Below, piece by piece: positions 1-64,000 of a DNA stretch of 64,000 bases. The stretch covers positions 2,285,332 to 2,349,331 of the forward strand of contig NZ_CP058215.1 of the NCBI RefSeq assembly GCF_013388255.1. Direction: 5' to 3'. Both the position numbers and the translations under genes were made by a program. Source of the stretch: Methanolobus zinderi. Its GTDB lineage: Archaea; Halobacteriota; Methanosarcinia; Methanosarcinales; Methanosarcinaceae. The notes under the pieces were generated by a model. That model saw only the letters and a list, made by a program, of their open reading frames with translations. It ran no database searches and was not told the DNA's origin. Positions within the stretch are counted from its first letter, which is position 1. The number at the start of each line of letters is the position of its first letter.

Positions 1-2
1 TG

Positions 3-659
3 ATAAGTGTTGCCTTAAATATCCTAGGAGGAGCCATAAACGCTACTACCGGAATAGTACTTATCATAGTTACAACAGGATTCCTGCTCCTGGATTCTCT
101 AGAAGTTCCGGAAAAGATATTTGAGGAGGCAGAAGAACGGTCTTTAGTTCTGAAGAATCTGGGTGGTTTCGGTAAAAGTCTCATGGATTACGTTATGATA
201 AGAACCGAAACGAATGTAATCACAGGAGTGGGTATTGGAATTATACTTCTTCTGGGAAGGATCGAATTCGCAATATTCTGGGCTTTAGTCATAATCATAT
301 TCAGCTATATACCCTATATCGGTCTTTTCCTGGCATCCATTCCACCTGTATTCCTTGCACTGATGCAGTATGGTCCTGTGGCAGCCCTTATCGTTATTGC
401 AATCATTACGGTTGTGAATACGCTTGCTGAGAATGTGATTTTCCCCTCACTTGCAGGAAGGGGACTGGAACTTTATTCTTCAGTTGTATTCATATCTCTG
501 GTCTACTGGGCCTTCGTGCTGGGACCTGCCGGAGCACTGATCTCAGTTCCTCTCACGATGGCTGTTAAATCTATACTCGATAGTTTTGAGGAGACAAAGA
601 GTTTGGGAATGTTGCTGGGTCCAAGCAAAAGCGAAGAAAAGGTAAAAGAACCAGAATAG
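3..659 (+). CDS. AI-2E family transporter (PerM-like permease), 5' end outside window
   Basis: The frame is open from the left edge, so the N-terminus is missing and 218 residues are visible. The protein is very hydrophobic. It has helices near the window edge, a charged stretch, and then several closely packed helices around the visible motif YIPYIGLFLASIPP, which is characteristic of the last membrane domain of AI-2E/PerM (UPF0118) permeases. The C-terminus is a short charged tail (SKSEEKVKEPE). The family moves small molecules or ions across the cytoplasmic membrane. The substrate cannot be read from sequence, and the autoinducer label should not be taken literally in an archaeon. It appears monocistronic; the next gene is convergent. 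Confidence 0.8.
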   Translation: MSVALNILGGAINATTGIVLIIVTTGFLLLDSLEVPEKIFEEAEERSLVLKNLGGFGKSLMDYVMIRTETNVITGVGIGIILLLGRIEFAIFWALVIIIFSYIPYIGLFLASIPPVFLALMQYGPVAALIVIAIITVVNTLAENVIFPSLAGRGLELYSSVVFISLVYWAFVLGPAGALISVPLTMAVKSILDSFEETKSLGMLLGPSKSEEKVKEPE

Positions 660-768
660 GGTGACTATTTCTTGTCCGTTTTTCCTGAGAACTGGCTTTC
701 CCGGCAGGGGAGCCAGCCCGGATATTGCAAATCGCCATCAATGGCCAGGCTTAATTCTCTTAGTCATT

Positions 769-1482
769 CTATTCCTTTTTCTTCGTTTCCCCTGTAGAGA
801 CAGCAGCGAATTCCACAGCACCCTCTGATGTGACCTCACCCGCACCGGCAACTGCTTCCTCCTCAGAGACAGCGATGCCAAATACTTCAACTTCCTCAGG
901 AGAGGAAACAACCTCGCTAGCCGCTATTCCATCCATGGTCAGATCCATAGCCAGCAATACATCCTTGCGGGCGGCCAGATGGTCACTGATCTCGTGGGAA
1001 ATTTCCTTGGCCATCGTAAGTGTCTCCGTTTTAGGAGTATGCTTGCGCACCTCTTCAACAAATTTCTTGCTGGTTGTAACAACAAGGGCCGAAGTGCCGG
1101 AAGGTAGAGAGGTACCGATCTCCTTTAGAGATTTGTTGTCAAAGCCGGCATCATGATGAGCTGCGGCACCACCTACTACGGCACCCGCACCGGCACCAAC
1201 GACCACACCTGCCGGTCCCCCCAACAGACCGATAACGCCGCCGATCAGGGTGCCAATCCCGACACCTTTGCCGGTACTCATATCTTCCGTCTCTTTGATG
1301 TGTACTTTTCCTTTGGCATCGTGACGCACCACGGCAGCATCATCGTAGTAAAAGCCGCCGTGCTTTTTGGACTGCTTCAAACTATCTAAAGCATGGTCTG
1401 CACCCATCTCTTCTACGTAGGCAGCTACAAACATACCCACACTTTCAGCACCTTGTCCCTCGTTTATCGTTTCCTTACTCAT
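769..1482 (-). CDS. DUF1269-type protein with glycine-zipper segment
   Basis: The protein has 237 residues. The start chosen is the ATG at 1482, eight bases after a clear AGGAG; an in-frame GTG at 1491 overlaps that ribosome site and is less likely. Residues 25-145 fit the DUF1269 pattern: an alpha/beta ferredoxin-like half, a Gly-rich hydrophobic stretch at about 71-108 (GIGTLIGGVIGLLGG), and a second alpha/beta half ending in SGTSALVVTTSKK. The last 70 residues are acidic and rich in Ala, Val and Glu, apparently a low-complexity tail. The glycine zipper could insert into or lie on the membrane. The family's function is unknown; it is often seen with stress genes, as here. Family call fairly sure, role unknown. 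Confidence 0.7.
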   Translation of the reverse strand: MSKETINEGQGAESVGMFVAAYVEEMGADHALDSLKQSKKHGGFYYDDAAVVRHDAKGKVHIKETEDMSTGKGVGIGTLIGGVIGLLGGPAGVVVGAGAGAVVGGAAAHHDAGFDNKSLKEIGTSLPSGTSALVVTTSKKFVEEVRKHTPKTETLTMAKEISHEISDHLAARKDVLLAMDLTMDGIAASEVVSSPEEVEVFGIAVSEEEAVAGAGEVTSEGAVEFAAVSTGETKKKE

Positions 1483-1694
1483 TGATTTCACTCCTTACTA
1501 TTTAGATGGCAGTTCTGTTTACATCTGGAGTTATGATAAATCCCCATTTGCCAAAATTCAAGATCCTAACCCCAGTTGAGCATCTATTACTTTAGTTCTG
1601 GATGGTTCATACTAATCCATTTTGAACGTATACTAAGAAAGATGAGTAAAGAGGACAGTTTCGCATCATCTTCAGTAAAGACTCACTGTTTCGT

Positions 1695-3293
1695 TTATTT
1701 TTCCACCAGCTTCCTGTCCGACAGGCCAACCGTTGACACCAGCCCCACCAGGGCCAGGAAGATCAGGAAAGCTATCCCTACCTTAAAGGCCTGGGTCCGG
1801 TCAGCAGCATAAATATCCATGATCTCTGCTTTTAGTTCTGCATCCGCATCTGTTGTTTGCAGCCAGTTCTGTATCTGGGTGTCCGAGACCAGTTGTACAC
1901 CATCCTGTACAGCCGCGTTGAGTTCCGGTTTATATTGCTGTGGAATCGCAGTGCTGTCCTCTATACTTACCGTCAGACCTGTCATCAGAGTACCAATCAT
2001 TATAGTACCCACCAGAGCTACACCTATGGAGTTGCCAAGCTGTTCGAAGGTGCCGGTAATACCTGCGGTTTCAGGAGTCTCGTGCTCGTCGACCGAGGAG
2101 TAAATGAGGTTCAAGATCTGGGAAGTCACCAGTCCTATACCTGCACCGAACACAACCCCATAGCTCAGGTCCGATGGCTGTACATCCGGTTTCACAGTTG
2201 CTGCCACGATCCCAAGACCAAAGATGATCAGCAAAAATCCTGCCTGGATGATGCGCTTTGCTATGAACCTGGCTGTCAGTCTGGCCCCTACTATGGCAGC
2301 CACCAATACTGCTGCCGACAGGGGAAGAAGTGCAAAGCCCGTCTGCATTGCAGTGAACTCGAAGGTAAGCTGCAGTAGCAGTGGGAAGGTAAAGAGAAAG
2401 GCAGCAGTAAGGCCCATCTGAAGACTACGGACAAAAAATCCGGGGAAAAGGCCGGGTACATTGAAGAGCGAAGGTTTGAACAGGCCATCGCCACCGGTCC
2501 CCTCCTGCCGCTTTTCCCACCTGAAAAGCAACATCAGCAATAATATTCCAAGTCCGATAAGGACAGGGGTAATGGAAAGGCCAAAAGGAGCGATTTCAAA
2601 AGGTCCGATCACAAAAGGCTGCTTGGCAAGCCAGAATCCGTAGACCTGTCCCAATAGAATTCCCAGGACAATGGAGAAAAGGCTCAGAACGGACAGGAAT
2701 GAGCCTGCAAAATCAAACTTCGGCTTTCCTTCCATCGGCAGATCTGCCTTGATGCTTCTGCTAAGCACCAGCACCGAGACCACTACCAGCACCTCTAGCA
2801 GGAAAGCCCAGCGCCAGGTATGAAATGTTGTCAGGTAACCACCCACGATTGGACCTACAGCCGCTCCCACAGCACCGATAGCACTGACTATGCTATAGGC
2901 AAAAGCCAGATCCTTTCCCTGATATTCGTCCCTCAGCAGGGTCTGTATATTGGGCAGCATCAGTGCTGATCCCAGACCTTCGATAACAGACCAGCCTATC
3001 AGTAATGTGCCCAGTCCCTGACTTATGGAAGCAGTGAAAGTGCCTATACCGAAAAGTATCGTACCAATCAGAAATGTCCTCTTCTTGCCCAGAATGTCAC
3101 CCAGTTTACCACCGATGAGTATGAACGATGCCATGACAAGTGCATAGATCGAGATAGCTCCCTGGATACCGCTTACAGTGGTGTCCAGATCTTCGATCAA
3201 AGCCGATATGGACACGTTCATTATCGTTGTGTCGATCACAATAATGAACATCGCCATTGAAAGTGTGATCAGCACCGACCATTTCTTCATCAT
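1695..3293 (-). CDS. MFS drug exporter, DHA2 (EmrB/QacA) type, 14 TM
   Basis: The protein has 532 residues, typical for 14-helix drug:proton antiporters of the EmrB/QacA subfamily. The N-terminus carries the family signature VIDTTIMNVSISAL in helix 1, followed by the motif GGKLGDILGKKRTF between helices 2 and 3 and the antiporter motif region AIGAVGAAVGPIVGGYL in helix 5. The start ATG at 3293 has GGAGG seven bases upstream. The family exports lipophilic compounds using the ion gradient; the substrate is not predictable. The gene stands alone between divergent or unrelated genes and has no MarR/TetR neighbour. A long loop near residues 455-490 precedes the last helix. Confidence 0.88.
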   Translation of the reverse strand: MMKKWSVLITLSMAMFIIVIDTTIMNVSISALIEDLDTTVSGIQGAISIYALVMASFILIGGKLGDILGKKRTFLIGTILFGIGTFTASISQGLGTLLIGWSVIEGLGSALMLPNIQTLLRDEYQGKDLAFAYSIVSAIGAVGAAVGPIVGGYLTTFHTWRWAFLLEVLVVVSVLVLSRSIKADLPMEGKPKFDFAGSFLSVLSLFSIVLGILLGQVYGFWLAKQPFVIGPFEIAPFGLSITPVLIGLGILLLMLLFRWEKRQEGTGGDGLFKPSLFNVPGLFPGFFVRSLQMGLTAAFLFTFPLLLQLTFEFTAMQTGFALLPLSAAVLVAAIVGARLTARFIAKRIIQAGFLLIIFGLGIVAATVKPDVQPSDLSYGVVFGAGIGLVTSQILNLIYSSVDEHETPETAGITGTFEQLGNSIGVALVGTIMIGTLMTGLTVSIEDSTAIPQQYKPELNAAVQDGVQLVSDTQIQNWLQTTDADAELKAEIMDIYAADRTQAFKVGIAFLIFLALVGLVSTVGLSDRKLVEK

Positions 3294-3466
3294 AGCAAAC
3301 CCTCCTACCCGGTATGCACCTGAATCAACTGAGAATCAAAACCCAGTTCATTCAGACAAGCCAAAACCCAAATCCCCATTAGTTGTTTATATTCTGCAAG
3401 TTTAGACTTTTTGACACTTAGTTACGTATCGCAATTCAGTAGTATTAATCATCGTCCATGTAAACT

Positions 3467-3850
3467 TCAGTCAGTCCCGAAAGCCTCCTTGGTACCTGGC
3501 AACATAACGTAGATCAGGACCAGGGCATTCAGTATCACCGAGGCGTTCACATCATACCACGAGCCGCCTGTAATCAGTATAATGAAATCGAAGCTCAGGT
3601 TCATGACTGAGAGAAAAGCAACGAACATCCACCCCTGTGGATCTACCTCCCAGAGCATCCTGGCTACCCAGAACCAGATATATGCCAGCAGGCCGTAGAG
3701 CAGAGCGTACCACAGATTGAAAGTACGTATGTCCAGAGGGCCTATAAAAGGCAAAAAGCCCAGAAAACGAAGTGTTATGATAACGTTCAATACAAATAAG
3801 ATCCCGGCCAGGATTGCCAGGATCGTCACACCTATCGGCCTATTTTCCAT
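3467..3850 (-). CDS. small four-helix membrane protein
   Basis: The protein has 127 residues with four predicted membrane helices: about 8-28, 44-66, 75-92 and 100-118. The first helix begins right after ENRPIGVTILAILAG, a start common in small archaeal and bacterial integral membrane proteins related to DUF2127. The loop WEVDPQGWMFV between helices 2 and 3 is the most distinctive hydrophilic element. A GGGAG-like site precedes the ATG. It lies 37 bases downstream of the lipoprotein gene on the same strand, so the two are probably cotranscribed. No catalytic motif is visible and I do not assign a function. Confidence 0.6.
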   Translation of the reverse strand: MENRPIGVTILAILAGILFVLNVIITLRFLGFLPFIGPLDIRTFNLWYALLYGLLAYIWFWVARMLWEVDPQGWMFVAFLSVMNLSFDFIILITGGSWYDVNASVILNALVLIYVMLPGTKEAFGTD

Positions 3851-3887
3851 TCATTCCACTCCCTTACACTCTTTAAAAGAAAGGATT

Positions 3888-4430
3888 TTATTGTTCCTCT
3901 CCCCTCTGGAATTCTCTGGAAAATGACTGCTCAACTGTTCCTGATTCCGTATTAAAGAACATGGTCCCTTCCATGGTCCATACAACTTCCCCTTCCGTCA
4001 CGGCACCGAGGATTGCTGCCGGTGCTGTTGAAACTGATCCTACAAAGTTTGTTGTCGTTTCTATTTCTTCATCCGGTGGTATCTCAATAGGTTCCTCAAA
4101 GGTCCCCTCTCCCATTCTCACATCGTTAGCGTAGATATCATATTCCATTCTTTCAAGTTCCACCGTAGTATCCCCGGGATTATATACAGCAAAGGTCAAA
4201 GTCAGATCGACCACATCCCTGCTGATCTCATTTACCTCGATGCCCCTGATCCGCAGTTCCGTATCTCTTACAGCCTGAGCGCTCTCTTCTATATTCATAT
4301 CTTCCTGTTCAGTCTGATTTGCCCCGGTATCATTATCTACTGGCTGGTCCTCGGTATCTGTTGACGTACATCCCATAGCCATGAACATAACAAACAGTAT
4401 TATAAACAGTATTATCAATCGCTTTATCAT
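3888..4430 (-). CDS. lipoprotein with LEA-14-like (LEA type 2) domain
   Basis: The protein has 180 residues. Residues 1-20 form a hydrophobic signal ending in the lipobox MAMGC, so Cys21 is the predicted lipid-anchored N-terminus outside the cytoplasmic membrane. A Thr/Glu/Asp/Gln-rich linker (22-50) follows. Residues 55-175 look like a late-embryogenesis-abundant type 2 beta-sandwich: RIRGIEVNEISRDVVDLTLT, then YNPGDTTVELERMEYDIYAN and a conserved turn around FEEPIEIPPDEE. Such domains are linked to desiccation or osmotic stress in other organisms. This agrees with the neighbouring stress genes, but the actual role here is inferred only from the fold. Confidence 0.68.
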   Translation of the reverse strand: MIKRLIILFIILFVMFMAMGCTSTDTEDQPVDNDTGANQTEQEDMNIEESAQAVRDTELRIRGIEVNEISRDVVDLTLTFAVYNPGDTTVELERMEYDIYANDVRMGEGTFEEPIEIPPDEEIETTTNFVGSVSTAPAAILGAVTEGEVVWTMEGTMFFNTESGTVEQSFSREFQRGEEQ

Positions 4431-4850
4431 AAACTAACCCCACTTATTGAATAGTCTTGTTTAACTAAACCGGGCCCGTATCCGGTGAAAAGTACTATGA
4501 AATACAAAGAAGGAATTGATCTGGCAATTGAACTTGTATCCATCGAAAATCACCTTTTAGGCCCATAAAAGAAATTAATATCCGGATTTAAATCATTGCA
4601 GGAAACTTTAGTCCGAATTAACCGATAGATGTGCCACAATAGAGAAAACAGAATATATCAGAGCATAGTACATCCAGTTCATATTCAGAATTATTATATA
4701 CACAGGCCTGATTTCATCCATACTAAAGTTTCTTACGCTTTTATATGCCTTCCCAAAAGATATTAAAATGCATTAAAACGCCCATGCAGCTTAGATGCCT
4801 GCATCAGATAATCAATATAGCAGATAGAAATCTGCTGTAAAGGGGTTTCA
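4431..4850. promoter_or_regulatory. 420-bp divergent promoter region with leader hairpin
   Basis: This gap separates the lipoprotein gene (minus) from the LURP-like gene (plus). A TATA-like TTTATAT at 4740-4746 would give a leader of about 80 bases for the plus gene. That leader holds a perfect hairpin at 4819-4836 (AGCAGAT, loop AGAA, ATCTGCT), just before the GGGG ribosome site. A 10-base inverted pair, GAAACTTTAG at 4602-4611 and CTAAAGTTTC at 4723-4732, flanks the middle. I see no convincing gene or tRNA in it. Confidence 0.4.
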
Positions 4851-5426
4851 ATGCTCAGGAGAAGAAGGGAAAGGTCTGGAGGCCCTGGTGTGCTCAGAAG
4901 CAGAGCCACACCTGAAGCCACCGGGGAAGGAGAGCACCTCGGCACACGATTCAAAGTCCTCCAGCGTTTTTTTACAATTGGGGACCGCTTTTTTATAGAG
5001 GATGAACACGGTAACAGAGCATTCCGAATCGAGAACAAGGTACTTCGCTTGCGCAAGACACTGAAGTTCCAGGATCTTGATGGTAATGATATCTACAAGA
5101 TACAGGAGAAAGTGGCACGTATACGCGATACCATGGAGATCGAGAGTGATGGCCATACTGTTGCAAAGGTTCATAATGCACTTATCACACCGCTGCGTGA
5201 CCGCTGGAAGGTCTCCGTTACAGACGGCGAGGATCTGACGGCTAAGGGCAATATCCTGAACCATGAATATAAGATCATGAGAAATGGCCGGGTCATCGGA
5301 GAGGTTTCTAAAAAATGGTTCCGTGTCCGTGATACATATGGTGTGGATGTGCACGACGGTGAGGACGCCCTGCTTATTCTTGCAATTACTGTGGTCATTG
5401 ATACAATGGCACACAAAGGACGATAA
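4851..5426 (+). CDS. LURP-one-related (LOR) family protein
   Basis: The protein has 191 residues. After a basic, Gly-rich 30-residue lead it shows the LOR/tubby-like pattern of short antiparallel strands: FTIGDRFFIEDEHGNRAF, VLRLRKTLKFQDLDGNDIYK, and near the end YGVDVHDGEDALLILAITVV, the single hydrophobic helix that closes the barrel. Relatives in plants and bacteria may bind membranes or phospholipids, but no biochemical activity is established for archaeal members. GGGG precedes the ATG by five bases. It is 12 bases upstream of the HdeD-like gene, so the two form an operon of probable envelope or stress function. Confidence 0.72.
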   Translation: MLRRRRERSGGPGVLRSRATPEATGEGEHLGTRFKVLQRFFTIGDRFFIEDEHGNRAFRIENKVLRLRKTLKFQDLDGNDIYKIQEKVARIRDTMEIESDGHTVAKVHNALITPLRDRWKVSVTDGEDLTAKGNILNHEYKIMRNGRVIGEVSKKWFRVRDTYGVDVHDGEDALLILAITVVIDTMAHKGR

Positions 5427-5438
5427 TGGGGGAAATAA

Positions 5439-5993
5439 ATGTCAAACATATACGATCTGGATTCGGTAAATAGCCAGGCATTATTGCTGGGAGGAATCGC
5501 CTCGCTTATATTCGGCATTTTGCTGCTTAGCTGGCCTGGGGCTACACTATCTGTAATTATGTTACTTGTTGGTCTTTGGTGGTTGATACAGGGAATATTC
5601 ATGATATTCGGTATATTCCTTGACAGTTCACAATGGGGCTGGAAACTATTTTCAGGAATAATAGGGATAGTCGCCGGCATACTTGTCCTGCAACATCCGC
5701 TTCAGGCATCTGTTATAGTACCGGCAACTCTGGCACTTATTATTGGAATACTGGGGCTTAGTATGGGAATTTTAGTTCTGATCGCTGCCTTTGCAGGTGA
5801 CGGATGGGGAACAGGCATACTTGGTGTTGCCAGTATTCTCATAGGTCTGCTGTTCATCTTCAATGTCTATCTCGGTGCAACTATACTTGTATGGTCGATT
5901 GCCTTCTTGATGATAGTATCCGGAATAAGCGGAATATACTGGGCATACAGGGATCATGAATTTGTAGTCAAGAAAGGTCATACACCACATTGA
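5439..5993 (+). CDS. HdeD family (DUF308) membrane protein
   Basis: The protein has 184 residues with six predicted helices and repeated short hydrophobic blocks, matching the DUF308/HdeD fold. The motif LLSWPGATLSVIMLLVGLWW in the first repeat is close to the family consensus (hydrophobic, WPG, then helix). A second LQHPLQASVIVPATLALIIG and a third YLGATILVWSIAFLMIVSG follow the same pattern. HdeD is linked to acid resistance in enterobacteria; in archaea the role is unknown. GGGGG lies eight bases before the ATG. It is cotranscribed with the LOR protein upstream. Confidence 0.8.
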   Translation: MSNIYDLDSVNSQALLLGGIASLIFGILLLSWPGATLSVIMLLVGLWWLIQGIFMIFGIFLDSSQWGWKLFSGIIGIVAGILVLQHPLQASVIVPATLALIIGILGLSMGILVLIAAFAGDGWGTGILGVASILIGLLFIFNVYLGATILVWSIAFLMIVSGISGIYWAYRDHEFVVKKGHTPH

Positions 5994-6165
5994 AACTATT
6001 ATTTATTTTTCATTTTATCCTTTTTTGAACTCACAATACCCAGTAACAATGCGTTTTTAACCAATCTTAGCTATGGCCGTTGAGATAAAGTGAACAAGCA
6101 TCTGCATTAACCATACCAACCTTCACATTTTTATCCCAGGCAGGACTTTAATTCAGATAGATATC

Positions 6166-7185
6166 ATGAGAACCATAGACTGGAATGACGAATCAAATTC
6201 TATAGTTATGATAGACCAGACGCTCCTTCCTGTGGAGTACAGGGTGATCGAATGTAAGACACTTGCTTCGCTCTGTGAGGCGATCAGATCCCTGCGCGTA
6301 AGAGGAGCACCCGCACTAGGGGCTGCCGGAGCCTTCGGAATAGCTCTTGCAGCAGAACTGAGCAGTGCGGATGATATGGATGGTCTGACAAGAGACCTGA
6401 AGGTAGCGGCAAAGACAATCAAGGCTACCCGACCCACTGCGGTAAATCTTGCGTGGGGAGTGGACAGGACCATCAATGCGATCTCGGATGCATATGATGT
6501 TGATGGCATCAAGGACATTGTACTTGCCGAAGCAAAGAACATAGCTGACGAAGATGTGGAGACAAACAAAAAGCTCGGGAAGCATGGAGCAAAGCTGCTG
6601 GAAGACGGGGACACTGTGATGACACACTGCAATGCCGGAAGGCTGGCATGTGTAGATTGGGGTACCGCACTTGGGGTGATCCGTTCTGCGGTTGAAGCAG
6701 GCAAGGATATCAATGTCATTGCCTGTGAAACAAGACCCCTGAACCAGGGTGGCAGGATCACTACCTGGGAGCTTATGCAGGACAATATAGATGTGAGACT
6801 TATAAGTGATTCAATGTCAGGGCACGTCATGAGCAAGGGAATGGTTGATAAGGTCATAGTGGGTGCCGACAGGATCACAGGAGATGCGGTATTCAACAAG
6901 ATAGGAACCTATACTCACTCGGTGCTCGCAAAAGAGCATGAGATCCCATTTTATGTGGCAGCCCCGATATCAACCTTCGATCCCGACAACTGGGAAGATA
7001 CTGTTACCATCGAGCAGAGGGATGCAGATGAGCTACGCTTCTTTAAGGATGTGCAGATCGCCCCTGCGGACGTGAAAGTGTACAATCCGGCATTCGATGC
7101 CACACCCATGGAGAATGTGACCGCTGTTATCACAGAGAAAGGAGTATTTCATCCACCCTTCCTGCTTGACGAGGTCATTGTGTGA
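6166..7185 (+). CDS. mtnA: S-methyl-5-thioribose-1-phosphate isomerase
   Basis: The protein has 339 residues, the usual length. It belongs to the eIF2B-alpha/beta/delta-like fold, but the MtnA signatures decide the call: THCNAG with the catalytic Cys155, ETRPLNQGGRITTWEL, and VGADRITGD with the catalytic Asp235, followed by NKIGTYTHSVLA and FYVAAPISTFD. It converts the ring form of methylthioribose-1-phosphate to the ribulose form, for methylthioadenosine or 5-deoxyribose-phosphate salvage. No other methionine-salvage gene is adjacent. There is no clear ribosome site; a TATA-like run about 30-40 bases upstream suggests a very short leader. An initiation-factor paralogue is less likely because both catalytic residues are present. 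Confidence 0.9.
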   Translation: MRTIDWNDESNSIVMIDQTLLPVEYRVIECKTLASLCEAIRSLRVRGAPALGAAGAFGIALAAELSSADDMDGLTRDLKVAAKTIKATRPTAVNLAWGVDRTINAISDAYDVDGIKDIVLAEAKNIADEDVETNKKLGKHGAKLLEDGDTVMTHCNAGRLACVDWGTALGVIRSAVEAGKDINVIACETRPLNQGGRITTWELMQDNIDVRLISDSMSGHVMSKGMVDKVIVGADRITGDAVFNKIGTYTHSVLAKEHEIPFYVAAPISTFDPDNWEDTVTIEQRDADELRFFKDVQIAPADVKVYNPAFDATPMENVTAVITEKGVFHPPFLLDEVIV

Positions 7186-7279
7186 AGGCACAATCTTTTA
7201 AACGATTAAGTACATGAAGGGCAACAAATAATTAAGAAAACACCGATATATTAGTGATAATAAACTATACGGAGATAAC

Positions 7280-7459
7280 ATGGCAAAAAAGAAATCAGGC
7301 GGCAGCGGACTTATGTCATCCGCAGGTCTTATGCGTTATTATGAGGCCGACAAAAGAGCAATACACGTTGATCCGAAGACCGTTATCGTTTCAGGCATAG
7401 TGATAGGCCTGTCAATACTCGTATTGAGTTCTTACTTTGGAATGTGGCCTCTTCCCTGA
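7280..7459 (+). CDS. secG: preprotein translocase Sec61-beta subunit (SecG-like)
   Basis: This short reading frame encodes 59 residues. It has a basic, Gly/Ser-rich N-terminus (MAKKKSGGSGLMSSAGLMRY), the archaeal Sec61-beta signature YYEADKRAIHVDP, and one C-terminal membrane helix (about 34-52). It is the small tail-anchored subunit of the SecYEbeta channel in the cytoplasmic membrane. GGAG lies six bases before the ATG. Its neighbours include SRP19 on the other strand, and SecF/SecD lie about 23 kb away. The length and all three features agree with the family, so the call is firm. Confidence 0.93.
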   Translation: MAKKKSGGSGLMSSAGLMRYYEADKRAIHVDPKTVIVSGIVIGLSILVLSSYFGMWPLP

Positions 7460-7528
7460 GAGTCCATTTCATATCTTTTCTGATACTTCGCACCTTGATT
7501 TAGTATATAAATTGTAAAACGTGGAAGT

Positions 7529-7816
7529 TTATTGCCCACGTATTTCTTTAATCTTAGAAGATATCTTTCTGGACAGAACAGTCTTAGGAGCAGTATCGTC
7601 TATAAGAACCCTGCCACTGGATTCCCACCAGGATTTTGGGTAGGCTTTATCGGCTTCTATTTCCGGGTTGAGTCCCAGTTTTTCAGCCGCAAGATTAATT
7701 TCCTTGACTGTCGGCTCTTTAATGGATGTCTTTCGTGAGATTATGCGCCCCTTGCTTCTTGACTTGTTTCTGTCAATATATGCAGGCCAGATAACGAGTT
7801 TTCCCTTTTCCTTCAT
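7529..7816 (-). CDS. srp19: signal recognition particle protein SRP19
   Basis: The chosen start gives 95 residues. The family pattern is clear: KLVIWPAYIDRNKSRSKGR at the N-terminus for 7S RNA contact, then IKEPTVKEINLAAEKLGL, and YPKSWWESSGRVLI, the aromatic strand before the basic tail. SRP19 binds SRP RNA and prepares it for SRP54. In-frame ATGs also occur at 7822 and 7843; none has a good ribosome site. I chose the ATG giving MKEKGKLVIWP because related proteins begin a few residues before the IWP motif. A TATA box at about 7900-7908 is shared in opposite directions with the next gene. Confidence 0.9.
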   Translation of the reverse strand: MKEKGKLVIWPAYIDRNKSRSKGRIISRKTSIKEPTVKEINLAAEKLGLNPEIEADKAYPKSWWESSGRVLIDDTAPKTVLSRKISSKIKEIRGQ

Positions 7817-7923
7817 CAACATGGAGCATAGATTGGAATTCATTCAATTTAAATTTGCTTGGGAAAATCAGTTTAGATCCGGGAACGATAAATCTTAAGT
7901 ATATAAAGTACTGCTTTAGACCC

Positions 7924-8211
7924 ATGATAGATACTCCAAGAGAGATTGAAGTCGAAAAAGCAGTAGAGAATTTCATAAAAGATGCCGGGAGGGACTTCAG
8001 AGTGTGTACAACCTGCGGAGGACCTGTTATTTACCCTATTGAGTACAGCACTCCGAAGGACACGGATCTCATAATTGAGATAGGAGGCAATACGCTATAT
8101 GTATCAAAGGTCCAGGCAAGATATCTGAGAAAGATAGAAATGAGGATGCTTGAAAGATACCTGATGTATCTTGAGAGAAAATCTAATAATCCTCATCCAG
8201 GGACTCATTGA
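7924..8211 (+). CDS. conserved small protein with CxxC motif, unknown function
   Basis: The protein has 95 residues from the ATG at 7924; a longer in-frame start would run through the TATA box (7900-7907). It shows an N-terminal helix (EIEVEKAVENFIKDAGRDF), then RVCTTCGGPVIYPIEY with a CxxC pair, a short beta segment (TDLIIEIGGNTLYVSKVQ) and a basic C-terminal helix ending in RYLMYLERKS. One CxxC alone could form half of a zinc or Fe-S site in a dimer. I do not recognise a named family. The last 29 bases overlap the end of the convergent DUF5806-like gene. Confidence 0.6.
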   Translation: MIDTPREIEVEKAVENFIKDAGRDFRVCTTCGGPVIYPIEYSTPKDTDLIIEIGGNTLYVSKVQARYLRKIEMRMLERYLMYLERKSNNPHPGTH

Positions 8212-8650
8212 TCCTGCGCAGGACATCAGCGATCAGCAACTGGACCTCGGTGGCATGTTCCTCGGGAATCTCACTGCCTTCGGTGTCCATTAATTGTTTA
8301 ATATCCTTGACCATTTTGTGAATGAGATTCAACATTTCTTCCTGTGTTATCAGCCCGGCATAGTAGGCGTAGAAGAATGTTGTTCCGCTGCGCTGAACTT
8401 TTTTCTTGAAGGATGCACGTGCGTTGGAAACCTCCTGCCGGGTATAGGTCTCGTCCATGAAGGGTACGAGTTCCGGAAGTTTTTCACCTATCCATGTCAT
8501 TTCAGACTGGTTGGACAGGTTCTTGAAGTCCGCACATAATCTTGCGGTCACCCATTCACGCCCAGTAAGATGAGTTGTTTGTTTTAGAAAGCGGGTGACG
8601 TCAGAATAACTCTTGTTGTCCATCTTTTTGAATTTGCGATATTTGTTCAT
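8183..8650 (-). CDS. DUF5806-like archaeal protein
   Basis: The protein has 155 residues, mostly alpha-helical, soluble and acidic at the C-terminus. The run YRKFKKMDNKSYSDVTRFL, then LTGREWVTARLCADFKN, and WIGEKLPELVPFM resembles the euryarchaeal family I know as DUF5806, found widely in haloarchaea and methanogens. No catalytic motif is visible and the function is unknown. The gene is transcribed toward the CxxC protein with a 29-base convergent overlap. It also stands back to back with the universal stress protein gene, the two starts being about 105 bases apart. Confidence 0.6.
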   Translation of the reverse strand: MNKYRKFKKMDNKSYSDVTRFLKQTTHLTGREWVTARLCADFKNLSNQSEMTWIGEKLPELVPFMDETYTRQEVSNARASFKKKVQRSGTTFFYAYYAGLITQEEMLNLIHKMVKDIKQLMDTEGSEIPEEHATEVQLLIADVLRRINESLDEDY

Positions 8651-8754
8651 ACTAAGCTTCCATATTGATGTCTTTAGTTGGTATTGCAGCCACTATACTA
8701 CACAATAGAAGCAAATCCAAATATTTAATAATAGCGCAGCATTATCCTAAAGCG

Positions 8755-9168
8755 ATGAAGATACTGATCCCTACAGATGGTTCGGCCTATGCCGAAAATG
8801 CTGCCCGGGTCGCAGCCAGGATCGCAAGAAAACACGACTATCATCTGATATTACTTCATGTAGTGGATGACAAAGGATTTACCAGAAAGACATGGCGCAA
8901 GGAGGGTGCTGAAAGCGTTCTTCAGGAACTCAGGGAAATCCTGCTTGAAGTGGGATGTGAGGAAGAGCGCATAGAGACAAAGACCGTTGACGGCAGCGCT
9001 CCCGAGAAAATAGTTGAGGTCGCAAAAGAACTCAATGTAGACAGGATCGTAATGGGAACGCAGGGAAAGAACGGAATTAAGAAACTGGTTGGTACGGTTA
9101 CCGAAAAGGTCCTGCAGAGCTCTGAGGTGCTAGTGCTCGTGGTACCCCCAAGTTATAAACTACCCTGA
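8755..9168 (+). CDS. universal stress protein, UspA family with ATP-binding motif
   Basis: The protein has 137 residues from the ATG at 8755. This start gives the canonical MKILIPTDGSAYAENAARVA and lies 22-32 bases after a TATA-like ATTTAATAATA, so the transcript is probably leaderless. An upstream in-frame ATG at 8665 would add non-homologous residues. The C-terminal part carries MGTQGKNGIKKLVGTVTEKV, matching the ATP-binding pattern G-2x-G-9x-G-(S/T) of MJ0577-type proteins, so nucleotide binding is expected. Cytoplasmic; the exact stress is unknown. Confidence 0.88.
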   Translation: MKILIPTDGSAYAENAARVAARIARKHDYHLILLHVVDDKGFTRKTWRKEGAESVLQELREILLEVGCEEERIETKTVDGSAPEKIVEVAKELNVDRIVMGTQGKNGIKKLVGTVTEKVLQSSEVLVLVVPPSYKLP

Positions 9169-9176
9169 AGAGTGCT

Positions 9177-9992
9177 TCATCTACTATACAGAACAGCATC
9201 TGACAGCGTTGCCCTGCCTTTTGCAACGTCCTCCATGGAAAACACTTCCATGTTGAAGATGCCTTTGTAACCCTTTATCTCTTTTAGCACATCATAATCG
9301 ATGATTCCATCACCCGGTGCCATATGTTCGTCACCATCATAGTTTTCAGACCAGACACCCATATTGTCGTGCACATGCACATGTACTATGTAAGGAGCAA
9401 GTTTGCGGGCAAATTCACGCAGTTTTAACATGTCTCCTCCACAGGTCAGGTTGGCATGTCCGATATCAAGCGTTGCACCCAGATTATCGGAATTCACTTC
9501 TTCTATGGCCTTTATCTGCTCCCCTACTTCAGTACACAGATTTCCGGGATCTGTGCCTTCCTTATTTTCAAGACCCAGCATCACACCATAATCTGATGCC
9601 TTCTTTGCGAGTGATCTTAGGTTTTCGATCATTCCGGAAAAAGCCCTTTCATAGTTACCATTGATCCTGCCCGGATGCAGTACAACAGCTCCTGAGCCCA
9701 GACGTCCTGCAAGTTCTATGGATTCTTCCATGAGCCTGAAACTCCTCTTATCCATATCCGCAGAATCAACCACAACATCCTTCGGGTAGGTAGGCACATC
9801 TGCAAAATAGGGAGCATGGATCGAAGTGTGCAGATCCAGTGTGGACAGCTCATCAAGTATATTCTCCAGCAGGTCTTTCTGAAGTACCGAGTTCCTGTAA
9901 ACACCAAGTTTTGGCATGTAAAGTTCTACTGACTGCACTTCGGATGCGATCTCCGGCAGACTTCCGGCAAAGGATGAGGCACCTAATATCAT
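9177..9992 (-). CDS. sugar phosphate isomerase/epimerase (xylose-isomerase-like TIM barrel)
   Basis: The protein has 271 residues from the ATG at 9992 (MILGASSFAGSLPEI). This start lies 23-32 bases from the box ATATAATATA (10015-10024), so the transcript appears leaderless; longer frames read through the promoter. The AP-endonuclease-2/xylose-isomerase fold is shown by the ordered motifs LHTSIHAPYFAD, AVVLHPGRI, GLENKEG, GATLDIGHANL, IVHVHVHDN and DGDEHMAPGDG. The His, Glu and Asp residues in these motifs form the usual divalent-metal site. The substrate cannot be told from sequence. It is convergent with uspA (8-base gap) and divergent from the U32 gene. Confidence 0.82.
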   Translation of the reverse strand: MILGASSFAGSLPEIASEVQSVELYMPKLGVYRNSVLQKDLLENILDELSTLDLHTSIHAPYFADVPTYPKDVVVDSADMDKRSFRLMEESIELAGRLGSGAVVLHPGRINGNYERAFSGMIENLRSLAKKASDYGVMLGLENKEGTDPGNLCTEVGEQIKAIEEVNSDNLGATLDIGHANLTCGGDMLKLREFARKLAPYIVHVHVHDNMGVWSENYDGDEHMAPGDGIIDYDVLKEIKGYKGIFNMEVFSMEDVAKGRATLSDAVLYSR

Positions 9993-10079
9993 ATACAAAA
10001 GTGAAACCAGTGCAATATAATATACTTTTGGTTTAGCCTCACCAAAATCTTTATCTGAACTAAAGCTTTCAAGCAATAA

Positions 10080-11114
10080 ATGAAGCTTTACGTACCTCAT
10101 GTGGGACATATGGAAGGGCTGGAGGATCTCCTGTCAGGGTCCCAGGACATTTATGCAGTATATATGGCCGGAACCCCTGATTATGTGGGAACCGGAAGGA
10201 CGAACCTGAGCGCACCCGGGTTGGAGGAGATACAGGAGCAGACAGAATTTGCCCATGAGAAGGGCGTGAAAATGGAAATCGTGCTCAACAGCTCATGTAT
10301 GGGCGGACAGCATCTGACACCCCAGGGATTCAATAAGGTCAAATGGTACTTTGACAGGCTCAATGATATCGGTATTGATTCCATAACAGTTGCCGAACCC
10401 TATTTTGTGGAAATGCTTGCAAAGGACTACGATATGGAAATTGTGGTATCGGTTCTCTCCTTTGTTGATTCACCCCAGAAGGCTGAATTCTATGAGGGTA
10501 TGGGTGCCGATACGATCGTTGTGGACCCGGCGGTCAACAGGGACTTCTCAAAACTTGAGGCTATCAGAGAATCAGTATCATGTAATCTGAAACTGCTGGT
10601 CAACGAAGGTTGTCTGTACCAGTGTCCCTTCAGATATGCACATTTCAATTTCTTCTCCCATGCCAACGGACCCGGACCGAAACTGAACGTGCTTGACGAT
10701 TACTATTATTATAAGTGCCTGTCACTCAGGATAAACGATCCCCAGCAATTGGTAAAATCACCCTGGATACGTCCCGAGGATATCAAAGAATACAAACATA
10801 TCACAGACACATTCAAAATAGGCGGAAGGACCCATTTTCCAAACTGGATACTGAACAACGTCCAAGCATATATCCAGGAAAGTTATGATGGGAATCTGAT
10901 GGACCTTCTTGACTGTCCTAAGGATATCAGAGATCTGTTCTACATACCTAACAAAGAGCTAGGAAATGCTCTCGAGCAATGGAAACGATGCGATAAGAAC
11001 TGCTCTAAGTGCGGATACTGCAAAAGACTGATCGAGAAGATCGTACAGGTTTACTCAACGGACGGTACTGAGCAAACACTTCAGCCCCTGAAAAGTACAG
11101 GTGGAACAACATGA
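10080..11114 (+). CDS. peptidase U32 family protein with probable Fe-S sites
   Basis: The protein has 344 residues. The central motif VNEGCLYQCPFRYAHFNF (Cys178, Cys182) plus Cys213 is the U32 signature. In relatives such as UbiU, UbiV and RlhA the equivalent cysteines bind a 4Fe-4S cluster. A second cluster of cysteines sits near the C-terminus: Cys304, Cys308, Cys311 and Cys314 (CDKNCSKCGYC). The protease name is historical; known members act in oxygen-independent hydroxylation of quinone precursors or of rRNA. The stop overlaps the start of the next gene by four bases, so the two are translationally coupled. The substrate here is unknown. Confidence 0.78.
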   Translation: MKLYVPHVGHMEGLEDLLSGSQDIYAVYMAGTPDYVGTGRTNLSAPGLEEIQEQTEFAHEKGVKMEIVLNSSCMGGQHLTPQGFNKVKWYFDRLNDIGIDSITVAEPYFVEMLAKDYDMEIVVSVLSFVDSPQKAEFYEGMGADTIVVDPAVNRDFSKLEAIRESVSCNLKLLVNEGCLYQCPFRYAHFNFFSHANGPGPKLNVLDDYYYYKCLSLRINDPQQLVKSPWIRPEDIKEYKHITDTFKIGGRTHFPNWILNNVQAYIQESYDGNLMDLLDCPKDIRDLFYIPNKELGNALEQWKRCDKNCSKCGYCKRLIEKIVQVYSTDGTEQTLQPLKSTGGTT

Positions 11115-11497
11115 ACCTAATAGAAAAAATCTCAAAGAACCGGAGTGTACTTGAAAACAGATTACGTGAACTGCTTGCAAAACCAGTCTTTCTCATAGAA
11201 GCAGATGCCTTTGCCCTTCCGTGCGGATGCCATGGAATGACGATAAACACCCGCGGACTGCAGGTTGACGACCTGGAGATCTTCGAAGAGCACATCACAA
11301 AATACTTTAAAGAAACATCCCTTGAACTGGAAGTCGAGCCATCATTCCTTTTTGCAAGGCTCATACCGGGCACTCCCGAACTGGCATCACTCAATTCACG
11401 TGTACTCTGCGACAGATGCTACATGGATTTTGCCAGGGGAAGCGGGAAGAAGCCCAGGCCGGACATATATATACTTAACCTTGTCCGCAGGGAATAA
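11111..11497 (+). CDS. Cys-containing protein coupled to the U32 gene, unknown function
   Basis: The protein has 128 residues and starts in an ATGA overlap with the U32 gene. Visible features are an N-terminal helix, then LIEADAFALPCGCHGMTINT with Cys38 and Cys40, a helix, and VLCDRCYMDF with Cys100 and Cys103, followed by a basic tail ending in PDIYILNLVRRE. The CxC and CxxC pairs could hold one metal ion or a 4Fe-4S cluster. I do not recognise the family. The tight coupling suggests it works with the U32 protein, perhaps as an electron or substrate partner; that is inference. Confidence 0.65.
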   Translation: MNLIEKISKNRSVLENRLRELLAKPVFLIEADAFALPCGCHGMTINTRGLQVDDLEIFEEHITKYFKETSLELEVEPSFLFARLIPGTPELASLNSRVLCDRCYMDFARGSGKKPRPDIYILNLVRRE

Positions 11498-11753
11498 TTT
11501 CTTCATTTTTCCGAAATAAAAATAATTGGATAAATATATTTATTTTTGCTTGCCCGATCTTATTAACTCACTTATAAATACCGTTTTTTAGCTGCATTCA
11601 TTCGAAAGGTTTAATAAGTATTTAATATAATGCAAACCACCTGACGTTAGTCTACGCCATATCAATTATGATAAAAAACATCTAATTGAAAAGAAGTTAT
11701 TATGATTTTGGCACGATTTACGCATAAATTAACAAAAAAAGGAGGAAATGTGA
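11498..11753 (+). promoter_or_regulatory. promoter and long leader of the mtr operon
   Basis: This 256-base, AT-rich gap precedes mtrE. Candidate TATA boxes are TTATAAATA at about 11573-11581 and TTTAATATAA at about 11620-11630. Either would give a 5' leader of roughly 100-150 bases, far longer than the leaderless genes nearby. The leader ends in AAAAAAAGGAGGAAATGTGAATG, with the GGAGG eight bases before the mtrE start. No obvious riboswitch fold is seen. The exact start site cannot be decided by eye. Confidence 0.45.
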
Positions 11754-12665
11754 ATGGAACCGCTCACAGGCATGGGCGTAATGGCACTGATCGGAGCAGC
11801 TGCAACTATTGCAGGCGCTTCTGAAGACCTCGAATCAGACGTAGGTTCTCAGAGTAACCCGAACTCACAGGTGCAATTAGCGCCCCAGATGATGTATCCA
11901 CACAGGATATTCAATAAAGCCGTATCTGGCGAACCACCCTCAAATGCACTTATGTGTGCTATCGGTGGTACAACTGCTTCTGTTCTGATGAGCACCGGTG
12001 CATCTGTTGTTCTTGCATTAACAATTGGAGCTATTCTCGCAGCAGCAGTACACGGTACTTACTCAGTCTCATCTCATTTTGGCAGATCGGCAAGTCAGAA
12101 ACGTTTCAAACAACCAATTTATCTAGATATTATAAGATCACACACTCCAGTTATAATGGGATATGCCTTTATCACAACGTTCAGTATACTTGTGGTATCA
12201 TACCTCATGATAGCTGTTCTCGGACACCCGTTCCCACTGCCACTGTTGGCATTCATTTGGGGAATCACAGTTGGTGCAATAGGATCATCAACCGGTGATG
12301 TACACTATGGTGCAGAACGTGAATTCCAGAATGTAGAATTCGGATCCGGACTCAACGCTGCAAACTCAGGTAACATCGTGAGGAAAGGAGAATCCGGACT
12401 CAGGAACGGTATTGATAACTCATGGTTCTGTGCCAAGTTCGGAGGACCGGTTACAGGAATTGCCTTCGGTATGACGGTATTCCTTAGCGGATGGACCACC
12501 GTATTGTTTGATGAAACAAGAGGTGACGCATTCGGCTGGGCATCGGTCATTGCAGGAGCAATTATCGTGCTTATACTGATACTCTGGAACAGGAACATTG
12601 AGGTAGCTGCCCGCAAGGCATATGGACCTTATAAAGAAGATGAAGAAGCAGAGGTGGCAGCTTGA
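11754..12665 (+). CDS. mtrE: tetrahydromethanopterin S-methyltransferase subunit E
   Basis: The protein has 303 residues, the normal length. It is the first gene of the mtr operon and one of the large membrane subunits (MtrC, D and E) thought to form the sodium path of the complex that moves the methyl group from methyl-H4MPT to coenzyme M. It has six or so membrane helices; the N-terminus ([20 protein letters not shown]) and the cytoplasmic loop [20 protein letters not shown] are strongly typical. The start has GGAGG at eight bases; an ATG five codons' distance upstream in another frame meets a stop at once. The 3' end overlaps the mtrD start. Confidence 0.97.
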
Positions 12666-13381
12666 TCGATATAGTTGGAATCTTAACAGCTAACTTTTTG
12701 AATATAATTCTTATAACGCTTGGCGGAGTACTTATTTCCTGGAGCGTTCACTTCGTCCCCGTCGGCGGTGCTCCCGCAGCTATGGCACAGGCAACCGGTA
12801 TCGGAACCGGTACTGTACAGCTTGCAGCCGGTGCAGGTCTCACAGGACTTGTTACCGCCGGTGCAATGATGAATGTCACTGACAACCTTGCTCTCGTTCT
12901 TGCAGCAGGTGCTGTAGGTGCCATGATAATGATAGCCGTTACAATGATCGTAGGACAGTGGGTATACGTCTACGGTGTCGGTTGTCCACCTGCATCTGCA
13001 AAGGTCAAATACGACCCGATCACAAAAGACAGACAGGACCTCTATGTATCCCAGGGTACAGAAGGACACGCATTGCCAACAGTATCCTATGTAAGTGGTG
13101 TCATTGGTGGTGCACTCGGAGGACTTGGAGGAGCTTTGATATATGACTCACTTCTCACCATTGAGAACGGGCTCGCTGCTAGCGATCTTGTAGGAATTGC
13201 AAGCATCTTCGCAGTAGGTATTTTCTTTGTGAATGCTGTAATCCCATCATACAACATCGGCGGAACCATCGAAGGTTTCCATGACCCCAAGTTCAAGAAG
13301 TTCCCTAAAGCTGTAATTGCATCCCTTGTTGCAACATTCTTTGCTGCGATAATGGGAGTACTCGCAATAGGAGGTCTGTAA
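12662..13381 (+). CDS. mtrD: tetrahydromethanopterin S-methyltransferase subunit D
   Basis: The protein has 239 residues with about six membrane helices. Typical segments are [20 protein letters not shown] and [20 protein letters not shown], the latter a conserved cytoplasmic loop. With MtrC and MtrE it belongs to the membrane part that couples methyl transfer to sodium export. The start is unusual: a TTG at 12662 whose last bases overlap the mtrE stop (TTGA), so translation is probably coupled to mtrE. No ATG farther in gives a full first helix, so TTG is favoured. Confidence 0.96.
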
Positions 13382-13382
13382 T

Positions 13383-14198
13383 ATGTCAGCAGGAGGAGCT
13401 GGTGGAGAAGCCCATGGCGGAATCCCCCAGAACAACATAATTGCCTTTGGCGCAGTTGGCGGACTTGTTTTAATATACGCAGCCTATTTCCTTGACAGCA
13501 TGATACCAGGAGGATACATGTCCTTCCTCGGCGGCCTTGGTGCCATCTGTGGTATCGTATGGGGCGCCGCAGCGGTCAGAAGGGTTGCAAGCTACGGTCT
13601 TGGTACCGGTGTACCTTCTATTGGTATGCTGGCACTTGGAACTGGTGTTGTAGCAGCTACCTTCGGACTTGCAGTCGGTGGCATAGCAGGACCTGTTGTT
13701 GCAGTAATAGCTGCAGCCGTCATCGGATTGATCATTGGTGTCCTGGCAAACAAGGTACTCAATATGGGCATACCTATCATGGAACAGTCCATGACAGAGA
13801 TAGCAACAGCCGGTACCATCACAATCATTGGTCTTAGCACTGCCATGGTTGGCACATTCATGTTCGATGAAGTTTTGACCGGTGTAATCGCAACCGGATA
13901 CATAGCAGTGATCTTCATTGCCGGTGGTCTTGGAATTCTGCACCCGTTCAATGCAAACCTTGGTCCTGACGAGAAACAGGATCGTACACTTGCAACTGCC
14001 TTTGAGAAAGGTGCTATTGCAATGGTCGTTGCAGGAGTAGTAGCAAGTGTCAATGATGGAGCATCAGCAACCCTTACAATCCTTGTCGGATTGATCATAT
14101 GGTATGTTGCTTTCTCAGAATTCTACAAGCGTGTAAAGAGAGATGCATTCAAGGTAACAGGTTCAGGGCTCTTACCTTCTAAGGAGGAATTGGAATGA
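13383..14198 (+). CDS. mtrC: tetrahydromethanopterin S-methyltransferase subunit C
   Basis: The protein has 271 residues with seven or eight membrane helices rich in Gly, Ala and Val. The N-terminus (MSAGGAGGEAHGGIPQNNII) and the loop HPFNANLGPDEKQDRTLATA are conserved features of MtrC. It sits one base after mtrD; a GGAGG inside the mtrD end serves as ribosome site. It is an integral part of the sodium-translocating core. The stop overlaps the mtrB start (ATGA), showing operon coupling. Confidence 0.96.
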   Translation: MSAGGAGGEAHGGIPQNNIIAFGAVGGLVLIYAAYFLDSMIPGGYMSFLGGLGAICGIVWGAAAVRRVASYGLGTGVPSIGMLALGTGVVAATFGLAVGGIAGPVVAVIAAAVIGLIIGVLANKVLNMGIPIMEQSMTEIATAGTITIIGLSTAMVGTFMFDEVLTGVIATGYIAVIFIAGGLGILHPFNANLGPDEKQDRTLATAFEKGAIAMVVAGVVASVNDGASATLTILVGLIIWYVAFSEFYKRVKRDAFKVTGSGLLPSKEELE

Positions 14199-14509
14199 GC
14201 ATGGTTCACGTAGCCCCGGAAGCACATCTCGTGCTGGATCCCCTTACTTCTTTCCTCGCAGAGGAGAGAGAAGACGTAATATCCTATTCAATGGATCCTA
14301 TTATGGCACAGCTTGACGAACTTGACTTGATAGCAGACGATCTTATAAACTCCCTTTCACCCGACATGCAATTAAAGAGCTCATTCCCGGGACGTGAGAC
14401 CACAGCACTTAGTGCAGGTTTCTACGGAAATGCGTTCTACGGAATAATTGTGGGTCTTGGAGTTGCAGGATTGCTGCTTCTTGTTATGGGCGCATTAGGA
14501 GTGATGTAA
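14195..14509 (+). CDS. mtrB: tetrahydromethanopterin S-methyltransferase subunit B
   Basis: The protein has 104 residues, in family range. A hydrophilic N-terminal part (MSMVHVAPEAHLVLDPLTSF and a following acidic helix) leads to one C-terminal membrane helix, YGIIVGLGVAGLLLLVMGAL. MtrB is one of the single-span subunits clustered with MtrA, F and G around the membrane core. AAGGAGG in the mtrC tail lies at a good distance before the ATG, and the genes overlap by four bases. Confidence 0.95.
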   Translation: MSMVHVAPEAHLVLDPLTSFLAEEREDVISYSMDPIMAQLDELDLIADDLINSLSPDMQLKSSFPGRETTALSAGFYGNAFYGIIVGLGVAGLLLLVMGALGVM

Positions 14510-14510
14510 A

Positions 14511-15236
14511 ATGGCAACAAAAAGAGATGCTGCCCCGGGCTGGCCAATACTCAAAGGTGAGTATGATGTCGGAAATATCCAGGACAGTGTAGCTGTTATT
14601 ACGTGTGGTTCACACCTTCCTGCCGGTCCTCAACTTGAAGCCGGCGCGGCAATCACAGGTCCATGTAAGACAGAGAACCTGGGTGCCGAGAAAGTAGTTG
14701 CACACATCATAGCTAACCCGAACATCAGATACTTTATAGTTACCGGAGCGGAGGTTAAAGGTCACATTACCGGACAGGCATTCGTTGCCCTTCACCAGAA
14801 CGGTGTAAAGGACAACAGGATCGTCGGTGCAACCGGTGCGATCCCCTACATTGAAAACCTCAACGAGGAAGCTATCAAGAGATTCCAGGAACAGGTCGAA
14901 ATAGTTGATTTCATCGGCACTGAAGATATGGATGCCATCGTTGCCAAGATCAAGGAATATGCATCCAAGGATGCTGATGCCTTTGATGCTGACCCGATGG
15001 TCATTGAAGTTGGTGAAGGAGGCGCTGAAGAAGAAGAAGTCGGCGGACTCAAGCCAATGGCAGCAGAACTGGCAACCGTCAGGAGCAGGATCCTGGAAAT
15101 CGAAAAGGAAATGATGAGTATCGGTAACCTGAACAAGTTCCACTCAGGAGTACATGCAGGCAAGGTTGAAGGAATAATGATCGGACTTGCCATTACCCTT
15201 ACACTGCTTGGAATGTTGTTGTTCGGAGGTAACTAA
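14511..15236 (+). CDS. mtrA: tetrahydromethanopterin S-methyltransferase subunit A (corrinoid subunit)
   Basis: The protein has 241 residues. It carries the cobamide prosthetic group that receives the methyl group from MtrH and gives it to coenzyme M. His85 in [11 protein letters not shown] matches the lower axial cobalt ligand (His84 in the Methanocaldococcus jannaschii protein). The cytoplasmic domain covers about 1-170, an acidic Glu-rich linker follows ([14 protein letters not shown]), and one membrane helix lies at the C-terminus ([17 protein letters not shown]). It begins one base after mtrB. Confidence 0.97.
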
Positions 15237-15237
15237 C

Positions 15238-15465
15238 ATGGCAGAAGAAGAATATGGAAAGGGAGTCCCGATGGTAATCGAGCCAAATATGGGACCCATC
15301 GAAGCCGTGGTTGAAGACATCCGTTACAGGGCTCAACTTATCGCAAGGAACCAGAAACTTGATTCAGGAGTATCTGCAGCCGGCGTAAGCGGTTTTATTG
15401 CAGGATTTGTCTTCGTCATAGTGATGGTAATCATACTCCCGATGTTCATCTGGAGCGTGATCTAA
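15238..15465 (+). CDS. mtrF: tetrahydromethanopterin S-methyltransferase subunit F
   Basis: The protein has 75 residues from the ATG at 15238, one base after the mtrA stop. The hydrophilic part ends in [20 protein letters not shown], which resembles the juxtamembrane stretch of MtrA, and the C-terminus is one long helix ([20 protein letters not shown]). MtrF is a small single-span subunit of the complex. A longer frame reading back into mtrA exists but is not supported by the family length. Confidence 0.95.
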
Positions 15466-15466
15466 A

Positions 15467-15700
15467 ATGAGTGAAGCAAGCGACAAGATACCAAGCGTAG
15501 TCGTAGACCCTGCAGATTTCAATGAGGTACTTGAGAAACTCAACAATATTGATGAGAAGATCGAGTTCGTAAACAGTGAAGTTGCTCAGCGCATTGGTAA
15601 AAAGGTAGGAAGAGACATAGGAATTTTATACGGAGCAGTAGCCGGGATCATTATGTTCCTGTTATACCTTCTGTTCCTCGCACCTATGCTCAACATCTAA
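15467..15700 (+). CDS. mtrG: tetrahydromethanopterin S-methyltransferase subunit G
   Basis: The protein has 77 residues. An amphipathic, probably coiled-coil helix (FNEVLEKLNNIDEKIEFVNS) is followed by a basic patch and one membrane helix (GILYGAVAGIIMFLLYLLFL). It is the last single-span subunit before MtrH. It begins one base after mtrF. The family match in size, order and helix position is complete. Confidence 0.95.
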   Translation: MSEASDKIPSVVVDPADFNEVLEKLNNIDEKIEFVNSEVAQRIGKKVGRDIGILYGAVAGIIMFLLYLLFLAPMLNI

Positions 15701-15714
15701 AAAGAGGTATTCAT

Positions 15715-16671
15715 ATGTTCAGATTTGATAAGAAACAAGAAGTATTCGAGGTAGGCGGGGTCAAATTTGGTGGCCAGCCAGGACAATATCCGACAGTACT
15801 TATAGGAACGATGTTCTACAACAGGCACAAGATCGTGACTGATGAAGACAAGGGTGTCTTCGATGTAGAGGCCGCAAACAATCTCTGGCAGGGAATGGTT
15901 GACATGGGAGAAGTTACAGGAAACCCAATCGTAAACCAGATCGTCGGAGAGACACCGGAAGCTATCAAGAAGTATATTGACTGGTTCATTGAAGTAGATG
16001 ATAAGACACCATTCCTTATCGACTCTTCAGCCGGTGATGTTCGTGCAGCTGCAGCAGAGTACGTAACAGAGATAGGTGTTGCTGACAGAGCTATCTACAA
16101 CTCAATCAACGCCAGTGTTCACGCAGACGAAATACAGGCTATTGCAGACAGTGACATAGACAGTTCAATCGTCCTCGCGTTCAACGCAACAGACCCAAGC
16201 GTAAAAGGTAAGCTCGAGATCCTTGAGACCGGTGGTACCGGACAGGAGAAGGGTATGCTTGAGATCGCAAAGGAATGTGGCATCACAAAGCCACTTGTCG
16301 ATGTAGCAGCAACCCCACTCGGAGCAGGTTCCGGTGCGTCCATGAGATCAGTTATTGCCATCAAAGGACACTTCGGACTGCCTGTTGGCGGTGGATACCA
16401 CAACATGGCATCTGCATGGGACTGGATGAAGACATACAAGAAGCAGTTCGAGACAAAAGAGCAGAGACAGGCAATCTACATGCCAACCGATATCGGCACA
16501 AACCTTGTGTCACAGATAATCGGATCGAACTTCCAGCTCTTCGGTCCTATCGAGAACACCGACAAAGTGTTCCCTGCAACTGCAATGGTTGACATTATGC
16601 TTGCAGAGACTGCAAAGGAACTCGGCCTTGAAATAATGGACGAGGACCACCCGATCAACAAGCTGGTTTAA
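15715..16671 (+). CDS. mtrH: tetrahydromethanopterin S-methyltransferase subunit H
   Basis: The protein has 318 residues and is soluble. MtrH is the peripheral TIM-barrel methyltransferase that transfers the methyl group from methyl-tetrahydromethanopterin to the corrinoid of MtrA. Typical segments include VGGVKFGGQPGQYPTVLIGT, FLIDSSAGDVRAAAAEY, VLAFNATDPSVKGK and VAATPLGAGSGASMRSV, as in related pterin-binding methyltransferases. AGAGGT lies upstream of the ATG and the gap from mtrG is 14 bases. It ends the operon in the Methanosarcina-type order E-D-C-B-A-F-G-H. Confidence 0.97.
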   Translation: MFRFDKKQEVFEVGGVKFGGQPGQYPTVLIGTMFYNRHKIVTDEDKGVFDVEAANNLWQGMVDMGEVTGNPIVNQIVGETPEAIKKYIDWFIEVDDKTPFLIDSSAGDVRAAAAEYVTEIGVADRAIYNSINASVHADEIQAIADSDIDSSIVLAFNATDPSVKGKLEILETGGTGQEKGMLEIAKECGITKPLVDVAATPLGAGSGASMRSVIAIKGHFGLPVGGGYHNMASAWDWMKTYKKQFETKEQRQAIYMPTDIGTNLVSQIIGSNFQLFGPIENTDKVFPATAMVDIMLAETAKELGLEIMDEDHPINKLV

Positions 16672-16682
16672 GCAAACCAGCC

Positions 16683-16697
16683 TCTTTTTTCTTTTTT
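16683..16697 (+). terminator. T-rich terminator after mtrH
   Basis: Two runs of six T separated by one C lie about 14 bases after the mtrH stop codon. Archaeal RNA polymerase ends transcription at such T tracts without needing a hairpin. The next gene is convergent, which also calls for a stop signal here. Confidence 0.55.
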
Positions 16698-16791
16698 AGA
16701 ATTAGTATATTATCAGCAAGCACGCGAAGCTATGCAAAACTGTTTTTTTACAATTTAATATAAAAAAAGATCGGAACCGGAATTTACGGAT

Positions 16792-18726
16792 TTAGTGTTT
16801 TCTCAGGTTCCTGGGATGGCCTACCCCTACGATCATCAGTTTTGTTTCCAGGGGATCATGTTTCCAGTCCTCAGGAGAGAATGTTTTCATATTTACTTTA
16901 ATCTCAAGGACTTCCTTGCTTACCCCGCAATCACCCATGTATTCAAGGATCAGCTTTTTTCCGAGCTCTTTTGAATAGGCCACCGCTTCATTATATGTTT
17001 CGAACTCTTCCCTTCCGGTAGGAGTAAAGTTAAGGTAGCCTTCATCGGGATCTGCAATAGAGATCGGCCGGATAAAGAACTCCAGCCTCTTGATCCCCTT
17101 CCCAAAAAGCGCACCGGCAGCATTTCCCACTTCAGCATGGTCAGGAACAAGGATTTCAGCATCAATCACCCTGCCCAGCTCTTCACTGAGAGCTCCCACC
17201 GGCCCTCCAAGCAGGACAACAGGGACATCCATTTTAAATCTTGCAGGAAACTGACCATCAACTATCCTCTCGATACCTGATCTGTCCACGTCCTGCAGGA
17301 TAAATGACATGAGATTAGAGGCCATGTTCTTTGCAACCATGTTCTTGACCCTGGAACAGAATTCGATCTTCTCCATCTTGTTCAGGCTGGCAAGCTTTCC
17401 GGCTCCAACAGCCGAGGCATCGGCATCCCACCGGTAATAATCTCCGAGAACATGCAAAGCATCCGTGGGTGTAAAGCCAACAGGCTGGATCAGTCTTTTA
17501 TGAATAAGGGAGTCAAGAACGATAGTTGAGGGATATCTTGTTGAAACCGCTGCAATCTCATTAAGTGACACAGGCTCGTCACCGATAGCCTCAAAAACTG
17601 CCGCCTCGAACCTGTTCATATCCGTTGACTCAAAGCCGGACCTCATGAAGAATTTGGTCGGCTGTATATTGCTGTCAAGAACACTTCTTCGGGGAGTGAT
17701 ATTTTTCTTCAATTTATCAAGAAAATCCGGATACCTGGCAGAAGCCACACAGAGCGGGATAACTCTTCTGGGACCGATGAATATTTTCCTGGATCGCGTC
17801 CATACATGACTGTCCCCACCCATGGCAGAGGTTTCCATCCTTGTTGCCCGGACCCTTGTTTTCCAGCCACCTACCATGGCACCGGCATCGGTCAGTTCAG
17901 GAACACCGTCATAAATAGCCGAAACATCAGTGCTTGTCCCGCCTACATCGATGACAGCACAGGTATCACGACCTGAAAGATAGGATGCACCCACAAGGCT
18001 TGCAGCAGGACCCGAGAAGATGGATTCTACCGGCTTTTCCAGGGCATCCCTGAGTCCTACAACCGTACCATCGCACTTCAACATCAGTAGTTTAGCATCA
18101 ATATCCCTGCGTTCGATCTCTTTGAGCACCGACTTGATGAACTGGTCCGAAATCGGCAACAACTGTGCATTCAGGGAGGCGGTCACAGCTCTCTCATATG
18201 CACCAAGATCCTGGGAAAGTTCATGGCCGCAGACCACAGGCATCCCCGTAAGTTCATGAACCACATCACGTATCATGTTTTCATGTTCCGGGTTGCGGAT
18301 GCTAAAAAAGGAAGAGACTGCAAAGGCTGCGACGTCATCTTTGACTTTTCCCGCAAATTCCTTTACCTTTTCTATTTCCAGGGAAACATTTTCTTCACCA
18401 TTGAAAGTGTGACCACCTTCTACGCGGGTAATGTGCCTGGCCGGAAAATCACCTTTCATTGAATGTTCACCCACAAGAATGAGTGCCACAGGACTGCCAG
18501 TATCTTCAAGTACCGTATTGGTGGCCAGAGTCGTTGAAACCGATACAAGGCTTACATTGTCAAGATGTTCTTGTTCGAGGTTGTCAATAGCATTCCTGAT
18601 ACCTGTTATCAGGTCAGGATAGGTTGTAAGTGCTTTACCCGAACTTACAACAGAACCATCGGAATCCCTGACCAGAATAACATCTGTATAGGTACCTCCT
18701 GCATCGATCCCAAGACTGAATTGCAT
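16792..18726 (-). CDS. hydantoinase/oxoprolinase family ATPase
   Basis: The protein has 644 residues from the ATG at 18726 (MQFSLGIDAGGTYTDVIL); longer frames add unrelated residues. Two phosphate-binding loops of the ASKHA fold are visible: GIDAGGTYTDVIL at the N-terminus and VIDVGGTSTDVSAI near residue 260. The middle has the hydantoinase A pattern SIFSGPAASLVGASYLSG. The family hydrolyses cyclic amides with ATP, and distant relatives reactivate corrinoid proteins. Here it is 46 bases downstream of methanogenesis marker 8, so a role tied to methanogenesis is plausible. No separate hydantoinase B gene is present. The specific reaction is unknown. Confidence 0.78.
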   Translation of the reverse strand: MQFSLGIDAGGTYTDVILVRDSDGSVVSSGKALTTYPDLITGIRNAIDNLEQEHLDNVSLVSVSTTLATNTVLEDTGSPVALILVGEHSMKGDFPARHITRVEGGHTFNGEENVSLEIEKVKEFAGKVKDDVAAFAVSSFFSIRNPEHENMIRDVVHELTGMPVVCGHELSQDLGAYERAVTASLNAQLLPISDQFIKSVLKEIERRDIDAKLLMLKCDGTVVGLRDALEKPVESIFSGPAASLVGASYLSGRDTCAVIDVGGTSTDVSAIYDGVPELTDAGAMVGGWKTRVRATRMETSAMGGDSHVWTRSRKIFIGPRRVIPLCVASARYPDFLDKLKKNITPRRSVLDSNIQPTKFFMRSGFESTDMNRFEAAVFEAIGDEPVSLNEIAAVSTRYPSTIVLDSLIHKRLIQPVGFTPTDALHVLGDYYRWDADASAVGAGKLASLNKMEKIEFCSRVKNMVAKNMASNLMSFILQDVDRSGIERIVDGQFPARFKMDVPVVLLGGPVGALSEELGRVIDAEILVPDHAEVGNAAGALFGKGIKRLEFFIRPISIADPDEGYLNFTPTGREEFETYNEAVAYSKELGKKLILEYMGDCGVSKEVLEIKVNMKTFSPEDWKHDPLETKLMIVGVGHPRNLRKH

Positions 18727-18772
18727 AATTACAGAACTCCTTTTTAGAATACCGGCATAAAGTATTTTACTT

Positions 18773-19621
18773 TTATTTGAGTTCTCTGGGCTGTTTCTTT
18801 TCAGGCAGCTCAGGAAGAGGCATGGTGTTGATAAGAACAGGGCTTTTAACATCCTTTGCCCGCTCGACAACAAGTTCTTTTCCTTTCTGGGTCAGGGCGA
18901 AGAGTGGCACTGCGGTTCCCACCTGGGCAAGTGGTTTTACGAGGTCCCTCATATGTTTTGATGCACAGCTGGTTGTAATATCCGCGTTATCGACAATCTT
19001 CTGGATATCTTCCTTGCTCAGACCTGTAACATGCACGCCAATTATTACCAGATCAAGATTCATTTCCGCTTCAAGTTCTCTCAGCTCTTCCGCCACATCA
19101 GGGAAGGCCACAGTTACTGCAATTTTCTTGCTGCCAAGCTCGACTGCCTTTTTCACACCTGCGACCGGATCCATTCTTGCAGTTGATGGATCAAGCACGG
19201 TCCCTCCACGCTCGGTGATACCTTTAATGATACCTTCAATTGGCTCTGTTTCCACAAGACCGGACATCCTGCCACCCATACCCTGAACAAGGGTCGGATT
19301 GCTGGAAATTACAGTTCCTGCTCCGTCACAGGCTGTTACCGTTGTATCAAGCAAACCACGGCTCAGGCCCGTCATCATGATCTCACTTGCCCCAAATCCG
19401 ACAAAGTCCTCGAGTTCCAGACGACGTTTATCGGTGAACATCCCAAAGTCGCTTATTCTGAACTCCATGTTCTTCCTGACATCTTCCGGGGTTATCTCCT
19501 CGATACCGCGCAGCTTGGCAAATATAGGACACCATTTGACCTCAGGCTCACCGACTTCAATAACTTCTCCATCTTTTACGACTACCCTTGTTTTTCCTAC
19601 TAATTCCATTATATGAGGCAT
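18773..19621 (-). CDS. methanogenesis marker 8 protein (DUF2099)
   Basis: The protein has 282 residues from the ATG at 19621, six bases after AAGGTG; an in-frame GTG at 19630 overlaps that site. The sequence matches what I know of DUF2099/marker 8: IMELVGKTRVVVKDGEVIEV, then VKWCPIFAKLRGIEEITPED, FRISDFGMFTDKR and a Gly-rich GGRMSGLVETEPIEGIIKG. Conserved cysteines occur in VKWCPIF, TACDGAG and TSCASKHM, so a metal or Fe-S centre is possible. The family is confined to methanogens and its activity is not established. It is probably cotranscribed with the ATPase gene downstream. Confidence 0.8.
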   Translation of the reverse strand: MPHIMELVGKTRVVVKDGEVIEVGEPEVKWCPIFAKLRGIEEITPEDVRKNMEFRISDFGMFTDKRRLELEDFVGFGASEIMMTGLSRGLLDTTVTACDGAGTVISSNPTLVQGMGGRMSGLVETEPIEGIIKGITERGGTVLDPSTARMDPVAGVKKAVELGSKKIAVTVAFPDVAEELRELEAEMNLDLVIIGVHVTGLSKEDIQKIVDNADITTSCASKHMRDLVKPLAQVGTAVPLFALTQKGKELVVERAKDVKSPVLINTMPLPELPEKKQPRELK

Positions 19622-19878
19622 GATTTGCACCTTTTTAACTTAACAAAACAAATTCAAGAAAACAATTTTCTTTTTAGTATATGATACTTGTCGGCTAAAA
19701 TAAGCTTACTTACCTATGTATAAGTAACCATATTAACACTTTTGAAAAGTATCTGTGCTACAGCATCTGCGAAAGCATATATTCAGGAACTTCTACTCTT
19801 CCCAACTAATAAGAAATGGATTTGTTTTCGCACAAACCCGGGATAGCACCTCTACACCAGCAGGTCAGATTAAAATAT

Positions 19879-20655
19879 TTAAAGGACTTCACCTTTTATG
19901 CGCTCGTAACAATTGACCAGCAGCCTGGGACTTGCTTTCATCTCTATGATATTAAACTCAAAGAGCCTTGCAAATTCTTCAACCATGGGATCGAAACTCT
20001 TCTCATAGTACAGACCGGTATCCATTTTAGCTACGGTCTTATAGCCTGCATAGTCAAAAACAAACTTTGACATCTTTATATCATCCGGATTGTTCGTAAG
20101 ACCTGCCGCTTTCACCATTTCACGCCAGTGGGCAGCCCACATGGGAGTCATGAAGAAAGTACCGACACCATTGAAGCTTTTCAGTTTCTCAAGATATGCA
20201 GCTCTGCTTCCTAGCACCGCACCGATACAATCGTCTATTATATCTCCGTTGTCTTCTTTTAGTATATGGACTGGACATGGAAGGTCAGCAAGATCTTTAT
20301 CCACTTTGTCCAGCACATTTCCACAAAGGCCATAGAGTAGTAAAATGCCATCCGAATACTCTGATTTCTCTCTGGCTTTTGAATATACGGCCTCTTTAAG
20401 ATCGTCCGGGGTGGCATGCAGGGCAAGCTCAAGTATCTCCACAACAAGAGTTAAGCCATCATCTTCCGGACAATCCGGGAGCACATCATCTGAAACAAGC
20501 GTATAATCACAGCCTGCATCCTCCAGTTTATCCACAAGCATGCGGGCATCCTCGTTGTTCACTATCAGTAAATTCCGTATTGCATTATCATTCTCAATAA
20601 TATGGACGATCTCGTCCTCGAATATCCTACAGGCAATGAAAGAAAGTACAGGCAT
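19879..20655 (-). CDS. DUF1638 domain protein
   Basis: The protein has 258 residues. AGGAG lies upstream of the ATG at 20655. The pattern SFIACRIFEDEIVHII at the N-terminus, LLLYGLCGN in the centre and FFMTPMWAAHWREM after it fits DUF1638, a methanogen-rich family often found next to methylamine or other corrinoid methyltransferase genes. Cys9, the Cys in YGLCGN and the Cys in DDCIGAVLGSRAAY could take part in cofactor or metal binding. It lies upstream of marker 8 on the same strand but about 257 bases away, so it may have its own promoter. Function not established. Confidence 0.78.
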   Translation of the reverse strand: MPVLSFIACRIFEDEIVHIIENDNAIRNLLIVNNEDARMLVDKLEDAGCDYTLVSDDVLPDCPEDDGLTLVVEILELALHATPDDLKEAVYSKAREKSEYSDGILLLYGLCGNVLDKVDKDLADLPCPVHILKEDNGDIIDDCIGAVLGSRAAYLEKLKSFNGVGTFFMTPMWAAHWREMVKAAGLTNNPDDIKMSKFVFDYAGYKTVAKMDTGLYYEKSFDPMVEEFARLFEFNIIEMKASPRLLVNCYERIKGEVL

Positions 20656-21100
20656 AGGTCACATCTCCTTTTGTATGTAGTCGTTTAGATTTTAAAATCG
20701 GATCACAGCACCAAATAACAAAATGAGGTACATGAAGATATACTTAAGCGTCATAATCATGTAGAAATTTCTTCTTTGTATAGATGCCGGGAAGAAATTC
20801 CATGGAGCAGGTCTGAATTTTCACCCGGGAGAGGTTAGGAACAAAATCAGTGATACTCCGTATATGTAATACAAAATGAAAGAATCAAAGCCGGATGGGT
20901 AAACCCACTCCCCAACCAGCTTATAGGGTACAACACAAATCTGTGCTTTTGTATTGCAAAGATACAATTACTCGATAGTATAAGTATATTTTTCAGCATC
21001 CCAAAATCTATAATGATAAATATATTATTTAAAATTATAATCAAACATTGTTCCCGGATTTCCGGAAAAACAATTAAATCAGTAGATTATATCTCACTGC
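20656..21100. promoter_or_regulatory. 445-bp AT-rich divergent gap
   Basis: The gap lies between DUF1638 (minus) and the next plus gene. I tested the GC-rich patch at about 20895-20930 (GGATGGGTAAACCCACTCCC) on both strands for a tRNA or known riboswitch core and could not fit either. The pair GGGTAAACCC in it is a short palindrome. The rest is AT-rich with several TATA-like runs. Apart from promoters I see nothing firm. Confidence 0.3.
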
Positions 21101-21667
21101 ATGACCGACGTGATGCTTTTATGGGACAATGCCCTCTTGTTCGAGAAACTGTTCCTCGAACATGATATCAAGTGCCAGAGAATAGCCCCTGAGAACCTTG
21201 GAACACCTTTTCTTCCACCAAGTAAATGCCTGATGATCCCCACAGGTTTTGCCAATACCGATTATACAAAGGTACTGAATGGTATCGAGCGAAGCAAAAA
21301 AAAGCTTGAGAAATTTGTGGAAAAAGGAGGAGTCCTAGTCATATTCGGACCCATGATAAGTGAATATGAATATCCCTGGCTCCCGATGAAGCTGAGGTAT
21401 GTGCAAAAGCAGATGTCAGCAAATATCTGTATTACAAAAGAGCATAGTGCCCGATGCCTTGTGGAAGATCCCGAGACAGAAGTGGAGTTTGACGGTTATT
21501 TCACGGATACCGAGGGAGATGTCATATTCAGGGATGAGGATGGAAATGCCCTGATGGTGGTAAAAAAGTTTGGGGAAGGAATGATCATTGCAACCACAAT
21601 ACACGAATTCCCTTCAGGGGATTTCCTTAAATGGGTAGTCGAAACTGCAAAAAGTACGAAGATATGA
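21101..21667 (+). CDS. conserved protein, possible class I glutamine-amidotransferase-like fold
   Basis: The protein has 188 residues. The layout of short strands and helices (TDVMLLWDNALLFEKLFLEH, then CLMIPTGFANTDY, then VEKGGVLVIFGPM, then a C-terminal FGEGMIIATTIHEFPSGDFL) recalls ThuA/GATase1-like folds, where GGVLVIFGP is the strand-turn before the nucleophile position. No clear Cys nucleophile in a GxCxG elbow is present, so if the fold is right it is a non-catalytic or altered member. No neighbour on the same strand. The function is unknown. Confidence 0.55.
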   Translation: MTDVMLLWDNALLFEKLFLEHDIKCQRIAPENLGTPFLPPSKCLMIPTGFANTDYTKVLNGIERSKKKLEKFVEKGGVLVIFGPMISEYEYPWLPMKLRYVQKQMSANICITKEHSARCLVEDPETEVEFDGYFTDTEGDVIFRDEDGNALMVVKKFGEGMIIATTIHEFPSGDFLKWVVETAKSTKI

Positions 21668-21677
21668 ATATTCCCGG

Positions 21678-22061
21678 TCAATAAGTATTGTCCCTGGAAC
21701 TCTCTTCCGGCACAAGAATGGCCAGAAGCAGGTATAGTAATCCTCCTACGAAGATACCTGTAACCAGAGTGAAAATCACAAAAACGATTCTTACAAGAGA
21801 GGGTTTGACATCAAAATACTCGGCCATACCGCCACATACTCCTGCTATCATACGGTCATCAGAACTCCTGTAAAGCTTCTTTGAACTTATCTCATGACCA
21901 CTATCCCTTAATTTCTGATAGTAGAACAAACTTCCCGCAAGCAGGCCAAGGGATATGCCAAGCCCGTAATCCTCAATTAGCACACCGAGTATGATACCGC
22001 CCATCAGGCCCCAGAGAAGATAGGTACCGAAATCGGGAGTTTCCTGATCACTTTTTTCCAT
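21678..22061 (-). CDS. PspC domain membrane protein
   Basis: The protein has 127 residues. The N-terminal half has two membrane helices (GTYLLWGLMGGIILGVLIED and LGISLGLLAGSLFYY). The C-terminal half is the PspC domain: LYRSSDDRMIAGVCGGMAEY, FDVKPSLVRIVFVIFTLVTG and a final helix GGLLYLLLAILVPEE. PspC proteins sense or buffer envelope stress in bacteria. Here it ends a four-gene run after aspartate kinase, purM and a 93-residue protein, with a 31-base gap. The coupling to biosynthetic genes may be incidental. Confidence 0.85.
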   Translation of the reverse strand: MEKSDQETPDFGTYLLWGLMGGIILGVLIEDYGLGISLGLLAGSLFYYQKLRDSGHEISSKKLYRSSDDRMIAGVCGGMAEYFDVKPSLVRIVFVIFTLVTGIFVGGLLYLLLAILVPEESSRDNTY

Positions 22062-22092
22062 AAAAATAAGACCTCAGATGCCTGGAAGACAT

Positions 22093-22374
22093 TCATTTTT
22101 TCTTGAATTTAGAACGCAGCTTCTCGACCTCATCGGCAGCATTTGGCAACCTGAGGACAAAAAGTCCGAAACATGGCTTGATATACTGGAAGAACAGCTC
22201 ATCTCCTTTCACACCAATTGGTATGGAATCACCCTGAAGAAGCACGCCGCGTATGGTATAGCCGCCCGGTACACGATATACTTCATCGGACTTTTCCCTG
22301 ATCAGTGCCTCACACTGGGCAGGTGTACCTCCTTTCAGGAGTATCTCAAAGGGAAGATCGCTTATACATGCCAT
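22093..22374 (-). CDS. small conserved protein downstream of purM, unknown function
   Basis: The protein has 93 residues, soluble, beginning MACISDLPFEILLKGGTPAQ. It shows a mixed alpha/beta pattern: a helix near 19-30, then YRVPGGYTIRGVLLQGDSIP, KGDELFFQYIKPCFGLFVLR and a Lys-rich C-terminus. It starts 18 bases after purM on the same strand, so it is probably translated from the same transcript. No motif points to a function and I do not recognise the family. Confidence 0.6.
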   Translation of the reverse strand: MACISDLPFEILLKGGTPAQCEALIREKSDEVYRVPGGYTIRGVLLQGDSIPIGVKGDELFFQYIKPCFGLFVLRLPNAADEVEKLRSKFKKK

Positions 22375-22392
22375 GCTTGGATTTCCTTCCTA

Positions 22393-23394
22393 TTAAACAA
22401 TAACAAGGTTAGATACCTTTATACCACTTTCCACTATCCTTCCGACAACCTTGCCACCTGTCATCTCAGCTGCCTTTTCGGCCTGCTCCGGTGGTAAGAT
22501 GATCACAAAACCCATGCCCATGTTGAATGTCCGGTACATTTCCAGATCATCCACATTACCTTCCTCCTGAAGGAACTTAAAGATTGCATTTGGTTCGATG
22601 GGATCGTGGAAGTCAAAACCGAGTTCTGTAACACGTTTGAGTTTCAGAAGACCGCTACCCGTAATATGGGCAAGTCCGTGAACATCACATTCCCTGATAA
22701 CGTCCAGAACTTCCATGTAGATACGTGTGGGTATCAGGAGTTCGTCTCCTATGGTAGTAGAAGTGTCCAGCGGGAAAGCATCCTGATATGAATATGATGA
22801 TTGTTCGATGATATTTCGCACAAGAGTGTAGCCGTTACTGTGGACACCTGCTGCCGGAATCCCTACTATGGCATCGCCGAGCCGTACATTCTCACCCGTG
22901 ATAATATCCTCTTTTCTGACCATTCCAAGACATGTGCCTGCAAGATCGAAACCTTTTATGATATCCGGAAGTGTCGCGGTCTCGCCACCTACAATAGACA
23001 TGCGGGAGATTTCGGCTCCTTTTCTCAGACCCTCGCCGATCTGAGCGGCGAATTCCTCATCGTGCTTCTCAAGTGCCAGATAATCAACAAAGGATACAGG
23101 TTCGGCACCTATTGCCAGCAGATCGTTGACGTTCATTGCGATACAGTCAATACCGACCGTATTCCAGCGCTTCATCTCATTTGCGATCAGAACCTTGGAA
23201 CCCACACCATCTGTGGCAAGTGCAAGGGCATATTCTCCGAAATCGATGAGGCCTGCATAATGTCCTATACCCGTCAAAGGTGCCCCCAGGCCTTCACGCC
23301 TGTAGGTCATGCCCTTTGTCAGGGCCTGGATGGTCGTCTCCTCTTTTTCGATGTCAACTCCGGATTCCGCATAGGTGAGATGTTTGTCTTTCAT
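22393..23394 (-). CDS. purM: phosphoribosylformylglycinamidine cyclo-ligase
   Basis: The protein has 333 residues from the ATG at 23394 (MKDKHLTYAESGVDIEKEE), which gives the conserved N-terminus; the longer frame overlaps the aspartate kinase gene. PurM makes aminoimidazole ribotide from FGAM with ATP in purine synthesis. Visible signatures are the ATP-binding strands ALATDGVGSKVLIA and GIDCIAMNVNDLLAIGAEP, the SIVGGETATLPD loop, GIPAAGVHSNGYTLVR, and HITGSGLLKLKR. It lies 10 bases after the aspartate kinase gene. Length and motifs agree with the family. Confidence 0.95.
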   Translation of the reverse strand: MKDKHLTYAESGVDIEKEETTIQALTKGMTYRREGLGAPLTGIGHYAGLIDFGEYALALATDGVGSKVLIANEMKRWNTVGIDCIAMNVNDLLAIGAEPVSFVDYLALEKHDEEFAAQIGEGLRKGAEISRMSIVGGETATLPDIIKGFDLAGTCLGMVRKEDIITGENVRLGDAIVGIPAAGVHSNGYTLVRNIIEQSSYSYQDAFPLDTSTTIGDELLIPTRIYMEVLDVIRECDVHGLAHITGSGLLKLKRVTELGFDFHDPIEPNAIFKFLQEEGNVDDLEMYRTFNMGMGFVIILPPEQAEKAAEMTGGKVVGRIVESGIKVSNLVIV

Positions 23395-23404
23395 ATGATC
23401 ACGA

Positions 23405-24799
23405 CTATTTTTCCAGTTCGAATTCCCTGTGCAAAATCTGTACAGCCTCGATGGCATCCTCTGAACTCACGACAAAGGAGATGTTATGCTGTGAGGAACC
23501 CTGACTGATCATAATTACGTTTATATTGCCATTTCCAAGGGCATAAAATACCTTGCCTGCAACTCCCGGGATACCGTCCATACCCGCACCGACAACCGCA
23601 ACAACACAGATATCCCTGTCATATGCGACATCGCCGATGAAGTTATTGCTGAACTCGGACCTGATAGCTGCAACTGCCCTTTCCAGATGGTCCTCATTGA
23701 CCACGAAGGTCATGTTAGCTTCAGAGGAACCCTGGCTGATCATGATAATATTCACACCGGCACCTGCAAGTACGGAAAATACCCTTGCTGCAGTACCGAT
23801 AGCACCTACCATCCCCGCACCGGAGATGTTGATCAGGGCAACCCTGGAAATGAGGGTAACAGCCTTTACGACATCCTCTATCTGGTTCTGTTCGGCAACG
23901 ATCAGCGTGCCTTCGAAATCAGGTTCAAAGGTGTTCTTCACACGCACGGGGATCTTGTGTTTGATGGCGGGCTCAATTGTCCTTGGGTGAAGGACCTTTG
24001 CACCAAAATAGGACAGTTCCATGGCCTCGATATAGGATATCTGCGGGATGCATTTGGCCTCGGGAACGAATTTGGGATCAGTGGTCATTATACCGTGAAC
24101 TTCTTTCCACAGCCAGATCTCATCCGCCTTGAGCGCAGCACCGAGAATGGATGCTGAGAAATCAGAACCACTACGTCCCAGTGTGGTGATTATATCCTGC
24201 TGGTTGTGGGCGATAAAACCTGTAACAACAGGAATACTGCGTCCAAGCAAAGAAGAGAGCCTTTCATCGATCCTTGTATAACTTTCCTCAAGTACCTTGG
24301 CACTACCGTAATTTGAATCGGTGACTATTCCCGCCTCGCCACCTGTAAATGATTTTGAATCTATACCCAGAGAGCAGATAGAGCAGCTTACGATAGGAGC
24401 TGCAAGACGCTCTCCATAGGAAGATATATAATCTATGGAACGTGGAGTCAATTCCCCGAGGTAACAGATGCCTATAAGAGCCTTTTCAAGTTCATCAACG
24501 CGCTTGTCGATAGACTCGATGCATAAGGACTTCAGTTCATCACTATCCACTGCAATGTTAATGGCATCGTAATGCTTTTTTTTCAGGTCGGCTATGAATT
24601 CTTTCACATGAGCTACTTTTCCGCTTACGGATACTTCGTTCGCCGTGTTCAGTAAGCCGTCCGTTACACCGCCCAGTGCCGAAGTTACCACAGTAAGTTC
24701 ATTACCGTCGTCATGATAACGTTTCAGTAGTTCAGCTACATGCCGGATCTTCTCTCCGTTGGCAACCGATGTGCCGCCGAATTTCATTACGATTCTCAT
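23405..24799 (-). CDS. aspartate kinase with two ACT domains
   Basis: The protein has 464 residues from the ATG at 24799 (MRIVMKFGGTSVANGEKIRH); a GTG at 24808 is an alternative. KFGGTSV is the aspartokinase signature, followed by ELTPRSIDYISSYGERLAAP, TLGRSGSDFSASILGAALK and the substrate stretch EIWLWKEVHGIMTTDPKFV. Two ACT domains follow from about 315 (LINISGAGMVGAIGTAARVF and CVVAVVGAGMDGIPGVAGKV), which usually give feedback control by threonine or lysine. It makes aspartyl phosphate, the entry to Met, Thr and Lys synthesis and to the archaeal homocysteine route. Confidence 0.95.
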   Translation of the reverse strand: MRIVMKFGGTSVANGEKIRHVAELLKRYHDDGNELTVVTSALGGVTDGLLNTANEVSVSGKVAHVKEFIADLKKKHYDAINIAVDSDELKSLCIESIDKRVDELEKALIGICYLGELTPRSIDYISSYGERLAAPIVSCSICSLGIDSKSFTGGEAGIVTDSNYGSAKVLEESYTRIDERLSSLLGRSIPVVTGFIAHNQQDIITTLGRSGSDFSASILGAALKADEIWLWKEVHGIMTTDPKFVPEAKCIPQISYIEAMELSYFGAKVLHPRTIEPAIKHKIPVRVKNTFEPDFEGTLIVAEQNQIEDVVKAVTLISRVALINISGAGMVGAIGTAARVFSVLAGAGVNIIMISQGSSEANMTFVVNEDHLERAVAAIRSEFSNNFIGDVAYDRDICVVAVVGAGMDGIPGVAGKVFYALGNGNINVIMISQGSSQHNISFVVSSEDAIEAVQILHREFELEK

Positions 24800-24901
24800 T
24801 TTAATCACGTTTGGTTTTTCGACTGATTTGGACTATAAACAATACAGAGCAATATAAAGATTATGTGTAAGGCCCGCAGAGACGGGAGTCTAAAAACAGG
24901 C

Positions 24902-26113
24902 CTACAGGAACTTTTTAAAGAACCAGATAAGTACAACAAATACAAAGGCACTTACAAGAAGGGAAAGAATATTCGAGATATCAGAAGGCAAGAGTGGTCC
25001 AGACATATCAGATGACGAATTGGCAGAACTATTATCCTTACCAAGCCCTTCTGCTGCTGAGTTTGCAAGCTCTGCGATAGATTCGCCGATATTATCCTGT
25101 ATATTGACAGATACCGAGAATTCTTCCGAATAATAGGAAATGTCATCGTTTTCATCCAGTGTCATCAGCGTAACCTTATGTATGCCTGAATCGAGTTCCC
25201 CGGTCACAGCCTTATAGGTCCCGGGACTCACTTCTTTTCTTGTATCCAGAACTTCTCCGTCAAGCAGGATACGTACTTCTTCATAAGAATCGTCCAGATA
25301 ATAATCAACGATGGCAATACGCCCCGCTTTTAAGCCGTCACCAAGCGGAGATGTGACATCAATATCAATGCTCCCCGGAACATTCGTAATCCCGGATACA
25401 GTGTCCTGTTGCAGGAATACATGATCGATAAAGACAGTTGTTCCCCCGTCGGTCTCGAAAAGACCTTCCAGATAAGCAAGAAAAACTGTCTGTGGTCCGG
25501 TTTCGGAGTATACGGTGTAATAGAAATAATCGTCTTCTTCCACTTCATCCTCTTTCAGAAGCCTGTCATCAAACCTTAGTTCAAGGGTAACTTCGCCATC
25601 ATCAACATCGCTTGCTTCAATGGTATAAAGACCGGAAAGTCTGCGCTCTGAGCCGGCTTTCAGGGAAAAGTCCCTGTCCATAAGCAGGTAGTCATTGAAA
25701 TCTTCCACAGGATCGAGATACTGTTCGATATATATGGTGGAATAGATCTCCCCGTCTGATTCTTTTACCGAACCTTCCGAGATTATACTCAGAATAAAGT
25801 AATCCACCTCTTTATCGTCATCCTCATCCTCAATAACCGTACGGATATACTCGAGGGCTTCATCCTCTTTAGCAAAATTGTCATCCAGCTCCACCTTATC
25901 GCCATTACGGTACAGTTCGATCCAGATATCGCCGCTGTTACTGTTCATGTCCAGAACTTTCACAGAGTAGCCCTGCTCCAGAAATATCTCATCCCCGATA
26001 CTTACATCCGGTTCCGAATAGTGTATCATGGCCTCTGTTTTCAGACCGGCTGCGGGAGTGATGCACATTAAAAGGATACAGATACTTGTAATTACAAAAT
26101 GTATATATTTCAT
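24902..26113 (-). CDS. exported cell-surface protein with C-terminal membrane anchor
   Basis: The protein has 403 residues. A signal peptide (about 1-23, ending AAGLKT) and a C-terminal helix (about 380-400, followed by FKKFL) leave an extracytoplasmic body. The body is very acidic, with runs such as EDEDDDKEVDYFIL and KEDEVEEDDYFYY. The blocks GDEIFLEQGYSVKVLDMNS and WIELYRNGDKVELDDNF, then YSTIYIEQYLDP, recall the duplicated domains of Methanosarcina-type S-layer proteins, while the region before the anchor (VRILLDGEVLDTRKEVSPGT) looks Ig-like. It is probably part of or bound to the cell envelope. GAGGT precedes the ATG. Confidence 0.65.
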   Translation of the reverse strand: MKYIHFVITSICILLMCITPAAGLKTEAMIHYSEPDVSIGDEIFLEQGYSVKVLDMNSNSGDIWIELYRNGDKVELDDNFAKEDEALEYIRTVIEDEDDDKEVDYFILSIISEGSVKESDGEIYSTIYIEQYLDPVEDFNDYLLMDRDFSLKAGSERRLSGLYTIEASDVDDGEVTLELRFDDRLLKEDEVEEDDYFYYTVYSETGPQTVFLAYLEGLFETDGGTTVFIDHVFLQQDTVSGITNVPGSIDIDVTSPLGDGLKAGRIAIVDYYLDDSYEEVRILLDGEVLDTRKEVSPGTYKAVTGELDSGIHKVTLMTLDENDDISYYSEEFSVSVNIQDNIGESIAELANSAAEGLGKDNSSANSSSDMSGPLLPSDISNILSLLVSAFVFVVLIWFFKKFL

Positions 26114-26223
26114 CGAAACCTCAAATCATAGGACCGGATAAAAATGACATCTTAATATCTTGTTTTTCAAGCATATTATTGTCTAATGGTTTTTATCTAT
26201 TTCTATAAATATAGGTGAAAATA

Positions 26224-27426
26224 ATGAAATATGTAGTACTCATCGGAGATGGCATGGCAGATGAGCCACTTGAGGAGCTGGAAAATCAGACTGTTCTCCA
26301 GAAGGCCAGTACACCAAACATGGATTATATTACCATGAACGGCCGGGCAGGACTTGCCCGAACGGTGCCCGAAGGACTGCCACCCGGAAGCGATGTTGCC
26401 AACATGTCCATAATCGGCTATGATCCGGAGAAGTACTACTCGGGCAGGGCTCCCCTTGAGGCTGCAAGCATGGGAGTGGAACTCGAAGAGAATGATGTTG
26501 CATTCCGTTGCAACCTTATCACCATCAAGGATGACATCATTGCAGACCACAGTTCGGGACATATCACCAGCGAGGAATCAAAAGAACTGATCGAAAGCAT
26601 CGACTCTGCCCTCGGAGATGAAATTTTTAGTTTTTATCCGGGAATCAGCTACCGGCACTTGATGATAGCAAAAAACGGTCTTGGAGCGGATACCGAATGC
26701 ACTCCCCCCCATGACGTAATTGACGAGAATAGACATAACCACATGCCCCGGGGAAAAGATAGCGAAGTCATAGCCGAATTGGCTGAAAAATCCATGGGAT
26801 TACTGAAAGATCATCCTGTCAATAAAAAGAGAATAGAGGAAGGTAAGAATCCCGGCAATTCCATATGGCTCTGGGGTCAGGGATATGCACCTGCATTCAT
26901 TCCTTTTGAGGAACTCTACGGACTGAACGGAGCAATAATATCAGCAGTAGACCTTGTAAAGGGAATCGGGATCTATGCAGGACTTGATGTGATCGAGGTT
27001 CCCGGTGCAACGGGATACCTGGATACTAACTATAAGGGTAAGGCTGAATACGCCATGGATGCTCTGGAGAATCACGATTTTGTCTTTGTTCACGTGGAAG
27101 CACCCGACGAAGCAGGACATATGGGTGACATGCAGGCCAAGATACAGGCCATCGAGGACTTTGATGAAAAGGTCGTGGGTACTGTGCTTGAAGCCTCTAA
27201 AAAATACGGAGAGGACGTCACCATAATGGTGCTGCCGGACCACCCGACCCCAATAGCACTCAGGACACACACATCCGTACCCATCCCATTTGCCGTCTAC
27301 TCCACTGCCGAAGATAAGCCAGACGATGCAAAGGCCTTTGATGAAGAATCTGTTAAAGAGGGTTCCTTGGGTACTGTTTATGCTGCCGATCTGGTGGGCA
27401 AGTTGATAAAAATGGCAAAAAAATAG
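26224..27426 (+). CDS. apgM: 2,3-bisphosphoglycerate-independent phosphoglycerate mutase, archaeal type
   Basis: The protein has 400 residues from the ATG at 26224, chosen because AGGTGA ends six bases upstream; an in-frame GTG at 26215 lies inside that site. It interconverts 3- and 2-phosphoglycerate using two metal ions and a phosphoserine. Visible parts are [12 protein letters not shown] with a metal-binding Asp, the nucleophile Ser62 in [25 protein letters not shown], and [17 protein letters not shown] with metal-ligand His and Asp near the C-terminus. It serves gluconeogenesis and glycolysis. Monocistronic. Confidence 0.93.
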
Positions 27427-27449
27427 GAGGAATTTTTCTCGCCAGGTCG

Positions 27450-27486
27450 TTATATAAGGAGCAATGCTCCTGCTAATTAATTTTTT
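27450..27486 (+). promoter_or_regulatory. TATA box overlapping a perfect 15-base palindrome, then T run
   Basis: TTATATAA (27450-27457) runs directly into AGGAGCA-A-TGCTCCT (27457-27471), a perfect inverted repeat around one base. A six-T run follows at 27481-27486. Two readings are possible: an operator overlapping the hsp20 promoter, with transcription starting near 27480, or the terminator region of apgM, whose stop is at 27426. Both could hold. Confidence 0.45.
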
Positions 27487-27523
27487 GAATCAATCTTAAA
27501 TAGTCTCAATCATAATAGGTGCA

Positions 27524-27553
27524 TGGTGGGTAAAATGGGAGTTCAGCCCACCA
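27524..27553 (+). promoter_or_regulatory. hairpin in hsp20 leader
   Basis: TGGTGGG (27524-27530) pairs perfectly with CCCACCA (27547-27553) across a 16-base loop. It lies seven bases before the GAGGAG ribosome site of hsp20. The stem would form in the mRNA leader and might affect translation initiation, for example with temperature; that is inference. Confidence 0.4.
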
Positions 27554-27573
27554 CAAAATGAGGAGTGATGAAT

Positions 27574-28032
27574 ATGAGATATGGTTTAACACGCTGGAGC
27601 CCTGCCTCCGGATCGGTATGGGATCCAATGGAAGAGTTAAGCAGAATGGAAAATCGTCTTTCAGAGATGTTCGGTGAAGGTGAAAGAGGTAGCTGGATGG
27701 ATTTTGAGACCCTTCGTCCACTGGTGGATGTAAAAGAGGAAGATAAGGATATCGTTGTGAAGACCGATCTTCCCGGCGTCAGCAAGGAGGATGTGGATAT
27801 CAATATCAAAGGTGACAGGATATGGATTACCGCCAATACCCACAGGGAAGCCGAGGAAGAAAAGGAAGGCTATTCCATGAAGGAACGCTCTTTCAAGAGG
27901 TTTGCACGTTCGTTCAGCCTGCCTGCAAATGTCACTGAAGAAGGTGCAAAGGCCAAACTGGAGGACGGAGTGCTCACTGTGACACTTCCGAAGTCACAGC
28001 TTGAGGAAAAGCAAAAGATCATGATAGAATAA
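27574..28032 (+). CDS. Hsp20/alpha-crystallin small heat shock protein
   Basis: The protein has 152 residues. The ATG at 27574 is preferred because GAGGAG (27560-27565) lies eight bases upstream; an ATG at 27568 and a GTG at 27565 are too close. The alpha-crystallin domain spans about 48-150: LVDVKEEDKDIVVKTDLPGV, SKEDVDINIKGDRIWITA, then RSFKRFARSFSLPANVTEEG and the family end motif EDGVLTVTLPK. The C-terminal tail is short. These ATP-independent chaperones form oligomers that hold unfolded proteins. The leader carries a palindrome and a hairpin described separately. Confidence 0.92.
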   Translation: MRYGLTRWSPASGSVWDPMEELSRMENRLSEMFGEGERGSWMDFETLRPLVDVKEEDKDIVVKTDLPGVSKEDVDINIKGDRIWITANTHREAEEEKEGYSMKERSFKRFARSFSLPANVTEEGAKAKLEDGVLTVTLPKSQLEEKQKIMIE

Positions 28033-28235
28033 TTTGGTCTTGCCGATATACGTAAAAACATTTACTTTATTTTATTTTTTAAATGCTTTGAACTGAGCTG
28101 GAGGCATTTATTGTTGCGGCATCAGTAAGAGTTATCATCATACTTTGCTCAGTGGGGGTAACTATCATCATCGCCGCGGATTATCATTACGGATAATGGT
28201 ATTAAAAACCTTCTTTTGATCTCCTTTGCCAACCT

Positions 28236-28585
28236 TTATTCAAAATCTTCATTCTTCTTAGAAAGTGAATCGCAGAGAGAAATGAACGTTTCAGCTATGA
28301 CAATTACTATTGGCGCTATCAGGATGGTATATCCCAGCAATTGGAGAATGAAAGCAACAAATCTCCCGAGACCTGTTTGCGGAACTATATCCCCGAATCC
28401 TATAGACAGAAGTGTAGTTGAAGCCAGAAGATGCTTGAAGGAATTGTGGTAAAACCACCGGCTGCTCCTTCTACAAAATACATAAGGATACCTGATAGTA
28501 CTGTCAGTAACAGTACTATTAAAAGAAATAGAAATATTTTTCTGAAACTCGCACGCAGAATTTCCTTCAATATTTTACATGTCAT
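28236..28585 (-). pseudogene. two-helix potassium channel broken by a 1-base frameshift in the pore helix
   Basis: Reading from 28585, the first frame gives a helix (FLFLLIVLLLTVLSGILMYF) and the pore-helix start VEGAAGGFTTIPSSIFW, then runs off-frame to a stop. Shifting frame by one base at about 28424-28426 restores ASTTLLSIGFGDIVPQTGLG, with the selectivity-filter equivalent SIGFGD, then a second helix (FILQLLGYTILIAPIVIVIA) and the end KKNEDFE. The loss of one G (expected TGGGCT, seen TGGCT) explains it. It is either a decayed ion channel of the 2-TM class or a sequence error. The restored length would be about 116 residues. Confidence 0.75.
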
Positions 28586-28697
28586 GCATTAAAATATAAT
28601 AAGTACACATTAATAAATTGATGTTATTCCACTAAATTGCTAAATGTTAATCATAAAAAACCCAGTTTGAATGTGGCAAAAATGCCAGGATACCAAA

Positions 28698-28943
28698 ATG
28701 GACTACATCATAGAAGAGGAGTTATGGCGTTCAATTCCAGTATACTTTTACTCCTTCTTAATAATAGGGATTTTGAATATGGTAATCGGAACTTTCAATA
28801 TAAAAGGTTCGACAATATTCATCCTAGCATTTCTCCTAACTGTTGTGCATTTTAGAATTATGATCTGGTATAGAAAAAAGGAACATATTGTAGATCCATC
28901 CATTCAGACGATACTTAAACATGCATTTCGGTCTGATGAATAG
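28698..28943 (+). CDS. small membrane protein, uncertain
   Basis: The protein has 81 residues from the ATG at 28698, which has AGGA eight bases upstream; an in-frame ATG at 28671 gives 90. Two hydrophobic helices are visible (VYFYSFLIIGILNMVIGTF and TIFILAFLLTVVHFRIMIWY) joined by a short loop NIKGS, with a charged C-terminal tail. No family is recognised. The codon use and the ribosome site make it more credible than a chance frame, but support is limited. Confidence 0.4.
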   Translation: MDYIIEEELWRSIPVYFYSFLIIGILNMVIGTFNIKGSTIFILAFLLTVVHFRIMIWYRKKEHIVDPSIQTILKHAFRSDE

Positions 28944-29002
28944 TGAAATGCGCCAACAACATTATCTACCCACAATACCGTTACTTCCCTGAGGAATGAG
29001 CC

Positions 29003-29764
29003 GTGAAGATGGAAGCTTTTACTGTTGAGAATGTGCCTCTTATCAAAGAGGGAGACGACATCGCGTCAATCATCTGTGACAATGCAGAAATTAAGGATTA
29101 CGATATCATAGTCATTGCTTCCACTATAGTCGCCAAGTCCGAAGGCCGGGTTTTCAGGCTGGAGGACATCGAAGCCGGCGAAAAGGCAAAAGAAATTGCT
29201 TCAAGACATGATCTTGACCCAGAATTCATACAGGCGGTCCTTGACAGAAGCAATGAAGTGCTCATGGAGTTTCCAATACTGCTTGTGGAGACAAAGAACG
29301 GTCACGTTTGCATTAAGGCAGGCATTGATGAATCCAATGTTGAAGGAGGATACCTTGCAGACTTGCCGGAAGATCCGGATTCCAGTGCCGAGAATATAGG
29401 AAAAGCAGTGGAGATGAACACCAGTAAGAAGGTGAGCGTCATTGTGACAGACACCAACGGAAGGGCTTTCAAGATAGGACAGACAGGAATAGCTGTCGGT
29501 CTATACATGATACACCCCATCCTGAACTGGGTAGGCAAGAAGGACCTCTTCGGGAATGAACTGGAGATAACACAGGAAGCCGTTGCCGATGAGATTGCAG
29601 GTGCTGCAAATCTGCTGATGGGAGAAGGAGACGGCGGTTGTCCGGTTGTCATTATAAGGGGTCTGAAACTGCGTTCCGAAGATAGCACATCAGTAAAAGA
29701 GATGTACAGAACTGACAGGGAAGATCTCATAAAAAAAGGACTTCGCTGTCTCAGGGATTCCTGA
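29003..29764 (+). CDS. cofE: coenzyme F420-0:L-glutamate ligase
   Basis: The protein has 253 residues from a GTG at 29003, with GAGGA about eight bases upstream; an ATG at 29009 is the alternative. CofE adds L-glutamates to F420-0 using GTP. Signatures are IIVIASTIVAKSEGRVFRLE, then CIKAGIDESNVEGGYLADLP, VSVIVTDTNGRAFKIGQTGI with metal-binding Asp, and GNELEITQEAVADEIAGAAN. F420 carries the electrons of the methyl-oxidation branch of methanogenesis in this organism. No other cof gene is adjacent. Confidence 0.94.
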   Translation: MKMEAFTVENVPLIKEGDDIASIICDNAEIKDYDIIVIASTIVAKSEGRVFRLEDIEAGEKAKEIASRHDLDPEFIQAVLDRSNEVLMEFPILLVETKNGHVCIKAGIDESNVEGGYLADLPEDPDSSAENIGKAVEMNTSKKVSVIVTDTNGRAFKIGQTGIAVGLYMIHPILNWVGKKDLFGNELEITQEAVADEIAGAANLLMGEGDGGCPVVIIRGLKLRSEDSTSVKEMYRTDREDLIKKGLRCLRDS

Positions 29765-29791
29765 GAAGTATGATACTAATTATATAAGTAT

Positions 29792-30241
29792 TCAGAATGG
29801 AATATTTACTACTTCAACATCCGCATCGGCAAAGAAATCCAGCGCATCAGTATCAGGATATGGCTGTATGTAAACTACTTTTTTGATATTGGAATTGATT
29901 ATCATCTTTGCACACAGAATACATGGCTGGTGTGTGCAGTAAAGAGTTGCAAAATCAGTACTAACACCGTGTATTGCAGCCTGTATGATGGCGTTTTGCT
30001 CTGCGTGGACCGCCCGGCATTTCTCATGACGGGTACCGGACTCTATATTGTTCTGCTGTCTTATGCAGCCTATATCCAGACAATGTTCCATATTGCGCGG
30101 TGCACCGTTATAGCCCGTGGAAAGGATCCTTTTGTCCCTTGCAATCACAGCACCTACCCTGTTCCTCAGGCATGTGGAACGTTTGGCAACAACAGTGGCG
30201 ATCTCAAGAAAATATTCGTCAATGCTGGGTCTGTCGGTCAT
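29792..30241 (-). CDS. deoxycytidylate (dCMP) deaminase
   Basis: The protein has 149 residues. The zinc site is complete: HAEQNAI (His and the catalytic Glu) and HQPCILCAKM (two Cys ligands). An extra Cys/His-containing insert, MEHCLDIGCIRQQ with the later HEKCRAVHAE, is typical of dCMP deaminases of the ComEB type. It converts dCMP to dUMP for thymidylate synthesis. The ATG at 30241 lies 23-32 bases from the box at 30264-30273 (AGTATATATAAG region), so the mRNA is probably leaderless. It is divergent from secF. Confidence 0.92.
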   Translation of the reverse strand: MTDRPSIDEYFLEIATVVAKRSTCLRNRVGAVIARDKRILSTGYNGAPRNMEHCLDIGCIRQQNNIESGTRHEKCRAVHAEQNAIIQAAIHGVSTDFATLYCTHQPCILCAKMIINSNIKKVVYIQPYPDTDALDFFADADVEVVNIPF

Positions 30242-30345
30242 CGCTTAAGAGAGACAGTAAGTAGTATATATAAGTTGTAGTGTATGGATTGACAACTACT
30301 TTATTAACAACGGGAGATTTTGAAAATAATTATGGAGTCTTTAAA

Positions 30346-31248
30346 ATGGAAGTCGGTTTGACTGAACGCCTGGATTCGTTTGTAAGAAATCACAGCGATC
30401 GCCAGCTTGCGACAATACCGCTTGCCATATTCCTTGTATCGATAGTTGTACTTGGAATAGTGTTTGTAAGCAGTGGCGCACCTGTGAAACTCGGAATGGA
30501 GTTTGAGGGAGGAACACAGATATCGGTAGCAAGCCAGGAAACTGCCGCATCCCTTGAACAGAAATATGCCGACTATCCGATAGTTGACGCCCGCCAGGCC
30601 GGATCACGTGTGATCATGCAGTTCGGACCAATGGACAACGAACAGCAAAGCGAGCTTGTACGGGATGTGACATCCACCTATTCCAGTGTTGAGATCAAGC
30701 AGGTAGGACCGGTATACGGAGCAAGCCTGCAGCAACAGGCCGTACAGGCTGTAATAATATCTTTCATAGGAATGGCCCTTGTGGTATTCCTGATATTCAA
30801 GACATTCGTACCGTCTGTAGCGGTCGTACTTTCCGCGCTTTCCGACATACTGATAGCAGCAGCATTTATGAACGTGGCAGGCATCGAGCTGTCCCTTGGT
30901 ACAGTTGCAGCCCTGCTTATGCTGATCGGTTATTCTGTGGACAGTGACATACTGCTCACAACAAGAGTGCTAAAGCGCAGAGGAACACCCCAGGAGAACA
31001 TCTCAAACGCAATGCACACAGGTATCACGATGACAACGACAACACTTGCAGCACTTGTTGTAATGTACCTGGTTTCCACATACTCATATGTGCTCAGTCC
31101 GTCCCTCACGCAGATAAACCTGCTCTCGGACATATCCATTGTACTGATATTCGGACTGCTGGCAGATCTTATGAATACATGGTTGCTTAACACATCGATC
31201 CTGAGATGGTATGCAGGTAATCAGGGATCAAGGAGGCGAAAGGCATGA
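30346..31248 (+). CDS. secF: protein export protein SecF
   Basis: The protein has 300 residues from the ATG at 30346; the longer frame reads through the promoter. It has six membrane helices: one at about 20-38, a large outside loop with LGMEFEGGTQISVASQ (the GGTQ motif of SecF), then five helices including SVAVVLSALSDILIAAAFMN and LLMLIGYSVDSDILLTTRVL with the conserved D1-type IGYSVDSDI. SecDF uses the ion gradient to pull translocating proteins outward. The stop overlaps the secD start by four bases. The order secF-secD is the archaeal one. Confidence 0.95.
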   Translation: MEVGLTERLDSFVRNHSDRQLATIPLAIFLVSIVVLGIVFVSSGAPVKLGMEFEGGTQISVASQETAASLEQKYADYPIVDARQAGSRVIMQFGPMDNEQQSELVRDVTSTYSSVEIKQVGPVYGASLQQQAVQAVIISFIGMALVVFLIFKTFVPSVAVVLSALSDILIAAAFMNVAGIELSLGTVAALLMLIGYSVDSDILLTTRVLKRRGTPQENISNAMHTGITMTTTTLAALVVMYLVSTYSYVLSPSLTQINLLSDISIVLIFGLLADLMNTWLLNTSILRWYAGNQGSRRRKA

Positions 31249-32942
31249 ACGGTGATGAGGACCAGAAAAGTCTCTTAAAAGACATCAGGGTCATAGTATT
31301 CATAATAGCGATACTGGCTTCCATTGTCTTCATCCAGCCCGGATATTCCTCAGAGGAAGGTTTCAATACAGGTCTTAACTACGGACTTGACCTTGAGGGC
31401 GGATCATGGCTGCAGATCAGGCTGCAGGGTGCTGTAGCGCAACTGGATGCAGATAATGAAGAGCTTGCACAGACTGTCCTGCAGAATGGTATTGATGATA
31501 CCGTGGAAATCCGGCAGATCGATACCAATAACGGAGGACTTACTGTCACATTCACCACACCTGCACAGCTTTCAAGTAACCATATGGACCAGCTTGGTGT
31601 GGGAGAATCCACGATAACAAGATCTGACAATACCACACAGGTCATTTTACATACATCCGAGTCCACGCTTATCACAACCTATCTTACAGATGCCCTGAAC
31701 GCCGAGGTAGTTCCACTTGCGGTCGAAAACGGCGTGGAATACGAGATCAGGACCGCTGTATCGGAGGAAGAGCTCCAGCAGTTGATGGAAGAGGTCGGAG
31801 GAAATATAGTCACCGATGACCAGGGCACTCCTATCTACAGGGAAGGCGTCAGGACCGAGACAAGAGACCTTACAAAACAGATACTAAGCGATAAACTGAA
31901 TGCACTGGGACTTAAGGACATCCCTGTCACAACCGTAGGCGAGGATTACATTCTTATTGATTTTGCAGGCATCGACCTTGCAACTGCTAAGGATATCGCA
32001 GAAAAACCCGGTAAGTTCGAGATACGCATCATCACAGAAGGCAACGAATCAAGACACGTGCTGTACGGTGATGCGATCCAGAGCGTCGGTATCGCGGGAT
32101 ACAACGATAACGACGGTCAGTGGTATACTCCCTTCACACTCACTGATGCAGGAGCAGAGGCACTTCAGGAAACTGCCATAGATACCGGAGCAACAACGAA
32201 CCCTATGGCTCACAACCTTGTCATGTACCTTGATGACGAGGAGGTTTACAGTGCACCCCTGAGTCCGTCGGCTGCCGCAAGGCTTGAACAGTACCCTATA
32301 TACTCATGGCAGGCTTCCACCGGAGGAGACGAGGAAAGTCAGGCACAGGCTGAACAGTTGCAGATACACCTGCGTGCAGGTGCGCTTCCTGTAAATGTGG
32401 AACTTATGGGTTCGGGACATGTGGACGCATCCCTTGGTGCCCAGTTCAAAAGCCAGGCAGTTATCGCAGGGTTGCTTGCACTGTTTGCAGTTGCATTCGT
32501 TGTTTACAGGCGCTACCATAAGCCAGAGATACTCATACCAATGGTGGGAACCTCTGTCAGTGAGGTTATCATGATCCTTGGTTTTGCAGGTGCCATCGGC
32601 TGGCAGCTCGACCTGCCCAGTATCGCAGGTATTATCGCGGTAATCGGTACCGGTATTGACCACCTTGTGATCATCACGGATGAGGTGCTCTATGAAGGAA
32701 AGCTTCCTCCAAGAAAAGTATATCTTTCAAGGATAACAAAGGCATTCAGCATAATATTTGCCGCCGCAGCGACAACTATCATTGCCATGTCACCACTTGT
32801 GGTAATGGGATTCGGAGCCCTCAAGGGATTTGCCATTACGACTATCGTAGGTGTGTTGATAGGCATACTGATCGCAAGGCCGGTATACGGGAAGGTTATC
32901 CATGAGATACTCGAATCAAGAGCAAGTAAAACTGCTGAGTAA
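31245..32942 (+). CDS. secD: protein export protein SecD
   Basis: The protein has 565 residues. The first helix (VIVFIIAILASIVFIQPGY) is followed by GLNYGLDLEGGSWLQIRL, the archaeal form of the SecD GLDLxGG motif, and then a long outside domain (about 60-395). The last part has five helices with EILIPMVGTSVSEVIMILGF and GIIAVIGTGIDHLVIITDEV, the conserved intramembrane Asp region. It works with SecF as an accessory motor of the Sec channel. It is translated by ATGA coupling with secF. Confidence 0.95.
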   Translation: MNGDEDQKSLLKDIRVIVFIIAILASIVFIQPGYSSEEGFNTGLNYGLDLEGGSWLQIRLQGAVAQLDADNEELAQTVLQNGIDDTVEIRQIDTNNGGLTVTFTTPAQLSSNHMDQLGVGESTITRSDNTTQVILHTSESTLITTYLTDALNAEVVPLAVENGVEYEIRTAVSEEELQQLMEEVGGNIVTDDQGTPIYREGVRTETRDLTKQILSDKLNALGLKDIPVTTVGEDYILIDFAGIDLATAKDIAEKPGKFEIRIITEGNESRHVLYGDAIQSVGIAGYNDNDGQWYTPFTLTDAGAEALQETAIDTGATTNPMAHNLVMYLDDEEVYSAPLSPSAAARLEQYPIYSWQASTGGDEESQAQAEQLQIHLRAGALPVNVELMGSGHVDASLGAQFKSQAVIAGLLALFAVAFVVYRRYHKPEILIPMVGTSVSEVIMILGFAGAIGWQLDLPSIAGIIAVIGTGIDHLVIITDEVLYEGKLPPRKVYLSRITKAFSIIFAAAATTIIAMSPLVVMGFGALKGFAITTIVGVLIGILIARPVYGKVIHEILESRASKTAE

Positions 32943-32958
32943 GACATAAGGTGAGGAA

Positions 32959-33999
32959 ATGAGAGACATATGGACCGTAAAGTACAGGCCCTCAAAACTC
33001 GATGACATTGTTGGCAATGAAGGATCCATTGATACTATGAGGAAGCTCATACATTCAAAGAATCTTCCTCACCTTGTCCTTTACGGGCCTGAGAACACCG
33101 GTAAGTCATCCGCTGCCTTTGCCATGGCCAGCGAGATATATGGAGATGATTACCAGCGGAATTTCACCTATTTTAACGCATCTGACTTTTTCGAGCAGGG
33201 AAAACGCTACATTGTCAGGGATAAAAGGTTTGTCCGTATAATCGGAACAGATGATCCAAAAAAGATAAAGAAGAGTGTTATCTCCATTTTCAAGGAAGTT
33301 GTCAACGAATATGCAAGTATGGGGCCCCTGGATTCGGATTTTAAGGTAATATTCATAGACAATGCCGAGTCACTGAATTCCGATTCCCAGCATGCCCTAA
33401 GAAGGATTATGGAAAAGTATACTGCAACATGCAGGTTCATACTTTCCACCACACAGGCTTCAAAGCTCATTTCCCCCTTACGCTCAAGAGGCCTACAACT
33501 CTTCTTCACGCATGTATCCGATGACAAGCTTGAAAAGTTCATAAGGGATATAGCTGACAGGGAAGGTCTTTCGCTAAGCGATGACGGAGTCTATGCAATC
33601 GGCTACCATGCAAAGGGAAATATTGCAAAGGCGCTGCACACCCTGCAGCTTGCATCCATAAGCTCGGACAACGGGACCATCGGTGCACAGGAGATATATG
33701 ATGCCACCTTCATGGAAAAATCAGATAATATAACCCATCTTTTCAATGCGGCAGTATCAAAGAACATTCTGGATGCCCGAAAAGCCATTGATGCCCTGAT
33801 ACTCGAAGATGGCATGTCCGGACAGGAGATACTCCTGAAGCTGTACCAGATGGCAATCGATTCCAATGAAAGCGACCCTGTGGTTGCACAATGGATCATT
33901 AAAATGGCTGATACCGACTTTTATATGACAGAGGCGGCTAACGAAAGAATACAGCTCGAAGCACTTGTTGCCGGTTTCAACCAGCAGATCAGCTCCTGA
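32959..33999 (+). CDS. replication factor C small-subunit homologue with altered Walker B
   Basis: The protein has 346 residues. The AAA+ clamp-loader layout is clear: WTVKYRPSKLDDIVGNEGSI at the N-terminus, Walker A GPENTGKS (43-50) and FIDNAESLNSDSQHALRRIM. The Walker B motif is DNAE (134-137), with Asn where clamp loaders have the catalytic Glu. The usual SRC box is SRG (ISPLRSRGLQL). The C-terminal collar domain is present. It probably forms part of the RFC pentamer that loads PCNA, as the second small subunit known in Methanosarcinales, but may bind ATP without hydrolysing it. GAGG precedes the ATG; secD ends 16 bases upstream. Confidence 0.87.
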   Translation: MRDIWTVKYRPSKLDDIVGNEGSIDTMRKLIHSKNLPHLVLYGPENTGKSSAAFAMASEIYGDDYQRNFTYFNASDFFEQGKRYIVRDKRFVRIIGTDDPKKIKKSVISIFKEVVNEYASMGPLDSDFKVIFIDNAESLNSDSQHALRRIMEKYTATCRFILSTTQASKLISPLRSRGLQLFFTHVSDDKLEKFIRDIADREGLSLSDDGVYAIGYHAKGNIAKALHTLQLASISSDNGTIGAQEIYDATFMEKSDNITHLFNAAVSKNILDARKAIDALILEDGMSGQEILLKLYQMAIDSNESDPVVAQWIIKMADTDFYMTEAANERIQLEALVAGFNQQISS

Positions 34000-34037
34000 A
34001 AAGCCAAAATCTATCAGAAACAATCTATCTGGTGCAA

Positions 34038-35690
34038 ATGACAGCAAAAGCAAATCCCGATCCTGACTTTTTTAAAGCATGCAGGGAAATCCTGGAGATG
34101 GTGATAAAAAAAGAGATCACCGACAAGCAGCAGTTAAACGAGGCAAAGAAGAAGATTTCCAAGAAGTACAGACTTTCCTGCCTTCCTAAAAACGCCGATA
34201 TAATAGTTACCGGAAACGATGAAGAGCAGGAGACCGTCAGGGATATTCTGCGCCGCAAACCTGTACGTACCATATCGGGTGTGGCCGTCATTGCAGCAAT
34301 GACCTCACCGGCACCCTGCCCCCACGGAGTCTGCCTGCCCTGTCCGGGCGGACCGGATTCTGAATTCCATTCGCCGCAAAGCTATATGGGCAGAGAACCC
34401 TCCACGATGCGTGCGATCCAGTATGAGTACGACCCATACAGGATAGTTACCGGAAGACTGGAACAGTTAAAGCAGATAGGACATGAGGTAAAAAAAGCCG
34501 AGCTAATCGTCATGGGCGGCACTTTTTCTGCCAGGTCCATCGATTACCAGCAGTGGTATACAAAACGCTGTCTGGAAGCAATGAATGACTTTTACGGGAA
34601 ATCCTGGCGCCAGGAAGTTCATACCATAGGCAAGCAGTTACCCTATGTGACCCTGGAAGATGTGCAGCGGATGAACGAGACCGCAGCTATCCGGAATACG
34701 GGCATTACCTTTGAAACAAGACCTGACTGGACATCGACCCAACATGTGGACAGGATGCTCGAACTCGGAGCTACCAAGGTGGAGATCGGTGTACAGAGTA
34801 CCTATGATTTCGTCCTTTCCCGGATGAAAAGAGGACATACGGTGGCTGACAGTATTGAAGCTAACCGTATTCTCAGGGACAGCGGCCTGAAAGTAGGATT
34901 CCATATGATGCCCGGACTTCCCGGAATGGATGAGGAAAGGGAGATCAGAAACTTTAAGAGGGTGTTCAACAATCCCGGATTTAAACCAGATTATCTTAAG
35001 ATATACCCCACGCTTGTCACGGAAGGCACCGAACTCAATGAAATGTGGGCTCGCGGAGAGTACCGGGCAATCAGCGATGAGGATGCAGTGGGATTGCTTG
35101 CCGATATAAAGTCGTTTGTACCGGAATGGGTGCGAATGCAGCGTATCCAGCGCGACATACCCGCCCAGCAGATACTGGACGGAGTCAGAAAGAGCAATAT
35201 AAGACAGCTTGCCAGGGAGCGTCTGATACAAAACGGAGAAACTTGCCGGTGTATCAGATGCCGGGAAGTCGGACATAACATCCTGCAGGGCAGAGAGCCC
35301 GATGTGGATAATATCGACCTCAAGACTATGAGTTATGACTGCTGCGGCGGTAAGGAACACTTCATAGCATTCGAAGACAGGGTTCAGGACATCCTGATCG
35401 GATTTATAAGACTGAGATTCCCTAACAGACCTCACAGGAATGAGCTGGAGAGCGCAGCCCTGGGAAGAGAGCTGCATGTATATGGCTCCATGGTGCCTGT
35501 TGGTGATAAGGCCGGGGGCCATGACTGGCAGCACAGAGGATACGGAGCCGAGCTCGTGGCACATGCAGAGAAGATAGCCCGGGATGCGGGTTACAGCAAA
35601 CTGGCAATAACGAGTGGCATAGGTGTGAGGAGATACTATCAGCGCCTCGGCTATGAACGTGACGGAGTGTATATGTCGAAAAGATTGTAG
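34038..35690 (+). CDS. Elp3-type tRNA uridine-34 modification enzyme (radical SAM + GNAT)
   Basis: The protein has 550 residues from the ATG at 34038; a GTG at 34032 is possible. The radical-SAM half has a cluster motif CPHGVCLPCPGG (Cys94, 99, 102) and RAIQYEYDPYRIVTGRLEQL. The C-terminal half is an acetyltransferase fold with LHVYGSMVPVG, DWQHRGYGAELVAHAEKIAR (acetyl-CoA loop) and SGIGVRRYYQRLGYERDG. A Zn-type cysteine patch, CRCIRCREVGHN, lies between. Archaeal Elp3 makes carboxymethyluridine at the wobble position of tRNA without the other Elongator subunits. Length matches the family. Confidence 0.93.
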   Translation: MTAKANPDPDFFKACREILEMVIKKEITDKQQLNEAKKKISKKYRLSCLPKNADIIVTGNDEEQETVRDILRRKPVRTISGVAVIAAMTSPAPCPHGVCLPCPGGPDSEFHSPQSYMGREPSTMRAIQYEYDPYRIVTGRLEQLKQIGHEVKKAELIVMGGTFSARSIDYQQWYTKRCLEAMNDFYGKSWRQEVHTIGKQLPYVTLEDVQRMNETAAIRNTGITFETRPDWTSTQHVDRMLELGATKVEIGVQSTYDFVLSRMKRGHTVADSIEANRILRDSGLKVGFHMMPGLPGMDEEREIRNFKRVFNNPGFKPDYLKIYPTLVTEGTELNEMWARGEYRAISDEDAVGLLADIKSFVPEWVRMQRIQRDIPAQQILDGVRKSNIRQLARERLIQNGETCRCIRCREVGHNILQGREPDVDNIDLKTMSYDCCGGKEHFIAFEDRVQDILIGFIRLRFPNRPHRNELESAALGRELHVYGSMVPVGDKAGGHDWQHRGYGAELVAHAEKIARDAGYSKLAITSGIGVRRYYQRLGYERDGVYMSKRL

Positions 35691-35802
35691 GTTGGCGGGA
35701 TAATATTTATTTCCGATGAAAGTTATAAACCAGAGAAAGAAAATAAAAACCTTGCCTGTTCCTATTATATGCGAATCATGGCATACATAAAAAGGAGACT
35801 TA

Positions 35803-36144
35803 ATGTCAGAAAATGAACTTCTTGAAGAAATACTGAAAAACCTGCAAGCCATAAACACAAAACTTGACAGGATAGTCGGAAAAAAGGAGTCATTTTCCGA
35901 GCCTGAAAAGGAAGATATCACAGATTCGCTGGATATCATGACCTTGCTCTCGCTTCCGGATCATCTGCGCACCACGGCTACAACTCTTTTTGAGATCGGG
36001 CCTGCAACCGCAGAGGAAGTATCCAAAGTGACATTCAAGGAAAGAGCGGTTGAAAGTAACTATCTCAATCAACTGGTCAGAATGGAGCATGTTGAAAAAT
36101 ACAGAGAGGGAAGAAAGATCTATTTCCGTATCAGGGAAAAATAA
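35803..36144 (+). CDS. winged-helix protein with N-terminal coiled coil
   Basis: The protein has 113 residues. The N-terminal 25 residues form a likely coiled coil (NELLEEILKNLQAINTKLDR), followed by a charged linker. The C-terminal part (about 42-112) fits a winged helix: LSLPDHLRTTATTLFEIGPA, TAEEVSKVTFKERAVESNYL (recognition helix) and HVEKYREGRKIYFRI as the wing. Small archaeal regulators of this shape are common. It lies 92 bases before the ParA-like gene and may regulate it. GGAG precedes the ATG. The target is unknown. Confidence 0.7.
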   Translation: MSENELLEEILKNLQAINTKLDRIVGKKESFSEPEKEDITDSLDIMTLLSLPDHLRTTATTLFEIGPATAEEVSKVTFKERAVESNYLNQLVRMEHVEKYREGRKIYFRIREK

Positions 36145-36236
36145 AATCAGAAGCTTTTTAAGCTATGACAAAATCTTCCAGAGTGAGATAAAAACTTAGA
36201 ACTGCACAGGACGAACAAATCAAAGAGGAAATAAAG

Positions 36237-36983
36237 ATGACTTTTACACTGGCCGTACACTCTTCAAAGGGGGGCACCGGGAAAACCAGTATTGCAGTCA
36301 ACCTTGCGGCAGCATATGCGCAGGATGGAAAAAACGTATGTCTTCTGGATGTAGATATCAGGGGACCTTCTCTGTGTAGTATATTCAAACCTGAAACCTA
36401 TTTCTGGGTAAATGACCTGCTATCCGGAAAGAGAGGTATAAATGACACCATACATGATGTCAGTGATGAATTCGGAACAGAAGGTAAGTTCTTTGTGGGT
36501 TACTCCAACCCAGATATCAATGAAATACGTGAGATTGCAAGAAAAGACCGTAACTGGCAATCCACTGCACTGAGAAACCTTATCAGTGGGAAAAAAGAGC
36601 TTGCAAGCAAGAACATCGACATAATCATCTTTGACACAAGCCCGGGAGTCAAATATGAGTCTATCAACGCAGTTGCTGCATCCGATCTTGTACTGATAGT
36701 ACACAACTCCTCTGCCGCATGTGACAATTGTACCGATCAGTTGATCCAGGGAATATACTCACCATTGAACAAACAGTGTGCAATAGTCGATAATATGTAT
36801 CATCAGAATGTCCTCGAGACTCCGGATGAGAAAAAATTCGGAATCGACGTAGTTGCACGGATACCATGTATGTGCAACGTGGCCACCAGAAACAGAGAGA
36901 TACTCACACTGGCCGAGCCGGAACATGTTTTCTCAAAGTCGATATATAGTGCAAAAGAGAAAATAGACCGCCGTTACCGATAA
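36237..36983 (+). CDS. MinD/ParA-type ATPase with two Cys pairs
   Basis: The protein has 248 residues. The deviant Walker A loop SKGGTGKTS (10-18), VCLLDVDIRGPSLCSIF and IIIFDTSPGVKYESINAV (switch II) identify the MinD/ParA/Mrp class. Two Cys pairs, Cys162/Cys165 (CDNC) and Cys211/Cys213 (CMC), are unusual for chromosome-partition ParA and recall the metal-binding Cys of Nbp35/ApbC-like carriers, though the position and spacing differ. No ParB gene is adjacent. It could act in metallocentre assembly or in positioning. GAGG precedes the ATG. The role is unresolved. Confidence 0.78.
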   Translation: MTFTLAVHSSKGGTGKTSIAVNLAAAYAQDGKNVCLLDVDIRGPSLCSIFKPETYFWVNDLLSGKRGINDTIHDVSDEFGTEGKFFVGYSNPDINEIREIARKDRNWQSTALRNLISGKKELASKNIDIIIFDTSPGVKYESINAVAASDLVLIVHNSSAACDNCTDQLIQGIYSPLNKQCAIVDNMYHQNVLETPDEKKFGIDVVARIPCMCNVATRNREILTLAEPEHVFSKSIYSAKEKIDRRYR

Positions 36984-36995
36984 AACTGACTGCAT

Positions 36996-37814
36996 TCACT
37001 TTTTCCTATCATCGTCTTTTTGCTCGATTATAGGAAGTACCTCATTATACAGGTAATCGTCCATATTTTCGGATCTAATCCTGCTGAAATCCTCTTCTAT
37101 ATCTTCTGATGATAGTATTATCTCCTTGACTATAGAGAAGAAGAAAAATGCTACAAATGCAGCACTAAGAGCCAGAACCACTCTTTCAAACGGATATAGG
37201 AGTATCACCGAATTGAACATTTCAGCGTTCAGGTCGAAGATATAGGCATATGCGATGCTGCCTACCAGATGATCAGAAAGAATACCGATCAAAGCTGCAA
37301 AGAAAAGTGAGACAAATATGTAGACTCGGGAATGAATAGATTTTATGCTGTTCTTTTCAAAAGCAATGAAAGCTATCAACACAACAATATGGAACCATGG
37401 ATAGAAAAAAGCTTCTCTTCCCACAGGAAACAGGTACCAGATGAAGATAAGTGCTCCGAATATACTTAAAGCTGCCTTTTGTTGCCTGTTGACTATAAGA
37501 CCAGACACAACCGAAGCAAGCATTATGAAAAACGGTGAAAGCATACGAAAAGCATCCCTGCTTATGTAGCCGGGATTATTGAGCTCATGCAGAAATAAGC
37601 CAATAAAAGATATTAATGCGCCCCATACAGGCCCGTAGAGCATACCATTCAATGAACCAAAGGCAACAATGGAACTTATCCTTGTACCATCTATCCCTAT
37701 CACACCTGTCAGGTCAGGCAGGTAGCTGGAGAAATACGTAAGAATAATACCAAACAGAAGATAGATGAAACTGACATTTTTCCTGATCTTCAGTTTTGGA
37801 AGCATTGGTGGCAT
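36996..37814 (-). CDS. ECF-transporter S-component-like membrane protein
   Basis: The protein has 272 residues from the ATG at 37814, which lies 25-35 bases from TTTATATATAA (37839-37849); longer frames cross that promoter. It has seven or so helices. TGVIGIDGTRISSIVAFGSL with GMLYGPVWGALISFIGLFLH resembles the small-molecule-binding membrane half of energy-coupling-factor transporters, and the acidic C-terminal tail (SSEDIEEDFSRIRSENMD) is cytoplasmic. No EcfA or EcfT gene is nearby, so if this is an S component it shares a distant energising module. The substrate is unknown. Confidence 0.55.
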   Translation of the reverse strand: MPPMLPKLKIRKNVSFIYLLFGIILTYFSSYLPDLTGVIGIDGTRISSIVAFGSLNGMLYGPVWGALISFIGLFLHELNNPGYISRDAFRMLSPFFIMLASVVSGLIVNRQQKAALSIFGALIFIWYLFPVGREAFFYPWFHIVVLIAFIAFEKNSIKSIHSRVYIFVSLFFAALIGILSDHLVGSIAYAYIFDLNAEMFNSVILLYPFERVVLALSAAFVAFFFFSIVKEIILSSEDIEEDFSRIRSENMDDYLYNEVLPIIEQKDDDRKK

Positions 37815-38367
37815 ATCAGAACCAATCAAGGAAAGTAATTTATATATAAGTTTACATTGGAACCTGCCTTCAGGTGTTCTGAAATAAATTTTTAAATAAT
37901 TATAATCAGCTATTAGTGGAAAAATGATTCTCTGCACATATAATTTTTTACTTCTATAATACAAGAACTTGAATCACTTTTAGATACACCAGATTCTAAC
38001 TGTATATTAATAGTGTAAATTAATTTGTTCTATAGCCAATATTTTAAAATATAAAACTAAATTATAAAAATATAAGGCACATATAATTTGTATTTACTAT
38101 CAAAAGTAATATATAGAACATAATTTATCAAATGACGGAAAAAGATGATATTTCAGTAAAAAGCCTCATGATACTTATTCTGACACAAGCATCTACAAAA
38201 AAATAAAAAATTATACTATTAAACTAATATCATATCATGAATATAATCTTATATTTCGGGATACCTTTAAATAAAACTTTGTATATACAGTAAGTTATCA
38301 CAGTATAAAATGATGTGTTCATGATTATAAATTCATAGATTTTAAAAACAATAAATGGAGATTTAAG
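37815..38367. promoter_or_regulatory. 553-bp very AT-rich divergent regulatory region
   Basis: This is one of the longest and the most AT-rich gap of the window. It holds the TATA box of the minus gene (37839-37849), TAATATATAG (about 38109-38118) in front of a possible 24-codon frame, and further TATA-like runs before the DUF1699 gene (for example TTTAAATAAAA near 38266-38276). The DUF1699 transcript could have a leader of up to about 70 bases. I found no tRNA or known riboswitch in it. Confidence 0.4.
38132..38206 (+). CDS. possible 24-codon small ORF
   Basis: The frame encodes 24 residues (MTEKDDISVKSLMILILTQA and four more). An ATATAT-containing box lies about 15-23 bases before the ATG, close to the spacing of leaderless archaeal genes. 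It may be a real small protein, a remnant of a longer gene, or chance in AT-rich DNA. There is no ribosome site. Confidence 0.2.
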   Translation: MTEKDDISVKSLMILILTQASTKK

Positions 38368-38769
38368 ATGAAAATAAGAGTTGTAAGTTCAAAAGAGGAA
38401 ATCAACACACTTGGACCAAATGAAGAGATCGTGCATCTTGCATTCAGACCTTCAAACACCGATATTTTTTCACTGGTAATGAAATGCCCAAGTGTCAAGG
38501 CGCTCCACATACCAAGCTCATACAAGAGGACGATTTCCAATTCCGCAAAGATGTACCTCGAGATGCAGGGAATCGACCTCCTTGAAGGCGATGTATGGGG
38601 CCACAGGAAAGATATAAACGAATACTCCGAAGTATCACAGACCGTTTACGACCGCATTGATCAGTACAGGGAAGAAGGATTCTCAGAAGATGAGATCGAG
38701 GACAAAATGGTAAGAGAGACCAGACTCAGTCCGGATTTCATTAAGTTCCTTGTCAGGCAGAACAACTAA
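38368..38769 (+). CDS. DUF1699 family protein
   Basis: The protein has 133 residues. KIRVVSSKEEINTLGPNEEI, then VHLAFRPSNTDIFSLVMKCP, SVKALHIPSSYKRTISNSAK and LEGDVWGHRKDINEYSEV match the methanogen-specific DUF1699 family. The fold looks alpha/beta with a helical C-terminal half that could be a small DNA-binding or dimerisation domain (YREEGFSEDEIEDKMVRETR, a helix-turn-helix-like rhythm). GGAG lies eight bases before the ATG. It follows a long AT-rich leader region, which points to regulated expression. The function is not established. Confidence 0.72.
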   Translation: MKIRVVSSKEEINTLGPNEEIVHLAFRPSNTDIFSLVMKCPSVKALHIPSSYKRTISNSAKMYLEMQGIDLLEGDVWGHRKDINEYSEVSQTVYDRIDQYREEGFSEDEIEDKMVRETRLSPDFIKFLVRQNN

Positions 38770-38805
38770 AACTAAAAAGGGCCTCTGGCCCACAATTATT
38801 TATTA

Positions 38806-39228
38806 CTATTTTTCACCGTATATCTGGACGAGTACTTTTCTTGAACGCGGACGATTATCCAGGTCTATAAATATAATCTGTTGCCAGGTCCCGAGCTGAA
38901 GGTTTCCGTTGAGCAGGGGAAAAGATTCACTCTGACCGATCAGTGAAGCTCTGACATGAGAATGTCCGTTTCCGTCATGCCATTTTTCATTGTGCTTGTA
39001 TGTGATACCCTGCGGCACCAGTCTTTCCAGCGTCTCCTGAAGGTCAGATATGAGACCGGATTCATATTCAATAGTAGTTATGGCAGCAGTAGAACCCGGC
39101 GCGAACACCATGGCTATGCCGTTCATGATCCCCGATGACGCGACGATATCCGACACATCAGGAGTGATATCGATTATATCCGCATTCCCTTTCGTATCAA
39201 ATTCTATATATTCGCTTACCACTACCAA
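38806..39228 (-). CDS. YjbQ family protein (UPF0047)
   Basis: The protein has 140 residues, standard for the family. The conserved blocks are FDTKGNADIIDITPDVSDIV, GIAMVFAPGSTAAITTIEYE, HVRASLIGQSESFPLLNG and QLGTWQQIIFIDLDNRPRSR, with the His/Glu/Asp set of a small metal-dependent trimeric fold. Some members show weak thiamine-phosphate-synthase activity, so the true role is uncertain. The start is a TTG at 39228 with GGTG seven bases upstream; GTG at 39222 is the alternative. It lies 14 bases after the small membrane protein gene on the same strand. Confidence 0.85.
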   Translation of the reverse strand: MVVVSEYIEFDTKGNADIIDITPDVSDIVASSGIMNGIAMVFAPGSTAAITTIEYESGLISDLQETLERLVPQGITYKHNEKWHDGNGHSHVRASLIGQSESFPLLNGNLQLGTWQQIIFIDLDNRPRSRKVLVQIYGEK

Positions 39229-39242
39229 ACAAAAACACCCTA

Positions 39243-39431
39243 TCAGTCCATCTGGTTTATCTTCAGGCCTATTGCCGAAGTAACTATAATAAAGACAACA
39301 AGTGCGCCCACAAAGCCGTATTCCTGTAACTGCTGCATGCCCTGCATGGTCTGATGCACCAGTACGAAAAGTACTGTCAACAGGATTACTGAGCCAATGG
39401 AGGCTATAATTTCAAGTTCTTTTTTATTCAT
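39243..39431 (-). CDS. small two-helix membrane protein
   Basis: The protein has 62 residues from the ATG at 39431 (MNKKELEIIASIGSVILLTV); a longer frame adds ten residues. Two helices (about 8-28 and 37-57) are joined by HQTMQGMQQLQEYG. The C-terminus is KINQMD. It is cotranscribed with the YjbQ gene. No family or function is recognised. Confidence 0.5.
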   Translation of the reverse strand: MNKKELEIIASIGSVILLTVLFVLVHQTMQGMQQLQEYGFVGALVVFIIVTSAIGLKINQMD

Positions 39432-39531
39432 CAGTGAGTAATTGAATGACAAGTACATCAATTTAACGCAGATAACAAAGCATTTTTAATAATATAAAGT
39501 GAATCTTATTTCAAAAAAACACGGGTATTTC

Positions 39532-40032
39532 ATGACAGAGTTCGAAAGGACACTTGTTCAGTCTTTTAACACATATTTTGAAGAAAAGGACATAAAAGGC
39601 ATAGCACATCGCCTGAAACAGCACCGGTTCACACCACAGTTCCTGGATGTGCTGGTGGATTCACTGGACCCTGATTACTATATGGGGATCGAATGCAAGA
39701 GCATCTCAGTGGACAAAGGAGCAAAAGCACTCTATTTCACCCAGCATTTCACAACCGACAAGAAAGGGATACATCAGATAGACCGCATATCCGACTACCT
39801 GATCAGATCAGGAAGAACGGGTTTCCTTGCCATAGAACTTAGAATGGGAGTCGGTAAAGCCAGAGAAGCATACATAATACCATGGGATGTACTCCGGGAC
39901 AGGTTCCACGAAGATGGCAGGACAAAATTCACGGTGGATGAGATACAGGACTTCTGCAGAATGGAAAGAAAAGCAAACAAATATGTCATTGACCCTGAGG
40001 GATGGAAGAAAGGGTCAAGGATAATCTCGTGA
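39532..40032 (+). CDS. PD-(D/E)XK nuclease-like protein (Hjc/RecU-like)
   Basis: The protein has 166 residues from the ATG at 39532 (MTEFERTLVQSFNTYFEEKD). The nuclease core can be read as an N-terminal Glu (FERTLVQ), then DSLDPDYYMGIECKSISVDK, where Asp and E-x-K form the PD-(D/E)XK site, and QIDRISDYLIRSGRTGFLAI with the Gln of the fourth motif. Such proteins include Holliday-junction resolvases and restriction-type nucleases. It lies seven bases upstream of the DHH gene, so the two proteins probably act in the same DNA or RNA process. The exact substrate is unknown. Confidence 0.7.
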   Translation: MTEFERTLVQSFNTYFEEKDIKGIAHRLKQHRFTPQFLDVLVDSLDPDYYMGIECKSISVDKGAKALYFTQHFTTDKKGIHQIDRISDYLIRSGRTGFLAIELRMGVGKAREAYIIPWDVLRDRFHEDGRTKFTVDEIQDFCRMERKANKYVIDPEGWKKGSRIIS

Positions 40033-40039
40033 GGGAAAG

Positions 40040-41422
40040 ATGTCCGAAACCATGATACAGATGGCACAGCGTGCCAAAAAGTGTGCTGAAGAGATAAAAA
40101 AGCACAGGGAGATACAACTGGTATCCCACATCGATGCCGACGGAATAACATCAGGAGCCATTATAGCAAAAGCCCTTGAGAGAGCCGGTATAGAGTATGA
40201 GATGCTCTTTGTAAAGCAGCTTGATGAGAATATCGTCAGTGAGCTTGCAGACAAGAATCCGGAACTTACAATATTTACCGATCTTGGCAGTGGCCAGATA
40301 GAACATATAAGTAACTATGGACTGCATGCGATCATTTCAGATCATCACAGACCACAGGGAGATACAGACCTGCACCTGAACCCACATCTTTTCGGGGCAA
40401 ACGGTTCCTTTGAGATAAGTGGTTCCGGAACCACATTCATACTTGCCGGCCAGCTTGGCAACAACAGTGACCTGGCAGACCTGGCAATTGTCGGCTGTGT
40501 GGGTGATATGCAATACCGCAAGTACGGGAAACTTGTCAGCCTGAACAGGGAGATCCTTGAAGCAAATCCCACCATCATAGAAGCTAAAAAAGATATTTCC
40601 CTCTATGGAAAACAGACAAGACCCGTATTCAAGATGCTCCAGTTCTCATCTGACCCATACCTTCCGGGACTTTCTGGCAGCGAGGACGCTTGTATTGATT
40701 TTCTGCACAGGATCGGGCTGCGGTCAGGGAATGATGAGAAGTGGCGTCGGTGGATAGACCTGGATGAGGGAGAAAAGGTCAGGGTCACTTCCTCACTGCT
40801 GCAGTACTCAGTTCAGAACGGGCTGTCCTCATACAATGTCAACCGCCTTGTGGGAGAATGCTACCTGTTATTACAGGAAGAAGAGGGCACCGAAATGAGA
40901 GACGCCAGCGAGTATTCCACTCTTCTGAATGCTACGGGCAGATACATGCAGGCAGAGGTCGGTATGGCAGTCTGCATGGGAGACAGGGAAGAGGCCTATG
41001 ATTCTGCAAGCAGATTGCTTAACGAGCACAGGAAGAACCTTGTTGACGGGCTGAATTTCGTAAAGGACAACGGAGTCACCCAGCTTTCCCATCTGCAGTT
41101 CTTCGATGCCGGCAGCAGTATCCCGGAGACCATCGTTGGTATTGTCGCGGGAATGAGCCATGCTTCCAATAACCGTCATCTTCCTATTGTAGCCTTTGCG
41201 AACAAGGAGGACGGTCATAAGGTTTCGGCAAGAGGGACCCAGGAACTTGTAAACAGGGGTCTGAACCTCTCGGAAGCCATAGGACAGGTCTGCCAGGAGA
41301 TTGGAGGAGCGGGCGGCGGGCATGATATTGCTGCAGGTGCAACTGTGCCCTTTGGTAAAAAACAGGAATTTATAGAGAAACTGAATTCCGTGATAGCATC
41401 ACAGATAGCCGCCAGGGCATAA
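40040..41422 (+). CDS. DHH/DHHA1 phosphoesterase (RecJ/GAN-like nuclease)
   Basis: The protein has 460 residues. The DHH domain shows SHIDADGITSG (29-39), IFTDLGSG and SDHHRP with Asp101-His102-His103, the two-metal catalytic set. The C-terminal DHHA1 domain ends in GGAGGGHDIAAGATVPFGKK, the substrate-binding Gly-rich loop. Archaeal members include the GINS-associated nuclease GAN and single-strand or RNA exonucleases. GAGG lies before the ATG. It is coupled to the PD-(D/E)XK gene. No replication gene is adjacent, so it could be GAN or a repair paralogue. Confidence 0.85.
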   Translation: MSETMIQMAQRAKKCAEEIKKHREIQLVSHIDADGITSGAIIAKALERAGIEYEMLFVKQLDENIVSELADKNPELTIFTDLGSGQIEHISNYGLHAIISDHHRPQGDTDLHLNPHLFGANGSFEISGSGTTFILAGQLGNNSDLADLAIVGCVGDMQYRKYGKLVSLNREILEANPTIIEAKKDISLYGKQTRPVFKMLQFSSDPYLPGLSGSEDACIDFLHRIGLRSGNDEKWRRWIDLDEGEKVRVTSSLLQYSVQNGLSSYNVNRLVGECYLLLQEEEGTEMRDASEYSTLLNATGRYMQAEVGMAVCMGDREEAYDSASRLLNEHRKNLVDGLNFVKDNGVTQLSHLQFFDAGSSIPETIVGIVAGMSHASNNRHLPIVAFANKEDGHKVSARGTQELVNRGLNLSEAIGQVCQEIGGAGGGHDIAAGATVPFGKKQEFIEKLNSVIASQIAARA

Positions 41423-41439
41423 AAAAGAAATTATTAATT

Positions 41440-42228
41440 CTACAGTTCGTTGATGTGCTTCAGTTCATTGATGTTGAGCAGTGTTGACATCGCATTTGTC
41501 CTGATGGGAATGCCATGCTCCTGAACTATAGCCATGGGATTCGTACCGCCAATCACAACAATTCCCAGATGATCCCTCTCCACAGGCACATCCAGTATTC
41601 TTGTGTTGGGTTCCCCAACCTCCAGAATTCCGGTTATACCGGCATCGACCATGTCTGACAGGGTGTTGTCGATCACATCCCTTGCAACCATGGGAGCTTC
41701 CCTCAGGTTCGCGAGGATCTTTCCGGTACCGGTCCTGAGCATCTCCATAACCGATGTAAGTTCCTGTGACATTAATACTTCCAGAGGGTCAATGGTTGTA
41801 CTCTGGTATGTCAGGACATTGGTAAAACGAATAGGTGCACCATCCCGGATCTCCACAAGACCGCCGAATCTGGGTTTGACCATCACGCCGGCTTTTAAAA
41901 GAATACCGTCGATGGTGATACTGCATACTGTTGCAAAGCCGACTTCATCCTTGCCGATGACCCTGTCCCCGATAGAATCGCCTTCATGCAATACCTTAAG
42001 CATCGGACTTACGGCAAGACCACTGTTGATGGCAAGGCTGAATATCTTTAGTACATCCTCAAAATCCTCTTTGTGGATCAGGGAAAGGTTGACTATTACA
42101 TCGCCTTCCATGGTCTTTGGATTGAATGTCGTCCTGAACATCAGATCCTCGATCTTGGAAGACGTAAACTGAATACGGCTGTTTTGTAGCAACAATACAC
42201 CTCTACCGTTTAAGCAACTTGCACCCAT
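41440..42228 (-). CDS. NrpR-type nitrogen regulator domain protein without helix-turn-helix (NrpRII-like)
   Basis: The open frame has 262 residues and consists almost wholly of one NrpR/DUF128 domain: [49 protein letters not shown] and [20 protein letters not shown]. There is no N-terminal winged helix. In Methanosarcina a two-protein system is known, with NrpRI binding DNA and NrpRII sensing 2-oxoglutarate; this fits NrpRII. The ATG at 42228 overlaps a CTATAAAT box (42227-42234). A TTG at 42192 preceded by GAGGTG may be the true start. It is 24 bases downstream of the cupin isomerase gene on a different promoter or as read-through. Confidence 0.78.
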
Positions 42229-42252
42229 TTATAGGTTCACATAATAAAAACC

Positions 42253-42984
42253 TTACTTTCCGACTATTTCTTTGAAAGCGGAAGTATAGTCCTGAGGTCT
42301 TGTGAGAAATGCAAGTTTATCCATATCATCTACAAGATCGTACATGTCCTCTCCGCTTGACAGCCCGAATTCGGGATAATCCATTGTTTCCCTGGATCTT
42401 ATGGGCGGGACCTCGCCGTAATCCGGATTCGTGATGAAGCCGTCCACCAGAAGGTAATATGCAGCACCTGAAAGCTCTTTGATGGGACCATACACCGATG
42501 AGAAATCCCTTGCGACCCAGTTTGCCATCTTCAGGGTATCACCGGTGGCATTGATGGTTATATGCCCGTAGTTGGGAGGAATTACAATGCAATCACCTGC
42601 CTCTGCATTATAGACCATCACATCAGTTACCAGGTCACCTTCCTGTTTCTGGAGAAGATAGGTGGCCTTTCCTTCAAGTACCTGATAGACCTCCGTGTAG
42701 GACAATTCCGTTCCCGGCACATAGGGATGATAGTGACCTGCCGTCTTTACATATTCCCTTCCAAGCATTCTGGGAGGTATGACAGTTATATCGTACCTGA
42801 GATTATGTTCTTTCATCTTCTCAAGGTTCGATTCGTCTTTATACAGGTCCCTGTACATATAATAAAGTTCGACATTACTGGCTCTGTCCAGCCATTCCCT
42901 GTCATAGAGAACTTCTTTCATATCGTATAGCATCCTTATATCAGGAGTCCTGATATTGCCATGGAAATCCAGCTCGTTACCCAT
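42253..42984 (-). CDS. pgi: glucose-6-phosphate isomerase, archaeal cupin type
   Basis: The protein has 243 residues. The cupin metal site is complete: His84 and His86 in TAGHYHPYVPGTELSYTEVY, Glu93, and His141 in IPPNYGHITIN, equivalent to the ligands of the Pyrococcus enzyme. It interconverts glucose-6- and fructose-6-phosphate, here probably for glycogen or cell-wall sugar metabolism. The C-terminal extension beyond the cupin barrel (about 190-243) is longer than in Pyrococcus. GAGGT lies before the ATG. Confidence 0.93.
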   Translation of the reverse strand: MGNELDFHGNIRTPDIRMLYDMKEVLYDREWLDRASNVELYYMYRDLYKDESNLEKMKEHNLRYDITVIPPRMLGREYVKTAGHYHPYVPGTELSYTEVYQVLEGKATYLLQKQEGDLVTDVMVYNAEAGDCIVIPPNYGHITINATGDTLKMANWVARDFSSVYGPIKELSGAAYYLLVDGFITNPDYGEVPPIRSRETMDYPEFGLSSGEDMYDLVDDMDKLAFLTRPQDYTSAFKEIVGK

Positions 42985-43064
42985 TTAACCTCACCCTCTA
43001 ATAAGCAGAATACATCAACTTCCAAATTTATTAAACAAAATATATGAACCCAATATATTTGAAC

Positions 43065-44885
43065 TTAGCCGCTGTCGGCATCCACTGATGAGCCGCCTCC
43101 CAGATGCTCCTGTATGCGCTCTGCTATCTTTTTACTCACACCCTTAACCTCCATCAGCTGTTCAGGGGTAGCGGACCTCATATTCTCAACCGAGCCGAAG
43201 TGTTCGATGAGAAGTTTCTTTTTACCGGGGCCTATTCCCGGTATTGCATCAAGCTGGGAGTGTGTAAGTGTTGCAGACCTCCTGCGACGATGGGATGTTA
43301 CTGCAAAACGGTGGGCTTCATCCCTTACCCTCATAAGCAGTTTCAGGGCAGGAGAGGTCTTCGGGAGGATGATAACCTCATCAGACCCCTTATTAGGAGT
43401 GATTATATGTTCAAAACGCTTTGCCAGACCGATCAGGGGAATATCGAGACCCAGGGAATCAAGGGATGACTTGGCTGCACCCACCTGACCCGGACCTCCG
43501 TCTATCAGTATAAGGTCAGGCATAGGGCTGTCCTCCTTTATCAGACGCGAGTACCTGCGCTGTACCACCTCGGCCATCATGGCAAAATCATCGATGCCTT
43601 TTACAGTGCGAATATTGTGCTGTCTGTACCCATCCCTGGCAGGCAGCCCGTCTTTGAACACAACCATCGAGCCCACGGCATTTGTACCCGATATATTGGA
43701 TATGTCAAATCCTTCTATGTGCTGTGGCAGTTTTTCAAGGGACAGTACGTCCTTTAATTCGTTAAGTGCAATAAGAGATGCTTCGGAGAGACCCTTTTCC
43801 AACCGGGATATCCTCATCGCCATTTCGGCATTGCGCAGACACATCTCCATGATCTTTTTCTTTTCTGTCCTGTAGGGAACCTGTAACTTTATTTCCCTGC
43901 CTGATCTCTGACCAAGCCATCCGGAAATCAGTTCTTTTTCAAGGACCTCTTCCTGCACGAGTATCTCCGGCGGGATAGGAGAATCCTGATAATACTGCTT
44001 TATAAATGCGGCCAATGCAGCCGGTATTTCGGCATTGCCCGAATCCTCAAGTCTGAAATCGGCTTTACCGACCATGCTTCCATGACGGATGTAAAATATT
44101 TGAAGGTATACTGTAGAACCATCGGCAACCGCAGCGATCACATCCCTGTCCTCTATTCCCGAGGTCGCTATCTGCTGCTCTGTAAGACACCTGAGACCCT
44201 CTATCTGGTCCCGCACCTCTGCAGCAGCCTCATATTCCTGATCCTCTGCCAGGGACTGCATCCTCTCTTCAAGCTCTTTGAGAAGACCCGCAGTATCGCC
44301 TTTTAGAAAACGGACCGCCTTCATGACCCTTCTGTTATATTCTTCCTCGTCAATGGAAGCCTTACATGGGGCTATGCAGCGTTTTATATGATAATTGAGG
44401 CATGGACGGCTCTTTCCCGGAACTACCGGCTTTCTGCAGCGGCGCAGCAGGAACAGCTTTGATATCACCTCAAGCGTGCTGCGAATTGCCCTGCTGTTGG
44501 TGTACGGACCAAAGTAGAGGGCATTATCCATGCGTCTTCTGCGTGTCAGAAATATCCGGGGGAACCTTTCATTGGTCGTGACCTTCACATATGGATAGCG
44601 TTTGTCATCCTTCAGACGGACATTGTACCTGGGCTTGTATTTTTTTATCAGGTTGGCCTCAAGTACAAGCGCATCAATCTCGGTATCGGTTACTATAAAC
44701 TCGATATCATCGATCTGCCTGACAAGTACACGGGTCTTTGGAGTCTGGTTTGCAGACGACTGAAAATAAGAACGTACCCTTTTTATCAGGGATTTTGCCT
44801 TTCCGACGTATATGATCACCCCGGAAGAATCTTTCATCAGGTATACGCCGGGAGAATCCGGGATCTTGCTCAGGTCCGGTACCAT
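43065..44885 (-). CDS. uvrC: excinuclease ABC subunit C
   Basis: The protein has 606 residues, full length. Domains in order: GIY-YIG nuclease (SPGVYLMKDSSGVIIYVGKA, about 11-90), the Cys cluster with CRKPVVPGKSRPCLNYHIKR, the UVR motif for UvrB contact (AEDQEYEAAAEVRDQIEGLR), the RNase H-like endonuclease (LILIDGGPGQVGAAKSSLDS) and a C-terminal helix-hairpin-helix pair (IPGIGPGKKKLLIEHFGSVE). It makes both incisions in nucleotide excision repair. In archaea the Uvr system is generally viewed as acquired from bacteria. UvrA and UvrB are not in this window. It follows the exonuclease gene by one base. Confidence 0.96.
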   Translation of the reverse strand: MVPDLSKIPDSPGVYLMKDSSGVIIYVGKAKSLIKRVRSYFQSSANQTPKTRVLVRQIDDIEFIVTDTEIDALVLEANLIKKYKPRYNVRLKDDKRYPYVKVTTNERFPRIFLTRRRRMDNALYFGPYTNSRAIRSTLEVISKLFLLRRCRKPVVPGKSRPCLNYHIKRCIAPCKASIDEEEYNRRVMKAVRFLKGDTAGLLKELEERMQSLAEDQEYEAAAEVRDQIEGLRCLTEQQIATSGIEDRDVIAAVADGSTVYLQIFYIRHGSMVGKADFRLEDSGNAEIPAALAAFIKQYYQDSPIPPEILVQEEVLEKELISGWLGQRSGREIKLQVPYRTEKKKIMEMCLRNAEMAMRISRLEKGLSEASLIALNELKDVLSLEKLPQHIEGFDISNISGTNAVGSMVVFKDGLPARDGYRQHNIRTVKGIDDFAMMAEVVQRRYSRLIKEDSPMPDLILIDGGPGQVGAAKSSLDSLGLDIPLIGLAKRFEHIITPNKGSDEVIILPKTSPALKLLMRVRDEAHRFAVTSHRRRRSATLTHSQLDAIPGIGPGKKKLLIEHFGSVENMRSATPEQLMEVKGVSKKIAERIQEHLGGGSSVDADSG

Positions 44886-44886
44886 A

Positions 44887-45651
44887 TCAGATGCATTCGG
44901 AGAATTTCTTATCTATAAATCTGGGAAGGGTCATTTCCATTATGGTCTTGAGATTCATTGTGTCTTCCCTGTTGTATTCGAGCAACAATTCAAGAGCTTC
45001 CTGATCACCTTTTTTATACTGGTGCCACAGGCGTACGGCATCAAAACCCGAGATATCGGCGACATCCTCTCCTCTGGAGATGCCCAGTTCCACTTCTATC
45101 TTCTTAAGGCCGCCTGTAAGGGATATTCGCCTGAGAGGATACATCAGGTCAGCGTGTAACTTGTTAAGATCAACTTCCGGGAATTCACGTTTGATAAAGG
45201 GCAGATCGAATCTTGCACCGTTGAACGTAACGAGATATTCGTATTTCTCAAACTCTTCCACCACCTCATCCAGGTCCACTCCGTGTATGAAGGTCTTTGC
45301 CTCTTTTCCGTCGTATATGCCGATTACAGTTATATGGGAGCTGCCCGGTGAAAGACCGGTGGTCTCGATATCCACATAGGCTGCCTTTCCGGAAAACTCA
45401 CGGAAAGCACGCCAGTGTTCCGCACTCGGCAGGGAATTTGCAAAGAATTCGAAGTCCCGGCATTCCAGCCTCTCCCTGGACTCCTCGATACCCGGAAGTA
45501 TCAATTCCATCCGTGACCGGGAGATAGGGACATCGTCCTTTCTCTCAACGAACTCGTCCCATGTACGGACACCACTCTTCCAGATCTTTTTCTCGATCGT
45601 ATTCCCGATTCTCGGTATATGGATATATGTGCTGGTAAGCATTTGTTTCAC
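44887..45651 (-). CDS. RNase H-like DEDD exonuclease (YprB-type)
   Basis: The protein has 254 residues. The N-terminal part has a helical hairpin pattern (IPRIGNTIEKKIWKSGVRTW). The exonuclease core carries the acidic residues in AAYVDIETTGLSPG (Asp and Glu), VTFNGARFDLPF (Asp), and EYNREDTMNLK (Asp). This matches the YprB ribonuclease H-like superfamily. The target may be DNA or RNA. The stop is one base from the uvrC start, so the two are translationally linked, which suggests a repair role. No clear ribosome site is visible at the ATG at 45651. Confidence 0.8.
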   Translation of the reverse strand: MKQMLTSTYIHIPRIGNTIEKKIWKSGVRTWDEFVERKDDVPISRSRMELILPGIEESRERLECRDFEFFANSLPSAEHWRAFREFSGKAAYVDIETTGLSPGSSHITVIGIYDGKEAKTFIHGVDLDEVVEEFEKYEYLVTFNGARFDLPFIKREFPEVDLNKLHADLMYPLRRISLTGGLKKIEVELGISRGEDVADISGFDAVRLWHQYKKGDQEALELLLEYNREDTMNLKTIMEMTLPRFIDKKFSECI

Positions 45652-45797
45652 TTGTATGTAAGTTTTAATCTTAGATTTAATATATGATAAACTCTAGTGT
45701 CTGGCAGGAAATATACAAGTTGGATAAAAGTAATCATTTATATATGGAACCCTGAGTGGAGAGAGGTTAATGTATGAGAAATTACAGGAATAAAAGA

Positions 45798-46712
45798 ATG
45801 AAAGTTTCAGTTATCGGGGCAGGTAATGTCGGAGCGACGACCGTACAGCGTCTTGCGGAACTTGACATTGCCGATGTGGTCATGCTTGACATTGTTGAAG
45901 GCTTACCCCAGGGGAAGGCCCTGGATATCGCCCAGGCAGCACCCATCATGGGCTATGATGTGGACGTTACGGGCTCCAATGATTATGCCGACATAAGCGA
46001 TTCGGATATTGTGGTGATCACGGCGGGTATCGCCAGAAAACCGGGGATGGACAGGGACGACCTGCTAGCCACCAATATCAAAATAACACAGGACGTGTGC
46101 GCCAATATAATGCAGCACTCCCCTGAAGCCATCATAATGATGGTCACAAATCCACTTGACGTGGTTACATATGCAGCCATTCAGTGCACAGATCTTGAGA
46201 GAGGAAGGATCTTCGGCATGAGTGGACTTCTGGATTCAGGAAGGTTTGCATCCTTTATTGCAAAGGAAATTAGCTGCTCGGTAAGGGATGTGAATGCAAT
46301 GGTGCTGGGAGGACACGGTGATTCCATGGTACCCCTTCCGGAGTACACAACCGTATCGGGAATTCCGTTGCCCGAGATCATGGAAAAGGATGCAATGGAC
46401 AGAATAGTCCGAAGAACTATCAATGCAGGTGCCGAGATCGTGGGACACCTGAAAACAGGAAGTGCATTCTACGCGCCCTCTGCTGCAATAGCCAGCATGA
46501 CCGAAGCCATTCTCAAGGACACAAAAAGAATAGTTCCTGCATCTGTCTATCTGAACGGGGAATACGGCCTGGATGATGTGTGCCTGGGAGTTCCCGTAAA
46601 ACTGGGAAGAAACGGGGCTGAAGAGATCATAGAACTCAGACTAACGGAAGAGCAGACAAGAGAGCTTCACAAATCTGCTGAGACAGTGCGCAGTGGAATA
46701 TCAAAAATATAA
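45798..46712 (+). CDS. mdh: malate dehydrogenase (LDH-like)
   Basis: The protein has 304 residues from the ATG at 45798 (MKVSVIGAGNVGATTVQRLA). AGGA lies eight bases upstream. An in-frame ATG at 45774 has GAGAGG upstream, but that site lies about where transcription should begin. Signatures: NAD loop GAGNVGATT with the acidic residue in VVMLDIVEG favouring NAD, the loop GIARKPGMDRDDL with Arg for malate rather than lactate, MVTNPLDVVTYAA, and the catalytic His in VLGGHGDSMVP. It interconverts malate and oxaloacetate in the partial citric acid cycle. Confidence 0.93.
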   Translation: MKVSVIGAGNVGATTVQRLAELDIADVVMLDIVEGLPQGKALDIAQAAPIMGYDVDVTGSNDYADISDSDIVVITAGIARKPGMDRDDLLATNIKITQDVCANIMQHSPEAIIMMVTNPLDVVTYAAIQCTDLERGRIFGMSGLLDSGRFASFIAKEISCSVRDVNAMVLGGHGDSMVPLPEYTTVSGIPLPEIMEKDAMDRIVRRTINAGAEIVGHLKTGSAFYAPSAAIASMTEAILKDTKRIVPASVYLNGEYGLDDVCLGVPVKLGRNGAEEIIELRLTEEQTRELHKSAETVRSGISKI

Positions 46713-46812
46713 CCATAAAAGGGATGAATGTATTACTTAAAAGGAAAAATCAAACACTGTACTTACATACAAATATTGATATATAAGTAAAATATAAGTA
46801 AGAGGGGATATC

Positions 46813-47082
46813 ATGCGAGTAGACATAACTTCACTTTTCGGTTTAAACATTTACACTGAAACCGGCACATACATAGGCAAGGTTGCCGATCTGGTCCTGG
46901 ACGTCGACGAAAGGGCAGTTAAGGGTATAGCCGTATCTTCCATCAACAGGGACATCTTTGATGTGACCTCGAAGGGCGTTATCATCCCCTACAGATGGGT
47001 TATCACCACTGGCGACATTGTTCTGATAAGAAATATCGTGAACAAATTCAAGAAGCAGCCCAAGAAAGAGCCTGAAGACTGA
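46813..47082 (+). CDS. PRC-barrel domain protein
   Basis: The protein has 89 residues: MRVDITSLFGLNIYTETGTY, then IGKVADLVLDVDERAVKGIA and the strand VIIPYRWVITTGDIVLI, with a Lys-rich tail (FKKQPKKEPED). This is a stand-alone PRC barrel, a small beta fold found in photosynthetic reaction centre H and RimM, thought to bind RNA or proteins in archaea. GAGGGG lies eight bases before the ATG. It is followed at once by the Thg1 gene (seven-base gap), which hints at a link with RNA processing. Confidence 0.87.
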   Translation: MRVDITSLFGLNIYTETGTYIGKVADLVLDVDERAVKGIAVSSINRDIFDVTSKGVIIPYRWVITTGDIVLIRNIVNKFKKQPKKEPED

Positions 47083-47089
47083 TCGGTAT

Positions 47090-47836
47090 ATGAAAAGGCG
47101 AGAGATCTTTTCGGATCTGCGTTGTGTACCGCCTGTTATCATCCGCGTTGACGGCCGTAATTTCAAGAATGCGCTTTCACGCCTGGAATTTGAAAAACCC
47201 TATGATACCAGATTCGCATCTGCCATGGCGGATGCCGTACAACTTTTCTTTAAGAGCAGTGGCCTGAGCCCATTGTTCGCATACATTTTTTCCGATGAGA
47301 TAAGTCTGTTCTTCCCGGAGCTTGCCTTTGAAGGAAGGATCGAGAAAATAGATTCCGTAGTGCCTTCTTTTATCAGCAGTGCACTGACAATGATACTTGA
47401 ACCTGCAGAACCGCTTTCTTTTGACTCGAGAATAATACCCGTCCATGGAAAACTGATCAACGAATACCTCATATGGCGGCAGGCGGAAGCATGGAGAAAT
47501 TGTGTAAATTCCCATGCATACTATGCATTGTTATCTGAAGGAATGGAAGAAGCAGATGCAGCAGCGTATCTCAGGAACAAGGGATCCAGTGATATGCATG
47601 AGCTGCTCTTTAGCAGGGGGACAAATGTCGCAAAGCTCCCTTCATGGCAGAAAAGGGGTATGATGATCATGAAGGAAGAATACGAGGTAGAGGGGTATGA
47701 TCCTCATCTGGAGAAAAGTACAATGACAACCAGAAAAAAGGTTGTGCAGAACTGGGATATCCCGCAGTTCAGCTCCCCGGAAGGAGCACTATTTATCAAA
47801 GATCTGATCGGTCCTGATAATGCCGAAACGATATAA
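47090..47836 (+). CDS. thg1: tRNA(His) guanylyltransferase family protein (Thg1)
   Basis: The protein has 248 residues. The polymerase-like active site is present: IIRVDGRNF (first Asp) and YIFSDEISLFF (second Asp and Glu), and the conserved R-H-type helix SFISSALTMIL plus WRQAEAWRNCVNSHAYYAL, where eukaryotic enzymes have HINNLYN. The C-terminal part includes SRGTNVAKLPSWQKRGMM. Thg1 enzymes add nucleotides in the 3'-to-5' direction, to make or repair the 5' end of tRNA. Archaeal members are template-dependent. It shares an operon with the PRC-barrel gene and precedes TyrRS. Confidence 0.9.
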   Translation: MKRREIFSDLRCVPPVIIRVDGRNFKNALSRLEFEKPYDTRFASAMADAVQLFFKSSGLSPLFAYIFSDEISLFFPELAFEGRIEKIDSVVPSFISSALTMILEPAEPLSFDSRIIPVHGKLINEYLIWRQAEAWRNCVNSHAYYALLSEGMEEADAAAYLRNKGSSDMHELLFSRGTNVAKLPSWQKRGMMIMKEEYEVEGYDPHLEKSTMTTRKKVVQNWDIPQFSSPEGALFIKDLIGPDNAETI

Positions 47837-47895
47837 GAAAAAGCATTTAAAGGGATATGTGATTATACAGAGCACGATTTAGAAATGGTGAACTC

Positions 47896-48846
47896 ATGGA
47901 CAGACTTGAGCTTATAAAAAGGAACGTGCAGGAAATAGTAACTGAGGAAGAGCTTAAAGCAATTCTTGAAACAAAAGAGCATCCAAAAGCCTATGTCGGA
48001 TATGAGCCCAGCGGCAAGATACACATGGGACATGTACTGACAGTGAACAAACTCCTCGATCTGCAGAACGCAGGGTTCGAGATTACCGTTCTGCTGGCGG
48101 ATGTCCATGCATACCTCAACCAGAAGGGAACGCTCGAAGAGGTCCGCGAGACCGCAGATTATAACAAGAGGTGTTTTATCGCCCTTGGCCTGGATGCCGA
48201 GAAGACGAACTTTGTCTACGGATCCGATTATCAGCTTAGTTCCGAATACATGCTCAACGTACTCAAACTCACACAGCTTACATCCCTCAACAGGGCAAGA
48301 AGAAGCATGGATGAGGTAGGACGCCAGATGGAGGATCCGAAGGTATCACAGATGGTCTACCCTATCATGCAGGCAGTGGATATCGCACTGCTTGGTGTTG
48401 ATATCGCCGTTGGTGGTATCGACCAGAGGAAGATACACATGCTCGCAAGAGAAGGATTGCCTTCACTTGGATACAAAGCACCGTTATGTATCCACACACC
48501 GATACTCCTGGGACTTGACGGGAACAAGATGTCATCATCCAACGAGAACTATATCTCAGTGGATGATTCAGAGCAGGATATCAAAAAGAAGATGAAGAAA
48601 GCTTTCTGTCCTGCAGGGGAAGCCGAGAACAATCCGGTACTGGAATTGTTCAAATACCACATATGCCCGCGCTACGAGGAAGTGGTCTTTGAGAGACCGG
48701 AGAAGTTCGGAGGAAACCTGAGCTGCAGGGGATATGATGAACTTGAAACGGTTTTCGTATCAGGAGAACTTCATCCCATGGATCTTAAGAACGGCGCTAC
48801 AAAGTACATGAATCAAATACTTGAGACTGTAAGATCAGTGATATAA
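47896..48846 (+). CDS. tyrS: tyrosyl-tRNA synthetase, archaeal type
   Basis: The protein has 316 residues, typical for the archaeal enzyme without S4 domain. Class I motifs are GKIHMGHVLTVNKLL (HIGH equivalent GHVL) and GNKMSSSNENYISV (KMSKS equivalent KMSSS). The Tyr pocket is seen in YVGYEPSGKIHMG and DYQLSSEYMLNVLKLT, and QMVYPIMQAVDIALLGVDIA lies in the catalytic core. It charges tRNA(Tyr). A weak GGTG precedes the ATG. It lies 59 bases after Thg1 and may share its transcript. Confidence 0.96.
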   Translation: MDRLELIKRNVQEIVTEEELKAILETKEHPKAYVGYEPSGKIHMGHVLTVNKLLDLQNAGFEITVLLADVHAYLNQKGTLEEVRETADYNKRCFIALGLDAEKTNFVYGSDYQLSSEYMLNVLKLTQLTSLNRARRSMDEVGRQMEDPKVSQMVYPIMQAVDIALLGVDIAVGGIDQRKIHMLAREGLPSLGYKAPLCIHTPILLGLDGNKMSSSNENYISVDDSEQDIKKKMKKAFCPAGEAENNPVLELFKYHICPRYEEVVFERPEKFGGNLSCRGYDELETVFVSGELHPMDLKNGATKYMNQILETVRSVI

Positions 48847-48919
48847 TTCAACTACATCGAAATTTATATAACAGGAATAAGAGAATATATTAAACATATA
48901 TATTTTAAAGGGGATTTGG

Positions 48920-50053
48920 ATGAGATACACATTTCAGGACTCTACCGACTTACCATTACAAAGGGATTTTATTCAGGACCTTAATGAGTTCATAGACATA
49001 GCAAAAAAGGTAATACCTCTTGAAAACACTGCTATCGAGTTAAACGAGGATGAGTCAGAAGAGGTATCCTCACTTGAATCCCGAATACTTGAACTGGATA
49101 AGTTCAGCAAGGATATACAGACCTATGTGGACGAACTCTCTAAAGGCGCCCAGGATAAGGAAATACTCGAATGTCGCAATTCAGTGATCGATGCCTGTGT
49201 GGCAAGTTCCACGAAGGGTCTGAAGGAGTTGAACCTGAAACTCGAACAGACAAAAAGGGAATCAGAGAGCGATCTTTACAAGATAGAGAACGAGATTCTT
49301 GTTACACTTAATCCTCTTTTCAAATCAGGCAGCTATGCTGTAACCAACAAATATTATGTTTCCATGAAGGAAAGTGTTCTCAGGGGAACCATGAAGTCAT
49401 TCTTCCTTGGAATGGAGTATACTTCCGAACTGGTATATATGCACGACATACTCACGGTAAAGGATGTATACGGAGATCTGTTCCTTCCAACATGGACAAA
49501 GGCGGGCATACTTCATAAGGAAAATAAGGTCAAGATGATAGAAGTGTCCGATTTTATCATCACATCTGTAAACTATGATGGCGGAAGCCATGTTGATGCA
49601 ACTTTCGAGAGCAAGAAAAAGGATCAGAAGTTCAGGATAAGCTGTGACGAAGAAAATTGCCAGATATACTTCGATAACCTTGATATTACAGCAGACGATA
49701 CTCTTTTGAAATCCGTAAAACTTGAGAGCATCAGTGCCCTCATGGACGAGCTCACAAAATACATAAGGTACTCCGTCAAGTCCCAGGAACTCACCCAGAT
49801 ACTGCTTGACGGAAAGGATGCGGTCCGCAACAACGAAATATTCGACTGCCTTAAACTCATTGCCGAGCAGTACGGAGAGGTCGTGAAAGAATCACTTGAC
49901 CGTGGCTATGTCAAGAACGAGATCACCATCAAGATCGAGGCTTCCGACGGCACCCGTACTGAGAAATACATCACCAGGGAAGAGGCCTTTGACAGACTTT
50001 CCGAGATCGGAAGCGAAGGTCTTGAGCTGGCAAGCATCCTCAACCTTGACTGA
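48920..50053 (+). CDS. large coiled-coil protein of unknown function
   Basis: The protein has 377 residues, soluble and acidic. Residues 1-125 are largely helical with coiled-coil character (ESRILELDKFSKDIQTYVDE and LKELNLKLEQTKRESESDLY). A central beta-rich part follows: TLNPLFKSGSYAVTNKYYVS, then YGDLFLPTWTKAGILHKENK and FDNLDITADDTLLKS. The C-terminus is again helical (EIFDCLKLIAEQYGEVVKES). No catalytic motif or membrane helix is visible. GGGG precedes the ATG after a strong AT-rich promoter (ATATATTTTAAAG). I do not recognise the family. It stands alone in its transcription unit. Confidence 0.6.
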   Translation: MRYTFQDSTDLPLQRDFIQDLNEFIDIAKKVIPLENTAIELNEDESEEVSSLESRILELDKFSKDIQTYVDELSKGAQDKEILECRNSVIDACVASSTKGLKELNLKLEQTKRESESDLYKIENEILVTLNPLFKSGSYAVTNKYYVSMKESVLRGTMKSFFLGMEYTSELVYMHDILTVKDVYGDLFLPTWTKAGILHKENKVKMIEVSDFIITSVNYDGGSHVDATFESKKKDQKFRISCDEENCQIYFDNLDITADDTLLKSVKLESISALMDELTKYIRYSVKSQELTQILLDGKDAVRNNEIFDCLKLIAEQYGEVVKESLDRGYVKNEITIKIEASDGTRTEKYITREEAFDRLSEIGSEGLELASILNLD

Positions 50054-50151
50054 TCTGCAAAGATCAACTCAAAGATCAGCTTAATCTAATGCTTTAAACC
50101 GTTTTTACTTATACTTATTCGGAGATATAGTATTAACCAGAGGGGAATTTT

Positions 50152-51435
50152 ATGGAACGCTCAATCGAGGATATCCGCAAGAAGATAGATGAAAAAACGG
50201 CTGTAGTTATGACCTCGCAGGAGGTCTGCGATCTTGTTGAGAAGGGAGAAAAGGTTACCACAAAGGATGTTGATGTCGTCACCACCGCAACCCGAGCCAT
50301 TATGAGCGGAACCTATGCATTGCTTTCTTTTCCCGTAGAGTCACCTTTTAGTTTTAAAAGAGCATCCAAGGTGTTCTTAAATGGGGTGCCGGCACATGTT
50401 GGACCCTGCCCGAACGAAAGTCTGGGCATGCTTGATCTGATGGTTTTCGGTACCGCACATTCATATAAGGAACATGATTACGGAGGAGGACACCTTTTCA
50501 GGGACATGGTGGACAGAAAGACCATCGAGGTATCGGTCATCACGGACGAGGAAGATACCTTCCAGACAGCGGTCACACTGGATGAGATGCCGCATGCGAA
50601 GCTCTATGCCACAAGGCATACATTCAAGAACTATGCCGCATTCGTAAATTGTTCCTCAGAACCGGTGAGTACGATTTTCCATGCTACTGAATTTGAACCT
50701 GACATGCAGACAGCAACGTTCTCCGGATGCGGACAGATCAATCCCCTGAAGAACGATCCTGGTTTTACTACCATCGGCGTGGGCACAAGGATGCTCATGA
50801 ACGGTGCAGAGGGCTTTGTGATAGGAGAAGGTACCCGCAGCAGCCCTGAAAAACCAAACATGACAGGTTTTGCCGACATGCACACAATGGACCCGCAGCT
50901 TATGGGAGGATTTGCCACATCAGCCGGACCTGAGTGTATAGCTTCATGGGCCATACCCATACCGGTTGTAAACGACGGTGTACTTGATGCCATCACCATG
51001 ACCGATCATAAGGTAGCTATGCCAGTGATGGATGTGGACAGGCGGGTGACCATAAGTGACACCACATATGCGGACGGATGGCAGGATGTTGACCTTTCGG
51101 TAGAATTCAAACCCGCTTCATGCATAAGGTGTAAAGAATGCGGAGCTGCCGAAAACTGTCCCATGGATGCCATCTATTTCAAGAACGAGAGACCTGTGCT
51201 CGACAGGCATCTGTGTTTTAACTGCGGATTGTGCAGTATTATCTGCAAGGAGGATGTTTTCAGGGCAGAACTTGGGAAAGTCAGATTTGAAACCGACAAT
51301 AAACTGAATGAAGTACCCATAGTCCTGCGCCAGTCAGACCGCAAAAGAGCACTGGAACTTGAGGACAAGCTGAAGAAAATGATACTGGACGGTACTTTCA
51401 AACTGAGCTGGATGGTCGAGACGCTTCGGCCATAA
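50152..51435 (+). CDS. methanogenesis marker 16 metalloprotein (DUF39 + two 4Fe-4S sites)
   Basis: The protein has 427 residues. Residues 1-300 fit the DUF39 (COG1900) fold related to archaeal homocysteine-forming enzymes, with conserved Cys86 (HVGPCPNES), Cys167 (VNCSSEP) and Cys193 (FSGCGQINPL); in relatives such a Cys carries persulfide sulfur. Residues 320-370 hold two ferredoxin-type clusters: Cys324, 327, 330, 336 and Cys355, 358, 361, 365. The family is confined to methanogens. A sulfur-transfer reaction using electrons from the clusters is the best guess. GAGGGG lies upstream of the ATG. Its 3' end overlaps comE by 38 bases on the opposite strand. Confidence 0.85.
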   Translation: MERSIEDIRKKIDEKTAVVMTSQEVCDLVEKGEKVTTKDVDVVTTATRAIMSGTYALLSFPVESPFSFKRASKVFLNGVPAHVGPCPNESLGMLDLMVFGTAHSYKEHDYGGGHLFRDMVDRKTIEVSVITDEEDTFQTAVTLDEMPHAKLYATRHTFKNYAAFVNCSSEPVSTIFHATEFEPDMQTATFSGCGQINPLKNDPGFTTIGVGTRMLMNGAEGFVIGEGTRSSPEKPNMTGFADMHTMDPQLMGGFATSAGPECIASWAIPIPVVNDGVLDAITMTDHKVAMPVMDVDRRVTISDTTYADGWQDVDLSVEFKPASCIRCKECGAAENCPMDAIYFKNERPVLDRHLCFNCGLCSIICKEDVFRAELGKVRFETDNKLNEVPIVLRQSDRKRALELEDKLKKMILDGTFKLSWMVETLRP

Positions 51436-51967
51436 ATCTCTTAATTATTTCTTCAGGAGACATCTTAATGTTGGGAACCTCAGCATTCCCGGGCAGTGTT
51501 CTGACAACAACTATTCCATTATCGGTTTCCTGCAGTATTTTCCTTAAACCTTCTTTTGTATCGGTATCGTAAACTCTCAGGTTGCCCGCTCCTTCTGCCA
51601 CCCGGGTCAGATCAGTTCCCTGTGAGGTTGCAGTCGGCTGGTTACCTGTGGAACCGTATGCTCCGTTATCTATGATTATCAAAAGATAGTTTTCAGGTGC
51701 CTGCCATGCGATGGTTGCAAGACTTCCCATATTCATGAGAACCGAACCGTCTCCGTCAATAGCAATGATCTTCCTTTCGGGAAGGGATAGTGCAAGCCCC
51801 AAACCGATTGATGATGCGAGCCCCATGGAACCCAGCATATAGAAGTTGTTAGGGATATCGCATGTCTGATGCAGCTCCTTACATGGGATTCCGATATTAC
51901 CTACCACAGGGGCATCGATATCTGTAGCCTTTTCGGCTATCTCTGAGATTGCGTCCATTCGTTTCAT
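51398..51967 (-). CDS. comE: sulfopyruvate decarboxylase, beta subunit
   Basis: The protein has 189 residues. The thiamine-diphosphate motif is [20 protein letters not shown] with Asn101 in [14 protein letters not shown], the usual GDG-x(~27)-N pattern. ComE pairs with ComD to turn sulfopyruvate into sulfoacetaldehyde in coenzyme M synthesis. It starts in a four-base overlap with comD. The 3' end overlaps the convergent marker 16 gene. In Methanosarcina, as I recall, ComD and ComE are one fused protein; here they are separate. Confidence 0.93.
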
Positions 51968-52482
51968 GCCTGCCTCCAGAATGGAATCGGCAATAGCACC
52001 GCTACCGGTTTATTTTTGTTAAAAGCATCATCCATAGCTGTGATTATCATGTCTGTTGCGTCCTGCTTCGTTCCGGGCAGGAAATAAGGGATTTTGAGTG
52101 TCTCAAGAAGCGGAGCCGTAAGCTGACCCATGGGTACCTGGGCCACTATGGGCTCACCTTCCACACCCCGATGGCTCATTATCATAAGCAGGGGTATACC
52201 ATAAAGGATATCAAGCGATGCCAGTGCATTGATCGAATTTCCAAGACCGGAGTTCTGCATGAGCATTGCAGGCCTCTTGCCCCCCATGTAGGCACCGGCA
52301 CATACACCGACACCTTCTTCCTCACGTGTAACGGGTACGTGGATAATATCAGGATCCGAATCCACCATTGGAATGAGTTCCTTAAGATTGGCACATGGTA
52401 CACTGACAATAAAGTCGATACCCGCATCTTTTATACCCTGATATACTGCTTCAGAAGGTGTTATCACTTTTTGTGCAGACAT
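51964..52482 (-). CDS. comD: sulfopyruvate decarboxylase, alpha subunit
   Basis: The protein has 172 residues and is the pyrimidine-binding half of the thiamine-diphosphate enzyme. VIHVP-type strand and catalytic Glu lie in [20 protein letters not shown] (Glu54-56), and [20 protein letters not shown] is the typical second block. It acts with ComE in the cytoplasm. It lies seven bases after the Fe-S protein gene and overlaps comE by four bases, so it is fifth of six genes in the operon. Confidence 0.92.
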
Positions 52483-52489
52483 TGTCAGA

Positions 52490-53125
52490 TCACCATACCT
52501 TGAGGTCTATGGCTTCTATTCTTACATCTTTCCCTTCTACACCTACAACCATTCCCGAGTGGACCTTCTGCATCATACAATATTCAGGCACGAATTTCAC
52601 AGTCTGACCCACCTTCGGAAGCTTACCGCGGGAAACTTTGCCTTCAAAGGCAAGTATCATGCACAGACCTGCATCCTTGAACTCAAAATCATCCCGTCCT
52701 AACCTGTGCAGGGGACCCACCATATGAATTGTATAAATTCCAGGGTCAATATCTATCACCTTCGCAAAGTGTGTTACGGGACAGCCAAGCGGCCTGTAGC
52801 GCAGGAAATCACCGACATTTATCTCCACAGAACCGTCAAAGGGATGGATGAACTCCCTGCAGGAACATTCATCCTTCAGAGGAGCAAGCATGAAATCCGC
52901 CTCAAGGCCATCGATCACACCTATGATCTTCGCTTCCTCAGCAGAACTAGTACCACTTACAAGCTCGGATAACTTCTCGAAGTTATCCATGAACATTTCC
53001 CTTTCAAGAAACGGACATCTCTGGATATCATCCTTGCTTTTCAGTTGGGCGGCAAAGTCCCTGCACTGCTTAAAACCGCAGCTTCCGCAATTATATCCCG
53101 GAAGGAGGGACAGGATCTCATCCAT
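52490..53125 (-). CDS. 4Fe-4S protein in the coenzyme M operon
   Basis: The protein has 211 residues. Residues 10-40 are a complete four-Cys iron-sulfur domain of the RnfB/CdhD type: Cys13, Cys16, Cys21 ([15 protein letters not shown]) and Cys37. The remainder is beta-rich and has other cysteines ([45 protein letters not shown]). No transmembrane helix is seen. It lies two bases after the GTPase gene and seven before comD. It may pass electrons or sulfur in coenzyme M synthesis. The exact role is unknown. Confidence 0.75.
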
Positions 53126-53127
53126 TT

Positions 53128-53826
53128 TTATTCACCCTTGTACTCCATGAAACCGTCTATCTGCCGCAGCACACCCATGTGATGCTTGCGTGCGACCCTT
53201 GTCTCTCCCGTACACAAAGAACAGATGGCAAGGGGCGGATTGTAGCGAAGTATCATCTTGTCATGAACCTCAGGTCCCTCTGAGATCATCTCGGCAAGTT
53301 CGAATGCTCCCTTTCCTGTCAGGCCGTTGGCTTCCACAATGGAACATCCGGGATTGACATCAAGCACTCTTTCCCTGAAGACCTCACGCTCTGCCTGGGA
53401 TACAAGGTCTCCTTTTGTGGTGACAACTATGTCCGCGGTGGTAAGCAGCGGACCCACCTTCAGGGGAGTGTTCGGTCCCGTGGTGACGTCGATGACACAT
53501 ATGGCAAGGCATTCGTCGGGATAGGGTGCACAGCGCAGGCACAGACCTGCGGTTTCGTTGAGTACGATATCAGCATCCTCATCTTCGGCCCAGCCAAGCA
53601 TCTCCTCGGTATTGTAGATGGTGAAATGGTCCGGACACATGTCCTTTGCAAGACCCACATGCACAGGGATATCCAGTTTGGCAAAGCGCTGGTCATCATC
53701 TGTCCAGAGGCAATCAACCTTTACTACAGCTGGTTTCTTCCCATTCTTGACAAGTGATTTGATGGTGTGGAGCAGGACAGAGGTTTTACCTGAACCCGGA
53801 GTACCTGCAAGTACAACGAGTTTCAT
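53128..53826 (-). CDS. Cys-rich HypB/UreG-like (G3E) GTPase in the coenzyme M operon
   Basis: The protein has 232 residues. The P-loop is AGTPGSGKT (7-15). [20 protein letters not shown] follows, in the position of the G3E family's Glu-containing switch, with Cys96, Cys99, Cys106 and Cys110. The guanine-specificity motif appears as TKGD (137-140) instead of NKxD. Near the C-terminus CSLCTGE (Cys202, Cys205) and His215-His216 add more metal ligands. Family members insert nickel, cobalt or zinc into enzymes. The ATG overlaps the ABC gene stop by four bases. The client here is unknown. Confidence 0.78.
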
Positions 53827-54587
53827 GCAAGCTCCTCCACGACCTCCCCCTTGCGGATCGTTTCCCTGAGGGACATAAGCCAGTTGTCCACCTTGGCAAT
53901 CCTGCCGCAGACATCCTGTTCACCCGTGCTTGTGGTGATTATATCGACCATTCCACCGTTACGAATAACTATCCTCCGGGATGCCATCAAGGCAAGTACC
54001 GGATCATGGGTCACTACCACGACGATCTTACCCTCGCCTGAGAGCAACTGGAGCGCTTCCTGTTTCTTGATCCCTGCGTTCTCGATCTCGTCTATGAGCA
54101 CAACCGGGGAATCACTTATAACTGCAATATCCGCTGTCATGAGTGACCTTGACTGTCCACCACTCAGGACAGTGAGATAATTGTCGGCTGAGATTGGTTC
54201 TCCTGTCAGGGTGTTTGCAAGTTCTATGACCCTGTCCACAAGTTCAGGTCCCTTTCCCCTGCTGCGTGCATGCATCTGCAGGAAGTCGCGGACTGTCATG
54301 TCAGCCAGGAAATGCATTTTCTGGGATAATTGCGCAACAAGTTTCTTGCGGGGGTCAACACGGATCACAGCATCGGGCCTCTCTCCGTTAATGAGTACCG
54401 ACCTGCCTGTGGGAGTATCCCCCTGCGCAAGTTGTTCTATATCATCGATCAGTGTACTTTTGCCGGAACCCGTAGGGCCGACAATACCGATGATCTCACC
54501 TTTGCATATATCCAAGGAACTGACAGGCTCCGGAACACCGTCTTTGTCCACACCGCCAAGAATCGTAAGAGTTAGTTCTTCGTTCAT
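53823..54587 (-). CDS. ABC-type ATPase without permease, coenzyme M operon
   Basis: The protein has 254 residues. All ABC motifs are present: Walker [10 protein letters not shown] (37-45), signature LSGGQSRSL (141-149), Walker B VVLIDEIE (162-169) and the His switch [15 protein letters not shown]. There is no membrane partner gene next to it, so it is more likely a soluble ATPase working on proteins, as in SufC or AtwA, than a transporter subunit. It overlaps its neighbours by four bases on both sides. Joint placement with a G3E GTPase and an Fe-S protein suggests a maturation role. Confidence 0.8.
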
Positions 54588-55840
54588 ATTCTCACACCAA
54601 AAAATCCTTCCACTATATTCAAAATCTCATCTTCTGCGTTCGGGTCCTTTGCCGAAACCCCTGCTGACGGCTCGATCTGTCTTACAGGATAATCCTGCAT
54701 CAACCTCTTCTGTCCGCCACCGGTAATGTTCAGGACTATTCTGTCCTCGGGCAAGACATTACCCCCTTCTACCGCCTGCACAAGTGCGGCAACTGCCACT
54801 GCTGCGGCCGGGTTTATGTCTATTCCTTCCGTTTTTTCGAACAATGACTGTGAAGCCGATGCCTCGTCGTTGCTTACCGCATACATCATACCGCCGGTAG
54901 CATCGAGGGCATCCTTTACGCCTCCTTTTACAGAATAAGGAGGCTTTCTGTTGAAAAGTACATCATCGTACATGCCTTCCGGGCATGAATCCGAAACCAC
55001 ATCAGAATCACTCCAGAGGGAATAAAGCGGAGCACAGGGGATGTTCTGACCCAGATGAAGTACCGGAAGTTTTGAACCGAACCTGCCATCCTCTGCAAGC
55101 CTCATGGATGCTTCCCAGGCAGATATCCCGCCTGTACCGCTTCCTACAGCCTGGAAGTAGTGGTCGGGAAGTGTTCCCATTGTGAGAGCCGCATCAAGCA
55201 TTACAGTAGCCATTCCATCACGCCTGGCAACGTTCTTCGCCCCGCCCTCGTTTACAAAACCGTCTCTGGAAGCTATTTTTCCCGCAAGCGATATGGCATC
55301 GAAATAATCACCTTCCACGGTCACAAGACAGACAGATGGATTCTGCTCATGTGTGGTCCATAGCCTGTGAGCACTGTTTTCCGGCACTACCAGAAGTAGT
55401 GGCTGTCCTGTTATGGTGCATGCGTGAGAAAATGCACGTGCCGTATTGCCGGCAGAGGCCACAACCATGATCCTTTCCTCATTCAATTCCCTGATAAGCT
55501 GCATGGTCGGGAAGGATTCAAGATCCTTGAAAGTACAGGTCATCATCCCTGCATCTCTTTCAGGCCAGTATCCGTTGAAAGCGATCCAGAGGTCCTCAAG
55601 TCCGTACTCTTCCGCAAAACCCTGGCTCTTGTAGGTAATGGTTCGCCCTGAACCTTCCTCAATGATACCATTGACAGGCAGCCAGTCCTGATAGCGCCAG
55701 ATACCCGGCAGGTCAGCAGGATGCAGTTGCTTACTTGAATATTCGGTGCGTAAAAGTGCATCATCACCGTTCTTACAGTTCAGCGAATGGGGGCCATGGA
55801 CCTCCCCACATTTTGAACATCTGACAACGTATTTCTCCAT
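54584..55840 (-). CDS. cysteate synthase
   Basis: The protein has 418 residues. It is a PLP enzyme of the threonine synthase family: an N-terminal Cys pair region [15 protein letters not shown], the PLP lysine in TCTFKDLES (Lys105), the cofactor Asn in [10 protein letters not shown], and the phosphate loop [10 protein letters not shown]. Unlike threonine synthase it turns phosphoserine and sulfite into cysteate, the Methanosarcinales entry to coenzyme M. Position next to comD and comE supports this over threonine synthase. TTTATAAT (55866-55873) lies 26-33 bases before the ATG, so the mRNA is probably leaderless. Confidence 0.9.
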
Positions 55841-55863
55841 CGTACAGAGGTTGGAAGAAAAAA

Positions 55864-55938
55864 CATTATAAAACTTTCCCCGATAGAGGCAATAATTGCC
55901 TTATTGTGATAAACACATAGTAACAATACTACATGTAG
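55864..55938 (-). promoter_or_regulatory. cysteate synthase promoter with palindromes
   Basis: The TATA box of the operon reads GTTTTATAATG on the minus strand (55864-55874). Thirteen bases upstream is a perfect palindrome, AGGCAAT-A-ATTGCCT (55887-55901 on the plus strand). A second palindrome, CTACATGTAG (55929-55938), lies farther upstream. Their placement suits transcription factor sites controlling coenzyme M synthesis, but no known regulator motif is recognised. Confidence 0.45.
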
Positions 55939-56015
55939 GAAACATAAAGGCAAAAATAGAAAAAAACGGTATATTCTGGCAGAAAAAATAAGGACGTTAT
56001 GCCCTTAATAAAACA

Positions 56016-56738
56016 TTACTCTTCAGTATGTTCTTCCTCCTCCAGCATCAACCCGTAAGCTTCCCTTCCTGCAAGCTGGCCCATGCGATAAAAGTTCCCA
56101 ACCTCGGGTCCAAAGTTATCGATCAGCGAATCCATGGATTTGAAGCTCTCAAGCATCTTCTTTTTCTGCTCCCCTGCGGGACCTTTGGATTTGGAGACGT
56201 ATTCCTGCATCAGGCCATCAAGCATACCCTTGAAGTGCCATTGGGGCGCTTCCTTTGGAGTAACTTTAATGGATGCCTGATAGGTTTTTACAGCCTGGTC
56301 ATTCCTATCAAGACCGAGAAGTGCTATCACCTTTCCTGATATGGATTCCAGGTCATCAGAATTGTCCTGCAGCAGGCCATCGAAAACATCAACAGCTTCT
56401 TCAAATCTTTTCTGTTTGTTGAGCAGCATACCCTCATAGCGCTTGATCTGGGGATCATCGCTGAATTTATCCTCTGCTTCCCTGAGAGCCTGTGTAGCTT
56501 CCTCGTCCCGCTCGAGCATACTCAGTATCATGGTGGTCTGGATGATTCGTTCCTTTTCATTCTCGATCTGCATCAGGAAAGCTTCCGCAAAGCCAATACC
56601 GCGTTCCGTTTGCCCCAGTGCATGATATGTGATCGCGATCTGGTAGAGGTTATCCATACTGGGAGTCTGACTGAACTCTTCTTTAAGCTCTTTTAGCTGG
56701 GCCTGAAGGTCTTCCTGAGAATCGGTATTATCATTCAT
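56016..56738 (-). CDS. TPR repeat protein, cytoplasmic
   Basis: The protein has 240 residues. Tetratricopeptide units are visible at SMDNLYQIAITYHALGQTER, then DPQIKRYEGMLLNKQKRFEE and SISGKVIALLGLDRNDQAVK, with the family spacing of about 34. The N-terminal 20 residues are a charged helix (EDLQAQLKELKEEFS), and the C-terminus ends in EEEEHTEE. No signal peptide. It probably serves as a binding scaffold. It lies 41 bases after the HAD phosphatase gene on the same strand. Confidence 0.75.
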   Translation of the reverse strand: MNDNTDSQEDLQAQLKELKEEFSQTPSMDNLYQIAITYHALGQTERGIGFAEAFLMQIENEKERIIQTTMILSMLERDEEATQALREAEDKFSDDPQIKRYEGMLLNKQKRFEEAVDVFDGLLQDNSDDLESISGKVIALLGLDRNDQAVKTYQASIKVTPKEAPQWHFKGMLDGLMQEYVSKSKGPAGEQKKKMLESFKSMDSLIDNFGPEVGNFYRMGQLAGREAYGLMLEEEEHTEE

Positions 56739-56779
56739 ACATAAGTAGTGGAGTGTCGGACTTTAATATCTTACGAAAA

Positions 56780-57427
56780 TCAGTTAGTAAGCATCTCCAT
56801 AAGATATTCAGGAAGGGAGAGATGGTCACGCAGAACTATGTCTGCCCGGGATAACTTTTCAGGAGATACGTACGTGGGTACACCCACACAGTACAGCCCC
56901 GCACTTTTTGCAGCCTCCACACCCATGGGTGCGTTCTCTACCACAAGACATTCACCTTTTTCCACACCAAGCATTTCCACAGCCTTCAGGTAAGGATCTG
57001 GAAAGGGCTTTCCCTGTTGCACATCATCACCACAGACAACAACATCGAACATGTCAGGAAAGAACTCACTTACCAGCCTTTCCACGGTGACCCTCTCGGA
57101 ACCTGTCACAAGGGCAAGCCGGAAGGAACTCTTCAGTTTACTGAGGCAATCACCGATGCCATCAAAGGGTTCCACCCTCCCGAGTCCGGAGAATATCTCT
57201 ACTTTCCTGTCCAGTATAACATCGTAGTCCTCAGCACTGATGTTTTTGCCTGCCCTGTTAAAAAGCCATTGCAGGCCCTGAAGATGGTTGGCACCTTCTA
57301 TTTCATAGACGTCATCTCTTGTGATCCTGACATCCCATTCATCAAAAACCCGGATCCAGGCATCTGCATGGTGTGGCATGGAATCCAGCAGTACGCCATC
57401 CATATCAAATATCAGTGAGCTTAGCAT
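56780..57427 (-). CDS. HAD hydrolase, beta-phosphoglucomutase-like subfamily
   Basis: The protein has 215 residues from the ATG at 57427 (MLSSLIFDMDGVLLDSMPHH). Motif 1 is FDMDGVLLDS with the nucleophile and acid Asp, the helical cap domain spans about 17-85, motif 2 is LVTGSERVTVERL, motif 3 is QQGKPFPDPYLKA with Lys, and motif 4 is CLVVENAPMGVEAAKSAG. The substrate could be a sugar phosphate or another small phosphate ester. It is between two TPR genes on the same strand, but this need not mean a joint function. Confidence 0.88.
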   Translation of the reverse strand: MLSSLIFDMDGVLLDSMPHHADAWIRVFDEWDVRITRDDVYEIEGANHLQGLQWLFNRAGKNISAEDYDVILDRKVEIFSGLGRVEPFDGIGDCLSKLKSSFRLALVTGSERVTVERLVSEFFPDMFDVVVCGDDVQQGKPFPDPYLKAVEMLGVEKGECLVVENAPMGVEAAKSAGLYCVGVPTYVSPEKLSRADIVLRDHLSLPEYLMEMLTN

Positions 57428-57485
57428 AAAAGAAAAAAGAAGGCTATGCACAATAAAGATTGCGACCTCATAGCCTCATATTTGT

Positions 57486-60400
57486 TTATTCGGAAACTGT
57501 CGTGTTGTTCACTGGTGCTGCTTCTTCTGATTCGTTCTCATACCACCTATCAGGAAGCTCATAATCGAGTGTTTCACTGTAGGTGTCAGGAAGGAAGAAT
57601 GCAGTACCCCTGTCATCAAGGGATCCAGCAAAGCCAGGATCCACAGACTGCAGTTTGCTATGCACACGTTCTGCTTCCTCATAACTACCCAGACGATAGA
57701 GCGCGAACTCCTTGTTGTACAGCACAGACGGATTGTCTGGATCCAGCTCAAGTGCCTTATTGTAGCAATCGATAGCACCTTCCACATCTCCCCTGACATT
57801 CAGGATGAAACCTTTGTTATACCAGGCAGTGATTGAGTCAGGTTTGAGCTCAAGGGTTGTATCAAAGTAGTCAACAGCCCCACTGCTGAGCATATACGCA
57901 AGTATTCCCTTATGATAGTATGCCGATGCACTGTTCGGATCAAGTGCTATAGATTTATCGAATATACTGGACGCAGTTCCCAGGTCACCCTTGAGGTAAT
58001 AGGCAAATCCTTTCAGGTTCCAGGCAGCAACATTATCCGGCTCTGTAGAGGTGATCAGGTCATAGGTCTCAATCGCCTGTTCATAATCACCATTCTTCTC
58101 GTATGCTGTTCCCAGCTTGAACATTGCTTCAATATCATCAGGCTTCTGCTCTATCACGCTATTATAATAGCTGATAGCTTCATCGTAGTTGCCCAGTTGC
58201 TCTGATGACTGACCCTGGAACATAAGGACCGTGGTATTTGCCGGTTCATATTTCAGAACATGGTCAAATGCCTTGAGTGACTCCTCGTATTTGCCTACCT
58301 GATAGGCGGCAAATCCTTTCCTGTACCAGATATCCGTGTTCTGCGGGTCTTTCTTCAATATAGCGTCATATGTTTCCAGGGACTCGCCGTACATACCGTG
58401 TCTTTCACTGGCGTAGGCCTTGGTGTACAGGACTTCCCTGTTCGCCGGATCCTCCTCAAGCACCTTTTCAAAGGCTGTGATCGCAGGCAAGTCATCACCG
58501 TGATTATAGTGTGACATACCCTTCTTGTACCATATCTCTACATTATCGGGATCGAATGAAAGTGCTCTTTCATATGCCTGTATGGCTTCAGAATACCTGT
58601 CCTGCTTATCAAGTGAAGTGGCTTTTCCGGCCCATGCTGAACTTGAATTGCCATTGAGCAGAATTGCTTTGTCATAAGACTTTACTGCATCCTCCGGTCT
58701 GGACATATCATTCAGGAGCTCACCCCTGGCAACCCATACGGAATCAAAGGTTATGACCCCGCCAAGTAAGTTCCTGCTGTCCACACCTGACTGAACACCG
58801 CCGGTTGCCAGCGGGATCTCATCGTTCCAGATGAACATTGCATTGGGGAAGAGGACATTACTTTCAAGTTTGCCGACAAGACCCGCACCCTTACTGAGAT
58901 TATTTCCCGAAGCACCGGAATTCAGTATTTCCATATCAGCGTTTAGCTGGAACTTGGCAGCCGAGTGTCCCGGCTGTATTTCAAGGACTTTTTCGTAACA
59001 TACAACAGCATCTTCATATTTACCAAGCTCATCATAGGCAGCACCTTTTCTGAACCAGGCTTCTGCAGAGTCCGGTTGTAGCTCGATAACCTTGTCATAA
59101 CTTTCAATAGAATTTCTGTATTTACCTGCATTATCAAGAGCCACCGCCCTGGCATACCAGGCGGCCGTGAAATTGGAATCTACCTTCAGAGCCTTTGAAT
59201 AGGATTTAAGTGCATCATTATTATCACCCAGACGTTCATAGGTCTGACCCAGGTCAAACCATGCACGTGCACTGGATGAGTCCACTTTCAGAGCCTCTTC
59301 GTATGCATCTGCAGACTTACCATACTGCTCGAGTTTCTCAAGTGCAACGGCCTTCTTGTACCAGACAATTGCAAAGCCAGGCTCATTGTTCAGTACCCTG
59401 TCATAGGCATCAGCCGCTTCTTCGTATCTGGCCAGGCGTTCATATGCAAGACCTTTATTGTACCAGAGAAGGGATGACTCCTGGCTGAACTGTGGATTTT
59501 CAGAATATGCCGGCATGGAACCTATGCTGGAAGCAAAGATCGTCCTGACAGACAGTGTATCAGAGGCCATATCCTTGCTATTCTCTTCAAGCTGCAGAGC
59601 CCTGTCATATGCCTGAATGGCTTCGTCATATCTTCCGAGTTCATCAAGCAGGGTACCCTTTCTGGACCATACTTCCTTGTTCTGGGAATCATATGCCAGA
59701 ACCTGGTTATATGCCTTCAGAGCATACTGGTAGTTCCCCTGTTTCTCAAAGTTCCTTCCCATTCCGTACCATGCTTCGGTATCATAAGGATCGATGGAAA
59801 GCAACTGGTCATAGTACTGGATAGCTGATTCAGAATTGTTCAGCTTTTCCTGGACCTTTGCCATGTTCCTGAAAGCATCTTTGTTCTCAGGCTCAAGCTG
59901 AGTTACCCTGCCATAACAGTAACTGGCATTCTCAAAGTCGCCTGTTGCATCATGCACAAGGCCCTTTTCATACCACAGCATGGCATTGTCCGGTTCCATT
60001 CCGATGATAATATCGTAGATCACAAGTGCCTTCTCATATCCTCCGGCCTCATACATACGAAAAGCACGCTCATGCAGTTTATCCACATGCTGAGAGCTCA
60101 TTCCTATAACTTTATCGTAGGCCGAAAGAGAATCGTTGTACATGCCAAGCTCCTTAAAGGACTGACCCTTATGGTACCAGATACTGGCTTCTCTTGCGTC
60201 AAATGCAACGGTTCCCACCTCTTTTGCATCGGACTTTTTCATCAGCATGAGACTACCGATATCAAATCCAGTCTCATAGTCCGGATTCTTACCATTCTCA
60301 AGGGACTCCAGAGACCTGTCATAATAAGTGAGAGCATTTTCATGATCTCCCATTGCGGACAATATAAGGCCCTTTTTGAAAAGTGCTGTCGGAGATGAAG

Positions 60401-60686
60401 GATATCTCTTTAACAAAGCATCGTTAAGCTCCTCAGCATCCTCATAATTTCCCATGAGAAAGAGCGTGGAGACCTTGTTGTCCAGCGCTTCATCATAATC
60501 AGGGTCTATCCCCAGAGCCTGATCGTAGTATGTCAGAGCTTCAGAATAGCTTCCGTTCTTCGTGAGAGCAACACCCTCTGAGTTAAAATATTCAGCATCC
60601 TGTCCTAAACCGACTGCAGGAAGGCAAAAAAGAGATGTTGCAATAATCAATAATATTAGACCGATAAGATACCTTTTTGTTTTCAT
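57486..60686 (-). CDS. large exported TPR protein
   Basis: The protein has 1,066 residues from the ATG at 60686 (MKTKRYLIGLILLIIATSLF); earlier in-frame ATGs differ by a few codons. A signal peptide of about 27 residues ends near AVGLGQDAEY. The rest is more than two dozen 34-residue TPR units such as AEYFNSEGVALTKNGSYSEA and SLLWYNKGLAYERLARYEEA. The solenoid is broken by three non-TPR inserts, near residues 145-165, 375-405 and 590-650 (GVQSGVDSRNLLGGVITFDS). No C-terminal anchor is seen; the end is acidic. It is probably an extracytoplasmic scaffold. Confidence 0.83.
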   Translation of the reverse strand: MKTKRYLIGLILLIIATSLFCLPAVGLGQDAEYFNSEGVALTKNGSYSEALTYYDQALGIDPDYDEALDNKVSTLFLMGNYEDAEELNDALLKRYPSSPTALFKKGLILSAMGDHENALTYYDRSLESLENGKNPDYETGFDIGSLMLMKKSDAKEVGTVAFDAREASIWYHKGQSFKELGMYNDSLSAYDKVIGMSSQHVDKLHERAFRMYEAGGYEKALVIYDIIIGMEPDNAMLWYEKGLVHDATGDFENASYCYGRVTQLEPENKDAFRNMAKVQEKLNNSESAIQYYDQLLSIDPYDTEAWYGMGRNFEKQGNYQYALKAYNQVLAYDSQNKEVWSRKGTLLDELGRYDEAIQAYDRALQLEENSKDMASDTLSVRTIFASSIGSMPAYSENPQFSQESSLLWYNKGLAYERLARYEEAADAYDRVLNNEPGFAIVWYKKAVALEKLEQYGKSADAYEEALKVDSSSARAWFDLGQTYERLGDNNDALKSYSKALKVDSNFTAAWYARAVALDNAGKYRNSIESYDKVIELQPDSAEAWFRKGAAYDELGKYEDAVVCYEKVLEIQPGHSAAKFQLNADMEILNSGASGNNLSKGAGLVGKLESNVLFPNAMFIWNDEIPLATGGVQSGVDSRNLLGGVITFDSVWVARGELLNDMSRPEDAVKSYDKAILLNGNSSSAWAGKATSLDKQDRYSEAIQAYERALSFDPDNVEIWYKKGMSHYNHGDDLPAITAFEKVLEEDPANREVLYTKAYASERHGMYGESLETYDAILKKDPQNTDIWYRKGFAAYQVGKYEESLKAFDHVLKYEPANTTVLMFQGQSSEQLGNYDEAISYYNSVIEQKPDDIEAMFKLGTAYEKNGDYEQAIETYDLITSTEPDNVAAWNLKGFAYYLKGDLGTASSIFDKSIALDPNSASAYYHKGILAYMLSSGAVDYFDTTLELKPDSITAWYNKGFILNVRGDVEGAIDCYNKALELDPDNPSVLYNKEFALYRLGSYEEAERVHSKLQSVDPGFAGSLDDRGTAFFLPDTYSETLDYELPDRWYENESEEAAPVNNTTVSE

Positions 60687-61118
60687 ATGCATCATCATTT
60701 CTTGGTGATGGACGTGGTTACTCGGGGATAGATACTAAAGTATATACATGTAACGAATAATAGTTTCTTATATCGATTCAAGTTCCTGCAATTGTCAGGA
60801 ATTTTAGCAGGCACCAGATATTATTATTAAGTTCAGTTAATTATTGAATATTAAATTTTCTTGTTTTCAATTATTATTGGAAACAAAATATATTAAACCA
60901 TCCTTTAGGCGAATATATAAACAAACTCTCTCATAAAACTGATAAATTCGTTATTGTCTTTCCTGAAAGCAGGATACAGAACAAAGCAGTTATCAAGCTA
61001 ATGTTACATGTATAACCCTGTTACAGTAATATATACCGGGTTGGCCAGAAGATATAATAGTATCCAGAATACTGTCTGGCATTTATACCTTTAATAATCA
61101 TATTCAGAGAAATACCTT
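60687..61118. promoter_or_regulatory. 432-bp divergent promoter region of the two large TPR genes
   Basis: The 12-mer TATACATGTAAC (60744-60755) and its exact inverted copy GTTACATGTATA (61003-61014) lie near the two ends. The first overlaps the TATA-like GTATATAC (60741-60748) of the exported TPR gene. TTCCTG and CAGGAA pair around 60783-60801. CATTTATACC (about 61079-61088) is a good TATA box for the plus gene. The rest is AT-rich without a gene. Confidence 0.5.
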
Positions 61119-63752
61119 ATGTCCAAGCGATCACGAGATATGGCAGTCAGGCACCTGAACAGAGGGGTGTCCTTTATTGAGAAGGGGTTATACGCAGACG
61201 CGATCCAGGCCCTGGAGCAGGCAGAAGAAGAGGCACGGGATACAGATACTTCAGATATACTTGAGACTGTGCTGCACAGCTATGCAGACCTTCTGTTATC
61301 GGAAGGAAAAGAGGAAAAAGCCTTTGAAAAGTACACTGAGGCAGCAGAGATCATCACAGAGCTATCCGGAAAAGGCTACGAGACCACCGAAGAAAGCGCA
61401 GGCATATTCAGTAGTATAGCCCCGATACTTGAAAAGAAAGGAAACTCGTCAGAAGCAATACAAAAATATGAGCTTTCTGTCAGAGCCTATGAGAAACTTA
61501 TCGAAAGAGAAAGCGATAATGTAACACATAGATCAAATGCAGCTTCCACACTGAACAATCTTGGCGCACTACTTGCCGAGAACAAGGACTACAAAACTGC
61601 CCAGGAGAATTTTCAGAAAGCCCTTGATATAATGGAAGAAATACCGGAAGACAAAAAGCAGGACATTAGTTTCCAGTTCAAGATGGCAACTATTCTAGGA
61701 AACCTCCTTGATCTTGAAGCCGATGCCGGACAGCTTGAAGATTCAGAGGACAGATACAGGCAACTTGTCGACACATACAGGAATATAGTCCAGGCAGACC
61801 CTTCAGAGAAATCCTACAAGGAAAGGTTATCACTGGCACTTGGCACATACGGGGACAGACTTGCACTTCTTGGTAAAAAAGATGAATCAAAGGATGCATA
61901 CAAAGAAGCACTTGAGATACTAGATATTTGCGATGAGCCAGACAGTGAATGCGCTCTGAAGAAAGTGACCATCCTGAACAAACTTGCATCCCACTTTGCC
62001 GAACAGCAGTATCATGAAAGTGCAAAGAACAATCTTATAAAAGCCCTGGACATCCTGGAAAAGCTGCTTGAAGCTAATCCTGCGGATTCCGAAATTCGTC
62101 GAAGGACGGTTGCTATACTCGGCGAGCTTAACAGTCTTGTGGAAACAGAAGAAGCATCCGAAGCAAAACTTTCCTCTTACGGACTGATTGAGCGCTTGTC
62201 TGAGAAATTACTTGAAACTGATCCTTCAAACACTTCCTACAGGCTGAATGTTGCCTTTTCCCGGAACATCAAAGGAAATATCCTTGCAGGATTGAACCGA
62301 AATGAAGAAGCTGTTTCCGAGCTCAGGAGTGCAATAGATATTACAAGCGAAGAAACGCAGCTTGAGACGGACGATACTTACGCAAGTTCGGTGAGTATTC
62401 TCATCAATGATCTTGAACTCTTTGCAGACCATCTGGACGACAGGGAAGAACAGCTCCAGATCTATGGTACAGTCCTGAACAGGTTTGAGCTGCTTGCGGA
62501 ATCCTATCCTGAAAATACAACAGTAAAAGCATCTATTGCAGGTGTTCTGGAAAAAATTGCCGGTATAATGACAGAGAAGGAGAATTACGAAAATTCTGAG
62601 TTCATTCTCAATGAAGCTGTAGCAATCTATGATGAACTGCTTTCACTGGAACCTGACAACGAAGAGTATCCGGATAAGCTGTCATCTGTTCTTTTATCCC
62701 TTGCAGACCTTAAGTCCGGACTAAAGGATCACGAAGGCTCACTTGAACTATACCTGAGACTTTTCAGGATGAAACCGGAAAACCGGGATACCGGGGAAAA
62801 AATAGACGCCACACTCACAGAAATGGAGAAGCTGGCAGAGGATACCAAAAGCAAGGATAGCCTGCTTGCAGAATATAAAAAACTGCTTGGGATCAGAGAA
62901 GAGTTAGTTGAGAGCGATTCCGGTAACACACAATATAATCACAGTTTCACCAGACTTAAAGAAAAGATCGCAGCGTTACTTATCGACACCGGACGTGCCA
63001 GAGAGGGAATAGAGATATTGATCTCTACGCTTTCAGCCCGGGAGAGTCCCTCAGCTATTTCCATGATCAGTAATTCCCTGGAAAAGTTCAGGAATTCTAT
63101 TCAAACGGAAGCTGACATCAGCAAACAGATTCGGGATTATGGCCTGCTGCTGGAAGTATACGACAGGCTTGCTGACATGGAGCTTACAGATGAGAGTATA
63201 CTGGAGGATAAAGCGGAGATACTGGAGAGGATTGCAGCACTGTATGATGAGAGCGGTTCAGCTGAAAAAGCCAGGGACCATTATGAATACGCACTTTCCG
63301 TTTATACTCAAATATACTCCGCCAGACCTCCTGAGGTTTCCGGACTGGTAAAAACAGGTAATCTGAAGTGCCGGCTGGCCTCTCTACTGACGGATACCGG
63401 CCACCGGGAAGATGCTGAGAAGATGTTCAGATCATCACTGGATGACTTCCAGAATTTGCTCGAAGATGAACCATACAGCATATCCTACCAGGAAAATGCA
63501 GCATATATACTGAACAACCTGGGTTATCTGCTACTTGAAGAGGGACTTTTCAGGGAAGCCAAGCCATTGTATGAGAACGCTCTCAAGATCTACATCCATA
63601 TACTTGACCTCGAACCCGACAACGCATCCTGCAAGGCTAATGCAGCCTGCACACTCAATAATCTGGGTTACATACTTGAGAATACGGGAAGAGAGAAAGA
63701 TGCCTTGTGGATGTATGAAAAAGCAAGGGAGCTGGGTGAAGACAATAGCTGA
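61119..63752 (+). CDS. large cytoplasmic TPR protein
   Basis: The protein has 877 residues without signal peptide or membrane helix. Repeats are of the kinesin-light-chain-like kind, often beginning with an alanine-asparagine stretch: NAASTLNNLGALLAENKDYK, then SYRLNVAFSRNIKGNILAGL, NAAYILNNLGYLLLEEGLFR and NAACTLNNLGYILENTGREK. It is highly acidic. About 18-20 units fit, some diverged. The ATG lies about 30 bases after a TATA box, so the leader is very short. It is divergent from the exported TPR protein and may be co-regulated through the shared 12-mer. The partner is unknown. Confidence 0.82.
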   Translation: MSKRSRDMAVRHLNRGVSFIEKGLYADAIQALEQAEEEARDTDTSDILETVLHSYADLLLSEGKEEKAFEKYTEAAEIITELSGKGYETTEESAGIFSSIAPILEKKGNSSEAIQKYELSVRAYEKLIERESDNVTHRSNAASTLNNLGALLAENKDYKTAQENFQKALDIMEEIPEDKKQDISFQFKMATILGNLLDLEADAGQLEDSEDRYRQLVDTYRNIVQADPSEKSYKERLSLALGTYGDRLALLGKKDESKDAYKEALEILDICDEPDSECALKKVTILNKLASHFAEQQYHESAKNNLIKALDILEKLLEANPADSEIRRRTVAILGELNSLVETEEASEAKLSSYGLIERLSEKLLETDPSNTSYRLNVAFSRNIKGNILAGLNRNEEAVSELRSAIDITSEETQLETDDTYASSVSILINDLELFADHLDDREEQLQIYGTVLNRFELLAESYPENTTVKASIAGVLEKIAGIMTEKENYENSEFILNEAVAIYDELLSLEPDNEEYPDKLSSVLLSLADLKSGLKDHEGSLELYLRLFRMKPENRDTGEKIDATLTEMEKLAEDTKSKDSLLAEYKKLLGIREELVESDSGNTQYNHSFTRLKEKIAALLIDTGRAREGIEILISTLSARESPSAISMISNSLEKFRNSIQTEADISKQIRDYGLLLEVYDRLADMELTDESILEDKAEILERIAALYDESGSAEKARDHYEYALSVYTQIYSARPPEVSGLVKTGNLKCRLASLLTDTGHREDAEKMFRSSLDDFQNLLEDEPYSISYQENAAYILNNLGYLLLEEGLFREAKPLYENALKIYIHILDLEPDNASCKANAACTLNNLGYILENTGREKDALWMYEKARELGEDNS

Positions 63753-63778
63753 GAAAAAGATTTTGTACAGATAAGTGT

Positions 63779-63847
63779 GAGGAATTACCACAATCGTAAA
63801 AAGAGACGGGTTTTCTTTTTTAACGGAGGAATTTGTGGTAATTCTTC
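63779..63847 (+). repeat. 15-bp inverted repeat with 39-base spacer
   Basis: GAGGAATTACCACAA (63779-63793) and TTGTGGTAATTCTTC (63833-63847) are inverted copies with one mismatch. The spacer is T-rich in its middle. It begins 26 bases after the large TPR gene and could act as a transcript end, a small RNA or part of a mobile-element scar. No target-site duplication was found. Confidence 0.5.
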
Positions 63848-63850
63848 TTT

Positions 63851-63947
63851 GACAATAACCGATGACGACAATAACCCCATACATCCCGGCGTTGTGCCGG
63901 AATGTATCCACCATCGCTCATACTCCACTTATTTAGCTCATACTCCA
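63851..63947 (+). repeat. direct repeats and strong hairpin near right edge
   Basis: GACAATAACC occurs at 63851-63860 and 63867-63876. A hairpin with 12-base arms and one mismatch follows (63879-63890 ATACATCCCGGC; 63896-63907 GCCGGAATGTAT; loop GTTGT). GCTCATACTCCA then occurs at 63916-63927 and 63936-63947, a 20-base period. No gene is seen from 63753 to the end of the window. The function is unknown. Confidence 0.5.
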
Positions 63948-64000
63948 TTTTTGAATTTCTGCGGCAAAGGAATGAAGGCAAAGTTTATGTTTTGAGGGAT

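Follow-up and report, generated by a model that had tools for sequence, protein, structure and literature searches.

A predicted coenzyme M synthase of Methanolobus zinderi with a serine at the position of the L-ASST nucleophile

Main finding

The gene comF, which lies in a 64,000-nucleotide window of the Methanolobus zinderi genome (the whole stretch of DNA that was analysed), very probably encodes ComF (MMP16, COG1900d), the primary coenzyme M (CoM) synthase of this organism, which would use sulfide-level sulfur and draw electrons via its own clusters. Biological methane formation depends on CoM, and the final step of archaeal CoM biosynthesis lacked an assigned enzyme until 2019-2025. That MMP16 is the enzyme of this step is already known and is not new here. 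Interest now lies in the mechanism of sulfur transfer, for which the residues of note are Ser52, Cys86, Arg229 and the cluster cysteines.

Published role of MMP16

A preliminary description of this DNA had put forward the marker 16 protein as the thiol-forming step from sulfoacetaldehyde to CoM, which is right and already in print (PMC12068725; White 2019, as cited there). The original hypothesis is credited to Perona et al. 2018, and E. coli carrying MJ1681 is described as converting sulfoacetaldehyde to CoM in White 2019, both as cited in PMC12068725. In that study (Chadwick, Williams, Shalvarjian and Nayak, PLoS Genet 2025), MMP16 (MA3299) was deleted in M. acetivorans. Without CoM, the mutant reached roughly 70% of the wild-type growth rate, showed a CoM-starvation transcriptome that was relieved by CoM, and was a CoM auxotroph in the absence of sulfide, with growth restored without CoM if sulfide was given. 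MMP16 was accordingly named ComF, the primary CoM synthase. The same paper reports that M. maripaludis MMP16 deletion mutants grow without CoM, that an L-ASST deletion has no CoM phenotype, that attempts to delete L-ASST and MMP16 together failed even with CoM, and that sulfide and sulfoacetaldehyde slowly give CoM in vitro. Growth without MMP16 is there attributed to a sulfide-dependent backup, comprising L-ASST and/or abiotic chemistry. This account bears on a point raised in the preliminary description, that a gene dispensable without external CoM would speak against the proposed role: M. maripaludis and M. acetivorans in sulfide-rich culture formally show such dispensability, and the published backup explains it. 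PMC12068725 also already reports the genome-wide co-occurrence, as well as gene clusters that contain the ATPase, GTPase and COG2000 genes discussed below. Our literature and structure search found no purified-enzyme assay or structure of MMP16.

The comF gene and its product

In a profile search, the comF product scored 522.6 bits against TIGR03287 (methan_mark_16, methanogenesis marker 16 metalloprotein) across model positions 1-391 of 391, where family membership was defined as a score above the curated cut-off of 363.95 bits over the full model. It also matched PF01837 (HcyBio, formerly DUF39) over positions 1-349 of 349, with 348.7 bits, and the HcyBio domain carries an inserted 2x[4Fe-4S] ferredoxin of the kind that defines MMP16/ComF. 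The eight cluster cysteines (Cys324, 327, 330 and 336, and Cys355, 358, 361 and 365) are each kept in 70-71 of 71 homologs. The initial assignment of a DUF39 protein with two 4Fe-4S clusters to exactly this open reading frame is thereby borne out. Features of L-ASST are lacking, as Ser52 replaces Cys54, there is no CBS match, and the ferredoxin is built in. The genes for sulfoacetaldehyde formation (comDE and cysteate synthase) adjoin comF, and mcrA is present in the same genome. A FastTree tree places the protein inside a monophyletic MMP16 clade with a support of 0.917. Its nearest relatives with a name come from Methanolobus sp. UBA118, at 99% over residues 1-268, and from M. halotolerans, at 85%. 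No relatives were found among viral contigs. A search of solved structures returned ferredoxin domains only, with no HcyBio structure found by sequence, and a structure predicted using the comF product and one close relative as input had a mean pLDDT of 29.9 and was discarded.

Table 1 Coordinates of comF, its neighbours and selected residues within the window
Feature	Position	Strand	Details
MMP16/comF, predicted coenzyme M synthase	50152..51435	+	427 aa, ATG start; HcyBio (COG1900d) domain with inserted 2x[4Fe-4S] ferredoxin domain
Ser52 codon	50305..50307	+	Position of essential Cys54 of L-ASST
Cys86 codon	50407..50409	+	Equivalent to MA3299 Cys95; MMP16-only GPCPNE motif; C 68/71, A 2, S 1
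Cys193 codon	50728..50730	+	Equivalent to MA3299 Cys202; C 64/71, S 7/71
Ferredoxin part, Cys324-Cys365	51121..51246	+	CxxCxxCx5C and CxxCxxCx3C
Tail-to-tail overlap of comF and comE coding sequences	51398..51435		38 bases; comE stop inside comF
comE, sulfopyruvate decarboxylase beta subunit	51398..51967	-	TIGR03846 228.1 bits, cut-off 221.5
comD, sulfopyruvate decarboxylase alpha subunit	51964..52482	-	TIGR03845 229.3 bits, cut-off 147.95
COG2000-type Fe-S protein, frequent in CoM clusters	52490..53125	-	PF04060 FeS 40.5 bits; COG2000 name after PMC12068725
CobW/HypB/UreG-type GTPase	53128..53826	-	PF02492 52.3 bits
ABC-type ATPase	53823..54587	-	PF00005 58.9 bits
Cysteate synthase (type-2 CoM pathway)	54584..55840	-	TIGR03844 593.5 bits, cut-off 324.9

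Gene neighbourhood and co-occurrence

A complete type-2 CoM cluster lies beside comF on the opposite strand (Table 1). The M. zinderi protein shares the TIGR03287 family, domain build and predicted reaction with the MMP16/ComF proteins of M. acetivorans (MA3299) and M. jannaschii (MJ1681), and its cysteate synthase and sulfopyruvate decarboxylase neighbours are also seen at MA3297-MA3299. It differs from these systems in that comD and comE are not fused and the cluster holds three accessory genes. The convergent layout and the 38 bases common to the 3' ends of comF and comE are exactly as originally described. While the Methanosarcina loci tested have a gap at this junction, a further 17 loci in two families (L004, L028, L030, L040-L042, L044, L046, L049-L053, L057, L061, L063 and L064) share an overlap of 32, 35 or 38 bases in the same reading-frame phase, and in six other convergent loci the two genes are instead 4 to 1180 bases apart. 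Because it recurs in these 17 loci across two families, the coding overlap is not a product of chance; it is an old feature that has been retained, and its conservation is a new detail. Gene positions suggest that the comE and comF transcripts may overlap as well.

The preliminary description had also suggested that phylogenetic co-occurrence with comDE be checked, and the two patterns agree. Across 158 genomes of one phylum, using hits over the cut-off for each family, MMP16 and comD are both present in 71 genomes and both absent from another 71, while 16 have one only (MMP16 alone in 3, comD alone in 13); Fisher's test gives p = 3e-27, a value that ignores relatedness. One apparent comD-only genome (G076) was rejected as such, as it contains a contig-end fragment of MMP16. 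Of the 74 genomes with MMP16, 71 also have mcrA; the three without it are incomplete assemblies, at 61-89% completeness. MMP16 runs in the same direction as the pathway genes comE and comD at 14 loci, most of which belong to other families of the phylum, and the fully mapped operons of this type have the order ATPase-GTPase-COG2000-MMP16-cysteate synthase-comD/comE. These operons represent a stronger linkage than the convergent layout of M. zinderi.

Two single-contig genomes with mcrA have the pathway genes and lack MMP16. In G056 (99% complete), the operon ATPase-GTPase-COG2000-cysteate synthase-comDE is intact except for MMP16, with approximately 22 bases between the COG2000 and cysteate synthase genes (L095, G056:C1:2183000-2199000; junction near 6770-6790), and such an operon in a single-contig genome is a new detail. 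G019 has cysteate synthase and comDE. The only HcyBio protein of each genome is a COG1900a protein. Both cases fit the published backup of ComF by L-ASST or sulfide chemistry, without proving it. A third genome, G003, retains mcrA with no more than truncated pieces of the comE, GTPase and ATPase genes, the last of them split (L107, G003:C1:607000-622000, 6873-8235), and has neither comD nor MMP16; this is probably a decayed CoM pathway in a natural CoM auxotroph.

Residue comparison with L-ASST

L-ASST (L-aspartate semialdehyde sulfurtransferase, COG1900a, MA1821-MA1822) shares the HcyBio domain with MMP16, and 33 residues are invariant in both. Aldehyde-to-thiol chemistry using ferredoxin electrons is likewise common to L-ASST and, by prediction, MMP16. 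L-ASST has an essential Cys54, C-terminal CBS domains and a ferredoxin (NIL-ferredoxin) on a second protein, whereas MMP16 is marked by Ser52, by the GPCPNE motif and by a ferredoxin part within its own chain, which L-ASST lacks.

Residues were compared in 71 MMP16 proteins of one phylum, a set that includes the comF product, to which members are 39-85% identical, and that has no member from M. jannaschii or the rest of the Class I methanogens. The Ser52 column, in a region aligned without gaps (IMSGT versus AMCSS), holds Ser in 71 of 71 MMP16 and Cys in 20 of 20 L-ASST sequences; its equivalence to Cys54 of MA1821 was taken from the motif and from the place of the residue in L076, where it is number 58 of the open frame prior to start correction. 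PMC12068725 remarks in general terms that conserved cysteines lie in different places in the two COG1900 enzymes, and what our alignment adds is a serine at the exact position of the L-ASST nucleophile. Arg155 and Tyr161, for instance, are invariant in MMP16 and L-ASST, and His114 is found in most, making these residues candidates for a common chemistry. The position of Arg229 is R/K in all 71 MMP16 proteins versus Gln in all 20 L-ASST sequences, and Arg229 may help to recognise the sulfonate.

Proposed mechanism

In the proposed route, cysteate synthase, an aminotransferase and ComDE would generate sulfoacetaldehyde, and ComF would add sulfide-level sulfur to its aldehyde carbon in the HcyBio pocket. 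The resulting thiohemiacetal or thioaldehyde would be converted to the thiol by two electrons passing through ComF's own two 4Fe-4S clusters. Reduction through the fused clusters is plausible, and we infer that these built-in clusters supply the electrons. The sulfur would not need to ride on a protein cysteine of ComF, as sulfide that acts directly or from a cluster is preferred to an obligatory persulfide because there is no universal non-cluster Cys and the L-ASST nucleophile is replaced by Ser. We tentatively suggest that the thiol is formed without an obligatory Cys persulfide, with Ser52 fixed at the ancestral Cys nucleophile position and sulfide, free or on cluster iron, attacking the aldehyde, a reading that we hold to be credible but somewhat short of probable. 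Since the wild type can grow with no sulfide added, which the mutant cannot, ComF must make good use of scarce sulfide or of another donor, and a sulfur carrier on ComF is for this reason possible. If the mechanism is as suggested, COG1900a and COG1900d would employ different sulfur-transfer mechanisms on one scaffold. Ser52 and the absence of a universal non-cluster Cys support and sharpen the published suggestion that the COG1900 enzymes differ.

Alternative explanations

An unlikely alternative, although the strongest of those considered here, is that MMP16 works exactly like L-ASST, with a persulfide on conserved Cys86 or Cys193 attacking the aldehyde. Such chemistry via a Cys persulfide was assumed in the preliminary description, which named Cys86, Cys167 and Cys193 as candidate sulfur carriers. 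All three residues exist in the protein as stated, and the conservation of Cys86 (68/71) and Cys193 (64/71) is high; parsimony on the FastTree tree gives only two changes for each, and none of the 71 proteins lacks both, as is expected by chance given 3 and 7 losses. In addition, the mutants reported for MA3299 do not include Cys95, described as a distal-loop residue, and some of the Cys200 and Cys202 mutants needed induced expression to rescue growth (PMC12068725). Against this, the invariant Ser52 occupies the place of the L-ASST nucleophile, and no non-cluster cysteine is universal across the 71 MMP16 proteins. Cys193 is Ser in seven of them, including that of L040, a close relative whose cluster is intact, and both Cys200 and Cys202 of MA3299 are dispensable in vivo (PMC12068725). 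Cys200 corresponds to Ser191 in M. zinderi; these equivalences, and that of Cys86 with Cys95, were drawn via two Methanosarcina homologs carrying the published numbers (L005 and L007). Cys86 is Ser in L067, where the operon is intact. Cys167 is variable, being Cys in only 7 of 71 proteins, and was rejected as a sulfur carrier. The assumption of a chemistry shared with L-ASST via a Cys persulfide is thus unsupported by these comparisons, and a direct attack by sulfide is preferred.

Two further explanations concern the wider role of MMP16. It is improbable that MMP16 belongs to a larger complex whose COG2000 Fe-S protein, GTPase and ABC-type ATPase supply the reaction with sulfur or metal or load either one. 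The COG2000 protein, present in 37 of 158 genomes, is always found with the GTPase (37/37) and nearly always with comD (36/37), and the three accessory genes directly precede MMP16 in the fully mapped co-directional operons. The COG2000/GTPase pair is, however, absent from 40 of 74 MMP16 genomes, including the sampled Methanosarcina, and lies away from comDE in Methanotrichaceae-like genomes; MJ1681 alone was active in E. coli, according to White 2019 as cited in PMC12068725, and a related GTPase/ATPase pair is found elsewhere in the M. zinderi genome beside a DUF1858/solute-binding protein. Very unlikely is the view that CoM is made mainly non-enzymatically or by L-ASST, the main task of MMP16 lying elsewhere, for example in coenzyme B thiol formation. 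The slow reaction of sulfide with sulfoacetaldehyde and the unobtainable double deletion would fit this view, as would G056 and G019, with the pathway and only a COG1900a protein, and a 2025 paper (PMC12713407) still terms the CoM step possibly non-enzymatic. It conflicts with the finding that the deletion strain needs CoM when sulfide is absent and is rescued specifically by CoM, with the lack of a CoM phenotype in the L-ASST deletion (all PMC12068725), and with the co-occurrence and clustering of MMP16 with comD/comE and cysteate synthase.

Related loci

The M. zinderi genome also encodes a true L-ASST (G000:C1:861580-862587), with a ferredoxin subunit gene adjoining, and this locus is a possible backup for CoM synthesis. 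After the L-ASST gene (L001 1447-4007, G000:C1 about 861526-864086) come a small gene for a ferredoxin, which is likely the counterpart of MA1822, and then a gene for a protein without a Pfam match.

The ABC-type ATPase gene adjoins that of the GTPase both in Methanolobus and in co-directional operons. The second GTPase/ABC-type ATPase pair of the same genome (L110, G000:C1:2243000-2251000, 2364-5303) adjoins a DUF1858 + SBP_bac_6 protein, and its GTPase is 49% identical to that of the CoM cluster. The pair may be a module of general use and not one specific to CoM.

In three genomes without mcrA and MMP16 (G150, G024 and G043; L104-L106), a cysteate-synthase-like gene adjoins comD/comE, and sulfoacetaldehyde may be made for another purpose in these organisms.
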